In this document: positions 1-49,195 of the stretch, one piece after another | How the letters are laid out: the number at the start of each line of letters is the position of its first letter | Position numbering within the stretch: the first letter of the stretch is position 1 | NCBI GenBank assembly: GCA_017309115.1 | Contig: JAFLEF010000055.1 | Span: 1-49,195 of the forward strand | Direction: 5' to 3' | Source of the DNA: Verrucomicrobiota bacterium | GTDB taxonomy: Bacteria > Verrucomicrobiota > Verrucomicrobiia > Limisphaerales > UBA9464 | DNA: 49,195 nucleotides | The notes under the pieces: generated by a model | Databases searched by the model: none | Told to the model about the DNA's origin: nothing | What the model saw: only the letters and a program-made list of their open reading frames with translations | Position numbers and translations under genes: made by a program

Positions 1-2
1 GC

Positions 3-1472
3 CCCTCAAAAGGGCTCTGCCCGGGGGGCTTCTCCAGCGGGTCACCCAGGGGCGAATTACGCACCAACGCTCTCCACAACCGAAGGCTTTCCCAACCTTC
101 CTACCCACTCAAAATCATCTGGAGCCCAAAAGATCAATCTGGACTCGTCATTCCGGGTAATGAAATTGCCATAGCCGACGAGGTGTCGAAGACCTATACG
201 CTTAAGCCTGGAGCGCGCTTGGTATTTCCCCCAAAATCGATGGATATCACCAGAATGCAGGGGTCCCGGCGATATCTGGTTTTTGAGGGTGTAGCCGCGG
301 GTCAGGGCGAACTGGTGGCAATGCTTTTGCGGGATGGGAAAGTAGTTGTCGAATCAACTCCCCTCCACCTAAGGCTTATGGACGTTAAGGAAATGTTTCA
401 GCGGGCCCAAGCAGGCCCTGTGGATGGATACCCTCCGCCCTATGCATATCCAAACACTGAGCCTCCTGCGGTGGAATTTGGAATAGCTCCATGGAGACCG
501 AGTTTCGCTTTTGATCCGGATCCCTACGAGGAACCTAACGTAGCAGTGTTTGTGCATGGGTGGAACATGTCCGAGGAAGAAGCCGTGAGTTTCTCCGAAA
601 CCATGTTCAAGCGTCTGTGGCACGTGGGATTCAAGGGTCGACTTGCCGCATTCCGGTGGCCGACGCATGTCGCAGAGACACCCACCTATGCGGACTCCTA
701 CAATTTGAGTGAGCATCGGGCACTCGAGTACGGAGTAAGCTTGAAGATGTTTGTTGATTCCCTACCCGCAAGTTACCAGAGGAGTATTCTTGCTCATAGC
801 CTAGGGGGCGTAATAACAACGAGTGCGCTAAGATACGGAATGCGGGTGCGAAACGTACTGTTAATGCAATCGGCAATTTCTGCGGGGGTTTTCGATGAAA
901 GCAGCCTATTAAACTGGAGTGATCTAGTCTTGAGTGAAGCTGCAGCCGAATCGTGGCTAAAGACACCCGACGACTTCCAGGTTGAAAGAGGATACCGAGG
1001 GTATTTTGAAAGCGCTGAAGTGAACATTGTAAACTATTGTAATGAAGGTGACTTCGCACTTCAAACCGGAGAGATAGGGCCAGTGCCAACGAATTGGATA
1101 GCGAATCAGCAGCTTCAGAAGCCTCACTGGCCTGGATTGTCTGATTATAGAAGCTATCTATGGAAGTCGGATTTGAGTAATGCAAGCATTGATACGAGAT
1201 TTCGGTATGGGTTTCGAAATAGACCGCAAAAAATACTTCGATTCGTTAATCAAATTAACGAAATTCAGGCCTTTATTGCGAGATCTCGCACAAGAGCAGT
1301 CGGGGCGGAGCCTCGTACGGCTGGATACGTGAACGCCGGTAAGGTCAAAAACCTACGAGAACATCCGTTTAACTTTCGATCAGCTCGCCTTGATCATAGT
1401 GCACAATTTCATCGACCATGTTGGTTTGCTTGGGAGTTCTATCTAAGTATTCTGTCTGACTTAGGATTCTAA
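3..1472 (+). CDS. C-terminal part of a large protein with a DUF900-like alpha/beta hydrolase domain (5' partial)
   Basis: The frame has no stop from base 3 to the TAA at 1470-1472, so 489 residues are visible and the true start probably lies left of the window. The GTG at 183 is only the first start-like codon after the edge. The hydrolase fold is shown by a VFVHGWN oxyanion-type strand (codons near 549-569), an AFRWP strand, and the nucleophile elbow AHSLG, whose serine is at 798-800 (Ala replaces the usual first Gly of GxSxG). A possible catalytic His is at 1125-1127. I recall such domains at the C-terminus of very large secreted proteins in Verrucomicrobiota. The substrate is unknown; lipase or esterase activity is a guess. 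Base composition is clearly AT-richer than downstream genes. The next gene starts one base after the stop, so the two are probably co-transcribed. Confidence 0.75.
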   Translation, partial: PSKGLCPGGFSSGSPRGELRTNALHNRRLSQPSYPLKIIWSPKDQSGLVIPGNEIAIADEVSKTYTLKPGARLVFPPKSMDITRMQGSRRYLVFEGVAAGQGELVAMLLRDGKVVVESTPLHLRLMDVKEMFQRAQAGPVDGYPPPYAYPNTEPPAVEFGIAPWRPSFAFDPDPYEEPNVAVFVHGWNMSEEEAVSFSETMFKRLWHVGFKGRLAAFRWPTHVAETPTYADSYNLSEHRALEYGVSLKMFVDSLPASYQRSILAHSLGGVITTSALRYGMRVRNVLLMQSAISAGVFDESSLLNWSDLVLSEAAAESWLKTPDDFQVERGYRGYFESAEVNIVNYCNEGDFALQTGEIGPVPTNWIANQQLQKPHWPGLSDYRSYLWKSDLSNASIDTRFRYGFRNRPQKILRFVNQINEIQAFIARSRTRAVGAEPRTAGYVNAGKVKNLREHPFNFRSARLDHSAQFHRPCWFAWEFYLSILSDLGF

Positions 1473-1473
1473 A

Positions 1474-2559
1474 ATGAAACCGATTACGGGCACAATTCTG
1501 GCGACGGTTCTAGTTTCCGCGAGTCTTGGTGTTTTACTTTCAAATGGATGTTTTACTAATAATTCGCAGAGAGAAGGCGATGGATCGGGTCTGAATCCTG
1601 TTCCGCGATTGCCGGAGGAGTTCGACAGTTCGGCGTCGAATCGATGGGCATTCCGGCAGGTCTCAAGAACTTGGGCCGAGGAGCCCTTAGCAAAGGCGGC
1701 GATGGAGGGAATCAAGAGCGATAGAAAGTGGAATTGGAAACGACCGATAAACTTTTTCGGGGTGGTCTTTGACGAAGAGAATCGGCCGATTGAAAATGCC
1801 GAAGTAAACTTCCAGTGGAACGAGGCTGATCGAGGCACCCAGTCGGCCACTGCTTTCTCTGATGATAGAGGTTATGTGAAGTTGCTGGATCGCAGAGGTT
1901 ATGTGTTGCTCGCAACGGCTAGAAAAGATGGATATTACACGACAAGACTGGGAAATATTTACCTTAATTATGCAGAACCTTGGGATCCCAAATTTCATCA
2001 ACCAGACCCTGATCGTCATGTAATACTAAAGTTGAGAAGGAAAGGAGTGCCGGAACCATTGATTGAAAGACGAATGTTAACGTTCCCCGGCTCGGCGGAA
2101 GAGGGGGTAATCTCGATTGATCTGCTCGGTCAACGGGCGTTTGACGAAGTGGCGGATTTGAGGATTAGGATGAATCACGGTCCGATTGTGGAGACTGCGG
2201 GACGAAGGCGCTTTGATTGGACAGTGGAAGTTGAGGCTATAGACGGTGGGTTGATCGAGTATTCCAGCCGGGAAGAGTTCCCATTTCTGGCGCCTGAATT
2301 TGGGTATGAGCCCGTTTTTCGAATAGCGATGAGGGCAGATAGTCCGCAGTGGGAGAGCAACTTTACCAAAAGATTTTTCTTTCGGACAAGGGGCGGAATG
2401 CATTTCGGGCGTATGGAATTGCGAGTCTCACCATTTCCGGAGAACGCGCCTCCGACCGTGACTTTAGTGGAGTACTACCTGAACCCAGCCGGCTCGCGGA
2501 ATTTGGAATTCTCGCCGGATCTCGAGGTCAGCCAGAAGTATTATGTGCCGCAAAACTGA
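1474..2559 (+). CDS. Exported protein, possible lipoprotein, with a carboxypeptidase-regulatory-like domain
   Basis: 361 residues. The N-terminus is one hydrophobic segment ending SNGC at about residue 26, a weak lipobox, so a lipoprotein or at least an exported protein is likely. Residues about 90-150 look like a carboxypeptidase-regulatory (Ig-like) fold: a GVVFDEENRPIENAEV start, then a DDRGY turn and an ATARKDGYY strand. The rest is unrecognised and beta-rich. The ATG follows the upstream stop after a single base, so it is probably translationally coupled to the hydrolase gene. It shares that gene's AT-rich composition (bases 1921-1980 are 20/60 G+C by my count, against 37/60 at 2701-2760). 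Function is unknown; a partner or protector of the upstream hydrolase is a speculative option. Confidence 0.75.
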   Translation: MKPITGTILATVLVSASLGVLLSNGCFTNNSQREGDGSGLNPVPRLPEEFDSSASNRWAFRQVSRTWAEEPLAKAAMEGIKSDRKWNWKRPINFFGVVFDEENRPIENAEVNFQWNEADRGTQSATAFSDDRGYVKLLDRRGYVLLATARKDGYYTTRLGNIYLNYAEPWDPKFHQPDPDRHVILKLRRKGVPEPLIERRMLTFPGSAEEGVISIDLLGQRAFDEVADLRIRMNHGPIVETAGRRRFDWTVEVEAIDGGLIEYSSREEFPFLAPEFGYEPVFRIAMRADSPQWESNFTKRFFFRTRGGMHFGRMELRVSPFPENAPPTVTLVEYYLNPAGSRNLEFSPDLEVSQKYYVPQN

Positions 2560-2625
2560 ACTCTGGTCGTTTCAAAGTCCTCGCCCGGGACGGGGGATTG
2601 GCAGAGGATTGCGCCTTACGGACGC

Positions 2626-4368
2626 ATGGATCTTCTTTGGCGCGCACGGGCGTTCTTTCAGCAGGACTGGTCCCGGATTGTAGGGGCCCTGGGATTGCTG
2701 ATCCTCAATTCCGCCTTGGGGCTGCTGAAACCGTGGCCGCTGGCGCTGTTGGTCGACTTCTTGGCAAGCGGTCGGGTCTGGTCACCCTTGGGACAGACCA
2801 CGGGTGATCGATACGTCGTGTTCCTGATCACCGCTTTGGTGCTCGTTTCCCTGGCGCACGCCCTCCTCAGCGCGTGGCAGCAGGGAGTCGTCATCTCGAC
2901 CGGGTTGCGCGGATTGGCGCGGGTACGGAAGGCTGTGTTCGAATGGCTCCTGGGGCTCTCCCTTCGCCGCGTTCAGGGGGCGCAATCGGGTGATCTGATT
3001 TTCCGGGCGACTTGGGATACCTACGCGTTTCAGACACTCTTCACGCAAGGGGTGTTCGTCTTCCTGGGTGCGGCAGTCAGCGTCGTGGCAATGACGGTGG
3101 TTATGGGGCGGATGAATCTGGGCCTGACAGGAATCGCTTGGGCGACCATTCCCGCGTTGTTGCTCGTCATGCGATTCTTTGGGGGGAAACTCAGTGGTCG
3201 TTCGGCCACGGCTCAGGCTGCGGATGCCACCGTAGCTTCGGGAGTCCAGCAAACTGTGGCCAATCTGCTGTTGGTACAGAGCTTTACTCGGGAATCCACG
3301 GAGCGAACCCGGTTCGATCAGCACGTGGACGCTTCATTCCAAGCCCGGTGGAGTCAGCATCGGCTGGAGATCGTTTATTTGGCGGTGGTGGCGATCGTGC
3401 TGGCTTTGGGAACCTCGGCAATCGTGGGCTTTGGAGTGGGTCGGGTGGAACAGGGATCCCTAACCGTAGGTGAATTGCTCGTTTTCTTAGCCTACCTGAC
3501 CCAGCTGTACGAGCCGCTCAATCAGTTGTCGCATCTGGGTGCGACCGTGAGCAATGCGCGGGCCGGGGCCATTCGAGTGTTGGAACTGCTTGAGGATGTT
3601 CCTTCGAGTGGTGCCGAAGCAGGTCGGGAGTCGAGTTTAGGCCCGGGTCCGTGGGGCCTGGAGTTGGTCGGGGTTGGTTTTGGGTACACTTCGGAACGGA
3701 GGGTTTTCCGGGACTTGAACCTTTCGGTGGGACCAGGAGAAGTGGTGGCGTTGATCGGTCCGAGTGGATCCGGCAAGACGACCCTGCTGCAGCTGATTCC
3801 GCGCCTTTTGGAGCCGGATCAGGGCGAGGTGAGGGTTGGAGGACGGCCGGTGCGGACCTTTCGGCGGGAGGAGTTGCGAAAGAACATCTCGCTCGTGCTC
3901 CAGGAACCTCTTCTGCTGCCAACGACGGTGGCGGAGAACATTGGGTACGGTCGGGAGGGGGCCACGCAGGAGGAGATTGAGGCGGCGGCTCGGGCGGCGA
4001 ATGCTGATGGTTTCATCCGGAAACTTCCCGCGGGCTATCACACGGTGGTAGGGGAAGGGGCGGCGAGGCTCAGTGTTGGAGAGAAGCAGCGGATCAATTT
4101 AGCCCGGGCGTTTTTGAAGAATGCGCCGGTTCTGTTGCTGGACGAGCCGACCAGTGCGCTGGACTCCGAAAGCGAGCAGGCCGTAATGGACGGACTACGT
4201 AGTTTGTTGAAAGGACGCACGGTGTTGATGGTTGCCCATCGTTTCGCCACGTTACGGGAAGTGAATCGAATCGCCGTTTTGAACGAGGGACAGATCGAGG
4301 AAATCGGAACGCCGTCCGATCTTCTCAAGCAGAACGGTTATTTTGCCCGGTTAACTCAGCAGTCCTGA
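2626..4368 (+). CDS. ABC exporter, fused permease-ATPase (MsbA-like half transporter)
   Basis: 580 residues, the normal size for a homodimeric exporter. Residues about 15-320 form a six-helix transmembrane domain and about 345-580 the nucleotide-binding domain. Walker A GPSGSGKT is at 378-385, the signature is LSVGE at 482-486 (canonical is LSGGQ), the Walker B Asp-Glu pair is D506-E507 in LLLDEPTSALD, and the H-loop His is H538. ATP hydrolysis would drive export of a lipid, peptide or other hydrophobic substrate across the inner membrane; the substrate cannot be read from sequence. Its TGA overlaps the next ATG by one base (TGATG), so it is translationally coupled to a secreted protein and a secreted protease, which hints at a dedicated export job. 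Confidence 0.9.
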   Translation: MDLLWRARAFFQQDWSRIVGALGLLILNSALGLLKPWPLALLVDFLASGRVWSPLGQTTGDRYVVFLITALVLVSLAHALLSAWQQGVVISTGLRGLARVRKAVFEWLLGLSLRRVQGAQSGDLIFRATWDTYAFQTLFTQGVFVFLGAAVSVVAMTVVMGRMNLGLTGIAWATIPALLLVMRFFGGKLSGRSATAQAADATVASGVQQTVANLLLVQSFTRESTERTRFDQHVDASFQARWSQHRLEIVYLAVVAIVLALGTSAIVGFGVGRVEQGSLTVGELLVFLAYLTQLYEPLNQLSHLGATVSNARAGAIRVLELLEDVPSSGAEAGRESSLGPGPWGLELVGVGFGYTSERRVFRDLNLSVGPGEVVALIGPSGSGKTTLLQLIPRLLEPDQGEVRVGGRPVRTFRREELRKNISLVLQEPLLLPTTVAENIGYGREGATQEEIEAAARAANADGFIRKLPAGYHTVVGEGAARLSVGEKQRINLARAFLKNAPVLLLDEPTSALDSESEQAVMDGLRSLLKGRTVLMVAHRFATLREVNRIAVLNEGQIEEIGTPSDLLKQNGYFARLTQQS

Positions 4369-4982
4369 TGATGATTTCCTTTCAATTTTGCCCGCGTCTT
4401 CGCTGGACGGCTGGGTTGCGACCGGTGGCGAAGCTTTTTTGCCGGAGGAAGACCGTTTGGCCTTGGGTGGCTGCCCTGGCGCTGACCGGTTTGGGTGTCC
4501 ACGCGACTCAACAAGGTCCAGTCGCGGTGGAAGACATGGCGCGTCAGGCTCAATGGATCGTTCATGGCAAGGTTGAGTCGGTGGAGACTTTGTTGACCCC
4601 TTCCGGGCGGCGGTTGACCCGGGTCGAACTGGTGGGGTTGGAAGTCTGGAAAGGGAGTTCGACCAACCGCTTGGGTGTGGTTTTGGCGAGTGGAGTTTTG
4701 GGGGATCGCTGGGTGAAAGTGGTGGGGGAACCAGAGTATCGGCCAGGAGAGGAAGTGGTGGTGTTTGCGCGGGACAACGATTGGGGAGAAGCGGTTACGC
4801 TGAATCTGGCGCAGGGCAAATTTGCGGTGGAGGACGCCGGGAAGGCCAAGTGGGTCAGCAACGGAGTTCTGGGAGGATCCCCCACGCCTGGTGGCGCCCG
4901 GATGCCGCAGCAGTTGCCGCTACGGTTGGAGTCGCTTCAGGAACGGGTGCGGACGGCTTTGTCCCAGGAGAAGCAGCCATGA
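4368..4982 (+). CDS. Hypothetical exported protein coupled to the matrixin protease
   Basis: 204 residues. A long basic N-region is followed by a hydrophobic stretch at about 31-45 (WPWVAALALTGLGVHA), read as a signal peptide or anchor. The rest is a compact domain with the patterns IVHGKVESVE and GEEVVVFARDN, which I have seen beside or fused to matrixin proteases in PVC bacteria (from memory). No catalytic motif is visible. The start overlaps the exporter stop by one base, and its own TGA overlaps the matrixin ATG (ATGA at 4979-4982), so three genes are coupled. ATG 4371 is an equally good start. It could be a chaperone, inhibitor or surface partner of the protease; that is inference. Confidence 0.75.
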   Translation: MMISFQFCPRLRWTAGLRPVAKLFCRRKTVWPWVAALALTGLGVHATQQGPVAVEDMARQAQWIVHGKVESVETLLTPSGRRLTRVELVGLEVWKGSSTNRLGVVLASGVLGDRWVKVVGEPEYRPGEEVVVFARDNDWGEAVTLNLAQGKFAVEDAGKAKWVSNGVLGGSPTPGGARMPQQLPLRLESLQERVRTALSQEKQP

Positions 4983-6739
4983 AGTCGCTTTGGATCCGGT
5001 GGGCGGGCGTGGGATTGCTCGGGATGGGTTCGGCGGTGGGTGCAGTGTTCCAATCCGGACCCAACGGCAAGCCCATGCGGTGGAACATGAATTTTTATGA
5101 TGCGGGCCTGTTTCCAGATCAGAACCCGCAGACTCTGGCGATCCGGTATCATATTGCTTCCGAGGGTTGGTCGACGGCAAATCGGGCCAAGGAGTTGGAT
5201 TCGATTCGGGCTGCGTTTGCGCTGTGGGAGTCGGTACCGGGTACGAAGGTGAAGTTTGAAGAATCCACGCCGGTGAGTGGGATCAACGACATCAGTTACC
5301 TCGACGGGGTCAACATGGTGGTCTGGCTGAACTCCAATCGGATGATCAATGGGGGACTGACCCATTTTCCCTTTGGCGTGACGGGCGTGACGGTTTTGGC
5401 CGGGTCGGGATCGGATGAGATTATTGCCGAGGCGGACATTGTATTGAATCGGGATCTTCCCTGGTTCACCGAGTTCGAACCCGGACGAAATAGCGGGATT
5501 AATGTGGAATCCGTGGTCTTGCACGAAATTGGCCACTGGTTGGGGCTCAATCACGCCGCCGTGGGGGGCGCCACGATGTTCTGGTACGCCACCCCGGGAA
5601 TTGGCGCGACGGCGGGCCTTTCCTCGGATGACATCGTGGGTGTGCGGGCGGTGTATCCGGCGGCGGGCACTCCATACGCCCGGATTTCAGGAACACTGAC
5701 CTTGAACGGGGCAGGGTTCAAAGGAGCAGTGGTGACGGCGGAAGACCCGCAAGGTCGGGTGGTGGCGGCGGTCGTGAGTCGAAATGGCGGGGCTTACGAG
5801 ATGGCGGGATTGCCGGCGGGCGAACTTCGACTTCGGGTGACACCGCTGGATCCGGGCGCGTCGGGAGACGGCTATTTGGTTCGCGGAGCCGATCTCGATA
5901 CGACGACGAACTTTGAGTTCAACTCGGTGGGAACGGACTTCCTGCCGAAGACCAACGAGGTTGTGACTTTGGCGGCTGGCCAGTCGGTGACGCGAAATTT
6001 AGCCCTGACCGCCGGGATCCCTCCATTTCGCATTACTGAGACGCGGCGCTATTTGACTGCCGAGGGTTTGAGCAGTGGCGACGAGACTCCGCAGCTTCGT
6101 CCGGGTCAGACTAACGCGTGGGTGGCGGTGTATGTGCCGGGACTGGCCGCTGGACCGGCGACATTACGGTTAACGGGGGACGGAATTGAATACGGGGCGA
6201 CCGAAGTGACCCCCAGGGCCTTGCGCCAGTTGACCCGTGTGCAAGTTCCCGTTTCGGTTTCGAGTAATGCAGTGCCCGGATTGCGCAGTTTGCAACTGAC
6301 CGTCAACGGCTACACGGCGTGGGCGAACGGGTTTGTCGAGATCCTCCCGACGACCTACGACTTCAACGGCGACGGCCTGGATGACCTGTTCCAGCGCAAG
6401 TACTTCAGTCCGTTTACGCGGGCTGAGGCGCGACCGGGCGTAGATGTTGATGGTGATGGTTTTTCGAATGCTCGGGAGGCGACGATGGGGTCGGATCCTA
6501 CCGACCGGAACTCAGTGAATTACCGGATCACGAGTGTGAAGCAGACGGTCTCCGGGACGACGCTGACGTGGGAGAGCGGACTGGGGAAAAAATATCAGAT
6601 CTTGAGTCGGTCCCGTTTGGAAAATTCCCCGTGGGAAGTGGTGGCTACGGGAATCACTTCGGCGGGAGAGACAACGCAGTGGACAGATGGACGACCGGGA
6701 ACGGAGCAACGGTTTTACCGTGTGGGAGATGCGCCTTGA
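4979..6739 (+). CDS. Secreted matrixin-family zinc metalloprotease with calcium-binding C-terminal repeats
   Basis: 586 residues from ATG 4979, chosen because it opens a signal peptide (MKSLWIRWAGVGLLGMGSAVGA) and overlaps the upstream stop; the frame is open further upstream but only inside the previous gene. Residues about 60-220 are the matrixin catalytic domain, with the zinc motif HEIGHWLGLNH (H182, E183, H186, H192) and a downstream methionine (TMFWY) as a possible Met-turn. A carboxypeptidase-regulatory-like domain follows at about 240-310. Acidic DxDGDG repeats at about 461-469 and 489-500, of thrombospondin-3/dockerin type, probably bind calcium. A C-terminal beta module of the kind common in verrucomicrobial secreted proteins ends the chain. 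Expected outside the cytoplasm, cleaving peptides; substrate unknown. Confidence 0.9.
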   Translation: MKSLWIRWAGVGLLGMGSAVGAVFQSGPNGKPMRWNMNFYDAGLFPDQNPQTLAIRYHIASEGWSTANRAKELDSIRAAFALWESVPGTKVKFEESTPVSGINDISYLDGVNMVVWLNSNRMINGGLTHFPFGVTGVTVLAGSGSDEIIAEADIVLNRDLPWFTEFEPGRNSGINVESVVLHEIGHWLGLNHAAVGGATMFWYATPGIGATAGLSSDDIVGVRAVYPAAGTPYARISGTLTLNGAGFKGAVVTAEDPQGRVVAAVVSRNGGAYEMAGLPAGELRLRVTPLDPGASGDGYLVRGADLDTTTNFEFNSVGTDFLPKTNEVVTLAAGQSVTRNLALTAGIPPFRITETRRYLTAEGLSSGDETPQLRPGQTNAWVAVYVPGLAAGPATLRLTGDGIEYGATEVTPRALRQLTRVQVPVSVSSNAVPGLRSLQLTVNGYTAWANGFVEILPTTYDFNGDGLDDLFQRKYFSPFTRAEARPGVDVDGDGFSNAREATMGSDPTDRNSVNYRITSVKQTVSGTTLTWESGLGKKYQILSRSRLENSPWEVVATGITSAGETTQWTDGRPGTEQRFYRVGDAP

Positions 6740-6805
6740 ATTGGCGGGCAAAGAGAGCGTGTTTCGCCCGGGATTGTAGCTTGTTATGGCCCTTCAACCC
6801 GGTAG

Positions 6806-6869
6806 GATGCGAATCGTGCCGATGGCGGTCCCAGACCGCGCCAAAGGTGGTGACCGTCTAGTTCGCATC
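6806..6869 (+). promoter_or_regulatory. Structured leader with nested inverted repeats before the barrel gene
   Basis: An 8-base perfect inverted repeat, GATGCGAA at 6806-6813 and TTCGCATC at 6862-6869, abuts the ATG at 6870. Nested inside is a strong hairpin, GCGGTC (6825-6830), CCA loop, GACCGC (6834-6839). If transcribed, the outer stem would bury the ribosome binding region. It may be a regulatory leader or a chance repeat in GC-rich DNA. No riboswitch class is recognised. Confidence 0.3.
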
Positions 6870-8411
6870 ATGAAGACCATTGAATCTTTCGGGCGTCCGG
6901 CACTGCCGGCGATGAATTTGGGGCGAAGAGGCACATTCCGCTGGGGAGTGTCGACCGTTCTGGGATTGAGCGGGCTTTTGCTGCCCGTGGCGGCCCAGGA
7001 TTTCTTTCCGAGCGTCAATCCGTTTGCGGTCCCGCAGGATCCTGCCTTGCAGCAGGAACTGCAGGAGAATCGGATGATGAAAGCGCTTGAAAGCCAAGCG
7101 ATTGCGGCCAGCAAAGGATCCCAGCTTGGCAATTACAACATCAAGCTGGGGCCAGTGTTGGCCTGGTTTCGCGCGGGCTTGATGTTCCGCTACCAAAGCA
7201 ACTTCAACCTGGTCAGCAGCGACAACCCCTCGGCCGCTCCGGAAGGCAATTTCACCATCGGTCCGGCGATCTCCGGCAGTCTCCGTTATGACATTTCCGA
7301 GAAGGCGCGAATCGTGCTGAGCACGGGTTTGTCATATCAGTGGAGCCTCAACAACAATCAAGATCAGTTGGTCATTTCGCCGTCGTCGGCACTGGATTAC
7401 CAGTTCTCGATCGGCGAGGTGAACTTCTCGGTGTTCAACAACACCGCCTCGGCGAGCACGGCCACGACCGATCCGACGATCAGCGGTACCGGGGACTCGT
7501 CCCTGATGAATTTCAATCGGGTGTCCAACAGCACCGGCATGGGGGCAGGCTGGCAACCGTACCGGGACACGACCGTCTCGGGTGCCTACGCGTTCCTGAT
7601 CAATCGCGGTCTGGGGAACGACAACTTCAATCAGTTCAACCGGAACACGCAGACGTTCAATTTGGCAGTACAGCAGGCGCTCAGTCCGGTTTGGACCGTC
7701 GGTTTGTCGAGCCAGGGGAACATCATCAACTACCTCCCCATTTCGATTCAGACGTCAACCAATGCGCCCGCGACTCAGCAGCGGGTGCAGAACGACAGTC
7801 ACGGTTGGGGTGTTGGGCCGACTGCCACCTGGCGAGCCACGCAGTTCATCGTGGTCAACGCGCTGGTCAATTACACGGTCCAGACGTACGAACAGGATTC
7901 GGTGGTGCAAGACTCCACGGATTTTTCTGGAGTGACGTTCAATGTGTCGATGGACCACACCATCAACCCGTACTTGTCGCAGACCATTTCGGGTGGCCGC
8001 TCGGTCAATCCGGGAAACGGCAGCAATTTCACGGAGATCACGACGATGGGATATCGGCTCCAGTGGCAGATCATGCCGGTGCTCGCCCTGACGGGAACAT
8101 TTCGATTCAATCAGTTCGATCAGTCGGGAGGGGGATTCGCCTATTTTCCGTACGTACCGGGAGCTCCGCTGCCGCCGAATTTCGCGTACATCACCGACGA
8201 CGACATCGTGGTCGTCAAGGTGGCCAATGGACAGCAGGGCCAGCAGTATGTGTTCACGCTGGGAACTGGTTACGATCTGAGCGAGAAGTTGAGTCTGGGG
8301 GTCAATTACAGTGTGGCCATCAGGGACACGACCAATCAGTCAATCGACAACGTCATTTTCGGTAGCTACCTGACGCAGAGTGTCGTTGTTTCACTGGCTT
8401 ACAAATTTTAG
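6870..8411 (+). CDS. Outer-membrane beta-barrel protein of the polysaccharide export cluster
   Basis: 513 residues from ATG 6870; the upstream in-frame ATG at 6786 gives an unconvincing N-terminus without a signal. From 6870 a signal peptide ends near LLLPVAAQ. The mature chain is a run of amphipathic beta strands with alternating polar and aromatic residues, rich in Asn/Gln/Ser turns. It finishes VVVSLAYKF, the terminal Phe being typical for the BAM insertion signal. Five bases separate its stop from the Wza-like gene. This order (barrel, export protein, Wzz-kinase) resembles exopolysaccharide loci, so it probably forms or supports the outer-membrane exit for a polysaccharide; that is inference. 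Confidence 0.8.
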   Translation: MKTIESFGRPALPAMNLGRRGTFRWGVSTVLGLSGLLLPVAAQDFFPSVNPFAVPQDPALQQELQENRMMKALESQAIAASKGSQLGNYNIKLGPVLAWFRAGLMFRYQSNFNLVSSDNPSAAPEGNFTIGPAISGSLRYDISEKARIVLSTGLSYQWSLNNNQDQLVISPSSALDYQFSIGEVNFSVFNNTASASTATTDPTISGTGDSSLMNFNRVSNSTGMGAGWQPYRDTTVSGAYAFLINRGLGNDNFNQFNRNTQTFNLAVQQALSPVWTVGLSSQGNIINYLPISIQTSTNAPATQQRVQNDSHGWGVGPTATWRATQFIVVNALVNYTVQTYEQDSVVQDSTDFSGVTFNVSMDHTINPYLSQTISGGRSVNPGNGSNFTEITTMGYRLQWQIMPVLALTGTFRFNQFDQSGGGFAYFPYVPGAPLPPNFAYITDDDIVVVKVANGQQGQQYVFTLGTGYDLSEKLSLGVNYSVAIRDTTNQSIDNVIFGSYLTQSVVVSLAYKF

Positions 8412-8416
8412 ATCAT

Positions 8417-9109
8417 ATGAAGACCATTAGGACAGTCGTTTTGTTGGGGTTGTTGGTGTGGGGGAGGGTTCAGGCGCAGGCGCCGGCGGACGCTGCCAGC
8501 ACGACCAACCGCGCCGCCAAAGAGTACTTGTCCTCCACCGCTCTGGATGCCGAGAGCCGGGAATTCAAGCCGGGAGACACCTTTCAGTACGTAGTCGAAC
8601 AGGATCCCGCGCCGGATAAGTCTCCGGTGGCCGTGCGGGTGAGTGATGCCGGGGAGGCGATTTTCCCGGTGAGCGCCGGCAGCACCCTCTACGTCAAAGT
8701 GGATGTTCGGAACCTGAAACTGGCCGAAATCCGGAAGAAGGTGAAGGAACTCCTGGACGAGGAGTATTACAACGACGCGACGGTGCGCTTGGAGTTCATG
8801 CTGGCCAACCGGACGCCCAGTGCGAATGAGAATCTCGCGCGTGTCCAGGTTTATGGCGAAATGCAGGGAACCGTTCCTCTGCCTGAAGGCGAGACGAAAC
8901 GCATTTCCGATGCCTTGATTGGACTTCCCCGCAGTCAGTTCGCCGACTTCAAGCGAGTTCGCCTCCATCGGATCGATCCCCTTACCGGCAAGACCGAGAT
9001 CAAGGTCATCAACGTGGACAAGATCTTGAAGGACGGTGACCGGACCAACGACGAGATCCTCAAGGACGGCGACCGCATCGAAGTCCGTCCGCGAACCTTC
9101 AATTTCTAA
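8417..9109 (+). CDS. Polysaccharide biosynthesis/export protein (Wza-type, short)
   Basis: 230 residues with a signal peptide (MKTIRTVVLLGLLVWGRVQA). Residues about 50-135 match the poly-export domain: FKPGDTFQYVV, an ISDAG-like turn (VRVSDAGEAIFPVSAG) and the LKLAEIRKKVKELL helix followed by ATVRLEF. Residues about 140-228 look like one SLBB-type domain (VQVYGEMQGTVPL, then ILKDGDRIEV near the end). It lacks the lipobox and C-terminal amphipathic helix of full-length Wza (about 380 residues), so the pore may be supplied by the barrel encoded just upstream. It lies five bases before the co-polymerase/kinase gene, a standard pairing for capsule or exopolysaccharide export. Confidence 0.85.
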   Translation: MKTIRTVVLLGLLVWGRVQAQAPADAASTTNRAAKEYLSSTALDAESREFKPGDTFQYVVEQDPAPDKSPVAVRVSDAGEAIFPVSAGSTLYVKVDVRNLKLAEIRKKVKELLDEEYYNDATVRLEFMLANRTPSANENLARVQVYGEMQGTVPLPEGETKRISDALIGLPRSQFADFKRVRLHRIDPLTGKTEIKVINVDKILKDGDRTNDEILKDGDRIEVRPRTFNF

Positions 9110-9114
9110 ACCTC

Positions 9115-11337
9115 ATGGGCTATTCCCCCAGCAATTACAGCGCGCCGTTACCTGGTTACGGCACTTCCCTGATCGACCGGATCAATATCTACCTGCGGAT
9201 CCGTCGTTACTTCAAGTTCCTGGTGGAGCGCTGGCTGTTGCTGGTGGTGTTCACGGTGGTGGGGCTGGGCATTGGCGTGTGGTGGGCGATCATGCAGCCC
9301 GACTACTATCGGTCGGACTCGGTGTTGGCCTTTGCTCCGCGGATTGAAATGGGCCGGGGCGATGCCCGGGTGGATGATCTGAGTGCGGATCAGGCGATGC
9401 AGAAGATCCAGAGCGCGACGGTCATTCAGCGGGTGAATTCGAAGCTGCAGGAAGGCCGGGACAATCAGTTCAAGTTTTCGATGCCGACGCTCAAAGTTGA
9501 GATGCGTCGGGGCAATACCTTCATCCTGGGCGTGACCAGCACCAACTTTGAGTACGCCAAGGAGTTCGCGATCGCCTGGGCGGGTGAGTTCATGGAGTTC
9601 CACCGACAGGAGCGAAAGAATCTGGTGGGAACTACCGAAGCGAAGTTCCAACAACAGATTCTGGCTTATGAGAACAAGCTCGAGAAGGCCGAGAGCGCGT
9701 TGGATGACTTCCGGAAGAAGAACAACATTGCCAGTGTGCAGGACGCGGGTGTTTCGGCGCAGCTCCGGTTGGACAAGAAGAAGGCGGAGTTTGAAGCACT
9801 GAAGATGGAGCTGACCTTGGCCGAAGCCGCGACGGCCGAGGCCTTGGCGAGTGGCGCGGTTTCCAGTGGAAACGATGGAAGTTCCACGTCGTCCTCCGCG
9901 GGCCAAGCTTCGTTGGGGAGCGACAACATTTTCTCTCGGATCACTGCCGGGTCCCGTTACAACGAACTGCGATCCTCCATTCACAATCTGGAGCGGGAAA
10001 TCGCCGAACGTTCCAAGGTTCTCAAACCCAAACATCCGGTCTTGGTGGAAATGAACCGCCAGCTGGATCTCGCCAAAGGACAACTGAAACTGGAGCTGGC
10101 GTTGGTCGAGGAACGACGACAGGCGATGATTGAGACGCGCCGGTTTCAGATTCCTGGCTACCAAAAGATCATCGAGGAACTCACCACCGAGGTTCAGGAG
10201 TCCACCGAGCTGAAGAATCAGTTGATGCGGCTTCAGGAAGACCGGGACCTGATCAAGAGCAACCTCGACATTCTGAATCGCAATTTGCAGTCGATGGGCC
10301 GGGTGGGTGCTGAGGAAGAACGCTTTACCATTGTGAGCCAAGGCGCGGGCGATTCCCGTCCGGTGGGTCCGATGCGTCCGCAGATCATTGCCATGGGGGC
10401 GGGCTCGGGATTTGCCCTGGCGTTGGCTTTGATGTTCCTGCTGCACAAGTTGGATGATCGTCTGGAGAGTCCCGAGGACATCGAAGCGAAGCTGGAGGAA
10501 CCGGTGTTGGGTCAGCTGCCGGAAGTCGACAAGAAGCACAATCCCGAAGGCTATCTGCTGCTGACCCGGATGAAGGCCCACACGATGTTCGCGGAATCCT
10601 TGCGCGGAATCCGTTCCGCCCTGCTCCTGGGGCCGGAAGGGGCGACCAAGCGTGTTTTGGCGGTAACTTCGGCGGTGCCGGGCGACGGCAAGACGACCTT
10701 CACTACGAATTTTGCGCTGACCATAGCGGCGGCGGGAAACCGAACCCTGCTGGTCGACGCTGACCTTCGCCGGGGCAACATTCACGGCTACTTCGAGCAA
10801 CCTTTGGAGGGCGGACTCGCGGAAGTGTTGGATGGTCGACTCGAGATCAAGGACGCAATCCACGAGACCACGATCAAGAACCTGTATTTTATGCGGGCTG
10901 GCGAACGGCCGGCGAATCCGAGCGAGTTGCTCATCGGCCCCAAAACCCGAGAATTGATTGCCTCGCTGCGCAAGGAGTTCGATTACGTCATCTTTGACTG
11001 CCCGCCGTTGACGGCGATTGACGACACCTTCTCGGTGGCCGCCTATCTGGATGGGCTGTTGTTCGTGGTGCGCGCCGGTCGGACCTCCATGCGGTTCGCC
11101 AAGATCGGCCTCAACACGATTCACCAACGCAGCGCTCCGTTGCTGGGTCTGGTGATCAACGGCGTTCCGATCGACAATCCGTACTACTACTACACCAGCT
11201 ATTACTACGCTTCGTACTACCATCGACCGCTGACACCGGAAGGGGACGAGGGCAAGGAATCGGTGAGTCGGCGGGCGCCTAAAAAAGAGATTCTCGAAGC
11301 GCCCCCTATCGAAGCCCCGAAGGATGCGAGGGGGTAA
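9115..11337 (+). CDS. Wzz-type chain-length regulator fused to a bacterial tyrosine kinase (BY-kinase)
   Basis: 740 residues. A Wzz domain has a first transmembrane helix at about 38-58 and a second at about 425-445, with a long periplasmic coiled coil between (about 170-400). The cytoplasmic kinase has Walker A AVPGDGKTT (520-528), Walker A' LLVDADLRR (545-553) and Walker B VIFD (625-628). A tyrosine cluster at 690-702 has nine Tyr in 13 residues, the expected autophosphorylation tail. Cycles of phosphorylation in such proteins control polymer length and export. It follows the Wza-like gene by five bases and ends six bases before the convergent cinA gene. No glycosyltransferase, Wzx or Wzy is encoded here, so the synthesis genes must be elsewhere. 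Confidence 0.93.
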   Translation: MGYSPSNYSAPLPGYGTSLIDRINIYLRIRRYFKFLVERWLLLVVFTVVGLGIGVWWAIMQPDYYRSDSVLAFAPRIEMGRGDARVDDLSADQAMQKIQSATVIQRVNSKLQEGRDNQFKFSMPTLKVEMRRGNTFILGVTSTNFEYAKEFAIAWAGEFMEFHRQERKNLVGTTEAKFQQQILAYENKLEKAESALDDFRKKNNIASVQDAGVSAQLRLDKKKAEFEALKMELTLAEAATAEALASGAVSSGNDGSSTSSSAGQASLGSDNIFSRITAGSRYNELRSSIHNLEREIAERSKVLKPKHPVLVEMNRQLDLAKGQLKLELALVEERRQAMIETRRFQIPGYQKIIEELTTEVQESTELKNQLMRLQEDRDLIKSNLDILNRNLQSMGRVGAEEERFTIVSQGAGDSRPVGPMRPQIIAMGAGSGFALALALMFLLHKLDDRLESPEDIEAKLEEPVLGQLPEVDKKHNPEGYLLLTRMKAHTMFAESLRGIRSALLLGPEGATKRVLAVTSAVPGDGKTTFTTNFALTIAAAGNRTLLVDADLRRGNIHGYFEQPLEGGLAEVLDGRLEIKDAIHETTIKNLYFMRAGERPANPSELLIGPKTRELIASLRKEFDYVIFDCPPLTAIDDTFSVAAYLDGLLFVVRAGRTSMRFAKIGLNTIHQRSAPLLGLVINGVPIDNPYYYYTSYYYASYYHRPLTPEGDEGKESVSRRAPKKEILEAPPIEAPKDARG

Positions 11338-11343
11338 ACGGAT

Positions 11344-12621
11344 TCAGGCGGGTCCCTGATCTTTCATGAGTTGCCGGCGCAGCTGATTGAACGCCTGTTG
11401 ACCGGTTTGGAATTTGAAGGTGGGCCGGTCGAATCGGTTTAGCTGCTGTTGCACCGTGGTGCCTTGGGGGCCTGCGACACCAATGAACACGGTGCCCACG
11501 GGTTTCTCCTCGCTACCGCCTCCCGGGCCGGCGATGCCGGTGACACTGATCGCGTAGTCCGCACCGGATTCCCGCCGGGCTCCTTCGGCCATCGCGCGGG
11601 CCACGGGTTCACTGACGGCACCGAACTCCTGGAGCAGTGAGCTGGGAACCCCGAGTTGACGGGTTTTCGAATCGTTGGAGTAGGTGACCCAACCGGCCAG
11701 AAACATGGCTGAGGCGCCGGGAACATTGGTGATGCGGTTGGCCAGCTGACCGCCGGTGCAGGATTCAGCCAAGGCCAGGGTGAGGCTTCGGGCAGAGAGG
11801 TAGCGTACCAGGAACTCTTCCAAGGAGTCGTCGCCTGTTCCGAAAACGAATTCGCCCGCCGCCTGTTCCAAAACGTTCTCTGCGGCCGACACCAGGAGTT
11901 CCGCTTGAACGCCCCGGGCGACGAACCGCACGTCTACCTCACCCACCCGGGCGCAATATCCCACCTGGAGCCCTTGAGCCACCAGCGGGGCCAAGGCTGA
12001 CTCCAGGCGGCCTTCCATGAGGGATTCGCCCAAACCCGTGGTCTTGAAGGTGCGACACACAAAGGCTTCGGACGGTGGAAAATGTTCCGCCAACCAAGGC
12101 TGCACCTGGTGGTCGAACATGGGTTGCAACTCCCGAGGTGGCCCGGGCAGCAGGATCAGCCCGGAACGGGTGCCGCCGGTTCGAAAAGGGTTCGGCGACA
12201 AGTCCAAGGCAAGTCCCGGCGCGGTGCCGTGCTGATTAATGAAGGCGGTGGCGCCTTCGGGAACCAAAGCTTCGACGCGCGTTCGTTCCGGCATCGGGCG
12301 CTGACGTGACTCAAAGAACTGTCGGATGGAATCTCCGATATCAGGGCGATAAATCAGCTGGCGACCGAGGAGTTCTGCGATCCGTTCACGGGTAACATCA
12401 TCACTGGTGGGTCCCAGGCCTCCCGTCGTGATGACGAGGTCGGCGCGGGACAGGGCTTCCTGGACGGCTCCCCGAATCGCCTCGGAAGTATCTGGAACGG
12501 TTACGTGATGGGAAATGGGTTTTCCTAGATCCGCCAGACGGCGACCCAGCCAATGAACGTGAGTGTTGAGGACCCGGCCGAGCAGAAGTTCGGACCCGGT
12601 GGTGATCAGTTCGACAGTCAC
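11344..12621 (-). CDS. cinA: CinA family protein (competence/damage-inducible; NMN deamidase domain)
   Basis: 425 residues, the normal full length. The N-terminal MoCF-like domain (about 1-170) has ITTGSELLLGRVLNTH and TTGGLGPTSDDVTRE. The C-terminal PncC domain (about 265-415) has LALAESCTGGQLANRIT and the later SVTGIAGPGGGSEEKPVGTVFIG. Full-length CinA proteins deamidate nicotinamide mononucleotide to nicotinate mononucleotide and carry an ADP-ribose pyrophosphatase activity in the N-terminal domain (family knowledge), recycling pyridine nucleotides in the cytoplasm. It is transcribed alone, convergent with the kinase gene. ATG 12621 is a good start because the conserved MTVELITTG begins there. 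Confidence 0.93.
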   Translation of the reverse strand: MTVELITTGSELLLGRVLNTHVHWLGRRLADLGKPISHHVTVPDTSEAIRGAVQEALSRADLVITTGGLGPTSDDVTRERIAELLGRQLIYRPDIGDSIRQFFESRQRPMPERTRVEALVPEGATAFINQHGTAPGLALDLSPNPFRTGGTRSGLILLPGPPRELQPMFDHQVQPWLAEHFPPSEAFVCRTFKTTGLGESLMEGRLESALAPLVAQGLQVGYCARVGEVDVRFVARGVQAELLVSAAENVLEQAAGEFVFGTGDDSLEEFLVRYLSARSLTLALAESCTGGQLANRITNVPGASAMFLAGWVTYSNDSKTRQLGVPSSLLQEFGAVSEPVARAMAEGARRESGADYAISVTGIAGPGGGSEEKPVGTVFIGVAGPQGTTVQQQLNRFDRPTFKFQTGQQAFNQLRRQLMKDQGPA

Positions 12622-13047
12622 TGGGCGACAGTACGAAGGAAGCGGGAATTGGCGAGTCTGGCCCGGGGCAGCGAGAGCTGAGAGTTGAGAGGTAGCGCTG
12701 GTAAGCGGGAAGCGGGAAGCGGCTCAGTAGGAACTTCGCCCTACCGGGGGAAGCTGAGAGCTGAGCGGTAAAGCGGCAAAGCAGTCGGCGGTGAGTTCAG
12801 TGATTCGGGTTTTTCGTTCGATTAGTGGTTTCCATTTCGACTTCGCGCCCTCAACGGGAGACCTCCCCCTTCCCGTTCGCTGGGAATCTGGATCGGCATT
12901 TGGGTTCGCACGTTCCTGGGGCTGCCGGGCGCTCCGGCGCCGAAAAGCGGGACTCCGAACCTGCGGGGGGCGGCCCGGGCTCCATTTCCGACCCGCCCCC
13001 GGCACGCTTGACTTGCGTGACCAAACGGCCGCGATGATAGGTGGGTC
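12622..13047. other. Gene-free gap with degenerate repeats between cinA and the aminotransferase gene
   Basis: No convincing coding sequence is seen in these 426 bases. The first part (12673-12723 and 12751-12783) holds low-complexity tracts built from GAGAGCTGAGAG and GCGGGAAGC-like units, which recur elsewhere in the window. The gap must contain the divergent promoters of both flanking genes. The TTGACT at 13008-13013, with GATGAT at 13033-13038, is a poor candidate for the aminotransferase gene (19-base spacer). Confidence 0.6.
12673..12783. repeat. Low-complexity GAGAGCTGAGAG / GCGGGAAGC repeat tract
   Basis: Two blocks (12673-12723 and 12751-12783) combine GAGAGCTGAGAG-like and GGTAAGCGGGAAGC-like units. 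Similar blocks occur at 45661-45710 and, in part, at 26505-26538. Pyrimidine-rich versions at 38853-38880 and 45834-45861 look like the other orientation. Units are degenerate, so the boundaries are approximate. Function is unknown; a spreading non-coding repeat family is likely. Confidence 0.5.
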
Positions 13048-14478
13048 ATGCTGATGGAAACCGAAGGTAACGCTGCTCCCCGGGCTGGGCTCGACATCGT
13101 GGCGCTGATGAAGGAGCACCAAGGTCAGAATTACGACCTGCACGCGGCCCACGTAAACCCCGCTAACGTCAAGACCCTCAAGACGATCGGGTTCGATCAC
13201 TGCTACGTTCGCGCGGAGGGGCCATACCTTTGGGACGTCGAGGGAACCAAGTACCTGGACATGCTTTCGGGTTACGGCGTGTTCGGTCTGGGTCGGAACC
13301 ATCCGGACGTGCGCCGGGTGTTGAGCGACTTCCTCAACGCCGATTATCCCAGCTTGGTAAAGATGGAAGCTCCCTTGCTGTCAGGAGTCCTGGCGGCGGA
13401 GTTGAAGAAGCGCATGCCCAATCAGCTCGACATGGTGTTCTTCGCCAACTCCGGAGCCGAAGGCGTCGAAGCCGCGATCAAGTATGCCAAGTGCGCCACC
13501 GGCAAACCCGCCATCATCCATTGCAAAAAGGCTTACCACGGACTGACGTATGGCGCTCTCTCGGTGAACGGCGACGACAGTTTCCGGGCTGGTTTCGAGC
13601 CCTACCTGCCGGATTGCCGGATGATTGATTTCAACGATCTCAACGCTTTGGAACGGGAATTGAAGCGCGGCGACGTGGCCGCCTTCGTCGTGGAACCGAT
13701 CCAGGGCAAGGGCGTGTTCATCGGCTCTCCGGGATACCTCCTCCAAGCCCAGCGCCTGTGCCGCAAGTACGGCGCAATTTTTATCGATGACGAAGTTCAG
13801 TCCGGCATGGGACGAACCGGGAAGTTCCTCGCGATCGAGCACGACGGACCCGACGTGGATCCTGATATCGTGGTCCTATCCAAGACCCTATCGGCCGGGT
13901 TCGTCCCGGTGGCGGCGGTCCTCTGCAAGCGCTGGATCCACGACAAGGTGTTCTCCAGCATGCAACGGTCGGTGGTTCACAGTTCCACGTTCAGCCAAGG
14001 CAACTTCGCCATGGCGGCGGGGTTGGCGGCGCTCGATGTCCTGGATCGGCAGAACCTGATGAAGAACGCCGAAAAAATGGGGAATCTGCTGGGCGAAGGG
14101 TTGAAGGCGATGATTCCCCGGTTTGAGTTCATGAAGGAGGTCCGTTGGCGCGGACTGATGATGGGTATCGAGTTCGGTTCCCCGCGATCGCTCACTTTGA
14201 AGACGGCTTGGGGAATCTGTCACGGCTTGGACAAGAGCCTGTTCCCGCAGGCGTGTGTCATGCCGCTGATGAACAAGCACCACATCATCACTCAGGTGGC
14301 TGGCCACGCGATTGACGTGGTCAAGCTGCTGCCGCCGTTCGTGATCAACGAGGGCGATGTGAAGTGGTTCTTGGATGCTTTTGAGGACGTGATGGTGGGA
14401 ATGCACAAGTTCCCTGGGCCGGCCTGGGATGTCATTACCGACATCGGCAAGGCCGCGCTGACGAATCGGGCCCGGTGA
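13048..14478 (+). CDS. Class III PLP-dependent aminotransferase
   Basis: 476 residues. Fold-type I class III features are clear: the YLDMLSGYGVFGLGRNHP entry, the ANSGAEGVEAAIKYA phosphate-binding region, FVVEPIQGKGV, IDDEVQSGMGRTGKF (the Asp that contacts the PLP ring), and VLSKTLSAGF with the Schiff-base lysine K279. It transfers an amino group between an omega-amine or amino acid and a keto acid in the cytoplasm. Candidate substrates are ornithine, acetylornithine, 4-aminobutyrate or a polyamine; the extended N-terminus (about 45 residues before the core) does not settle this. ATG 13054 is an alternative start two codons in. It is monocistronic by position, with a 426-base upstream gap and a convergent terminator downstream. 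Confidence 0.9.
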   Translation: MLMETEGNAAPRAGLDIVALMKEHQGQNYDLHAAHVNPANVKTLKTIGFDHCYVRAEGPYLWDVEGTKYLDMLSGYGVFGLGRNHPDVRRVLSDFLNADYPSLVKMEAPLLSGVLAAELKKRMPNQLDMVFFANSGAEGVEAAIKYAKCATGKPAIIHCKKAYHGLTYGALSVNGDDSFRAGFEPYLPDCRMIDFNDLNALERELKRGDVAAFVVEPIQGKGVFIGSPGYLLQAQRLCRKYGAIFIDDEVQSGMGRTGKFLAIEHDGPDVDPDIVVLSKTLSAGFVPVAAVLCKRWIHDKVFSSMQRSVVHSSTFSQGNFAMAAGLAALDVLDRQNLMKNAEKMGNLLGEGLKAMIPRFEFMKEVRWRGLMMGIEFGSPRSLTLKTAWGICHGLDKSLFPQACVMPLMNKHHIITQVAGHAIDVVKLLPPFVINEGDVKWFLDAFEDVMVGMHKFPGPAWDVITDIGKAALTNRAR

Positions 14479-14480
14479 AA

Positions 14481-14513
14481 GAAAAACCGGCTGGGAAACA
14501 GTTCCCAGCCGGT
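14481..14513 (-). terminator. Intrinsic terminator for the minus-strand barrel gene
   Basis: A perfect 12-base stem, ACCGGCTGGGAA (14486-14497) and TTCCCAGCCGGT (14502-14513), with an ACAG loop. Read on the minus strand it is followed by a T-rich run (complement of GAAAAA at 14481-14486), so it serves the gene ending at 14562. It lies just after the plus-strand aminotransferase stop but lacks T residues on that side. Confidence 0.85.
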
Positions 14514-14561
14514 CACACCCCGAAACAACAACAGCAACTACAACTGCAGTCTCTCGCTCGC

Positions 14562-15416
14562 TCAGAAGCGCCAAATGGCGTCCACCGTGTAGCGGTTATC
14601 GAAAATGTCGGGCTTGTCGGTGACCCCGAATTCAAAGGCAAAACCGATATCCAAGCTCTTGAGGATACGGGAACGGAAGCCGATGCCCAAAGCGACCTGA
14701 GTCGTTCCTTTGGCGTTCGAACTGCCGAAGTTGATGAGGTCAAAGCCTTCCGTCTCGAACGGCGGACCATCGGCGTTGCTCAGCGTGGTGAACGAGTTGA
14801 AGGACACCAGCGGGATGAAGTACTGGTGCACCCAGTAATCCGCCTGCAAGCTGGCGTGGAAGTTGGCCGTTTCTTCATCCGTGTTGTTGGGCACGTTGAA
14901 GCCCACGTTGCCGGTGAGGTGGAATTTGCCGAAGCCTTTGACGGCCGAGGTAAAGACGTTCCACATGCCGTCGCCGTTGCCCTGGAAGACCTTTTCCTGG
15001 CCCACGGGAATTTCAAAGGTCAGACCCGGCGTGAGGATGAAGGCGTGCTCCTCATCCTTGATAATCGCGTACTTCACCCCGGCGGCGACATCCGCCCAGC
15101 CATTCTGATGGGGAAGCGCATCAGGATTCAGGTCAATGTAGCCGTCCTTGGTGGCGATGATGGCCAGGCGATCGGTCACCGCCCAGCGCAGTTGCAACGC
15201 GTACACATTGGCATCCCCGCCCACGAAATCGCTGTCGATCTTGTGGTGCATGTAGATCGGACGCACTTCACTTTGGACCAGCGCACTTTCGAAGTAGATG
15301 GGATTGGTGACCGGCGAGATCGCCGTGGAAAGGGAATCTTCAGCCGCAAACGCCGAGACCGAAGTGAGAGCCAGAGCGGTCGTCAGGATCGTTTTCGGAA
15401 GCGAATTTGTGTTCAT
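14562..15416 (-). CDS. Putative outer-membrane beta-barrel protein
   Basis: 284 residues with a clear signal peptide (MNTNSLPKTILTTALALTSVSAFA, cleavage after AFA). The mature part is a series of alternating amphipathic strands and ends YTVDAIWRF, with the terminal aromatic residue expected for an outer-membrane barrel. Phrases such as IATKDGYIDLNPD, GVKYAIIKDEEHAFILTPGLTFEIPVG and GNVGFNVPNN resemble uncharacterised porin-like proteins (MetA-pathway/transporter-like family); I cannot name the cargo. An intrinsic terminator follows at 14481-14513. The upstream gap to the BASS gene has an inverted repeat (15454-15508), so separate regulation is possible. Confidence 0.8.
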   Translation of the reverse strand: MNTNSLPKTILTTALALTSVSAFAAEDSLSTAISPVTNPIYFESALVQSEVRPIYMHHKIDSDFVGGDANVYALQLRWAVTDRLAIIATKDGYIDLNPDALPHQNGWADVAAGVKYAIIKDEEHAFILTPGLTFEIPVGQEKVFQGNGDGMWNVFTSAVKGFGKFHLTGNVGFNVPNNTDEETANFHASLQADYWVHQYFIPLVSFNSFTTLSNADGPPFETEGFDLINFGSSNAKGTTQVALGIGFRSRILKSLDIGFAFEFGVTDKPDIFDNRYTVDAIWRF

Positions 15417-15453
15417 GCGTCTCGGCTATAAGGCACTCGCGACGCGCTCGGCT

Positions 15454-15508
15454 GTTCATTAATTGGCAGAGATAACGCGGAAGTTGCCACGCATGACGCC
15501 TAATGAAC
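15454..15508. repeat. Spaced inverted repeat upstream of the barrel gene
   Basis: GTTCATTA at 15454-15461 and TAATGAAC at 15501-15508 form an 8-base perfect inverted repeat with 39 bases between, in the short gap upstream of the minus-strand barrel gene. The arms are AT-rich in GC-rich surroundings, which would fit a protein-binding site, but a chance repeat is not excluded. Confidence 0.3.
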
Positions 15509-15513
15509 GGAAG

Positions 15514-16359
15514 TTAATTCCGTGATCGGGCCTGCCAGCGCCAGAAGCCGACATGAACCAGGCCGAGGGTGATCAGGAGCAGTCCGTAGGTCACCACGCC
15601 AGGGATCACCGGGGATCCGGGAAAGCTGTCAGCGGCCACCAACAAGGCCAGGGCGAGATTCCGATTGGCCGTACCCAAGCCAGTGACCATGCGGGCGGTC
15701 CGATCGGCTCCGCCCAGCCAATAACCCAGCAAAAGCGAGACTTCACTGAGCAACACCATCGCGAGCACGGGCGCCCAACCGGTGGCAAAAACGGCCCTGA
15801 ATTCGGAAAACACCACGAAAGCGAGGGATAGCGCGCCCACGGCTTCGGAAACGATCTCCGCGGGACGAAAGATGCGTCGAGAGGACTCCGGAAACAGCTG
15901 ATTGCACGCCACGCCCAAGGCGAGGGGCGCCGTGGCGGTGGCGAGCAGGGTGGCGAGGATGGACAGGGTCGGGAACTTGAGTTCGCCGGTGGGCGGGAGA
16001 AACAGCAGCGAGGCCCGGTAAATCAGGGGTGTCAGGAAGGTACAAAACACCGGAAACACCGCGGTCAAACCGGCGGCCAGGGCCAAATCACCCCGGGCCA
16101 ACCGAGTGAAGACGGGGACCACGGGGGCAAACGGAGCCGCTCCCAGCAGCACCATTGCCAGCGCCAGGGGCGTTGGAATTGGGAACAGCCGGGTCACCAC
16201 GATGGTCAGGGCCGGTACCACCAGGAAGTTCACGATCAGCAGGCCCGCCAGCCGCGGCCAGTTTCGCAAGGCAGTCCACACCTCCACCGGGGTGAGGCGC
16301 AAACCGGAGGCGAACAGCAGAGTGAACAGGGCCGAGCCGGACAGAATCCGCATGGCCAT
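15514..16359 (-). CDS. BASS-family (bile acid:sodium symporter-like) transporter
   Basis: 281 residues from ATG 16359; the frame opens at 16473 but the extra 38 residues are polar and do not look like family sequence. About nine to ten hydrophobic helices fill the chain, with family-like features: LVVPALTIVVTRLFP, a VLLGAAPFAPVVPVFTRLARGD segment containing the helix break, and GLGTANRNLALALLVA with the conserved Asn-Arg near the second discontinuous helix. Members move organic anions (bile acids, pantoate, keto acids) with sodium across the inner membrane; this one's substrate is unknown. It is divergent from the coiled-coil gene at 16533. Confidence 0.8.
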   Translation of the reverse strand: MAMRILSGSALFTLLFASGLRLTPVEVWTALRNWPRLAGLLIVNFLVVPALTIVVTRLFPIPTPLALAMVLLGAAPFAPVVPVFTRLARGDLALAAGLTAVFPVFCTFLTPLIYRASLLFLPPTGELKFPTLSILATLLATATAPLALGVACNQLFPESSRRIFRPAEIVSEAVGALSLAFVVFSEFRAVFATGWAPVLAMVLLSEVSLLLGYWLGGADRTARMVTGLGTANRNLALALLVAADSFPGSPVIPGVVTYGLLLITLGLVHVGFWRWQARSRN

Positions 16360-16496
16360 TTCAGTCGAGATCAAGATTCCGTCAGCTTCCGATTTTGACG
16401 GCCAAACTTCAAAGTCGAATCCCAAGTGCTCGGGAAGGGTCTGATCCCCACTTCCGGGCTGTACTTTCCCCACGTCACAATTGCGTGTCTGGGGCT

Positions 16497-16512
16497 GCGG
16501 GCTTTAGCCTGC
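16497..16512. repeat. Short REP-like palindrome with a CTTTAG centre
   Basis: GCGGGCTTTAGCCTGC forms a hairpin with one mismatch, in the divergent gap before the coiled-coil gene. A related perfect hairpin with the same CTTTAG centre is at 28194-28207. Both are intergenic. It could be part of a dispersed palindromic repeat family. Confidence 0.35.
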
Positions 16513-16532
16513 GTCAACGGTCCGGTCAAACC

Positions 16533-17798
16533 ATGTACAACTCTGTTGCCCAATACCCGGTACTTTGGCTGTTCCTGGCCTTCCTGCTGGGCTTCTTCCT
16601 CGAGTGGGTGTTGGAAGTGTTTTATTTCCGACGTCCGCTGGCCGATGCCCGGGCCGCTGCGCGGCGGCGGGGAGAAGAACTCGATTCCGAGCGCTTTGCC
16701 CACGGTCGAACACAAACGGAGCTCAAGGCGAAGCTGGCCGATCTGGATACGGCTCAGAAGGGCCGAACGTTGGCGGAATCGTTGCTGGGAGCCGCGCGAA
16801 CCAAGCTGCTGACGATCGAAACGCAGGTCCAACAATTGACCGAACAACGCGAGGCGCTGGAACGGGCCGCGGCCGATCTGGAATCGCAACGGGCGGCGGC
16901 GGAATCCGAACGTCAGGCTCTGGCCGGCGAGGTGTTCGATTTGCGCCTGCGGCTGGAGGAACAGACGACCCGCTGGGCGACGGAAGCTGGGGAAGCCGCG
17001 GGACTGCGAGCTCGGGTGGCTGAACTGGAGACCCAGGTTGAAGCCGCGGCCCGACGCCTGCCGGCTCTGGAACTCGAGGCTTCCCAGCAATCGACCAAAT
17101 GCCAGGCCCTGGATGCCGATCTCCAGGCGGCGATGCGTCGGCATGCGGACACCGAGTCGTCCCTGGCGGAGGTGCGGGGGGCCTTGGCGGCGGCTCAGGA
17201 GGAACTCGCGACGGCCCGAAAGACGCGCACCAAGGTCGAGGGCGAACAGGCGACACTCGCCGCCAAGTCCACCAAACTGGAAGCCCAGGTGACCAAGCTG
17301 GAGACCCAGTTGGCGGATGCCAAGGCCGCTGCTACGACGGGAGAAGCGAAGCTGAAATCGCGCATTGAGGAAGTGAAGCAGTTGAGCACCCAGCTGGGAG
17401 AAGCCACCGAGGAACTGGCGGCGCTCAAGACCAAGGCGGCCCAGCTGGAGAGCAACCTGACAGCGGCTCAGGCCACCCGAAAGACCTTGGAAAAGGAATT
17501 GGCGGAGCGGACCAAGAAGGCTGCTTCCGGCGAGGAGTTGGCCGCCCTGCGGGAGCAGTTGCGGGAACAGGAACGGCTGACCGGCAGTTGGAGCACCAAG
17601 GCGGAGGAACTGGAGGCGGAACTGCTCGCCACCTCCCGGGCGCATCAGGCGCTGGAAAAGGAGATGGAACGATTGCGCGAAGCAGCGGGACCGGCGGTTT
17701 CTGATGAAACCCTGGCGGCCGAGCTCGAAATCATGACCCGTGAACGCAACGACTTGGCGGCTGAATTGGCCGCCCTGAAGGCGAGTCGGAACCGCTGA
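16533..17798 (+). CDS. Membrane-anchored long coiled-coil protein
   Basis: 421 residues from ATG 16533, where MYNSVAQYPVLWLFLAFLLGFFLEWVL gives one N-terminal transmembrane helix; the longer frame from 16395 starts in non-coding-looking sequence. From about residue 35 to the end the chain is almost continuous heptad coiled coil, rich in Ala, Glu, Lys and Gln, with units such as KLEAQVTKLETQLADAKAA. No enzymatic motif is seen. It could be a structural or scaffolding protein of the inner membrane. The next gene, also a single-span protein, begins 12 bases later, so the two are probably co-expressed and may work together. Such Ala/Glu coils match many unrelated families, so homology would mislead here. 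Confidence 0.75.
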   Translation: MYNSVAQYPVLWLFLAFLLGFFLEWVLEVFYFRRPLADARAAARRRGEELDSERFAHGRTQTELKAKLADLDTAQKGRTLAESLLGAARTKLLTIETQVQQLTEQREALERAAADLESQRAAAESERQALAGEVFDLRLRLEEQTTRWATEAGEAAGLRARVAELETQVEAAARRLPALELEASQQSTKCQALDADLQAAMRRHADTESSLAEVRGALAAAQEELATARKTRTKVEGEQATLAAKSTKLEAQVTKLETQLADAKAAATTGEAKLKSRIEEVKQLSTQLGEATEELAALKTKAAQLESNLTAAQATRKTLEKELAERTKKAASGEELAALREQLREQERLTGSWSTKAEELEAELLATSRAHQALEKEMERLREAAGPAVSDETLAAELEIMTRERNDLAAELAALKASRNR

Positions 17799-17810
17799 GG
17801 AACCCGCATC

Positions 17811-18341
17811 ATGGAACTCACCCAACGCCGACCCGCCTATTGGACACCGGGCTACGACACGGCGCACCTGGTGGTTCCGGTCCTGTTGGTGCTTTTGGCG
17901 GCGTTGCTCGCCTTTTTGCCGGCCAAGCCGGTGCGGCGAACGCGGGTCGTTCCCCCGGCCCCTCCGGTGATCCGTCCCACCACGATTCTTTCGCCGCTGG
18001 CGGGTTCGGCCCTGGGCAGTGGTCAGACCCTGGTGGTCGATGGACTGGCTCATCCGGGTGGGGTGGTCCGGCTTTACTGGTACACTCAGCCCATCGGGGA
18101 ACCCACGGTTGTGGCGGCCGATGGTCGTTGGCAGTTCACCCTCGCGAATTTGCCTCCGGGCACCCACACCCTGCGGGCCGGAGCGCTCGTGGCCGGTCGG
18201 AGCATCTGGTCGTCCGAAGTGGTCTTTACGGCCACCGCTCCAGCCACCCGACCCGTCGCCAAACCGGCGCCCAAGAAGCCCGCCGCCAAGGCTCCCGCCA
18301 ATACCTCCAAATCCCGCAAGCCGGCCAATTCGCGGCCTTAG
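17811..18341 (+). CDS. Single-span membrane protein with Ig-like domain and basic Pro/Ala-rich tail
   Basis: 176 residues. One transmembrane segment is at about 22-40 (VVPVLLVLLAALLAFLPA). A linker rich in Pro and Arg leads to a domain at about 64-140 that reads like a bacterial Ig-like fold: SPLAGSALGSGQTLVVDGLAHPGGVVRLYW, then a DGRWQFTLANLPPGTHTLRAGAL strand pair as seen in adhesin-type repeats. The C-terminal 30 residues are Lys/Pro/Ala rich, like DNA- or cell-wall-binding tails. It lies 12 bases after the coiled-coil gene and is convergent with the methyltransferase gene. Its job is unknown; an envelope assembly role with its neighbour is inference. Confidence 0.65.
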   Translation: MELTQRRPAYWTPGYDTAHLVVPVLLVLLAALLAFLPAKPVRRTRVVPPAPPVIRPTTILSPLAGSALGSGQTLVVDGLAHPGGVVRLYWYTQPIGEPTVVAADGRWQFTLANLPPGTHTLRAGALVAGRSIWSSEVVFTATAPATRPVAKPAPKKPAAKAPANTSKSRKPANSRP

Positions 18342-18362
18342 CGTGGGTTTTGTCCTGTCCCG

Positions 18363-19190
18363 TCACCGCCGAGTGGCGACGATTTCCAGATAGGGAGCCT
18401 CGATTTCCGTAACGCCATCCCGCGAGCGGTTGTGCCCGTGGTACAGGTTCTCCAAGTCGTGCTGAAGTTCTTGGGCCTCGTCGCCGGACAACCCTTCAAA
18501 CGCCCGCACGATGGGACCGTAGTACCGACGGAAGAACTCCACGGTTTGCCCCGGGGTAAAGGGATACCGCAGTCGGGCCACCCGGGGTGTGCAGCGCAGT
18601 TCCTCCACCTGACTTCCCAGCCGCTGACGCACCACCGCTTCGTCTCCCCAGGCCAGGGGTCCGGTCCAGTCAGCGACTCCCGGTCGGCGGCTTTGGATCA
18701 GTCGCAGGCATTCGGCGACGAATCCCTCGGGAGCCCAGTGCGCCAGGGCAATGAGACCGCCGGGCCGACAGACTCGCATGAGTTCGGCGGTCGCCACTTC
18801 CGGACGAGTTGCAAACATCAGCCCGAACAGACTGAGCACGACTTCAAAATGCGCTTCCGGATAGGGGAGGGATTCGAGGTCGGCTTCCTGAAAATCGATA
18901 GGCAACTGCCGCGCCCGCGCCCGGGCTTGGGCTTGGACCACCAGATTCGACGCCAGATCTACCCCGCTGGTGATGCATCCGGCGCGGGCGGTCAGGAGGG
19001 CCAGATTGCCGCTGCCGCAGGCCAGATCGAGCACGCGACTGCTGGGGGCGAAGCTGAGCCGCGAGAGGAACTCTGCGGCGGTGGCTTCGTTGAACTTGGC
19101 AATCAACCCGAAGTCGCCGGATTCCCACAGAGACTTGGTAGCGCGTTGTCGTTCCAGGTCTTCCGGGGAACGAAGGGAATGGCGGGACAT
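18363..19190 (-). CDS. Class I SAM-dependent methyltransferase
   Basis: 275 residues from ATG 19190; upstream codons to 19319 are low-complexity and overlap the likely control region of dusB. Motif I VLDLACGSG is at 53-61. An acidic strand end (GVDLASN) follows, then the motif-II/III-like region EADLESLPYPEAHFEVVLSLFGLMF and the post-motif MRVCRPGGLIALAHW. These match the UbiE/Methyltransf_11 type, which methylates small molecules, quinones or lipids. The substrate is not determined. It is convergent with the gene ending at 18341 and divergent from dusB. Confidence 0.85.
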   Translation of the reverse strand: MSRHSLRSPEDLERQRATKSLWESGDFGLIAKFNEATAAEFLSRLSFAPSSRVLDLACGSGNLALLTARAGCITSGVDLASNLVVQAQARARARQLPIDFQEADLESLPYPEAHFEVVLSLFGLMFATRPEVATAELMRVCRPGGLIALAHWAPEGFVAECLRLIQSRRPGVADWTGPLAWGDEAVVRQRLGSQVEELRCTPRVARLRYPFTPGQTVEFFRRYYGPIVRAFEGLSGDEAQELQHDLENLYHGHNRSRDGVTEIEAPYLEIVATRR

Positions 19191-19412
19191 GGGGGAACGG
19201 GTCGGGGAGGTGCGGTCGGGATCGGACCGGGAGGCGGCGGGCGCCGCCAGATTCCAATCCGGGCTGGTCTGCGGGGCGATCACGTCTCTAGAGGAGCGCG
19301 GACCGGCTTGGTTGACCATGCCACCAAAGGTCCATTGGACCGCGTGGTGTCGGAGTCGCGCGCTCGGGACTCCGTTCCTGACATTCCCCCGACACTTGTT
19401 AGGCTCGGTCCC

Positions 19413-20528
19413 ATGATCCGCTTCGGCTCCTTGGAGCTGGGTTCCAACCTCTTTCTCTCGCCTTTGGCGGGCTACACCAATCTGCCCTTCCGTTTGGTGG
19501 TTCGGGAGATTGGCGGGGTCGACCTTTGCACCACGGATCTGGTCAATGCCCGCTCCTTGCTGGAACGTAATCGGAAGGCGCTAAAACTGATTGAATCCAA
19601 CGAGCAGGATCGTCCGCTGGCCGTGCAGCTGTTTGGGGCGGTTCCCGAAGAGATGCGGGATGCCGCCCTGTACGTGGAATCCCTGGGGGTACGGTCGGTG
19701 GACATCAACATGGGCTGCCCGGTGAAGAAGGTCTGCCGGGTGGGTGGCGGTTCAGCCATGATGACCGAATTGGATCGGACGGCGGCGTTGGTTCGGGGAA
19801 TGGTCGAAGCGGTCAAAATCCCGGTGACGGCCAAAATGCGGCTGGGTTGGGATGACGACAATCTGACCGCGCCGGATTTGGCGCGAGCCTTGGAGGACGC
19901 CGGGGTTTCGGCGGTGTTCATTCACGGACGGACGCGCGAACAAGGATTCAGCGGGACGGTGAACTTGGCGGGCATCCGCGCCGTGGTCGCTGCGGTGCGG
20001 CGGATTCCGGTCATCGGCAATGGTGACGTAACGACTCCTGAGGCGGCGGCGCTGATGATCCGGGAGACGGGTTGCGCTGGGGTGAGCATGGGTCGGGGTG
20101 CGTTCTATGATCCGTGGATCTTCCGTCGCACCCGCCACTACCTGGCGACGGGCGAGCTATTGCCGGAGCCTTCGTTTGCGGAACGGGTTAAGATCTTGTC
20201 CCGACATCTGGACCTGATGATTGAGGTTTTCGGTGAGCAACTGGGCTGCGTGATGTTTCGCAAGGTGGCGCCGTGGTACGCCAAGCGGTTTGGACCGGTG
20301 GCCGAGTTCAACAAGCGCGTGGTCCAAATGAGTTCGCGGGCAGAGTTTGACGAGATTTTGGCGCGCTATCGGACCTGGCGGGCGCAGTTTTGTGATGATC
20401 AAGGGGAACTGTTGCCGCGCTATCGGCCGTCCCCGATGCTGGCCAGTTTTGAACGCGAAGCGGATCAGCCACCCAGCACCGTGCGCACCGCCATTCCGGT
20501 GCCTCGGGGTCCGGTCGAAGTTTGGTGA
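19413..20528 (+). CDS. dusB: tRNA-dihydrouridine synthase (DusB type)
   Basis: 371 residues from ATG 19413. The frame is open back to 18432, but only opposite the methyltransferase gene, and the family begins at IRFGSLELGSNLFLSPLAGYTN. FMN and substrate motifs are present: the GCPVKK loop with catalytic Cys102, the KMRLGWDD strand, the IHGRTREQGFSG His/Arg site, IGNGDV and SMGRGAFYDPWIF for FMN phosphate binding. It reduces specific uridines in the tRNA D-loop with NADPH. The C-terminus from about 320 (after YRTWRAQF) is longer than in typical DusB (about 320 residues) and looks disordered. The next gene starts 44 bases later. Confidence 0.93.
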   Translation: MIRFGSLELGSNLFLSPLAGYTNLPFRLVVREIGGVDLCTTDLVNARSLLERNRKALKLIESNEQDRPLAVQLFGAVPEEMRDAALYVESLGVRSVDINMGCPVKKVCRVGGGSAMMTELDRTAALVRGMVEAVKIPVTAKMRLGWDDDNLTAPDLARALEDAGVSAVFIHGRTREQGFSGTVNLAGIRAVVAAVRRIPVIGNGDVTTPEAAALMIRETGCAGVSMGRGAFYDPWIFRRTRHYLATGELLPEPSFAERVKILSRHLDLMIEVFGEQLGCVMFRKVAPWYAKRFGPVAEFNKRVVQMSSRAEFDEILARYRTWRAQFCDDQGELLPRYRPSPMLASFEREADQPPSTVRTAIPVPRGPVEVW

Positions 20529-20572
20529 GTTTTGGGTTTTGCTGAGGCGGCCAACTCGGCACGGTTTTCGTC

Positions 20573-21538
20573 ATGGCCCAACCCGAACAGCCCGAGCCCG
20601 TCCGGTCCGGTCGGCGTCGTCGTCGTCATCGTTCGAAGTCCAAATCGTGGTCCCTCACGCCGGGACAGATCTGGCTGGGCGTGGGCGGCCTGGGGTTTCT
20701 GGCGTTGGCGAGTCTCGCGGTCTGGGTGTGGTTGGGTGGCCTGCGGGCACCCCGGTTCCTCGAGAACTGGACCGCCAGCGGTCCAGAATTCGAGCCCTGG
20801 CAGAGCTTGGAGCCGGGTATTGAGTATTCCCGGGCGTTGCGCACGTCACCTCGGCCGCTTCGAATTCATGCGCTGAGGGTGGATCTCCGCGATCCGAGTC
20901 TGGAAGTGGTCGTGCCGCGGGCGGAGTACGCCGGGGGAGGCGAGACCCGGGCGCTCTGGCCGCTCACCTGGCTCAAGCGGCATTACCTCCGGGCGGCGAT
21001 CAATGCGACGCCGTTCACTCCGGCTCCGATTTTCCCCAGTCGACCCACGCGGCTGCAAGGCTTGGCGATTTCTGACGGCCAACGCTGGTCGGAACCCACC
21101 GGCAATCTCGACAACCTGGTGGTGGCCCCAGACGGTTCGATCCGATTCCTCCAGGGCAAGATGCCCATCGGCGACGCTCGCTTCGGAGCGGGTGGCTTTC
21201 TGGTCATTCGGCGCGACGGCGTGAACACCGGGGACACGAGTGTGCGCGATGCCACGTCGGTGGTGGGGGTCTCTGCCGATCGCCGTTGGATGTACTGGCT
21301 GGTCGTCGATGGCGGCCAGCCAGGCTACAGCGAAGGTGTTACCCCGAAGGAAGCTTCGGAATTGATCGCGGAACTAGGCGCCAGCGACGCCCTTCGCTTG
21401 GATGGTGGTGCGTCGAGTGCGCTGGCAGTCGCCGCCGGGGGCAATCGGGTTCTGAACCGTTCGCGCAATCCAGTGTACAGCGGCGCCCCCCGGCCGGTCG
21501 GAAACGTCCTGGGGGTCCGTCGCAAAGTGGCACCCTGA
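20573..21538 (+). CDS. Phosphodiester glycosidase family protein (NAGPA-like) with membrane anchor
   Basis: 321 residues. An Arg-rich cytoplasmic N-terminus (RRRRRHRSKSK, 14-24) is followed by one transmembrane helix at about 32-54, so the main domain faces the periplasm. From about 95 it matches the NAGPA domain (named after the human uncovering enzyme): the early INATPFTP segment, GGFLVIRRDGVNTGD, and the hallmark ALRLDGGASSALAV near residue 277. Family members cleave sugar phosphodiesters, for example in wall or exopolysaccharide metabolism; the actual substrate here is unknown. It may share a transcript with dusB, but the 44-base gap leaves this open. Confidence 0.82.
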   Translation: MAQPEQPEPVRSGRRRRRHRSKSKSWSLTPGQIWLGVGGLGFLALASLAVWVWLGGLRAPRFLENWTASGPEFEPWQSLEPGIEYSRALRTSPRPLRIHALRVDLRDPSLEVVVPRAEYAGGGETRALWPLTWLKRHYLRAAINATPFTPAPIFPSRPTRLQGLAISDGQRWSEPTGNLDNLVVAPDGSIRFLQGKMPIGDARFGAGGFLVIRRDGVNTGDTSVRDATSVVGVSADRRWMYWLVVDGGQPGYSEGVTPKEASELIAELGASDALRLDGGASSALAVAAGGNRVLNRSRNPVYSGAPRPVGNVLGVRRKVAP

Positions 21539-21545
21539 GCGGGAG

Positions 21546-22823
21546 TTATCGGCGAAAGCGGCGGGGAGGACCGGAGCGTCGCGGACCGCCCCGGCTGCTG
21601 GGAGCAGATCCCCGGAATCCGCGAGGCGGTGGACGATGCGAGTCGCGGCTGCCCCTGGACTCTTCCTGCGTCCGCGGCGCGGGAGGAGCCTGATAGTCGA
21701 AGCCGTCCGCCTTTTTGCGAACGATCCCGCGGCCAATGAAGCGTTCCAAGGCACGCAGATCCGGATAGTCCTCGGGCGTGACGAAGCTGATCGCGTCGCC
21801 CACGGAATGGGCTCGACCGGTGCGGCCGATGCGGTGGACGTAATCCTCCGCATGCTCGGGAAAGTCGAAATTCACGACGTGCGAAATGCCATCCACGTCG
21901 ATGCCCCGGGCGGCGATGTCGGTGGCCACCAGAACCCGGACCTCACCTGACTTGAAGTCCTTGAGAGCCCGGAGACGCTGGCTCTGCGACCGGTTGGAAT
22001 GGAGTGTGGCGGTCGTGATGCCCCGCGACTCCAGCTGACGTGCCAGGCGGTCGGCCCCGTGCTTCATGCGGGAGAACACCAGGACCATGTTCAGATTGGG
22101 ATCCTGCAGCAAATGGATGAGCAGCGCCGACTTCAGGTGCTTCGGAACTTCGTAAACGAATTGGGTGACCGTCTCGGCGGGATTAGAGCGGCGGCCGATC
22201 TGGATGGTTTTCGGATTCCGTTGGAACTCCTTCGTTAGCCCTTCGATTTCGCGCGAAAGCGTGGCGGAGAACAGCAGCGTCTGGCGGTTTTTGGGAAGTC
22301 CGCGGACCACTTGGCGAATGGACGGCAGGAAGCCCATGTCGAGCATGCGATCGGCTTCATCCAGCACGAGGTGTTGCAGCTGACTGAAGTCCCCGAAGCG
22401 GCGGCCGAGCAGATCCAGCAAGCGGCCGGGGCAGGCGATGACGATATCGGCTCCGGCGCGGAGGGCGCGAATCTGGGGTTGTTCACCCACGCCTCCGAAG
22501 ATGGTGGCGATGTTGAGCGGCAGATAGCGTGCGTAGGCGCGGACGTTCTCCTCAATTTGCACCACCAATTCCCGGGTGGGGGCGAGTACGAGAACCTTGC
22601 TTCCGCGACGGCGTTCCCCAGCGGCCGCGGCGGCCAACTGACTGAGGATGGGGAGCGTGAAGGCGGCCGTTTTTCCGGTACCGGTCTGGGCGATCCCAAT
22701 GAGGTCCTGGCCGGCCAGGGCGGGCGGAATGGCGGCCGCCTGAATGGGCGTCGGTTCGGTATAGCCGGCTTCCTGGACCGCCTTAAGAATTCTGGCCTCC
22801 AGGCCAAGGGCGTTGAATGACAT
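21546..22823 (-). CDS. DEAD-box RNA helicase (RhlE-like)
   Basis: 425 residues. All core motifs are present: the Q motif (GYTEPTPIQAAAIP, about 20-33), motif I AQTGTGKT (45-52), Ia APTREL (81-86), II DEAD (155-158), III SAT (186-188), V ATDIAARGID (300-309) and VI HRIGRTGR (330-337). The C-terminus is an Arg/Gly/Pro-rich tail, as in RhlE-type enzymes, probably for RNA contact. It unwinds short RNA duplexes in ribosome assembly or mRNA decay, often at low temperature. It is convergent with the NAGPA gene, only 7 bases away. The manganese transporter genes lie upstream in the same orientation, but the 64-base gap suggests a separate unit. Confidence 0.93.
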   Translation of the reverse strand: MSFNALGLEARILKAVQEAGYTEPTPIQAAAIPPALAGQDLIGIAQTGTGKTAAFTLPILSQLAAAAAGERRRGSKVLVLAPTRELVVQIEENVRAYARYLPLNIATIFGGVGEQPQIRALRAGADIVIACPGRLLDLLGRRFGDFSQLQHLVLDEADRMLDMGFLPSIRQVVRGLPKNRQTLLFSATLSREIEGLTKEFQRNPKTIQIGRRSNPAETVTQFVYEVPKHLKSALLIHLLQDPNLNMVLVFSRMKHGADRLARQLESRGITTATLHSNRSQSQRLRALKDFKSGEVRVLVATDIAARGIDVDGISHVVNFDFPEHAEDYVHRIGRTGRAHSVGDAISFVTPEDYPDLRALERFIGRGIVRKKADGFDYQAPPAPRTQEESRGSRDSHRPPPRGFRGSAPSSRGGPRRSGPPRRFRR

Positions 22824-22887
22824 CGAGCGGTCAGCTTACCAGAACCGCGATAAAGGCCACATCCAAATGACGCCCCGAGGACCCGGG

Positions 22888-23757
22888 CTAAACGCCCGCG
22901 GAACCCACCGGCACCGTGACCCCCAGCCGACGGGCCCGCCAGCCCGCCAGCAAGCCCCGCTTGGGTCCGAGGATCAGGGCGAGCAGGAACGTGGCGGATT
23001 GGGTCAGGACAATGCAGGCGCCGGTCGAAGCGTTGAGAAAGAAGCTGACGTACGTGCCGAAGGTCCCGGCGAACACCGCCGATCCTACCGCCCAGCCCAT
23101 CATGCGTGGAAAGCGGTCCGTCATCAGGAATCCCACACACCCGGGCGTCACCAGCATGGCCACCACCAGAATCACCCCGACCGCTTGAAGTGACGCCACA
23201 ATGGTCAGGGCCAGCAACACCAACATGACGTAGTTCAAAACCTTCGGGTTGAGCCCAATGCTGCGGGCGTGGCCGGGATCGAAGCAGAACAGCAGCAGAT
23301 CGTGCCGGAGAATTAACGTGGCCAGAAGCGTCAGGCTGCCGATCACGACGGTTTGAATGACCTGACTCTTGGGCAATCCCAGCAGGCTGCCGAAGAGGAT
23401 GTGGTTCAGATGCTGATCCGATTCGATCTTGGTGAAGAGCACGAGTCCGAAGGCGAACAGTCCGGTAAAGACCACGCCCATGACCGTGTCTTCCTTCACG
23501 CGGCTGTTGGCTTTGATGAAACCCGTTCCCACGGCGCACAGAAGACCTGAGGCAAAGGCGCCCAACGCCAGGGGCACGCCGGCGACATAGGCCAGGACGA
23601 CTCCCGGCAGCACCGCGTGGGCGATCGCGTCGCCCAGCAAGGACCAGCCCTTGAGCACCAGAAAACAGGAGAACACGGCGCAGACCGCTCCGACCAACGC
23701 CGCCACGCCCAGCGCCGTGAGCATGAAGTCGTACTGAAAGGGTGAGGTCCAGCTCAT
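22888..23757 (-). CDS. mntD: Manganese ABC transporter permease, second subunit (MntD-like)
   Basis: 289 residues, about eight hydrophobic helices. It matches the ABC-3 metal permease family: FLVLKGWSLLGDAIAHAVLPGVVLAY near the start (conserved Asp and His in the S-L-x-G-D-A-x-x-H pattern), the CFDPGHARSIGL cytoplasmic loop that couples to the ATPase, and AVGVILVVAMLVTPG. It is last in the minus-strand operon and overlaps the preceding permease gene by four bases. It pairs with the other permease to form the channel for the metal handed over by the binding lipoprotein. Metal assignment comes from the neighbouring MntR and the binding-protein ligands, not from this subunit. Confidence 0.88.
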   Translation of the reverse strand: MSWTSPFQYDFMLTALGVAALVGAVCAVFSCFLVLKGWSLLGDAIAHAVLPGVVLAYVAGVPLALGAFASGLLCAVGTGFIKANSRVKEDTVMGVVFTGLFAFGLVLFTKIESDQHLNHILFGSLLGLPKSQVIQTVVIGSLTLLATLILRHDLLLFCFDPGHARSIGLNPKVLNYVMLVLLALTIVASLQAVGVILVVAMLVTPGCVGFLMTDRFPRMMGWAVGSAVFAGTFGTYVSFFLNASTGACIVLTQSATFLLALILGPKRGLLAGWRARRLGVTVPVGSAGV

Positions 23758-24617
23758 GAGTGGCTGCCCTCCAGCGCCAGCTGGCGTTGCCGTCGGCCCG
23801 CGAGCATTCCGTGTTTGGGACCGAACACCAGCGCCGCCAGGAAAATGAGGGTCTGCAGGACCACGATGCAGCCGCCCGTGGAACCATCCAGGAAGTAGCT
23901 GATATACGCTCCGACACTACCGGTGCCCACACCGATGCCTCCGGCGATAGCCATCATGCGTCCGAAGCGGTCGCTGAGCAGATACGCCGTGGCGCCCGGG
24001 GTGACCAGCGTCGCCACCACCAGGCAGGCCCCGACGGTTTGCAACGACGCCACGGCGGTCGCGGCCAGCAAGGTCAGCAGGGTGAAGTGGAGCCGATGCG
24101 TGTTCAGGCCGAGGGATCGGGCCTGGTTGGGATCAAAGCAAAACAAGACCAGGTCGCGCCATTGCAGCGCCAGCACCAGCAGCGTGACAGCTGAAATCGC
24201 CACCACCTGTTTCACGTCGGGTGCCGAGATGCCGAGGATGTTTCCGAACACAATGGTTCGCAGACTCACCCCACTGGGTCGGACTGAGATGAGAAACAAA
24301 CCAGCGGCGAAGAACGTCGTGAACACCACGCCGATGACCGCATCCTCGCGCAGTTGGGTTCGCGCTTTGAGAAAGCCCATTCCGGCGGCGGCGAGCAGTC
24401 CGGCGAAGAACGCGCCTGCAGCAAAGGGCAATCCCAGCCACGCGGCGAGGGCCACCCCGGGCACGACGGCATGTGACAGCGCATCACCCATCAGCGACCA
24501 GCCCTTCAACGTGACAAAGCACGAGAGCAACCCGCACACCCCGCCAATCAGGGCGCTGACCCAGATTGCCTTCAGCATGTACTCGTACTGAAAGGGCGTG
24601 AGCAGGGAGTTGATCAT
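23754..24617 (-). CDS. mntC: Manganese ABC transporter permease, first subunit (MntC-like)
   Basis: 287 residues, with the same architecture as the next gene and clearly its paralogue: [51 protein letters not shown] (coupling loop) and [20 protein letters not shown]. About eight transmembrane helices. It overlaps both neighbours by four bases (ATGA-type junctions at 23754-23757 and 24614-24617), so the three transporter subunits are translationally coupled. Two different permeases suggest a heterodimeric channel, as in MntABCD and SitABCD systems. Confidence 0.88.
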
Positions 24618-25552
24618 CGTTCGTCCTCCGGCAGCGTTCGGGCGCGCACGACTTCTTCGTGTTCCTTCCGTTCGGTGAATTCCAGATGCCCGTCCTTACC
24701 AAACACCAGCGGACGCTCGTCATCGGTCAGGACGGTGATGCGATGGGTGTCGTGCGGTTGAACCGTGGAGCGATCGAAGCGGAAATGGCGCAGAACCCCG
24801 CCAAACGCCCGGGCCAGATTCGCCTCGGTGAAAGTCTCGGCCAGCGGACCCGCGGCGAGGACGGTGCGGTTGATGATGACGGCGTGATCGCAGAACTCCG
24901 GGACCGACCCGAGGTTGTGCGTCGAAACCAGGATGATGTGTCCGGCGGCGCGAAGTTCCCGGAGCAACGTGATGATGGCGGCCTCCGTTTTGACGTCGAC
25001 GCCGGTGAAGGGTTCGTCGAGCAGAATGATCCGACCCTGCTGCGCCAAGGCCCGGGCCAGGAACACGCGTTTCTTCTGGCCGCCGGAGAGTTCGCCAATC
25101 TGCCGTTCCCGGAAATCCCACATCTGAACCCGCCGTAAGCTGTCTTCGACCCGGCGCTTGTCCTCGGCCCGGGGAATGCGGAGGAAGTTCATATAGCCGT
25201 ATCGGCCCATCATGACGACATCCCACACGCTCACCGGGAAGGACCAGTCCACCTCCTCCGCCTGGGGAACGTACGAGACCCAGTTTCGCTTTTGGGCTTC
25301 GGCGATGGTTTGACCGGCGACCCGAACCGTTCCCTGGCTGGGCCGCAGGAAGCCCATGATGGTTTTGAACAGGGTCGATTTGCCGCTGCCATTGATGCCC
25401 ACCAAGGCGCAAATCGTCCCACTATGTAGTCGGAAGCTGGCATCGCGGACGGCGACATTGCCGTTGTTGTAGGTGACCGTGACCTGGTCGATCACGAGGT
25501 CGAGGGTGGCGATCGTTGGAGCGGACTGGGCGGGCAGAGTCATGGAGGTCAC
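24614..25552 (-). CDS. mntB: Manganese ABC transporter ATP-binding protein (MntB-like)
   Basis: 312 residues, longer than the usual 240-260. Walker [10 protein letters not shown] is at 52-60, signature LSGGQ at 155-159 and the Walker B pair D179-E180 ([12 protein letters not shown]); the H-loop is in VSTHNLGS. The segment [29 protein letters not shown] is typical of ATPases of metal-chelate importers. The extra C-terminal 50-60 residues, including a [16 protein letters not shown] motif and an acidic end, are family-atypical but common in SitB-like proteins. It powers the two permeases. Four-base overlaps link it to the genes on both sides. Confidence 0.92.
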
Positions 25553-26463
25553 CGGGACGGGAACCCGTTCGCGACGGTATTGGCGTTGAATTCCAGCAAT
25601 TTCAAGTAGGTCGGTGCGGGTCCGTCGGGAGGAGTGAGGGAATCCACATAAAGCAGACCCCCGTAGCGGGCTCCGGTTTCCTGGGCGACCTGGCGCATGG
25701 GTTTGTCGCTGATGGTGCTCTCGCTGAACACCACCGGAATGCGGTTTTGGCGGACCAGATCCACCACCTTGCGCACTTGCTGCGGCGTGCCTTCCTCATC
25801 GGCGTTGACCGGCCAGAGGTACAGTTCCTTGAGACCGTAATCGCGGGCCAGATAGGTGAAGGCCCCTTCGCTGGTGACCAGCCACCGTTGGTTCTCCGGA
25901 ATGCTGGAGAGCTTTTGGCGAAGCGGTTCGTCGATGGCGCGAATCTGGGCCGTATAGGCCGCCGCGTTGGCGTTGTAGGCGGCGGCGTTGGTCGGATCGA
26001 GTTTGACCAGGGCCTGACGAATGTTCTCCACGTACCGAATCGCATTGGCGGGGGACATCCAACTGTGCGGATTCGGCTTTCCGTTGTAGGGACCTTCCGT
26101 GATGCCCAGCGGTTGGATACCCTCGGTCAACACCACCCCGGGTACATTTTTGACGCTGGTGAAGAACCGTTCGAACCAACGTTCCAACCCGAGACCATTC
26201 CACAACACGAGGTCGGCTGACTGGGCTTTGACGATGTCGAGCGGCGTGGGCTCGTACTCGTGGATTTCAGCGCCGGGTTTGGTGATCGACTCCACGATGG
26301 CGTTGGTGCCGGCCACGTTTTGCGCCATGTCCTGGATGATCGTGAAGGTGGTGAGAATTCGTTTCCGGCCGTCATTGGACGAAGTGGTCGCTTCGCCTCC
26401 CCCCTGTCCGCAGCCCGGGGCGAGACCGAGCAATACCCAAGCCACCAACCATCGACCGAACAT
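25549..26463 (-). CDS. mntA: Manganese-binding lipoprotein of the ABC importer (MntA/PsaA-like)
   Basis: 304 residues from ATG 26463; this opens [18 protein letters not shown], a lipoprotein signal with Cys18 as lipid site. The frame continues to 26616, but that stretch consists of intergenic repeat (26505-26538) and would overlap the upstream gene by 13 bases. Cluster A-I metal-binding features are complete: H68 (EIHEYEPTP), H133 (PNPHSW), E199 (TSEGAF) and D274 (YVDSL), the same set as the two His, Glu and Asp ligands of PsaA-type proteins (family knowledge). It captures the metal in the periplasm. Downstream it overlaps the ATPase gene by four bases. Confidence 0.9.
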
Positions 26464-26504
26464 TCGCCACGAGGTTGGCGCGTCCGCTTCCCTGGAACCG
26501 GGTG

Positions 26505-26538
26505 GAGAGTTGAACGTTGAGAGTCGAGAGGTCAGCAG
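26505..26538. repeat. GAGAGTTGAACGTTGAGAG-type dispersed repeat
   Basis: A short tract of GAGAGTTGAACGTTGAGAG followed by TCGAGAGGTCAG, in the gap between the manganese outer-membrane gene and mntA. It resembles the GAGAGCTGAGAG tracts at 12673-12783 and 45661-45710. It argues that mntA starts downstream of it, at 26463. Confidence 0.4.
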
Positions 26539-26603
26539 GTTCATGGTTCCCACTTGCGTTCGATTCTTGGGAGTTCCGTCTACTTGGAAGGTTGTCATGA
26601 GAT

Positions 26604-27473
26604 TCAAAATCGGCACGAGAAGCCCAGGAACGGGTTCCAGTCAGGAGCGGAGCGGGTCACGCCTATATTGAGGCCGGCGTCCAGTAGCATGTTGTCCGTG
26701 AGAGCGAAGGTGAACCCGAAGTCGAAAGTCCCCACCCAGGGTTCATCGTCTGGCGGCACTTCGCTGAAGAATTCCACATACCCACTCAACGCGCCGTAGA
26801 TCGGCCGGCCCAGGGTGATCGTGTTGACGTAGGCCGCCGCCACCCCGTTGGAGTTCGAGCGCAGGAAATCGACTTCGGTCATCAGTCCCAATCCGAACTC
26901 CGCCGGAAGTTCGACGGCCAACGGCACTATGATCCCTCCTTCGACCGTGGGCGCACCGAGATCGTCCTGACTCGTCGGCCAGGTGATGTAGGGCATCACA
27001 GCCAGGGCAGTCGTCCCGCCGTCGTTGCCCCAGAGATTGATTTTCAGCCGGGTCAGGATGTCTCCAAAACCGGACTGAATCGTTTCGGACTGAGGGGTCC
27101 GCTCGCGAAGACGGTTGTAGGTCTGGACGATCACCTGAAGATCGACGGAGTTGGCCAAGCCCGCCTTCCAATTCATGGGCGCCACGGCCAGCGCCTCGGT
27201 GACAACCTGCCCGTGGTCGCCGGGCTCGGAGTCGTAGGCGTAGTTCACGACATCCATCTCCAGCTGGTAATGGCCGGCATCGACGGTGTAGGGACTCTCA
27301 GTTTTGTCCGGCCGATCCAGGCTCATCGGACGCATCAGCGCGGTGGGAACCGGATTGAAGAGCGTGTACTGGCGCTTATCGGGATTTGGTTCGGCGCCGA
27401 TGAGACTCAGGCAGCCCCCCAACGAAAGGGCCCACCAAGGACGCGGGAGTGAGGAGAAGGAAGTTGGTTTCAC
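26604..27473 (-). CDS. Outer-membrane protein heading the manganese transport operon
   Basis: 289 residues with an N-terminal signal-like segment (WWALSLGGCLSLIGAEP); a Cys occurs in it, but the lipobox is poor. The rest is a barrel-like alternation of strands, for example YQLEMDVVNYAYDSE, DILTRLKINLWGND and YVEFFSEVPPDDEPWVGTFDFGFTFALTD, ending FLGFSCRF with a terminal Phe. It resembles uncharacterised transporter-like or MetA-pathway outer-membrane proteins. It lies first in the operon, 140 bases upstream of mntA, next to the operator candidate, so it is probably controlled by MntR and may carry the metal across the outer membrane (inference). The 140-base gap holds a repeat but no strong terminator. 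Confidence 0.8.
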   Translation of the reverse strand: MKPTSFSSLPRPWWALSLGGCLSLIGAEPNPDKRQYTLFNPVPTALMRPMSLDRPDKTESPYTVDAGHYQLEMDVVNYAYDSEPGDHGQVVTEALAVAPMNWKAGLANSVDLQVIVQTYNRLRERTPQSETIQSGFGDILTRLKINLWGNDGGTTALAVMPYITWPTSQDDLGAPTVEGGIIVPLAVELPAEFGLGLMTEVDFLRSNSNGVAAAYVNTITLGRPIYGALSGYVEFFSEVPPDDEPWVGTFDFGFTFALTDNMLLDAGLNIGVTRSAPDWNPFLGFSCRF

Positions 27474-27501
27474 GTAGTTCAGTTACTCACCGTGGGGGAC
27501 A

Positions 27502-27530
27502 CGTGTATCGATGGAGAGAGTATGCGTCAA
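27502..27530 (-). promoter_or_regulatory. Candidate sigma70-type promoter of the manganese operon
   Basis: On the minus strand, TTGACG (27525-27530) and TACACG (27502-27507) are separated by 17 bases. The -35 element matches TTGACA at 5 of 6 positions, the -10 element only 3 of 6. The -35 box overlaps the palindrome at 27529-27543, a normal place for repressor binding. The start codon is 29 bases beyond the -10 box. Confidence 0.45.
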
Positions 27531-27553
27531 AACAATTTGTTTTAAGGGACAAA
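27529..27553. promoter_or_regulatory. Candidate MntR operator in the divergent mnt-mntR gap
   Basis: Two overlapping palindromes in an AT-rich island: AAAACAA-T-TTGTTTT (27529-27543, perfect 7+1+7) and TTTGT-TTTAAGGG-ACAAA (27536-27553). The second resembles the TTTGCCTTAAGG-type MntR boxes of Bacillus as I remember them. The site lies 56 bases upstream of the outer-membrane gene and 63 upstream of mntR, over the -35 of the operon promoter, so one bound repressor could control both sides. Confidence 0.5.
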
Positions 27554-27616
27554 CATTGAATGCCGTTGGACACCTGCGAGCTTGGCGGCCGGTGGGATTC
27601 CTGTTAAGCGATTCGG

Positions 27617-28072
27617 ATGCCGTCCAAAGCTCAGTCCCGGGCCCAGGCGTCGCGACGCTCGGAGTCCACGGAGGACCATCTCGAGCGCATCCAGGAATTG
27701 GTGGAAGCCAAGGGATACGCCCGGGTAACCGACATTGCTGAAGCGCTGGATTTAAACCGCTCCACCGTGTCGAACATGGTTCGGCGGTTGGCGAAGCGTG
27801 GCTACGTGAACTACGAGCGATACCGGGGGTTCACCCTGACCACGGAAGGCCAGGCAGTGGCTCGGCATATCAAGCAGCGACACCGGACGATGAGTGATCT
27901 TTTGGAGCTGCTGGGGCTGGAGCCGGAGACGGTGGCGGACGACGTGGAAGATATTGAGCATCACCTGCGTCCACAGACCCTTCGGGTGTTTGAGTCCCTG
28001 GTGGAGTTCTGGCGCAAGCATCCGGCCGCGCACCGACAGTTTCTGGAATACCACGGTCGCCGCGACCGGTGA
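27617..28072 (+). CDS. mntR: Manganese-responsive transcriptional regulator MntR (DtxR family)
   Basis: 151 residues, MntR-sized, so it lacks the SH3-like domain of longer DtxR proteins. A winged helix at about 19-75 has the recognition region DIAEALDLNRSTVSNMVRRLAKRGYV; the dimerisation domain follows. All six ligands of Bacillus MntR are conserved by alignment from memory: D20 and E23 (EDHLE), H89, E111, E114 and H115 (DVEDIEHH). Asp at the first position, rather than the Met of iron-sensing DtxR/IdeR, favours manganese. With metal bound it should repress uptake genes. It is divergent from the five-gene transport operon, which has a palindromic site in the shared gap. Confidence 0.92.
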   Translation: MPSKAQSRAQASRRSESTEDHLERIQELVEAKGYARVTDIAEALDLNRSTVSNMVRRLAKRGYVNYERYRGFTLTTEGQAVARHIKQRHRTMSDLLELLGLEPETVADDVEDIEHHLRPQTLRVFESLVEFWRKHPAAHRQFLEYHGRRDR

Positions 28073-28145
28073 CGCGGCCCTTGCTGGTCAACGTCAGAAG
28101 TCGTGTCGTGGAACCGCGCGTGATGGCGCCATGAGTAGGGGTGGT

Positions 28146-28177
28146 TTTCCCGCGGAGTGCGCGGAGGCCGCCGAGGA
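28146..28177. repeat. TTTCCCGCGGAGT-type dispersed repeat, copy 1
   Basis: It starts TTTCCCGCGGAGTGCGCGGAG and shares its first half with the copy at 38672-38706, which reads TTTCCCGCGGAGTACGCGGAG. Both are in gene-free gaps. The elements are imperfect direct copies made of short GCGGAG units; their role is unknown. Confidence 0.5.
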
Positions 28178-28193
28178 AGAGTCGTTCGGAGTA

Positions 28194-28207
28194 CCGCCTT
28201 TAGGCGG
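28194..28207. repeat. Perfect CCGCCTTTAGGCGG palindrome
   Basis: A 14-base perfect inverted repeat capable of a CCGCC/GGCGG stem with a TTTA loop, lying 17 bases after the repeat ending at 28177. It shares the CTTTAG centre with 16497-16512. It could be a REP-like element; there is no T run, so it is not an intrinsic terminator. Confidence 0.4.
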
Positions 28208-28393
28208 CGGAGCGCCCGGCTACCCCCGGGTCCTCAGATTACCTGGCACTCTATTGGGGCGACGGCTCGGCGGCTTCCGATCACCTGGTATTCTGGGTCG
28301 TTCGTCCCGTTCTTCCTCCCGGTTTCCTGTTTCCAGATTTTTCCTTTCCCCGCCATTTCAGGTTCGTTTTCGCGGGGTTGTCGGCGACGTTGC

Positions 28394-28422
28394 TTGGCGG
28401 CGGAAACACGTCCCGGTACGGT
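28394..28422 (+). promoter_or_regulatory. Weak promoter candidate for the LamG lipoprotein gene
   Basis: TTGGCG (28394-28399), a 17-base spacer and TACGGT (28417-28422) lie 12 bases before ATG 28435. The match to sigma70 consensus is 4/6 and 3/6, and the leader would be very short. Confidence 0.25.
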
Positions 28423-28434
28423 TCAATCCGAACC

Positions 28435-29370
28435 ATGAAGCTCCCTGCGCTTGCCTCGCCCCAACGCCTTCTTTCCAGGCTCTTCGAATCGCTGTCGCCT
28501 CAGTTGGCCTTGCTCATGGTCGCGACCGGGCTCGGCGGAGCGGGCTGTAGTTCCACAGGCTCCGGCGGTTCGGAGAAATTTGCGTCGGCGCTGACCTTTC
28601 ATGCCTCCTTCGACCACGGCGTGAATGCGGACTTCGGCAAAGGGGACCTCCGCCTTATGAATGCGCCGTCCCTGGACAAGCGGGCCGAGGCTACGCCCGG
28701 ACTTCCGGCTGGGGGCGAGGTTCAGCTGGCCGAGGGGGTGGGCCGCTTCGGCAATGCCCTGCGGTTCGTCCGGAAGTCGCCGCTGATGTTTTATCAGGCC
28801 CAGGGGAACTTCACTTACCGGACCAATCTTTGGAGCGGCACGGTCTCCTTCTGGCTGAGCGTTGATCCCGCCGCAGACCTAGCCATGAGTTTCTGTGACC
28901 CCATCCAGATCACCCCGCGCTCGTGGAATGATGCGGCCTTCTTCGTTGAATTCGAAAAGCGAACCAACGAGATCCCTTTCCGTCTGGGTGTCTATCCCGA
29001 CTTCAAGGTCTGGAATCCCCAGAATCGCAAGTGGGAGGACCTGCCTGCCGCCGAGAAACCCCTGGTCACGGTCCCGCCACCCACGCCCTTCGGCCGCGGA
29101 CGTTGGACCCATGTCGCCTTTACCTTCGAAAACTTCAATTCCGGCCGGCCGGACGGGGTGGCGACGGTGTATTTGAACGGACAACCCGCCGCCACCATCC
29201 CGGCCCGGACCCAGACCTTCACCTGGGACCTCCAACAAACGCTGGTCATGCTGGGGGTGGGCTACCTCGGTCTCTGGGATGAACTTGCGCTCTTCAATCG
29301 GGCGCTGACGCCAGCCGAGATCGCCGAGCTCTACGCTCTGCCCCAGGGCGTCGCTGGCCTCCATCGCTAA
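28435..29370 (+). CDS. LamG/concanavalin-like domain lipoprotein
   Basis: 311 residues from ATG 28435. The N-terminus has a positively charged start, a hydrophobic core (LALLMVATGLGGAG) and Cys at about 37 followed by SSTGSGGSE, consistent with a lipoprotein signal. The domain from about 50 on is LamG-like (laminin G/pentraxin jelly roll): ALTFHASFDHGVNADFG, the GRFGNALRF strand, GTVSFWLSVDP, GRWTHVAFTFEN, ATVYLNGQPAAT and the closing LWDELALFNRALTPAEIAELY. Such domains bind carbohydrates or surfaces. It precedes the giant ThuA-dehydrogenase gene by 246 bases and is probably transcribed separately; a link in sugar handling is possible. Confidence 0.85.
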   Translation: MKLPALASPQRLLSRLFESLSPQLALLMVATGLGGAGCSSTGSGGSEKFASALTFHASFDHGVNADFGKGDLRLMNAPSLDKRAEATPGLPAGGEVQLAEGVGRFGNALRFVRKSPLMFYQAQGNFTYRTNLWSGTVSFWLSVDPAADLAMSFCDPIQITPRSWNDAAFFVEFEKRTNEIPFRLGVYPDFKVWNPQNRKWEDLPAAEKPLVTVPPPTPFGRGRWTHVAFTFENFNSGRPDGVATVYLNGQPAATIPARTQTFTWDLQQTLVMLGVGYLGLWDELALFNRALTPAEIAELYALPQGVAGLHR

Positions 29371-29616
29371 CGTCCGCTTTCGGCAGTCGACTCGCGGACC
29401 GGTCGCGGTGCCGTTGTATCGCCGACATTCCACCGTGCCTCAGGGGCATGGTCGGAGGGCGAATGCCAGGCAGGATTCGAACGTCCATCCCGGCGGTTGT
29501 CTCGGACGGTCCCAGAGTAGGCAGGCCTCGTTTCGGGGAATTTTCTCCCTAGAGCGGCGTGCAAACTCATGGACTCGCCCTACCGACTGCCTAGACTGGC
29601 AAATCATTCCACGGGT

Positions 29617-32600
29617 ATGAGTCGATTTTTCCGTATCTTCGTCGCGGGCTGCCTGGCCTGGATGGCCGCATCCCTCCTTCACGCCGCCGATCCCCTGCGG
29701 GTCTTTATTCGCGGTGGTGTCAAAACCCACGGTCCCAATCAGCATGACCATCCCCGCTTCCTCGGGGATTGGACCAAGCTTCTGGGCGAACGTGGGATGA
29801 AGGTGGATGGTTCGATGCAGTTTCCCACGGCGGCCCAGTTGGAAGCCACTGACGTCGTGATCATCTACGCCGCCGACGGCATGAAGATCACCGGCGAAGA
29901 ACGTACGCGGTTCGAGAAGTATCTCCAACGCGGCGGCGGCCTGGTGGTGATCCACGACGGCGTGGTGGCCGGCGACCAGCACGAATGGGCCAAGAAGGTC
30001 CAGGGTGGGTCGTGGCGTTGGGACGGCGAGAAGAAGACGCAGTGGCACGAAGGTGATGTCGGACTCTACTTCGTTGATCCCGAGGATCCGATCACCCGCG
30101 GAATCTCCAACTTCGATTGGAAGGATGAAGTCTACAACCAGATGGACATGTCGCCCGACGTGGATGTCCTGGCGGTGAGCTTCGTGGACGTGTTCAACAT
30201 CTGGCCGCAGATCTGGACCTACCAAAAAACCTGGGACGGCGGCACCTCGCCGTACCGCGCTTTCGTCAGCCTGCCTGGTCACGAGTACGACGTGTTCAAC
30301 ACGCCTCATTACCGCGCCCTCCTGCTGCGCGGGATCGCTTGGGCCGGCAAACGGGCCAATGTGGACGAGTTCTGTCAGCCGGCCGAACTGGCTTCACTGC
30401 GGTATCCGGCGGGCGGACCCAAGCCGGCTCCGGAAGCGGTCAAAACCTTCCAGTTGCACCCTGAGTTCAACGTGACCCTAGCCGCAGACGAAAACGTCGC
30501 GAAGAAGATCATGTCGCTCGATTGGGATCCCCAGGGACGGCTCTGGGTCGTGGAGACTCCGGAATATCCGGGAGGCCTCGACGTCAACAAGAACGACTTC
30601 AAGGCCTACTGGAATCGCGCTCAGGATCCGACCACGTTCCCGGTCGGCGGCAAGCAACCGCGCAAGCCACTGGATCGCATCTCCATTCTCAAGGATTCCA
30701 ACGGGGATGGCGTGATGGACCAGCAGACAGTGTTCGCCGACGGGCTCGAACTGCCCACCTCGTTGGTGTTCTACCGGGACGGCGTGATCGTCTCCCAGGC
30801 TCCGGACATTCTGTGGATTCGGGACACCACCGGGGACGGTGTGGCCGACAAGGTTGAGACGCTCTATACCGGCTGGGGCACGTTCGATACGCACGCCGTG
30901 ATCAACAATTTGCGCTGGGGCCCGGACGGCTGGGTGTACGGCACGGTTGGTTATACCCGCGGAAAGGTGAAGTCGGGTGACGGCACTAAGAACTTCGGCG
31001 ACATCGCGGCGGGCGTTTTCCGGTTCCGGGCCGATGGCTCGATGTTGGAGCAGGTCGCGGCCGGTGGTTGCAACACCTGGGGCTGCGAAGTCGCGCCGGA
31101 CGGGGAAATCGTGTTCACCACGGCGACCTGCGGCGAACCCATCTGTCACGTCGTGATTCCCGAGAAGGTCCTCGCGCGCGGTCAGGTGGGCGGGCTGAAG
31201 TCCTTCCTCAACATCATTGAGGAGAACAAGATTTATCCGGCCTTCGAGGAGAAGCGTCAGCCGTACGTGCAGATTGACTGGGTGGGCGCTTGGACGGCCG
31301 CTGCTGGAGCGACCATTTACGACGGTGGGGCCTGGCCGGCGAAGTGGGCTCCGGAGGATCGTTACTCCTTCTTCATGGGTGAAGCCACCCGGCAGCTGTT
31401 TCACCACGAATTCCTGGATCCCAAGGGAGCCACCTACCAGGGCCGCAAGGAAGACGGCCGCAAGCAAACTGAGTTCCTGGCGAGCACCGACTACTGGTTC
31501 CGGCCGATCCACAGTCGCGTGGGTCCGGATGGCGCGCTCTACGTGGTCGATTTCTACAACCAGATTGCGGTGCACAACGACACCCGCGGTCCGGCTCACG
31601 GCGCCCGTAACGCCGCGACACGTCCCGATCGCGATCATCAGTTCACGCGTCTCTGGCGGATTCAGCACAAGGAAGCCAAGGCGTTGCCGCCGTTCTCGCT
31701 TAAGGCGAGCGACCCGGCCGGGCTGATCACCATGCTGGCGCATCCCAACGGTTGGGTGCGCTCCACGGCCAATCGCCTGCTGTTTGAAACGCAGCCGACC
31801 ACCGTAACGCCCGCCCTCACGGAAATGCTCAAGACAAGCCCGAGCAAGTACGGCCGAATCCAGGCGCTCTATTCCCTGAACAATCTGGGCCAACTCAATG
31901 ATGGTCTGCTGCTGGTTGCGTTGAAGGATGGCGACAGTGCCGTTCGTAAGAACGCCGCCCGGGTGGCCTTGGAACGTCCGGAAGTCGGCGCCGACGCCGT
32001 GAGGGCCATTCAAGCTTTGCTGACCGACCCGGATGGTCGGGCGAAGATCAACGCGCTGATGGCCCTGGGAAGTTTGCCGCCTTCCCGCGAAACGGCCGAT
32101 GCCATCGTCGCGGCCTGGCCCAGCTTCAAGGATCCTTGGCTCGAGTCGGCGGCGGTCGGTGCCGCAGCGCGCGACCCGTTGCTCTTCCTGCAGGCCGCCT
32201 TGGCCGCGTCGGATCCGGCGTTTGTCGCGGGTTATGTTCCGCATCTGGCGCGCCTGGTCGCGCAGCAGGCCGATGAAACGAAGGCTGCGCAGTTCGTGAT
32301 GTTGTTGGGATCGTCACCGGCCCGGACGGATGGCTTGAAGCAGGTCGCCCTCGACAGTTTCACCGCCAACCTCAAGGCCACGATCAAGCCGACTCCTAGC
32401 GCCTCGCTCACCACCTCCCTGCGGTACCTGCTCGCGTCAGAGCGGACCGCCGGTTCCGTGCTCCCGCTGGTGGCTCGCTGGGACACCGAGGGTAAGCTGA
32501 CCAACGCCGTCAAACCCGCGGTCGCCCGAGCCGAAGCTCAGCTCGCTAATCCCGCCCTGAGCGATCAGGTCCGTGGTCAGGTTGCCGCCAACCTGGTGGG

Positions 32601-34719
32601 CGTGCGTAATCTGGACGCTTCGATCATTCCCGCCGTGGTGGCCATGCTCGGCAGCGATGCCAGTCCGGCCCTGCAAAAGCGGGTGGTCGATGCTTTGGGG
32701 GCCAATCCGGACACGGCGCTCGCCCTCGTCGCCGCTTTCCCGAAATTGCCCGCCGATGTCGTTGAGCCCGCCTTTGGGCAGATCGTGAAGCGGGCGGACA
32801 CCACCGCTGCCTTCCTGGATCTGCTCGCCGCCAAGCAGGTGGATCTCCTGAAGCTCGGACCCGCCCGGCAACATCGGTTGCGGACGCATCCCGATGCGAC
32901 CATCGCCAAGCGGTCCAACACCGTCATCGACGACCTCAAGGGTCCCGAAGCAAAGGAGAAGGATGCGTTGCTCGCCAAGTTCACGCCGGAGGTGCTGAAG
33001 CCCGGCAATGTGGAGAACGGCAAAAAGCTCTACACCGCCAATTGTGCCGGCTGCCACGTCTTCAAAAACGAAGGTCGCAATCTCGCACCCAATCTCACCG
33101 GCATGGGCGCCCACGGTCCGGCGGATCTGCTGATTCACATCGTGGATCCGAACCGGCTCGTGGAACCGAACTTCGTGTCCACGCTGATCGAGACCAAGGA
33201 TGACCAGTCCTACGACGGCATCATCGATCGCGAGAACGCCCAGGAAGTCGTCCTGCGCAACGCCACCGGCGACTACACGCTGCGCACTGCGGACATCAAG
33301 TCGCGCTCCAGTTCCGGACGCTCCCTGATGCCTGAAGGCTTTGATCAACTCGGAGCCGAAGGACTGCGGGATCTTCTGGCGTATCTCTGCGCGGATGAAA
33401 ATCGGTTCCGCATGCTGGATTTGACCCCGGCCTTTACCGCCAACAGCAGCCGCGGCCTGTACAACAGTCCCGACAACGTGGACGAAACGGTCACCTTCCG
33501 CAGTTACGGTCTGAAGAAGGTGGACGACATTCCGTTCGACGTGGTGAGTCCCAATAAGGCGGTGGCCAACGTGGTCGTGCTCAAAGGTGGCGCCCCCAAT
33601 GCCTGGTCCCGCAAGACCCTTCCGCAAAAGGTGGAGGTGAAGGTGGGCGTGCCGGCCAGCAAACTCCATTTCCTCGGCGGTGTGGGTGGCTGGGCGTATC
33701 CGGCCGTCGATGACGATGATCTTCCGGTGTTGAAAGCCACGGCCCATTTTGCCGGCGGCGGTACGGAGGAAATGGTGTTCCGCAATGGCCAGGAAATCGC
33801 CGACTACATCGGAAACTTCGACGTGCCGAAGTCCAAAGGGCTGGCCCAGTTCACTCGGCGCGGACAGATCCGCTGGCATAGTGCGGCGGTCCGCGGAACC
33901 AACGTGATCGAGAAGCTTACGCTCGAGAGTTACGACAACGGCGTGGCTCCCACTGTGTTCGCCATCACCGCCGAAAATGGTCCCCGCACCGGGCCCGAGG
34001 CGGAAGTGAAACCAGCGAATACCAAACCCGCGGCCGCCGCGACGCTGGAGGCCGCTCCGAAGGACAGCCTGCGCATCCTGATTGTGGGTGGCGGTAGCAG
34101 CCACGACTTCCAGCGGTGGTTTAATTTGAAGGACGCCGAAACCCTCCGGGAGTTGCCGGGAGCGGTGGTGGCGTACACGGAGAACACCGATGACATCGCC
34201 GCGGCGGCGCCCTTCACGGACGTCATCTACCTGAGCAACAACAAGCCCATCCGCAGTCCCGCCTCGCGGCAGGCCATCTTCGCCCACGCCCAGGCCGGCA
34301 AGGGGTTACTGTTGATCCATCCCGCGCTCTGGTACAACTGGGCCGACTGGCCGGAATACAATCGTCAGCTTGCGGGCGGCGGCTCCAAGAGCCATGACCG
34401 CTACGGGGAATTTGAAGTGACGGTCCTGACCGACGTGAAGTCCCCGGTGACGGCCGGACTGCCGGCGACCTTCAAAATCACCGATGAGCTGTACCACGAT
34501 GTTCGGGACAGCCAGGGCGTGCCGCCCCTTGTTCTGGCCACTGGCAAATCGCCGGTTGATGGTCGGGTGTTCCCGGTCGTCTGGCTGAGCCAGGTTCGCG
34601 AGGGACGCGTCGCCTGCGTCACGCTCGGCCACGATGGTCAGGCGCACAGCCATCCCGCCTACCAGCAGCTGCTGAAGCAGGCCGCCACCTGGGCGGCCGG
34701 CCGCGAACCGGCGAAGTAA
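29617..34719 (+). CDS. Giant secreted protein: ThuA, PVC-type dehydrogenase propeller, HEAT repeats, cytochrome c, ThuA
   Basis: 1700 residues from ATG 29617, which opens a signal peptide (MSRFFRIFVAGCLAWMAASLLHA). Order: ThuA-like domain (about 23-255); the membrane-bound-dehydrogenase propeller of PVC bacteria from about 280 (FQLHPEFNVTLAADENVAKKIMSLDW, then GLELPTSLVFYRDGV); a HEAT-like helical stretch (about 700-1090); a class I cytochrome c domain with haem motif CAGCH (1143-1147) and a candidate axial Met1238 in LMPEG; a beta-rich domain (about 1280-1450); and a second ThuA-like domain (about 1483-1690; ILIVGGGSSHDF, LLLIHPALWYNW, VTLGHDGQAH). Periplasmic sugar or alcohol oxidation with electron transfer to the haem is the family expectation; the substrate is unknown. 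A strong intrinsic terminator follows. Confidence 0.9.
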   Translation: MSRFFRIFVAGCLAWMAASLLHAADPLRVFIRGGVKTHGPNQHDHPRFLGDWTKLLGERGMKVDGSMQFPTAAQLEATDVVIIYAADGMKITGEERTRFEKYLQRGGGLVVIHDGVVAGDQHEWAKKVQGGSWRWDGEKKTQWHEGDVGLYFVDPEDPITRGISNFDWKDEVYNQMDMSPDVDVLAVSFVDVFNIWPQIWTYQKTWDGGTSPYRAFVSLPGHEYDVFNTPHYRALLLRGIAWAGKRANVDEFCQPAELASLRYPAGGPKPAPEAVKTFQLHPEFNVTLAADENVAKKIMSLDWDPQGRLWVVETPEYPGGLDVNKNDFKAYWNRAQDPTTFPVGGKQPRKPLDRISILKDSNGDGVMDQQTVFADGLELPTSLVFYRDGVIVSQAPDILWIRDTTGDGVADKVETLYTGWGTFDTHAVINNLRWGPDGWVYGTVGYTRGKVKSGDGTKNFGDIAAGVFRFRADGSMLEQVAAGGCNTWGCEVAPDGEIVFTTATCGEPICHVVIPEKVLARGQVGGLKSFLNIIEENKIYPAFEEKRQPYVQIDWVGAWTAAAGATIYDGGAWPAKWAPEDRYSFFMGEATRQLFHHEFLDPKGATYQGRKEDGRKQTEFLASTDYWFRPIHSRVGPDGALYVVDFYNQIAVHNDTRGPAHGARNAATRPDRDHQFTRLWRIQHKEAKALPPFSLKASDPAGLITMLAHPNGWVRSTANRLLFETQPTTVTPALTEMLKTSPSKYGRIQALYSLNNLGQLNDGLLLVALKDGDSAVRKNAARVALERPEVGADAVRAIQALLTDPDGRAKINALMALGSLPPSRETADAIVAAWPSFKDPWLESAAVGAAARDPLLFLQAALAASDPAFVAGYVPHLARLVAQQADETKAAQFVMLLGSSPARTDGLKQVALDSFTANLKATIKPTPSASLTTSLRYLLASERTAGSVLPLVARWDTEGKLTNAVKPAVARAEAQLANPALSDQVRGQVAANLVGVRNLDASIIPAVVAMLGSDASPALQKRVVDALGANPDTALALVAAFPKLPADVVEPAFGQIVKRADTTAAFLDLLAAKQVDLLKLGPARQHRLRTHPDATIAKRSNTVIDDLKGPEAKEKDALLAKFTPEVLKPGNVENGKKLYTANCAGCHVFKNEGRNLAPNLTGMGAHGPADLLIHIVDPNRLVEPNFVSTLIETKDDQSYDGIIDRENAQEVVLRNATGDYTLRTADIKSRSSSGRSLMPEGFDQLGAEGLRDLLAYLCADENRFRMLDLTPAFTANSSRGLYNSPDNVDETVTFRSYGLKKVDDIPFDVVSPNKAVANVVVLKGGAPNAWSRKTLPQKVEVKVGVPASKLHFLGGVGGWAYPAVDDDDLPVLKATAHFAGGGTEEMVFRNGQEIADYIGNFDVPKSKGLAQFTRRGQIRWHSAAVRGTNVIEKLTLESYDNGVAPTVFAITAENGPRTGPEAEVKPANTKPAAAATLEAAPKDSLRILIVGGGSSHDFQRWFNLKDAETLRELPGAVVAYTENTDDIAAAAPFTDVIYLSNNKPIRSPASRQAIFAHAQAGKGLLLIHPALWYNWADWPEYNRQLAGGGSKSHDRYGEFEVTVLTDVKSPVTAGLPATFKITDELYHDVRDSQGVPPLVLATGKSPVDGRVFPVVWLSQVREGRVACVTLGHDGQAHSHPAYQQLLKQAATWAAGREPAK

Positions 34720-34735
34720 ACGGTCCCAATCCTTC

Positions 34736-34772
34736 AACCCCGGGTGAGGCCACGCCTTGCCCGGGGTTTTTT
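34736..34772 (+). terminator. Intrinsic terminator after the giant dehydrogenase gene
   Basis: ACCCCGGG (34737-34744) pairs with CCCGGGGT (34760-34767), and the stem extends inward through TGAGGC/GCCTTG with wobble pairs to a CAC loop. Six T residues (34767-34772) follow. It lies in the 61-base gap before the convergent gmhB gene. Confidence 0.9.
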
Positions 34773-34780
34773 CTGGGCGC

Positions 34781-35350
34781 TCAACCCGGCTGAGTCTGCG
34801 CCAGAATCCATGCCGCCGCCGCCGGCAGATCATCCACGACTACGGCGGCTCCCAAGCGGTGGGCCTCCTTCTGCTCCGTCGTCGCACCGTAGCCGGTGCG
34901 CACCAGCAAGCTCGCCGCACAGCCAGCGTTCCAGCCGGTCTCCACATCAATCCACTTGTCGCCGACCATGTAACTTTGCGCGAGATCAACGCCGAACTGG
35001 TCGCGAGCATCGAACAGAAACGCTGGCGAAGGCTTGCGGCCACGGCTCGGTTGCTCGGGCGATTCCGGGGAGAAATAAATCTCGGTAAACGTCACGCCGG
35101 CCGGCGTCAGCAGCTCCTTCATCCGGGCATTCACCGAATGCAGATCGTCCTCGGTGTAGTAACCTCGGCCAATTCCGGATTGGTTGGTCACGACGATCAG
35201 CTGGAAACCGGCGTCCTGCAGCTGACGCAACGCGCGCTCGGCACCCGGAATCAGTTCGAACTGCTCGGCCTTCGACAGGTAGTGGCGATCCACATTGATC
35301 GTGCCGTCTCGATCAAGAAACACAGCGCGAACGGCGCGGGAAGCACTCAT
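34781..35350 (-). CDS. gmhB: D-glycero-beta-D-manno-heptose 1,7-bisphosphate 7-phosphatase (GmhB)
   Basis: 189 residues, HAD superfamily. Motif I FLDRDGTIN has nucleophile D13 and acid/base D15, motif II is VVTNQSGIGRGYY, motif III Lys lies in GRKPSP, and motif IV is MVGDKWIDVETGWNAG. It removes the 7-phosphate of heptose bisphosphate in ADP-heptose synthesis for lipopolysaccharide. The start overlaps the heptose kinase gene by four bases, which fits the pathway order. Unlike E. coli GmhB, the loop between YFSPESP and RKPSP has no cysteine, so the structural zinc site seems absent. A histidinol-phosphatase-like role is less likely given the neighbour. Confidence 0.9.
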   Translation of the reverse strand: MSASRAVRAVFLDRDGTINVDRHYLSKAEQFELIPGAERALRQLQDAGFQLIVVTNQSGIGRGYYTEDDLHSVNARMKELLTPAGVTFTEIYFSPESPEQPSRGRKPSPAFLFDARDQFGVDLAQSYMVGDKWIDVETGWNAGCAASLLVRTGYGATTEQKEAHRLGAAVVVDDLPAAAAWILAQTQPG

Positions 35351-36360
35351 GAATGTTGAGCAAAACTAGCAATCAATTCCTCGGGCGTGACCGTGGCCGT
35401 GCCGATCTTTCCAACGACCACTCCAGCGGCGTGATTGGAAAAGACCGCGGCTTCCATCGGCGAAGCGCCCGCTGCAATCGCGAGGGTGAAGCTCGCGATC
35501 ACCGTGTCGCCCGCGCCCGAAACATCGAAGACTTCCTGGGCAACGGTCGGTACGTGGAAGGGCTTTTGCCCCTGCTGACACAACAGCATGCCAAGCTCGC
35601 CCAGTGTGACCAGCAACAGAGCGGGTCGCAGATCCCCAAGAAGTTTGGCCACCACCTGCATCAAAGGTTCGTCCTGCAGCGGATCCGCATGACGCACGGT
35701 GTCCGCCAAGCCGGCCAGCTCGAAGGCTTCCTTGCGATTGGGGGTCAGAAGGGACAATCCGCGGATGTCCAGGGTATGCCCTGGTTTGGGATCCAAGCTC
35801 AGCCAACGCCCCCGGGCCCGACATCGTTCGCGAAGCGCATCCACCAGGGGCTGGGTCACCACTCCTTTGGCGTAATCCCCCACGCTAACGGCATCCGCCG
35901 TGTCCAACGCGGCCTCGATCTGGCGGACGAGTTTCTGCGTGGCAGCCGGAGAAATGTCCCCGCGGGTTTCCCGATCCAGGCGGGTGACTTGCTGTTTCTG
36001 CGCGACGATGCGCGTCTTGGTGGCGGTGTGAAATCCGGAGACGGGCAGCAATCCGTCGCAACCGACGCGTTGCTCGCCCAGTAATCGACGCAACTGGCTG
36101 GCGCTGGCGTCCCGTCCGACGACTCCGAAGAGATCTGACTGGCCACCCAGGGCGGTCAGATTGCGCGCCACGTTGGCCGCACCGCCGGGCATGAAACTTT
36201 CCCGTTCGAACTCGACCACGGGGACGGGGGCTTCCGGGGAGATTCGGGTGACGCGGCCCCAGATGAACTGGTCGAGCATTACGTCTCCGACGACCAGCAC
36301 CCGGGTTTGGGAAGCTCGATCCAGCAGTTCGCGAACGCGTTTGAGGGAGAGGAGGTTCAT
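35347..36360 (-). CDS. rfaE1: D-glycero-beta-D-manno-heptose-7-phosphate kinase (RfaE1/HldA type)
   Basis: 337 residues, PfkB/ribokinase fold. The N-terminal VVGDVMLDQFIWGRVTRISPEAPVPVVE is close to the diagnostic RfaE kinase pattern, PGGAANVARNLTALGG forms the sugar-binding GG motif, and DVSGAGDTVIASF near 280 carries the catalytic Asp and anion hole. It phosphorylates heptose 7-phosphate at C1. The adenylyltransferase domain of the bifunctional HldE is missing, so a separate enzyme must exist elsewhere. It overlaps gmhB by four bases. The 78-base gap upstream to the coiled-coil gene shows no clear terminator. Confidence 0.92.
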   Translation of the reverse strand: MNLLSLKRVRELLDRASQTRVLVVGDVMLDQFIWGRVTRISPEAPVPVVEFERESFMPGGAANVARNLTALGGQSDLFGVVGRDASASQLRRLLGEQRVGCDGLLPVSGFHTATKTRIVAQKQQVTRLDRETRGDISPAATQKLVRQIEAALDTADAVSVGDYAKGVVTQPLVDALRERCRARGRWLSLDPKPGHTLDIRGLSLLTPNRKEAFELAGLADTVRHADPLQDEPLMQVVAKLLGDLRPALLLVTLGELGMLLCQQGQKPFHVPTVAQEVFDVSGAGDTVIASFTLAIAAGASPMEAAVFSNHAAGVVVGKIGTATVTPEELIASFAQHS

Positions 36361-36438
36361 GGGCTCGGCGAAGGCCGGGCCGGGAGGCTGGCAAGGAGCG
36401 CAGCCGAAGACAAGACGGCAGGATTCCCGAAGGTCAGC

Positions 36439-37212
36439 TTACTGGGGCTTGGTCGCGGGCACGGGATCTTGAACTTTCGCCGAGCCGTCCGAACCGATTT
36501 CGGCCTTCAAGGGCGCCGGAGCATTGGTGGTCGCAGCTGGAGCCTTGCGGAACCCTTCGTTCAGCACCTGAGCGCCCTTCTTCTCGTAGCCGTACAAGCC
36601 CCGTCGAATGAAGTCGATGCGTCGGGCGATGCTGAGTTCGTCCTTCAACTTGCGCAGTTGGTCCCGCAGGACGGCCAAGTTGTTGAACTTTCGCTCCAGT
36701 TCCGCCTTCTCCGCGAGCAGCCGCCGCAGCTCCCGCTGCAACTGTTCCCGGTCGCCTTCGCTAGTGGCCAGCTTGCGTTCCGTTTCGTTGATGCGCGTGT
36801 TGAGGCCGGAGATTTCCCCGGTGAGCCCCTCCATCTTTTGGGTCAGATCGTCCCGTTCCGCTTCCAAGCCGGCGATCTGCTTGTCCCGACGTTCGATCTC
36901 GGCTCGCGCAGCCTCGGCGGCCACTTTGGCCTCAGTTTCGGTGCGATTGAGTTCCAGGGATACTTCGGTCCAGCGGTTGGACAGAATCCCCAGTTCTTGG
37001 ATGCGACTGGCCAGATTGGTCTCCAAGGAGGCGTTAACCTTCTGTTGTTCCGTCAGTCTGAACGTGGTGGTGACTAGGTCGTTCGACAACGTCATGAGTC
37101 GGCTCGTCGACCGGGCCTGCTCCTCGCTGGCCTGCTTGCTGGTGTAAATCCAACCCGCCCCCAGGCCGAGCACGACCAGGAGCAACAGGAGACTCAGTGT
37201 TTTCGCGCTCAT
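36439..37212 (-). CDS. Single-span membrane coiled-coil protein
   Basis: 257 residues from ATG 37212 (MSAKTLSLLLLLVVLGLGAGWIYTSK); a further upstream ATG at 37251 would add 13 unlikely residues. After the N-terminal transmembrane helix, residues about 35-195 are coiled coil with heptads such as IERRDKQIAGLEAERDDLTQKMEGLTGEISGL. A basic stretch (RRIDFIRRGLYGYEKKGAQVL) follows, then a Pro/Ala-rich tail. No enzyme motif. It is upstream of the heptose genes and could share their transcript. Function unknown; an envelope spacer or scaffold is plausible. Confidence 0.75.
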   Translation of the reverse strand: MSAKTLSLLLLLVVLGLGAGWIYTSKQASEEQARSTSRLMTLSNDLVTTTFRLTEQQKVNASLETNLASRIQELGILSNRWTEVSLELNRTETEAKVAAEAARAEIERRDKQIAGLEAERDDLTQKMEGLTGEISGLNTRINETERKLATSEGDREQLQRELRRLLAEKAELERKFNNLAVLRDQLRKLKDELSIARRIDFIRRGLYGYEKKGAQVLNEGFRKAPAATTNAPAPLKAEIGSDGSAKVQDPVPATKPQ

Positions 37213-37299
37213 ACCCACTGCCAAGCTGCTCGCATGCCAGTCTGGGCGCAAGATTGGGTTGGCTCCTTGCGAGCCCGAAGTCCGACCCTAAGGTGCCTT

Positions 37300-37971
37300 A
37301 TGGAATTTCCGGATCGGGTCGGCGTCATGATTCTGGGGAACGGTCACCTGTTCCCTCAGGCCATGCTGCCGTTGTTCATTTTCGAACCCCGCTATCGCAC
37401 GATGCTGGCGGAGTCACTGGAGAGTCATCGAATGTTCTGTTTGGCTATGAAACGGCCCGATGTCTCCGGAGAACGCCCCTGCGAGTTCGCCGGACTCGGA
37501 GTGGTCCGGGTGGCGGTGAAGAATCCCAACGGAACGTCCAATCTCATTCTCCAAGGGCTGACCCGCGTGCGCTTGGGCAAAGCCCTACAAACACGGCCCT
37601 ACCGGATTCACCGAATTGAAGCGGTGGAATCCGAAGTGGCGGAAACGCTGGTCGCAGATGCTCTGGTCGGCCGCACTCTGGACCTGGTCGATGCCCGCCT
37701 GCGTCTCCAGCATGCGCTGCCCCCCGCGGTGCTCACCCAACTCGTGGGCGAACCCGGGGATCAGCCCATCCGCATTGAAGACTGCCTGGAAGCCCTTCGA
37801 CGGGTGGATGATCCCGGAGCTCTGGCCGATCTGATCGCCACGCTGCTGCTGCCCGATCCCATGATGCGGCAGATCATTTTGCAGACGGTGAACGTGGAGG
37901 AGCGGTTGCGGCATCTGGTGCATTTTTTGGTGGGCGAAGTCAGTCGGGCAGCGAAGGGTTCCGACACATGA
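37300..37971 (+). CDS. LON substrate-binding-domain protein (stand-alone)
   Basis: 223 residues from ATG 37300, two codons before the family start (FPDRVGVMILGNGHLFPQAMLPLFIFEPRYRTM). The middle GLGVVRVAVKNPNGTSNLILQGLTRVRL matches the LON N-terminal (PUA-like) fold; the rest is helical (LADLIATLLLPDP, QTVNVEERLRHL). There is no AAA or protease domain, so it is one of the short LON-domain proteins, whose role is poorly known (adaptor or substrate binding is inferred). It overlaps the DUF1844 gene by four bases. Confidence 0.88.
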   Translation: MEFPDRVGVMILGNGHLFPQAMLPLFIFEPRYRTMLAESLESHRMFCLAMKRPDVSGERPCEFAGLGVVRVAVKNPNGTSNLILQGLTRVRLGKALQTRPYRIHRIEAVESEVAETLVADALVGRTLDLVDARLRLQHALPPAVLTQLVGEPGDQPIRIEDCLEALRRVDDPGALADLIATLLLPDPMMRQIILQTVNVEERLRHLVHFLVGEVSRAAKGSDT

Positions 37972-38306
37972 ATCCGCCGCCCCTGGCCGAAGAACAATTG
38001 CAACAGGCCAGCACCGCCGAAATCCATTCGGCTCTCTTCGCACAAATGATCGCGGGCCACGCCCAAATGGCGATGATGCTGTTGGGGAAATACCCCAATC
38101 CGCAGACGGGGGAGAACGAGCCGGTCAATCTGGAAGCGGCCAAGATGTTCATCGACCAGCTGGAAATGCTGGAGGCCAAAACCCGAGGCAATCTAACGGC
38201 GGAGGAAACCGGACTGCTTCGTCAAATGATCACCGCCACCCAGATCGGTTTTGCCGAGGTGATCGATGCCCAGGTGGGCGATAACGATTCGGGGTCAAAA
38301 TCCTGA
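37968..38306 (+). CDS. DUF1844 family protein
   Basis: 112 residues, small and helical, matching the DUF1844 pattern: SALFAQMIAGHAQMAMMLLGKYPNPQTGE, then LEAAKMFIDQLEMLEAKTRGNLTAEETGLLRQMI. The domain is of unknown function, occurring in many PVC and deltaproteobacterial genomes. It overlaps the LON-domain gene by four bases (ATGA at 37968-37971), so the pair is translationally coupled. The C-terminus is acidic and probably disordered. Confidence 0.88.
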   Translation: MNPPPLAEEQLQQASTAEIHSALFAQMIAGHAQMAMMLLGKYPNPQTGENEPVNLEAAKMFIDQLEMLEAKTRGNLTAEETGLLRQMITATQIGFAEVIDAQVGDNDSGSKS

Positions 38307-38338
38307 AACTGCCGCCCTGGCTCCGGGGTGATTCGGAC

Positions 38339-38554
38339 ATGAAGGTGCTATGTCTGCTGGTGGGTTGGGCGCTTCTGCTGGTGCTGTGTTGGCCGCTGGC
38401 CTTCCTCGTCCTGCTGTTGTTCCCGTTCGTCTGGCTGTTGACCTTGCCCTTTCGGTTGCTGGCCGTGCTCGTGGAAGCCGCCTTTGCCTTGGTCCGGGCC
38501 ATCCTGCTGCTCCCCGCGCGACTCTTGGGCGGGGGTAGTCGCCGTGCTGGTTGA
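38339..38554 (+). CDS. Small hydrophobic membrane protein
   Basis: 71 residues, almost entirely hydrophobic: two likely helices (about 3-30 and 32-55), then an LLPARLLGGGSRRAG tail with positive charges. It follows DUF1844 by 32 bases, with a GGGGTG-like sequence before the ATG. A real short gene is plausible, but a small GC-rich open frame of this kind can arise by chance. No family recognised. Confidence 0.5.
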   Translation: MKVLCLLVGWALLLVLCWPLAFLVLLLFPFVWLLTLPFRLLAVLVEAAFALVRAILLLPARLLGGGSRRAG

Positions 38555-38586
38555 TCACGGGGTAGGGATGGACCGCCGGGCCGTCC

Positions 38587-38615
38587 CCGCGTTCCGGCGC
38601 AGCGTCGGAACGCGG
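38587..38615. repeat. Strong 10-base-stem hairpin
   Basis: CCGCGTTCCG (38587-38596) and CGGAACGCGG (38606-38615) are perfectly complementary, with a 9-base loop. It lies 33 bases after the small membrane ORF. Only ACTTT follows, so it is a poor intrinsic terminator; it could still act as one, or be a repeat element. Confidence 0.45.
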
Positions 38616-38671
38616 ACTTTGCTGGTCAGTGTTGGAGATCCTGCGGCTTGAGCCTCCTGGAGCGGGGAGAG

Positions 38672-38706
38672 TTTCCCGCGGAGTACGCGGAGAACGCGGA
38701 GGGGGA
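38672..38706. repeat. TTTCCCGCGGAGT-type dispersed repeat, copy 2
   Basis: It begins TTTCCCGCGGAGTACGCGGAG and continues with further GCGGAG units. The first 21 bases differ from the copy at 28146 by one base. Both copies are intergenic. Confidence 0.5.
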
Positions 38707-38950
38707 AGGATGAATCTGGAACGCCGGAAAACAGGAAGAAGACCCTTCCTATGGAGTGCGGCAGACCTTCTAGCGAGACCTTCTGCCGGGGCCGCCTTCC
38801 CGCTGACCGCACAGCGTCCCTTGGTCGGGCGAGGTTTCATCGAGCCGCTCTGCCTTACCTCTTGCCCCTTACCCGCTTCTGATCCCCAGTCGCTCGGGCG
38901 CACCCGACTTACTCCTCCACAAGTTCCCCGTTCCCTCTCATGTTTGCTCC

Positions 38951-41749
38951 ATGGCGCAAGGGCGGGGATCCAAGAAGCACACGAGTGGCTCCAGGAATGG
39001 CGAACTCCAGGTCCCACCGGACCACGATTGGCGCAGTACCGACTCGGAGGAAATCGACCGCCGCCGACAGCGCGCCCGCGACGAGCGGATGCGCATTGCC
39101 AATCTCACCCCGGAACATCCGGTTTTCTCGAATTTCGAGGTTCACTCGGGCAGTGGCCGGAGCTACCAGGTCGAGATTCGCGATGTGTCGTCCCGTGAGT
39201 TCGCGTGCGATTGCGTGGACTTCCGGTCCAATGGACTCGGCACCTGCAAACACGTCGAGGCTGTCCTGCTCTGGCTCCAACGTCGGCACCGCCCGGCCTT
39301 CCGCCAAGGCGTCCTCACCGGATCCGACCGACTGGAACTCCTCGTGGATCGCGAACGCGGTCAGCTTTTCCTGAGGGCTCCAAGCAACCTCCAAATACCT
39401 CAGAGCCTCTCTCGATGGTTCAATCCCAACGGCACCCTCCGAGGGGACGATCCCCACGCCGCCGTCCAGGCCTGTCAGAAGGTGGCGGCTGATCGGCCAG
39501 CCCTTCGAATCTCCCTGGAAGTGGCCCCATGGCTCGAACTGAATCGACGCCGGGAAGAAAGCATCGCGGCCCGCCGGGAGTACGAAGCCCGCGTGCAGTC
39601 CGGCGAATGGCCGCCGCAGGAAACGCTCGTTCCACTGCTGCCCTACCAGCGGGCGGGAATGCTTCACCTCGCCTTCCGCGAGCGGGCGCTGCTGGCGGAT
39701 GAAATGGGCTTGGGCAAGACGATTCAGGCCATCGCCGCCTGTGCCTTGCTTCACCGTCTGGGCCGCGCTCGGCGCGTTCTGGTCGTCTCACCGGCCTCGC
39801 TCAAAGCCGAATGGGAGGAACAGATTCGACGGTTCACTCCGCTCTCCGCCCGACTGGTGTTCGGACATCATCTCGCGCGAAAGAAACTCTATCGCCAGTG
39901 CGCCGCGGGTGAGGACAACGCGTTCTTCATTCTCACCAATTACGAACAGGCGGTCCCCGATCTCGAGATCATCAACTCCGTGCTCCAGCCGGACGTCATC
40001 ATTCTCGACGAAGCCCAGCGCATCAAAAACTGGAACACCAAAACCTCCCGACGCATCAAGCAGCTGCAGAGCCGTTACGCCTTCATCCTCACCGGGACAC
40101 CCATCGAGAACCGGATCGATGAGCTGCGTTCCCTCGTGGATTATCTCGATCCGGCGGTCCTCGGGCCCTTGTTCCGGTTCAATCGGGACTTCTACCAACT
40201 GAACGAACGCGGCCGCCCGGTCGGTGTGCGCAATCTCGACGCGCTCCACCGCCGCGTTCAACACCTGTTGTTGCGCCGCCGAAAGTCGGAGGTCGCCAAC
40301 GAACTGCCCACGCGCACCGACCATCATCGGTTTGTCCAACTGACTCCCAAGCAGCGGACCGCCTACGCCAGCCATGAACAGGAGGTCATGATTCTGGCCT
40401 CCCTGGCCGAGCGTCGGGCGCTCACTCCGCGGGAGCAGGATCAACTGCAACGCGAACTCGCGATGATGCGGATGATCTGCGACACCAATTTCATTCTCGA
40501 TCCCAAGGACCGCGAGTGTCCGAAATTGACGGAAATTGCCCGCATTCTCGAAGACAGTGCCGCCGAGGGATCGAAGGTCATCGTGTTCTCCGAGTGGGAA
40601 CGAATGCTCGAACTGGTCCGAGACTATTGTCGCGACCACGGCCTGGATTGCGCCTGGCACACAGGCTCGGTCCCACAGCAGAAGCGCCGCGCCGACATCA
40701 ACCGCTTCAAGGAGGATCCCCAATGCCGGGTCTTTCTCTCCACGGATGCCGGAGCCACCGGCCTCAATCTTCAGGTCGCTTCCGTCGTGGTGAACTGCGA
40801 CCTGCCGTGGAATCCGGCCCGGTTGGAGCAACGCATCGCCCGCGCTTGGCGGAAATTCCAAACCCAGGCGGTGACGGTGATCAATCTGATTTCCGAGGAC
40901 ACGATTGAACACCGCATGTTGGAGACGCTGGCGACCAAACGCAGCGTGGCGGAAGGGGTGCTGGACCGTCCCGGAGAGATCACCTCGGTGGTGTTCCGAA
41001 AGTCCGCCAAGGACACCGCCGACCGTCTCCGCAGCCTGACTCGTCGGGACGGTGAGGCGGCTCCGGCGCCCAAAGTCTCTTCGGCTCAGCCCCGCGATGT
41101 CCCGCGCGAGTTTGCGGCCCGTCTGAAACAACAGTTCGGCCCGCAGGTACTGAGCTGTGAAGAATGCCAACCAGTCGCCGGGGGACCTCCCCGGATCCTG
41201 GTCGTAGTCCAGCATCCGGGATCCGTCCTGACTCCGAGTTTCGACGGGCTTCGCGAGAGCCACTTTCCTGTTGGGGAGAGCGGGACGCCTTCCTGCGACG
41301 TGGAGGTGATTGACCGTGCGACGCAGGAGGCGATTGAACGGTTGGTGAAGGCGGGTCTGCTCCAACGGGTCGAAGGGGTCCGGCGCGATCTCTTGGCGGC
41401 GGAAATCGCGCCTCGGCCCCTGACTGACGAGGAGCAAGCGCGCCGAGACGCGGCTGCCGTCCGGGCGGAGCGACTGCTTCGGCGGGCCCAGGTACTGGGT
41501 GAGGCCGACTTCCCGGAGGAAGCCGCGGCGAGTCTTCGGGAAGCCCTGCTGCCGATGGCGATTGCTCGCGCCATCGGAGAACGCTGGCCGGTCCCAACGA
41601 ATGATCAGGATTTGCTAAAGGACCGTTGGATCACCACGTGGGGATCGGCCTATCTTACCGTGCAGCATGTGCTCGCCGGGACCGTTGCCGACCCCGCCGC
41701 CGCCCGAGTCATCCTGACAACCTGGATGTCCCAGTCTTCCGGGCTCTGA
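38951..41749 (+). CDS. SNF2-family helicase with SWIM zinc finger
   Basis: 932 residues. A SWIM finger, CxCx10CxH, uses C86, C88, C99 and H101. The SNF2 ATPase has motif I DEMGLGKT (250-257), motif II DEAQ (353-356; usual DEAH), LTGTPIENR (motif III) and, in the second lobe, STDAGATGLNLQ and NPARLEQRIARAWR (motifs V/VI). It should translocate on double-stranded DNA with ATP. A C-terminal region of about 230 residues after the helicase core (from about 690) has no recognised fold. No partner such as a methylase or nuclease gene is adjacent, so involvement in repair, transcription recycling or defence is open. It stands alone between two gene-free gaps. Confidence 0.9.
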   Translation: MAQGRGSKKHTSGSRNGELQVPPDHDWRSTDSEEIDRRRQRARDERMRIANLTPEHPVFSNFEVHSGSGRSYQVEIRDVSSREFACDCVDFRSNGLGTCKHVEAVLLWLQRRHRPAFRQGVLTGSDRLELLVDRERGQLFLRAPSNLQIPQSLSRWFNPNGTLRGDDPHAAVQACQKVAADRPALRISLEVAPWLELNRRREESIAARREYEARVQSGEWPPQETLVPLLPYQRAGMLHLAFRERALLADEMGLGKTIQAIAACALLHRLGRARRVLVVSPASLKAEWEEQIRRFTPLSARLVFGHHLARKKLYRQCAAGEDNAFFILTNYEQAVPDLEIINSVLQPDVIILDEAQRIKNWNTKTSRRIKQLQSRYAFILTGTPIENRIDELRSLVDYLDPAVLGPLFRFNRDFYQLNERGRPVGVRNLDALHRRVQHLLLRRRKSEVANELPTRTDHHRFVQLTPKQRTAYASHEQEVMILASLAERRALTPREQDQLQRELAMMRMICDTNFILDPKDRECPKLTEIARILEDSAAEGSKVIVFSEWERMLELVRDYCRDHGLDCAWHTGSVPQQKRRADINRFKEDPQCRVFLSTDAGATGLNLQVASVVVNCDLPWNPARLEQRIARAWRKFQTQAVTVINLISEDTIEHRMLETLATKRSVAEGVLDRPGEITSVVFRKSAKDTADRLRSLTRRDGEAAPAPKVSSAQPRDVPREFAARLKQQFGPQVLSCEECQPVAGGPPRILVVVQHPGSVLTPSFDGLRESHFPVGESGTPSCDVEVIDRATQEAIERLVKAGLLQRVEGVRRDLLAAEIAPRPLTDEEQARRDAAAVRAERLLRRAQVLGEADFPEEAAASLREALLPMAIARAIGERWPVPTNDQDLLKDRWITTWGSAYLTVQHVLAGTVADPAAARVILTTWMSQSSGL

Positions 41750-41871
41750 GTCCCTTGAAACCCTCCCGCCGTACCAGGTTTGCAACGTGCTGCGATGGGG
41801 GGTGGAAGATCAATCCGGTTGCGAGGGCTGCCACGATCTCGTCGTCAACGCCGGTACATCCTAATCAAGAA

Positions 41872-41924
41872 TCTGCGACAACCTAGGTGGAGTCTGTGGA
41901 TCAACATCCGCTAAATGTCGCAGA
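41872..41924. repeat. Spaced 9-base inverted repeat
   Basis: TCTGCGACA (41872-41880) and TGTCGCAGA (41916-41924), 35 bases apart, with a CCTAGG between. Either a long-loop stem or a two-site protein-binding region. Confidence 0.35.
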
Positions 41925-41950
41925 GAGGACGTGACCAAGGTGTGGTGAAA

Positions 41951-41985
41951 TCCGGGAAAAGAGTGCCCCTCTTGTCCTTCCCGGA
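41951..41985. repeat. Hairpin TCCGGGAA...TTCCCGGA
   Basis: TCCGGGAA (41951-41958) pairs with TTCCCGGA (41978-41985). Inside, AAGAG can pair with CTCTT, with a 4-base bulge. There is no T run, so it is more likely a structured leader or a repeat than an intrinsic terminator. Confidence 0.35.
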
Positions 41986-42091
41986 GTTTGGCGGATTCAG
42001 GTCCCCCGATTTCCCGTTCAATTCCTGTAAGGTTCGGATCGGAGGCCCGACCCCCTCGGGGACGGTGGTCTTCCCGCCGCCCTCCTGCTTT

Positions 42092-42637
42092 ATGAACTTC
42101 GCTCGCATCTCCCGTCTGTTCCTGGTGTCGTGCTGGATCGAACTCAGCGTGCTCCTGGCGGCCAATCCACCTTCCGACTTCACTCTGAAAGCGCCCGTCA
42201 CGGGCCAAACTTTTCGTCTCTCCGAGGCCAAGGGCAGTTACGTCGTGCTTCAATTCCTGCTCAAAACCGAATGCCCGGTCTGCCTCCGACACACCCGAAG
42301 CCATTTCCTCAACGCCGAGAAGCTGAAGGGGACGATCCAACTGTTTATCAAGCCGGACGGAACCGAAGCCCTCACCGCGTGGGCCCGGGGACTCGGACCG
42401 GAACCGTCGCCGGTCATTTATCAGGATCCGGGTGCGGCACTCGCGACGGCGTTCTCGATTCCCGACGGCTATTCCTTCCACGGAGAGACAGTTCACTATC
42501 CGGCCCTGCTGATTCTCGATCCCCAGGGCCGTGAAGTCTTCCGTTACGTGGGCAAGGACAACTCCGACCGCTATTCCGTTAAGCAGCTCAATCAGAAGCT
42601 TGCGGAACTTCAGGCCAATTCGAAGGATCAACCATGA
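42092..42637 (+). CDS. Exported redoxin-like (thioredoxin fold) protein
   Basis: 181 residues from ATG 42092, the first codon that gives a signal peptide (MNFARISRLFLVSCWIELSVLLAA). The mature part follows the AhpC/TSA-redoxin pattern: DFTLKAPVTGQTFRLSEAKGSYVVLQFLLKTECPVC. C61 and C64 form a CPVC motif, then come LILDPQGREVFRYVG and a C-terminal helix. It may act as a thiol reductase or peroxidase outside the cytoplasm. The spacing of 58 bases to the DinB gene leaves it uncertain whether it belongs to the next operon; direction and order would permit it. Substrate unknown. Confidence 0.8.
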   Translation: MNFARISRLFLVSCWIELSVLLAANPPSDFTLKAPVTGQTFRLSEAKGSYVVLQFLLKTECPVCLRHTRSHFLNAEKLKGTIQLFIKPDGTEALTAWARGLGPEPSPVIYQDPGAALATAFSIPDGYSFHGETVHYPALLILDPQGREVFRYVGKDNSDRYSVKQLNQKLAELQANSKDQP

Positions 42638-42695
42638 CCCGTGCGACCGGTAAACCCTTGAACTCCGCCAACCCTTGTTTCGCTCAAGTGCCGTC

Positions 42696-43274
42696 ATGAC
42701 GACCATTCTTCACGAGGGTGATTTGAGCTCCCCGACGGATCATTCGAACCGAATTCTAATGGCGGCGGTGGGACTCCTGCGACAGGGAGAGGACCTGCTG
42801 TCCACCCTGAGCCCCGACCGCTATTCCCAAAAGGTCCGGGTGGCTTTCAATGGATCGATTGGCGGTCACTATCGGCATTGTCTAGATCACTTCGCGAGTC
42901 TGCTGGCTGGGCTTGAGAGTGGTGTGGTGGATTATGACCGGCGGGAACGCGATGCCCGGGTGGAGGCCGATCCGGGCCGAGCCCGCGACCTGACGCTGTC
43001 CCTTCGGCAACAGTTGGAAGCCCTGGAGCCCGGGCAGTTACTCACGCCGGTTTGGTCGCGTTGTGAAGAGAGTTATGTCCCTGGGGATTCACCGCTCACC
43101 CGTTCCACCATGGGTCGGGAGTTGGTGTATGTCATCGCCCATGGAATTCATCATTACGCTCTCATCGCGGTGATGGCCCAGGTCCTCGAGGTTCCGCTGC
43201 CGGCCGAGTTCGGCGTGGCTCCCTCCACGCTGGAGCATATGCGGTCGCGGTTGACCGACGGAGTCGGAGCATGA
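42696..43274 (+). CDS. DinB-fold metal-binding protein
   Basis: 192 residues from ATG 42696; the in-frame ATG at 42675 would only add seven residues. The DinB/YfiT four-helix pattern is seen: an N-terminal helix with LLRQGEDLLSTL, then GGHYRHCLDHF carrying histidines 58, 61 and 65 (one of them a ligand), and VYVIAHGIHHYALI with H149 and H153, the usual second and third ligands. Members use the metal site for thiol transfer, maleylpyruvate isomerisation or unknown reactions. Its stop overlaps the ATG of the DedA-ATP-grasp gene (ATGA at 43271-43274), so the two are translationally coupled. Confidence 0.82.
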   Translation: MTTILHEGDLSSPTDHSNRILMAAVGLLRQGEDLLSTLSPDRYSQKVRVAFNGSIGGHYRHCLDHFASLLAGLESGVVDYDRRERDARVEADPGRARDLTLSLRQQLEALEPGQLLTPVWSRCEESYVPGDSPLTRSTMGRELVYVIAHGIHHYALIAVMAQVLEVPLPAEFGVAPSTLEHMRSRLTDGVGA

Positions 43275-44926
43275 CGGATCCCGCGGGTTTGCCCGGGGCA
43301 TTTACGGAATGGCCTCCCTGGGCTCAGGCCACCGCCCTTGGTTTGGCTACCTTTGTTCAGGAGGACATTCCCACCGTAACGGCGGCGCTGTTGGCGGCTA
43401 CCGGACAGTTGCCGTTGTGGGTGGGCTTTCTGGGCTGCTTCCTCGGAATTTGGATCGGGGACGCATTGTTATACGGTGCCGCTCGGGGTTTGGGACGGCC
43501 GGTACTTGAACGTCCCTGGACCCGGCGATGGGTCACCGCGGAATCCGTGGCCCGCAGTGAACGGTGGTTCGCGGAGAAGGGAACCTGGCTCCTGCTGAGC
43601 AGTCGGTTCATTCCGGGAACCCGTTTGCCGACGTATCTGGCGGCGGGGTTTCTGCGGTTGTCCTTTCCGCGCTTCCTGATCGTGACGGGCGTGGCGGTGG
43701 CGGTCTGGACCGGGTTGTTGTTCGGATTGGCCCACATACTCGGCGCACAGTTGCGCGGCTGGTTGGATCGCTGGAATTCGGTCCTGATTTGGTTGGTCCT
43801 GGGTGCAGTTCTGATCGGTGGGGTGCGCTGGCTGGTTTCGGCGCTTCAACCCGGCTGGCGTCTTCGTGGGTTGGCCGCTTGGAGTCGCTGGCGGCATTGG
43901 GAATTCTGGCCGGCTTGGCTGTTCTATTTTCCGGTGGAAATCTGGTACGTCGCCCTGGCCGTTCGACATCGGGGACTGACGGTGCCGACCGCCGCCAATC
44001 CCGGCATGGAAACGGGCGGGTTTGTCGGCGAATCGAAGTTTGCCACCCTGCGAGACTTGCAGGAGACGAGCCCCGAGTTCACCGCGACAGCGGGTCTGCT
44101 GCCGGCTGGATCGACGCCTGCTGATCGGTGGGAACGGCTGCGGAATTGGATGCAAACGTCGGACTTCGATTGGCCCGTCATCCTGAAGCCTGACGTCGGG
44201 CAGCGCGGAATGGGCGTAAAGGTGATTCGCAGTGACGCCGACGCGCGCCAGTATCTGGAGCGTTCCCCCGGGGCAATTGTGATGCAGCAGTACGTTCCGG
44301 GTCCGCGGGAAGTGGGGATTTTCTACTATCGCTTTCCCCACGAGACGAAAGGCCGGATCTTTGCCGTGACGGAGAAGATTTTTCCCGAACTAACGGGAGA
44401 TGGCGTTCACACCGTGGAGGAGCTCATTTGGCGGGATCCCCGGGCGCGCTGTGTGGCGGAGCGGTATCTGACTCGATTTGCGACGCGAACCCGGGAGGTT
44501 CTGCCACGCGGTGCGACCCTCCGGTTGGTGGAAGCGGGCAACCATGCCCAAGGTTGCATTTTTTGCGATGGCGGGCGCTTCCGGACCGCGGAACTGACCG
44601 ACCGCATCGATACCATCTCCCAACGCCTCACCGGATTCTTTATTGGGCGTTACGACGTGCGGTTCGCCTCGGAAGACGATTTGCGGGCGGGGCGGAACTT
44701 CCGGATTCTGGAACTGAATGGGGCGGCGGCGGAAGCCACCCACATTTACGACGCCCGCAATACCCTATGGTCGGCCTACCGAACGCTCTTTGAGCAATGG
44801 AGTCTGGTGTTTGCCGTGGGTGCGGCCAATCGCGCCCGCGGGATTCAACCCGATCCTCCCGCGAAATTGTGGCGAACGTGGCGCGCGGCGCGAAGCTTGT
44901 ACACCGCCTATCCTCCGGCGGATTGA
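43271..44926 (+). CDS. DedA-family membrane domain fused to a C-terminal ATP-grasp ligase domain
   Basis: 551 residues. Residues about 20-190 form a DedA/VTT domain: FVQEDIP with acidic E31-D32, GCFLGIWIGDALLYGAARGLGR with D64, and SRFIPGTRLPTYLAAGF with arginines R112 and R118 (the F/Y-x-R-x3-P-x2-R motif of DedA proteins), then helices to about 190. A tryptophan-rich linker (205-235) precedes an ATP-grasp domain at about 240-515: VILKPDVGQRGMGVKVI with K306, VMQQYVPGPREVGIFYY, GRYDVRF (460-464) and LELNGAAAEATHIYD, where E481 and N483 are expected Mg ligands. It should join a carboxylate to an amine or thiol at the membrane. I do not recall this fusion as a described family. The DinB gene overlaps upstream and the NRDE gene follows after four bases. 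Confidence 0.85.
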   Translation: MTDPAGLPGAFTEWPPWAQATALGLATFVQEDIPTVTAALLAATGQLPLWVGFLGCFLGIWIGDALLYGAARGLGRPVLERPWTRRWVTAESVARSERWFAEKGTWLLLSSRFIPGTRLPTYLAAGFLRLSFPRFLIVTGVAVAVWTGLLFGLAHILGAQLRGWLDRWNSVLIWLVLGAVLIGGVRWLVSALQPGWRLRGLAAWSRWRHWEFWPAWLFYFPVEIWYVALAVRHRGLTVPTAANPGMETGGFVGESKFATLRDLQETSPEFTATAGLLPAGSTPADRWERLRNWMQTSDFDWPVILKPDVGQRGMGVKVIRSDADARQYLERSPGAIVMQQYVPGPREVGIFYYRFPHETKGRIFAVTEKIFPELTGDGVHTVEELIWRDPRARCVAERYLTRFATRTREVLPRGATLRLVEAGNHAQGCIFCDGGRFRTAELTDRIDTISQRLTGFFIGRYDVRFASEDDLRAGRNFRILELNGAAAEATHIYDARNTLWSAYRTLFEQWSLVFAVGAANRARGIQPDPPAKLWRTWRAARSLYTAYPPAD

Positions 44927-44930
44927 TCGC

Positions 44931-45662
44931 ATGTGCTCCGTGACCTTTTGGCCGCGCCCCGACGGTTACCTTGTCGGTATGAACCGGGACGAACTTCGAA
45001 CTCGGGTTCCCGGCAATCCCCCTCGGCGGTACTTCGACTCCGGAGTCACAGTCGTTCATCCCGCGGAACCGTCCGGTGGTACCTGGCTGGCTTTGAATGA
45101 TCGCGGGGTAACACTGGCGCTGATCAACTGGTATGCCATCCCGGAGCGCGCCGCGGAGCCGGTCGTGTCCCGTGGGGAGGTCGTGCGGGCGGTACGTTCA
45201 GTGACGGAGTTTGAGCAGCTTTCCCAGGGATTGGCGGATTTGCCTTTGGACCGCATGAATCCGTTTCGGTTACTGGCGTTTCTTGGGGAGTCCACGGCCG
45301 CCTGGGAAGGACGCTGGAATCGACGGCGTTGGGAGTGGTTGCGCCATCCCTGGGAGGCGGCCCAATGGCAGTCCTCGGGCCACCTGGAAGCGACCGCGCA
45401 GGAAGTTCGCGGCGCAACCTTCGCGCGGCATCGGAATGACCGGGATGCCGGCACAGTGCCGTGGCTGCGGCGTCTGCATGGTTCCCATTTGCCAGGACGG
45501 GGACCCTTCTCCATCTGCATGCACCGGGCGGATGCCCAAACCGTGAGTTACACCGAAGTGGAGGTCGAGGAGTCTTCGGCCACCCTTCGCTACTGTCCGG
45601 GTTCCTTGTGTGAAGGTCGGCCGCTGGCGGCGATGGAGCTGAAGCGGGAGGGGAATCGCTGA
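44931..45662 (+). CDS. NRDE/TANGO2 family protein
   Basis: 243 residues from ATG 44931, four bases after the upstream stop. The start is firm because the family needs Cys at position 2 (MCSVTF) and the NRDE motif, here GMNRDE with N18, R19, D20, E21. Further family marks are HPAEPSGGTWLALNDRGVTLALINW and, near the end, GPFSICMHR. Bacterial and human members have been linked to Ntn-hydrolase-like folds, and TANGO2 to haem or lipid handling (family knowledge, partly debated). An enzyme acting on a product of the adjacent DedA-ATP-grasp protein is conceivable but unproven. A repeat tract begins at the stop codon. Confidence 0.85.
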   Translation: MCSVTFWPRPDGYLVGMNRDELRTRVPGNPPRRYFDSGVTVVHPAEPSGGTWLALNDRGVTLALINWYAIPERAAEPVVSRGEVVRAVRSVTEFEQLSQGLADLPLDRMNPFRLLAFLGESTAAWEGRWNRRRWEWLRHPWEAAQWQSSGHLEATAQEVRGATFARHRNDRDAGTVPWLRRLHGSHLPGRGPFSICMHRADAQTVSYTEVEVEESSATLRYCPGSLCEGRPLAAMELKREGNR

Positions 45663-45710
45663 GAGCTGAGAGACCGGAAGAGAGAAGCGGGTAAACGGGA
45701 AGCGGTAAGA
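45661..45710. repeat. GAGAGCTGAGAG / GCGGGTAAACGGGAAGCGG repeat tract
   Basis: It begins within the TGA of the NRDE gene and continues to 45710. It carries the same units as 12673-12783, which supports a dispersed family. Confidence 0.5.
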
Positions 45711-45805
45711 CGGTGGGGCGACGCTCCACGGAACCGTTCGTGCGTGGACTTCAGACGCGTCCTTTCAACGAGAGGCGGACGGCTCCGCGGAGCGTCGCCC
45801 CACCG
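45711..45805. repeat. 95-base element with 17-base perfect terminal inverted repeats
   Basis: CGGTGGGGCGACGCTCC (45711-45727) and GGAGCGTCGCCCCACCG (45789-45805) are perfect inverted repeats around 61 bases. It lies between the end of the NRDE gene and the DUF1080 gene. It could be a MITE-like element, a large RNA hairpin, or a bidirectional terminator for the convergent genes. No transposase and no target duplication could be identified. Confidence 0.6.
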
Positions 45806-45833
45806 GGTTGAGGTCTCACCAAACCACTCTTTT

Positions 45834-45861
45834 CCTTACCGCTTGCTTCTTGCCCTTCCCC
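45834..45861. repeat. Reverse-orientation CTTACCGCTT-type repeat
   Basis: CCTTACCGCTTGCTTCTTGC and a short pyrimidine-rich continuation abut the stop codon of the DUF1080 gene. It looks like the complement of GCGGTAAG/GAAGCGG units at 45686-45710; a similar tract is at 38853-38880. Confidence 0.4.
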
Positions 45862-46650
45862 TCAGTCCAAAGGTCGGATCCAGAGGTTGCGGAACTCCAC
45901 GGGACATCCGTGACCACTCAGGGCGATCGGACCGCGGGGGACAGCGCGCGTGGGATCGGGAACGACCCGATGCCCGATGGCGCCGTAAATAATGGCGTTG
46001 TGGTGAACGAGCACACCGTTATGAAACACGGTCACTCGGGGAGGTTCTGTCTGGACGCCGTTGTTGAATCGGGGGGCGAAGAAGATGATGTCAAAAGTCT
46101 GCCACTGACCGGGAGGACGCGTGACGTTCACCAGGGGTGGTGTTTGAGCGTAGATGGCGGCGCACTGGCCATCCGGGTAGATCGGCTCGTTGTACGAATC
46201 GAAGATCTGGATTTCGTAGAGTCCATGGAGCAGGACGCCATTGTTACCGCGGTCACCCCAGGGGCCGACGAAATTGGTCGGCCCGCGAAACTCGACATGG
46301 AGTTGGAAGCTTCCGAAGTCGCGCAGGGTCTTCGGCGAACGATCTCCGGCGGTGACCCACACACCGTCGCGAACCTGCCACGTCGAAGGAGCCCAGTTCG
46401 AGAGACTGCTGCCGTCGAACAGGACCAATGCATCGGCGGGCGGCGGAACGGGCGGTCCGGGTGGGCCGGGATCCACCTTGGGCGGGGCCGGCCGATCGGG
46501 ATCATGAACCAACCACTCGCACCAGGGCAGTTTGGGCGTGTCCTTGTAGCCATACACCCCGGAGCCGCTCTTGGCCTTGACCAGTTCGGCGGCGCTGGCG
46601 GTAAGGGCGAGTGAGGTCGTGAATAGCAGGACGGAAGCGAGACGGTTCAT
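45862..46650 (-). CDS. DUF1080 (3-keto-disaccharide hydrolase) domain protein, secreted
   Basis: 262 residues from ATG 46650, where MNRLASVLLFTTSLALTASAAE is a good signal peptide; the longer frame to 46803 adds 51 non-signal residues. After a linker rich in Pro (PPKVDPGPPGPPVPPPAD) comes the DUF1080 jelly-roll: DALVLFDGSSLSNW, FGSFQLHVEFRGP, DRGNNGVLLHGLYEIQIFDSY, GQWQTFDIIFFAPRF, RVTVFHNGVLVHHN and the closing PIALSGHGCPVEFRNLWIRPL. PVC bacteria carry many such proteins, linked to 3-keto-sugar metabolism or polysaccharide breakdown. A long upstream region (46651-46832) is divergent from the barrel gene. Confidence 0.9.
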   Translation of the reverse strand: MNRLASVLLFTTSLALTASAAELVKAKSGSGVYGYKDTPKLPWCEWLVHDPDRPAPPKVDPGPPGPPVPPPADALVLFDGSSLSNWAPSTWQVRDGVWVTAGDRSPKTLRDFGSFQLHVEFRGPTNFVGPWGDRGNNGVLLHGLYEIQIFDSYNEPIYPDGQCAAIYAQTPPLVNVTRPPGQWQTFDIIFFAPRFNNGVQTEPPRVTVFHNGVLVHHNAIIYGAIGHRVVPDPTRAVPRGPIALSGHGCPVEFRNLWIRPLD

Positions 46651-46832
46651 GACGGTGAGTGGAGGTTCCGCGATACGGCAGTGATCAAAGGATGAGAACC
46701 ATCGTCGCGCAATGGACGGACCGCTCGTTTTCATCGGCGGCTCTTCTGCTCTCGATCGTTGGTCCCAAAAACGCTGGGTTGCTTCTTGGGTAAATCCACC
46801 CACGTTCCCCCCTTCTTAAATTGAAATAAACC

Positions 46833-47810
46833 ATGGGACGCACTCGCAAATATTGGATCTCCGCCGTTGGCCTCAGTCTTTTGGCGGCCGGGCCGGGCCG
46901 CGCGGAAGAAGCCTACGCCGGCGGGGTCGCTGGATCGGGTGGCATTCCGGTCCGAGTTCCGGCCGGGGGACCGCCGCCTACCCTCGTCCGGGTGCAGAGC
47001 GAATACGTCGCACCCTCTTCCCTGGGTAGTGGCGGAGCGGAAGCGTCATTTTACCAGGTTGGGGCGCAAGCGCAGATGCCGTTTCCGTTGATCGGAAAAT
47101 TGAGCGGCAATATCGGCCTCGGCCTGGAGAACCGTGGTTATGATTTCAAGGACTTCAGTCAGTTCCTGCCCGGCGTTTCCAGCCCGATGGATCAAGTGAT
47201 TGCGGCCCGCATCGGCCCCGGACTCACCTATCAGATTGACGACAAATGGCGTCTGTTGGCCGGTGCTTCGTGGCTGTACGCCGGAGCGGTGGGCAGTTCG
47301 GCGTCGGAAGCGGGCATGTGGGGTGGTCTGCTGGGCGCATTGTATCAGTGGAGCCCGAGTTTGACCCTGGTGGGCGGGGTGGCGGTGACGGAGCGGCTCG
47401 ACAGTTCGGTGTTGGTGGTGCCGATCCTGGGATTCAACTGGCGCATCGACGACCGCTGGGCCGTAGTCGGCGGGGACGTGGCCAATGCGATTGATGGCCC
47501 GACCATCGGCGCACAGGTCAGCTACCGACTCGACAGCCGATGGATGCTGTTCGGCTTGGGCGGTTATGTGGGTACTTACACCCGGTTTGCCGACGATTCC
47601 TCCCTGCCGAATGGTTCGCTGCGCTATCGTTCGGCGGCAGCGCTGGCGGGCGCGGAATTCAGTCTGACACCTACCTGGGTCTTGCGTCTCTCCGCGGGTG
47701 CTCGTTTGGCGCAGCAGTACACCTTCCGGGGTTCGGACGGCAACGATGTGGCCGAAGACGACACCGGGGCCTCGCCAACCGTGAGCCTAACGGTGCGAGC
47801 CGCGTTCTGA
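46833..47810 (+). CDS. Putative outer-membrane beta-barrel protein
   Basis: 325 residues. Signal peptide MGRTRKYWISAVGLSLLAAGPGRA. The mature chain alternates polar and hydrophobic residues in strands typical for a barrel (FYQVGAQAQMPF, LSGNIGLGLENRGYD, WRLLAGASWLYAG, TIGAQVSYRLDSRWMLFGLGGYVG) and ends SLTVRAAF with terminal Phe. No function is recognised; no partner is adjacent except the divergent DUF1080 gene. An AT-rich stretch (TTCTTAAATTGAAATAAACC) precedes the ATG. Confidence 0.8.
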   Translation: MGRTRKYWISAVGLSLLAAGPGRAEEAYAGGVAGSGGIPVRVPAGGPPPTLVRVQSEYVAPSSLGSGGAEASFYQVGAQAQMPFPLIGKLSGNIGLGLENRGYDFKDFSQFLPGVSSPMDQVIAARIGPGLTYQIDDKWRLLAGASWLYAGAVGSSASEAGMWGGLLGALYQWSPSLTLVGGVAVTERLDSSVLVVPILGFNWRIDDRWAVVGGDVANAIDGPTIGAQVSYRLDSRWMLFGLGGYVGTYTRFADDSSLPNGSLRYRSAAALAGAEFSLTPTWVLRLSAGARLAQQYTFRGSDGNDVAEDDTGASPTVSLTVRAAF

Positions 47811-47938
47811 GGCAAGCAGACCGTCGAATCAGGACCGACGGCGCCTCCGGGGCGGAGCCGCGACGTTCACCCCCCCGCCCCCCGACCAGCCGAGGCGGTC
47901 CCCCGCCTTTGCATGCGGCGCGTGGGGCAACTTGGAAG

Positions 47939-49018
47939 TTACTTGGCGTCGCCCTGCGGATATCCCTGCCACACCCAAATCAAGGCGTCGGCGAGGGTCT
48001 GTTGGAAGACCCGGCCGTCGCAATGGCCGGAACCCAGACTGAACACAAACCGAAAGGAATATCCCTTGGCCTTCAACGCGGCCGCGGTGCGTTTCCCGGC
48101 CATAACCCAGTTGTGGTAGCTGTTCTCCGGCGAGTTGGCGCCATTATCGCGGTCTGAGACGTGTGTGAAGATTCGCAACGGCTTCCGGTCGCTGGTCTCA
48201 ATGAGCTTCAGCCCGGAGTGGTACTCCCACGCGCCGAGAGGAAACTGGGTTTCCTCCGGGGCGTCGTCGTCCTGCTGATCCACAAAGGTGCCCGAGTACG
48301 CCAGGATTCGCCGGAAGAGGTCGGGCCGAAACCAGCCCATGGTCAGCGCCGCCGCCCCGCCGGACGAGCAGCCCAGTACGGCGCGCCCCCAGGGATCGTC
48401 GGTGAGCGCGAAGTTCGGATACACTGCTCGGATGGCTGGGTCGTTGACCACGGCCGGCAACACTTCCTCCTGAATGAATCGCGCCAGGCGATCAGACATC
48501 GTGTCGTACTCCAGTCCCCGTTCGCTTCCCTTGCTGTCGTCGCCGCCGTTTTCCACGGCGATGGCGACAAACGCCGGCAGACGTCGCGCGGAGTTCGTGG
48601 AGCTGGTCAGGTTGTCCAAGGCGTTTCGCACCAGCGGAAGTTGGCCGGGCCCATCGTGAATGATGAGGAACGGGGCCTTCGTCCCATCCCGATAAGCCGC
48701 CGGAACGTAGACGAAGATGCGGCGCTCTTTGCGGACAGGACGGCGTTGCGGTTCGAGTGTGCGGTCGGTGCCGGGGAAGATCTTGCTGTCGGCCAGGCGC
48801 ATCACGAATTCGAACGCTCGCCCCTTCGGTTGGCCGCGATCCGTTAGGTCGGGATCAACCGAGTACTCCGGTCCCACGGTAAACTCGCCGTCGGCCAGGG
48901 GTAGGGGAGTGACCGCAGCCTCGGCGGCCGGACAAGGGATCGGGCGGAACAGGCCCACCAGAAGGAGCGCCGCCAAAACCGTGAAGCGAAGCGAACCCGA
49001 AACGAGGAACGGCATCAT
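47939..49018 (-). CDS. Secreted esterase (enterochelin esterase-like alpha/beta hydrolase)
   Basis: 359 residues with a signal peptide (MMPFLVSGSLRFTVLAALLLVGLFRPIPCPAA); ATG 49015 is an alternative start. Esterase family features: RIFVYVPAAYRDGTKAPFLIIHDG, the helix FIQEEVLPAVVNDPAIRAVYP, and the nucleophile elbow GCSSGG with S218. Candidate acid and histidine are in HVSDRDNGANS and GSGHCDGRVFQ near the end. Such enzymes (Esterase_D family) hydrolyse carbohydrate or feruloyl esters, siderophore esters or simple esters; no specificity can be read. It would act in the periplasm or outside. Isolated by position. Confidence 0.85.
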   Translation of the reverse strand: MMPFLVSGSLRFTVLAALLLVGLFRPIPCPAAEAAVTPLPLADGEFTVGPEYSVDPDLTDRGQPKGRAFEFVMRLADSKIFPGTDRTLEPQRRPVRKERRIFVYVPAAYRDGTKAPFLIIHDGPGQLPLVRNALDNLTSSTNSARRLPAFVAIAVENGGDDSKGSERGLEYDTMSDRLARFIQEEVLPAVVNDPAIRAVYPNFALTDDPWGRAVLGCSSGGAAALTMGWFRPDLFRRILAYSGTFVDQQDDDAPEETQFPLGAWEYHSGLKLIETSDRKPLRIFTHVSDRDNGANSPENSYHNWVMAGKRTAAALKAKGYSFRFVFSLGSGHCDGRVFQQTLADALIWVWQGYPQGDAK

Positions 49019-49195
49019 GAGAGTTCCCGACGTTACCCTGAGGATGGTGTCGGGAGAAACCTGGAATAAACCTAGAAACGGCGGTTGGAGGCGAGGCTCC
49101 GCTGCCTTCGGCGTTGGGAAAGCCGAGTTTAGCGGAGGAAATGGCTTTGGGCATCCCGCTGCGGGCGAGACTCAGCCGCTGCGGGCTGGAATGGC

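Follow-up and report, generated by a model that had tools for sequence, protein, structure and literature searches.

MprF combines an aminoacyl-phosphatidylglycerol synthase with a flippase, its enzyme part being a tRNA-dependent transferase. The fusion protein considered here has a similar plan, with a putative lipid-modifying enzyme and a translocating domain in one polypeptide, but its enzyme is an ATP-grasp, its neighbourhood points to aminolipids rather than to phosphatidylglycerol, and no MprF domains are found in it by Pfam or NCBIfam. By analogy, it may work like MprF while not being a member of that family.

The second group of relevant systems comprises the aminolipid synthases OlsBA, OlsF and GlsBA, as homologues of OlsB, OlsA and OlsF share operons with our family in relatives. 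Aminolipid routes are described as two acylation steps followed by hydroxylation, methylation and transamination; the excerpts of the same review mention an ATP-grasp only for acyl-histidine in Legionella and name no DedA, DinB or NRDE partner (PMC11631085). The DedA proteins UptA and PetA, the latter reported to transport phosphatidylethanolamine (PMC12893004), have a VTT domain with conserved acidic and arginine residues common to the DedA part of the fusion, but differ in that the latter is fused to an ATP-grasp. Cyanophycin synthetase and GshF, vice versa, differ from the ATP-grasp part, which is membrane-fused and has no polymer-type partner domains. Finally, flavolipin and the glycine-serine dipeptide lipids of Bacteroidota resemble the product proposed below, a second amino acid being attached to the aminolipid carboxylate. 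There is no sign here that the family makes flavolipin, and the ATP-grasp part occurs in 23 of 118 Bacteroidetes-type genomes; the flavolipin route is called unknown in PMC10191378. Among openly licensed PMC papers we found no report of a VTT domain with an ATP-grasp, or of an ornithine lipid with DedA (a description elsewhere is possible), and none of the 20 matches listed there, of 42, tied DinB to ornithine lipids, aminolipids, TANGO2 or NRDE. A fusion of DedA with ATP-grasp had a single match in these papers, a cyanobacterial genome report.

The gene unit and its products

The window is the whole analysed stretch of 49,195 nucleotides from a Verrucomicrobiota bacterium (contig JAFLEF010000055.1). 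The initial annotation described in it a tight unit of three genes, and we confirmed all three reading frames with their positions on the + strand (Table 1), the four-base overlap, where the stop of the DinB gene and the start of the fusion gene share ATGA at 43271-43274, and the four-base gap between the fusion stop (44926) and the ATG of the NRDE gene (44931). No sigma-70-like promoter was found in 41750-46000, and terminator-like sites in this region did not exceed the chance level.

Table 1. Genes and domains of the unit, in window coordinates.
Feature	Positions	Strand	Length	Residues and basis
DinB-fold protein	42696-43274	+	192 aa	
DedA/VTT + ATP-grasp fusion	43271-44926	+	551 aa	
NRDE/TANGO2-family protein	44931-45662	+	243 aa	C2 and N18-R19-D20-E21
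DedA/VTT membrane domain	43310-43846	+		residues ~14-192; E31, D32, D64, R112, P115, G116, R118; VTT_dom (1.6e-18) and predicted helices
ATP-grasp module	43877-44842	+		residues ~203-524; profile match and conservation
AhpC/TSA-type redoxin	42092-42637	+		Pfam AhpC-TSA; start codon chosen by the analyst

The co-occurrence of DedA and ATP-grasp in a single polypeptide, also claimed in the initial annotation, was upheld: the Pfam model VTT_dom (PF09335) matches residues 38-152 with 67.8 bits (cut-off 33.9), and the ATP-grasp is clear by profile. The residues that had been singled out (E31, D32, D64, R112, R118, K306, E481, N483) are each present in at least 76 of the 80 aligned sequences. In the DedA part, E31 is found in 76, D32 in 78, D64 in 79, R112 in 77 and R118 in 79 sequences; we take the acidic pair, D64 and the two arginines to be marks of DedA proteins. 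The AlphaFold2 model of the fusion (59 aligned sequences; mean pLDDT 94.1, pTM 0.80) has DedA helices at 16-29, 32-43, 49-79, 90-110, 118-127 and 132-192. The K/R averages are 6.3 and 6.2 for the loops 70-100 and 190-212, and 0.3 for the N-terminus, a charge pattern that would agree with an N-out, C-in topology, although the stretch 132-192, modelled as a single helix, is a poor simple match to the proposed two-segment topology. Among the NCBIfam DedA models, UptA matches this domain best (46.9 bits), but the equivalog cut-off is 250, and hence we rejected the possibility that this is a plain UptA.

As a single sequence, the ATP-grasp module scores 15.9 bits against Pfam RimK, below the cut-off of 21. 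The family profile matches cyanophycin synthetase (3.2e-8) and the glutathione synthetase GshF (2.3e-7) in PDB, the match being limited to the ATP-grasp core (residues ~294-486); by profile, the closest solved relatives of the module are therefore peptide-type carboxylate-amine ligases. K306, K369 and D462 are conserved in all 80 sequences, E481 and N483 in 78, and all five are presumably involved in ATP/metal binding; K256, Q339 and E347 are also conserved, and a family-specific lead-in, WEFWP...FTAANP..GESK, precedes the core. The catalytic lysines or metal ligands are altered in six loci, all from one family.

The DinB protein of the window scores 22.3 bits against Pfam DinB_2 (cut-off 24.8), while a protein from a relative (L081) exceeds the cut-off with 29.3 bits; the best PDB profile match is a DinB-like protein, albeit a weak one (0.066). 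Histidines H61, H149, H152 and H153 are retained in all 57 aligned sequences, H58 and H65 in 56 of 57; we assume that H58, H61, H149 and H153 form a metal site, and DinB is a probable metalloenzyme. The NRDE protein scores 23.2 bits against Pfam TANGO2 (cut-off 22.6), its profile matches human TANGO2 (8sv7, 1.2e-6), its model has pLDDT 94.6, and C2, N18, R19, D20 and E21 are each present in 47 of 48 aligned proteins. Haem trafficking has been reported for bacterial TANGO2 proteins (PMC10470608), and acyl-CoA binding for TANGO2 (PMC11867700).

A redoxin gene (Pfam AhpC-TSA, 41.3 bits) is situated 58 bases 5' of the DinB gene on the same strand. The N-terminus of its product resembles a signal peptide, as assessed by eye, and the protein is 47-55% identical to redoxin-YHS proteins encoded upstream of the set in three relatives (L035, L038, L050). 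The redoxin is probably the fourth member of the operon; as a general partner of the family it was rejected, with BLAST matches (1e-3) in just four of 96 loci besides the window's own, one of them weak.

Recurrence of the fusion with DinB and NRDE genes

In the sample from the window's phylum (n = 387 genomes, including numerous draft assemblies, with at most a few candidates scored per genome), the ATP-grasp part was found in 38 genomes, and in 35 of them it is fused to DedA. Family-bearing genomes were defined by the best E < 1e-35, which excludes G223 (fragments, E 2.8e-21) and plain DedA matches; G074, G375 and G121 were kept among the 38 despite broken or frame-shifted genes. The ATP-grasp family is also present in Planctomycetota, Acidobacteriota, Bacteroidetes-type and other genomes. 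Among 124 loci, 56 have, like the window, DedA-ATP-grasp without a fused hydrolase, and 44 have the long form with an added N-terminal alpha/beta hydrolase.

In 96 loci (L032-L127), a DinB gene was observed in 74 cases, an NRDE gene in 63, and both in 60; the same-strand orders were DinB-fusion-NRDE (n = 35), DinB-NRDE-fusion (n = 23) and fusion-DinB-NRDE (n = 1). Since they adjoin one another in locus after locus, the DinB, fusion and NRDE genes form a unit beyond chance. The fusion thus recurs with a conserved neighbourhood, rather than occurring once or among scattered genes, and its recurrence across genomes rules out a one-off or chance fusion. The suggestion that DinB and NRDE recur beside it is borne out in most of the 96 loci, but not always: no NRDE gene was found beside the nine Bacteroidetes-type fusions L201-L209, and among 19 further Planctomycetota loci there are just two (L171, L183). 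Also against the reading preferred below, in four Planctomycetota proteins (L178-L181) a different membrane segment replaces DedA. Stand-alone ATP-grasp genes were found in 13 of the 118 Bacteroidetes-type genomes, and such copies adjoin DinB/NRDE in L188-L193 and L195.

Genome-wide searches, made in the window's phylum (for DinB, in 44 chosen genomes), showed that DinB and the NRDE subfamily are inherited together: both are present in 28 and neither in 10 of the 38 family-bearing genomes, and NRDE is found in 28 of these 38 versus 8 of 349 other genomes (Fisher 3e-27). Of the 29 genomes whose ATP-grasp is intact, 27 also have NRDE, versus one of the nine in which it is altered or broken, a correlation that leans on one family (P = 0.007 when its six genomes are counted once). 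In G121 both fusion and NRDE are frame-broken, hence it is outside the 29 intact cases.

Other genes are seen at the same loci. YHS (34/96) and DoxX (29/96) are commoner than redoxin, and DM13 and Rieske-ferric-reductase genes lie near some loci.

Association with aminolipid synthase genes

In the window's phylum, 9 of the 38 family-bearing genomes have genes for OlsB-like proteins (search threshold E 1e-6; for OlsF, 1e-20) within ~6 kb on each side, versus 0.13 expected for random placement (Poisson P 2e-14). OlsB/OlsA- or OlsF-like genes are also nearby in 11 of 19 family-bearing Planctomycetota and in 9 of 10 Bacteroidetes-type fusions, and in L075 the OlsB, OlsA, DinB and fusion genes each overlap by four bases. 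As a control, we considered 22 plain DedA genes from the same sample: 12 are in Ols-bearing genomes, and none is near Ols on one contig. The Ols genes may be upstream, downstream, divergent, convergent or interposed, and are represented by OlsB and OlsA or by the fused OlsF. A FastTree tree was constructed from 124 ATP-grasp regions, without a support check and omitting L001, L076, L213 and the loci that lack a complete one-frame ATP-grasp; on it, the Ols-neighbour label (positive in 37 of 103 scorable cases) switches at least 15 times. Because the layouts vary and the label switches so often, the association is not one frozen operon.

The same tendency is observed genome-wide, as OlsB/OlsF are found in 32 of 38 family-bearing versus 172 of 349 other genomes (Fisher 2e-5, kinship being ignored) and in 10 of 11 hand-picked genomes from other groups. 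On the other hand, aminolipid genes are widespread regardless of the family (204/387 genomes), and OlsB/OlsF were not detected in six of the 38 family-bearing genomes. The only OlsB of the window genome is on contig C20, that is, not in the window's cluster, with no OlsA-like gene in the surrounding 13 kb, and none of the 13 stand-alone ATP-grasp genes of the Bacteroidetes-type sample has an adjoining OlsB, while 9 of these 13 genomes have OlsF elsewhere. Partial sets, which speak in favour of the association, also exist: DinB-NRDE-OlsF/OlsB units without the fusion in three genomes (G237, G256, G315), and DedA alone or hydrolase-DedA adjoining an OlsA-like gene, with the ATP-grasp absent, in L210-L212.

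Taken from gene context, the assignment of the unit to an aminolipid pathway seems well supported, and its conserved neighbourhood supports the initial proposal that, at the membrane, the set would make and translocate, or modify, a molecule linked to a lipid or an amino acid. Because of this neighbourhood, the likely substrate class is acyl-amino-acid lipids of the OlsB/OlsA/OlsF kind. The OlsB-like proteins score ~121-149 bits, far below the NCBIfam equivalog cut-offs of 320-350.

A putative ligase-flippase and the alternatives

Our preferred reading, which we consider slightly better than an even bet, is that within an acyl-amino-acid lipid pathway the unit serves as the arm for modification and translocation, with the fusion acting as ligase and flippase. 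What DinB, NRDE and the hydrolase do is inferred here, as are the substrate, the product, the direction and the sidedness. Acyltransferases of the OlsB/OlsA or OlsF type would build an inner-leaflet lipid with a free headgroup carboxylate; the ATP-grasp on the cytoplasmic side would phosphorylate a carboxylate and join it to an amine, the likeliest ligation being amidation that caps the lipid carboxylate with an amino acid or other amine; and the fused DedA would move the product to the other side of the membrane. The long form has an N-terminal alpha/beta hydrolase, presumably facing outwards, that could then process or transfer the product, whereas DinB and the TANGO2-like NRDE protein with its conserved Cys2 may act on the same lipid or on a headgroup precursor. 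The aminolipid reading leaves the YHS, DoxX and redoxin genes unaccounted for, which counts against it.

If, instead, the headgroup were made first, the ATP-grasp would work in the cytoplasm, linking one amino acid to another or to an amine, OlsB/OlsF would acylate the dipeptide-like product, and DedA would move the finished lipid. This is unlikely: the closest solved relatives, cyanophycin and glutathione synthetases, do join amino acids, and DedA-less ATP-grasp copies adjoin DinB/NRDE (L188-L193, L195), but the membrane-domain fusion in 35 of 38 genomes and the conserved aromatic lead-in better suit a lipid substrate, and OlsB relatives are described as acylating single amino acids (PMC11631085).

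We also regard as unlikely a salvage cycle, comparable to LplT-Aas for lysophospholipids, in which the outer hydrolase trims an aminolipid, DedA returns the lyso-lipid or headgroup, and the ATP-grasp re-ligates it. Hydrolase, DedA and ATP-grasp do form one chain in 44 of 124 loci, but 56, like the window, have DedA-ATP-grasp and no fused hydrolase, and the known re-acylation chemistry differs from that of ATP-grasp. DedA proteins of the UptA type have been reported to bring undecaprenyl phosphate back inside (PMC11474028), in agreement with such a direction.

The neighbourhood has also been considered as an envelope redox or haem module, where NRDE is a haem or acyl-CoA carrier (PMC10470608, PMC11867700), DinB is a thiol enzyme, redoxin, YHS and DoxX are periplasmic redox parts, the fusion acts on a thiol or cofactor, and the aminolipid genes adjoin for regulatory reasons. 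The frequencies of YHS and DoxX, the redoxin in the window with redoxin-YHS fusions in three relatives, and the DM13 and Rieske-ferric-reductase genes are consistent with it; however, it accounts neither for the overlapping OlsB-OlsA-DinB-fusion genes in L075 nor for OlsA beside a lone DedA in L210-L211. We find it very unlikely, and the haem module as the main role was demoted to a rival reading. Hardly credible is a cell-wall role, with DedA acting on undecaprenyl phosphate like UptA and the ATP-grasp extending a carrier-linked precursor by an amino acid, as UptA is the best DedA model but its 46.9 bits are far under 250, and the repeated clustering is with aminolipid genes.

If the preferred ligase-flippase reading is correct, an operon that is conserved in several phyla but unannotated would gain a class of function, and the known acyl-amino-acid lipid pathways would be extended by ligation chemistry and by a dedicated flippase. 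The reading would also provide a defined enzyme family for asking how dipeptide-type aminolipids arise, their route being called unknown (PMC10191378), and would place TANGO2-like and DinB-like proteins, whose biochemical roles are disputed or unknown, in one pathway where substrates could be sought. At its most far-reaching, and here we see only a slim chance, the family would stand for a class of capped or dipeptide-like aminolipids that is widespread and as yet undescribed, made by an ATP-grasp ligase that shares a chain with its own flippase and, in many lineages, also with an outer-face hydrolase; given the DinB, redoxin, YHS and DoxX partners, the cap could be thiol- or redox-active, yielding a membrane-tethered low-molecular-weight periplasmic thiol.

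The fusion protein and its surroundings in the window

The positions that the initial annotation had given for the DinB, DedA–ATP-grasp fusion and NRDE/TANGO2 genes (the set) were confirmed in the window sequence, and the fusion residues that it had named (E31, D32, D64, R112 and R118 in DedA; K306, E481 and N483 in ATP-grasp) are kept in 76–80 of 80 aligned sequences. In the fusion protein (551 residues), the VTT/DedA domain, which scores 67.8 bits in Pfam against a cut-off of 33.9, precedes the ATP-grasp module, which is only weakly detected by single-sequence Pfam; a profile of 59 relatives places this module among carboxylate-amine ligases, cyanophycin synthetase being the best match (3.2e-8) and glutathione synthetase also matching (2.3e-7). 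The predicted model is confident (pLDDT 94.1, pTM 0.80). The NRDE protein retains Cys2 and the NRDE motif, and matches human TANGO2.

The redoxin gene of the window is a probable member of the set, as its homologues (47–55% identical, fused to a YHS domain) also lie upstream of the set in three loci from relatives (L035, L038, L050). By eye, three further window ORFs resemble an SNF2/SWIM-type helicase and, both secreted-looking, an esterase and a DUF1080 protein.

Features of the window and of loci from relatives (L numbers)
Feature	Coordinates	Strand	Remark
DinB	42696-43274		set
Fusion	43271-44926	+	set
NRDE/TANGO2	44931-45662		set
Redoxin	42092-42637	same as set	upstream of set; start codon chosen by us
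Helicase-like ORF	38951-41749	+	932 aa
Esterase-like ORF	47939-49018	-	
DUF1080-like ORF	45862-46803	-	
YHS, DoxX-like, Rieske-ferric-reductase, DUF1223 and DM13 genes	L036:4639-5235, L042:3287-3721, L043:1211-2251, L043:4087-4872, L190:4012-4443		recurring near set
LysE-type translocators	L195:6975-7631, L200:7083-7796		immediately after stand-alone ATP-grasp genes
DedA or hydrolase-DedA	L210:5814-6647, L211:6003-6800, L212:5031-6614		beside OlsA-like gene
Tandem OlsB-like genes	L117:7078-7869, L117:7947-8783		directly after stand-alone ATP-grasp gene

Spread, layouts and neighbours of the family

The fusion was matched at 1e-10 in 60 of 387 genomes of the window's phylum. In 38 of these the ATP-grasp part is present (best E below 1e-35), and they were counted as family-bearing; the remaining 22 contain plain DedA proteins (n = 21) or decayed fragments (G223), a 22nd plain DedA gene occurring in G045, itself family-bearing. 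The ATP-grasp part is fused to DedA in 35 of the 38 genomes and stands alone in three (G091, G339, G363). A scan of species genomes yielded 57 loci, mainly from Verrucomicrobia, with others from Planctomycetota, Acidobacteriota, Thermoanaerobaculia, Rhodothermaeota, and metagenome assemblies labelled 'Bacteroidetes' and 'Rickettsiales'. Samples were also taken from the phyla to which L075 (Planctomycetota) and L076 ('Bacteroidetes') belong. For L075, 19 of 189 genomes have the family; for L076, 118 genomes yielded 10 fusions, and a further 13 ATP-grasp genes stand alone.

Among 124 loci, the layouts were DedA–ATP-grasp (n = 56), hydrolase–DedA–ATP-grasp (n = 44), ATP-grasp alone (n = 20), and hydrolase, another membrane segment and ATP-grasp (n = 4). 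The extra N-terminal domain is an alpha/beta hydrolase behind a membrane segment (Abhydrolase_1, 1.2e-28 in L006). In four Planctomycetota proteins (L178–L181), a different membrane segment replaces DedA between the hydrolase and ATP-grasp.

The species scan contributed 57 loci and the phylum sample another 39; in these 96 we observed DinB in 74, NRDE in 63, both together in 60, YHS in 34, DoxX in 29, OlsA/PlsC-like genes in 22 and OlsB-like genes in 21, all of these being lower bounds because contig ends cut many loci. Ordinary coincidence is excluded as an account of the fusion and its neighbourhood. A periplasmic redox partner is suggested by several genes that recur near the set, namely YHS, DoxX-like, Rieske-ferric-reductase, DUF1223 and DM13.

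Dependence between the parts

Of the 38 family-bearing phylum genomes, 28 have both the NRDE subfamily and DinB, and 10 have neither; only 8 of the 349 remaining genomes contain NRDE. In family f11 (six genomes; L116, L118–L122), whose hydrolase–DedA–ATP-grasp protein has an altered ATP-grasp site, every genome has a substitution at N483 and three also at E481, the examined DedA residues are retained, and both NRDE and DinB are absent from all six; they are likewise absent from G074 and G375, where the ATP-grasp part is broken. NRDE occurs in 27 of 29 genomes with intact ATP-grasp (exceptions, G098 and G174; Fisher P 8e-6, or 0.007 counting f11 once). G121, whose fusion and NRDE genes are both frame-broken, retains NRDE and DinB. 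Three of the eight NRDE-containing genomes outside the family (G237, G256 and G315) lack the fusion but have compact DinB-NRDE-OlsF or DinB-NRDE-PlsC-OlsB units.

In three loci (L210–L212), DedA or hydrolase-DedA without ATP-grasp adjoins an OlsA-like gene, and the 13 stand-alone ATP-grasp loci have DinB (7), NRDE (6) and YHS (6) nearby. This suggests two joined modules: OlsB/OlsA with DedA, which build and move, and ATP-grasp with DinB and NRDE (and YHS, DoxX), which modify. OlsB adjoins none of these 13 stand-alone genes; OlsF is encoded elsewhere in nine of the 13 genomes.

Proposed mechanism and the link to aminolipid genes

In the mechanism we propose, the ATP-grasp module would activate the carboxylate in an acyl-amino-acid lipid's headgroup and couple it to an amine, and DedA would pass the coupled lipid across the membrane. 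A precedent for this DedA role is PetA, a DedA protein reported to move an amino-headgroup lipid (PMC12893004). Human TANGO2 is reported to bind acyl-CoA (PMC11867700), and a role in haem trafficking is reported for its bacterial homologues (PMC10470608). The fusion may be likened to MprF, in which an enzyme that modifies a lipid is coupled to the flippase that moves it (PMC11980842).

The charge pattern is in favour of a DedA domain that has its N-terminus outside and its C-terminus inside, which would place ATP-grasp beside cytoplasmic ATP and the hydrolase outside; since the model draws residues 132–192 as a single long helix, which does not simply fit this topology, the sidedness is only inferred. 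Some short forms (L003, L005) start, by eye, with a signal-peptide-like segment.

Calls of OlsB, OlsA and OlsF, the acyltransferases of aminolipid synthesis, were based on Pfam (Acetyltransf_5, Acyltransferase) and NCBIfam, the Ols models being best but below equivalog cut-offs. An OlsB/OlsF-like gene lies within the fetched locus in nine of the 38 phylum genomes (G045, G059, G091, G177, G206, G292, G339, G354, G363), with 0.13 expected by random placement; in Planctomycetota, in 11 of 19 (L075, L165–L173, L177); and in all nine of L201–L209. The tenth fusion of the L076-phylum sample (L213) sits on a contig that is only 5,736 bases long and ends in an OlsA-like gene. As a control, of 12 plain DedA genes in Ols-bearing genomes of the window's phylum sample, none lies near the Ols gene. 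At the genome level the association is weaker (OlsB/OlsF in 32 of 38 family-bearing genomes versus 172 of 349 others), because many genomes have aminolipid genes in any case and the comparison makes no correction for kinship.

Four loci (L036, L037, L038, L042), with fusions 60–62% identical to that of the window, contain OlsB-OlsA-DinB-fusion-NRDE in one run. Elsewhere the Ols gene may be upstream, divergent, downstream, convergent or between set genes, and on a FastTree tree of 124 ATP-grasp regions the Ols-neighbour label switches no fewer than 15 times; thus, the association has been formed or lost many times. There is good support for reading the family as one of operons linked to aminolipids.
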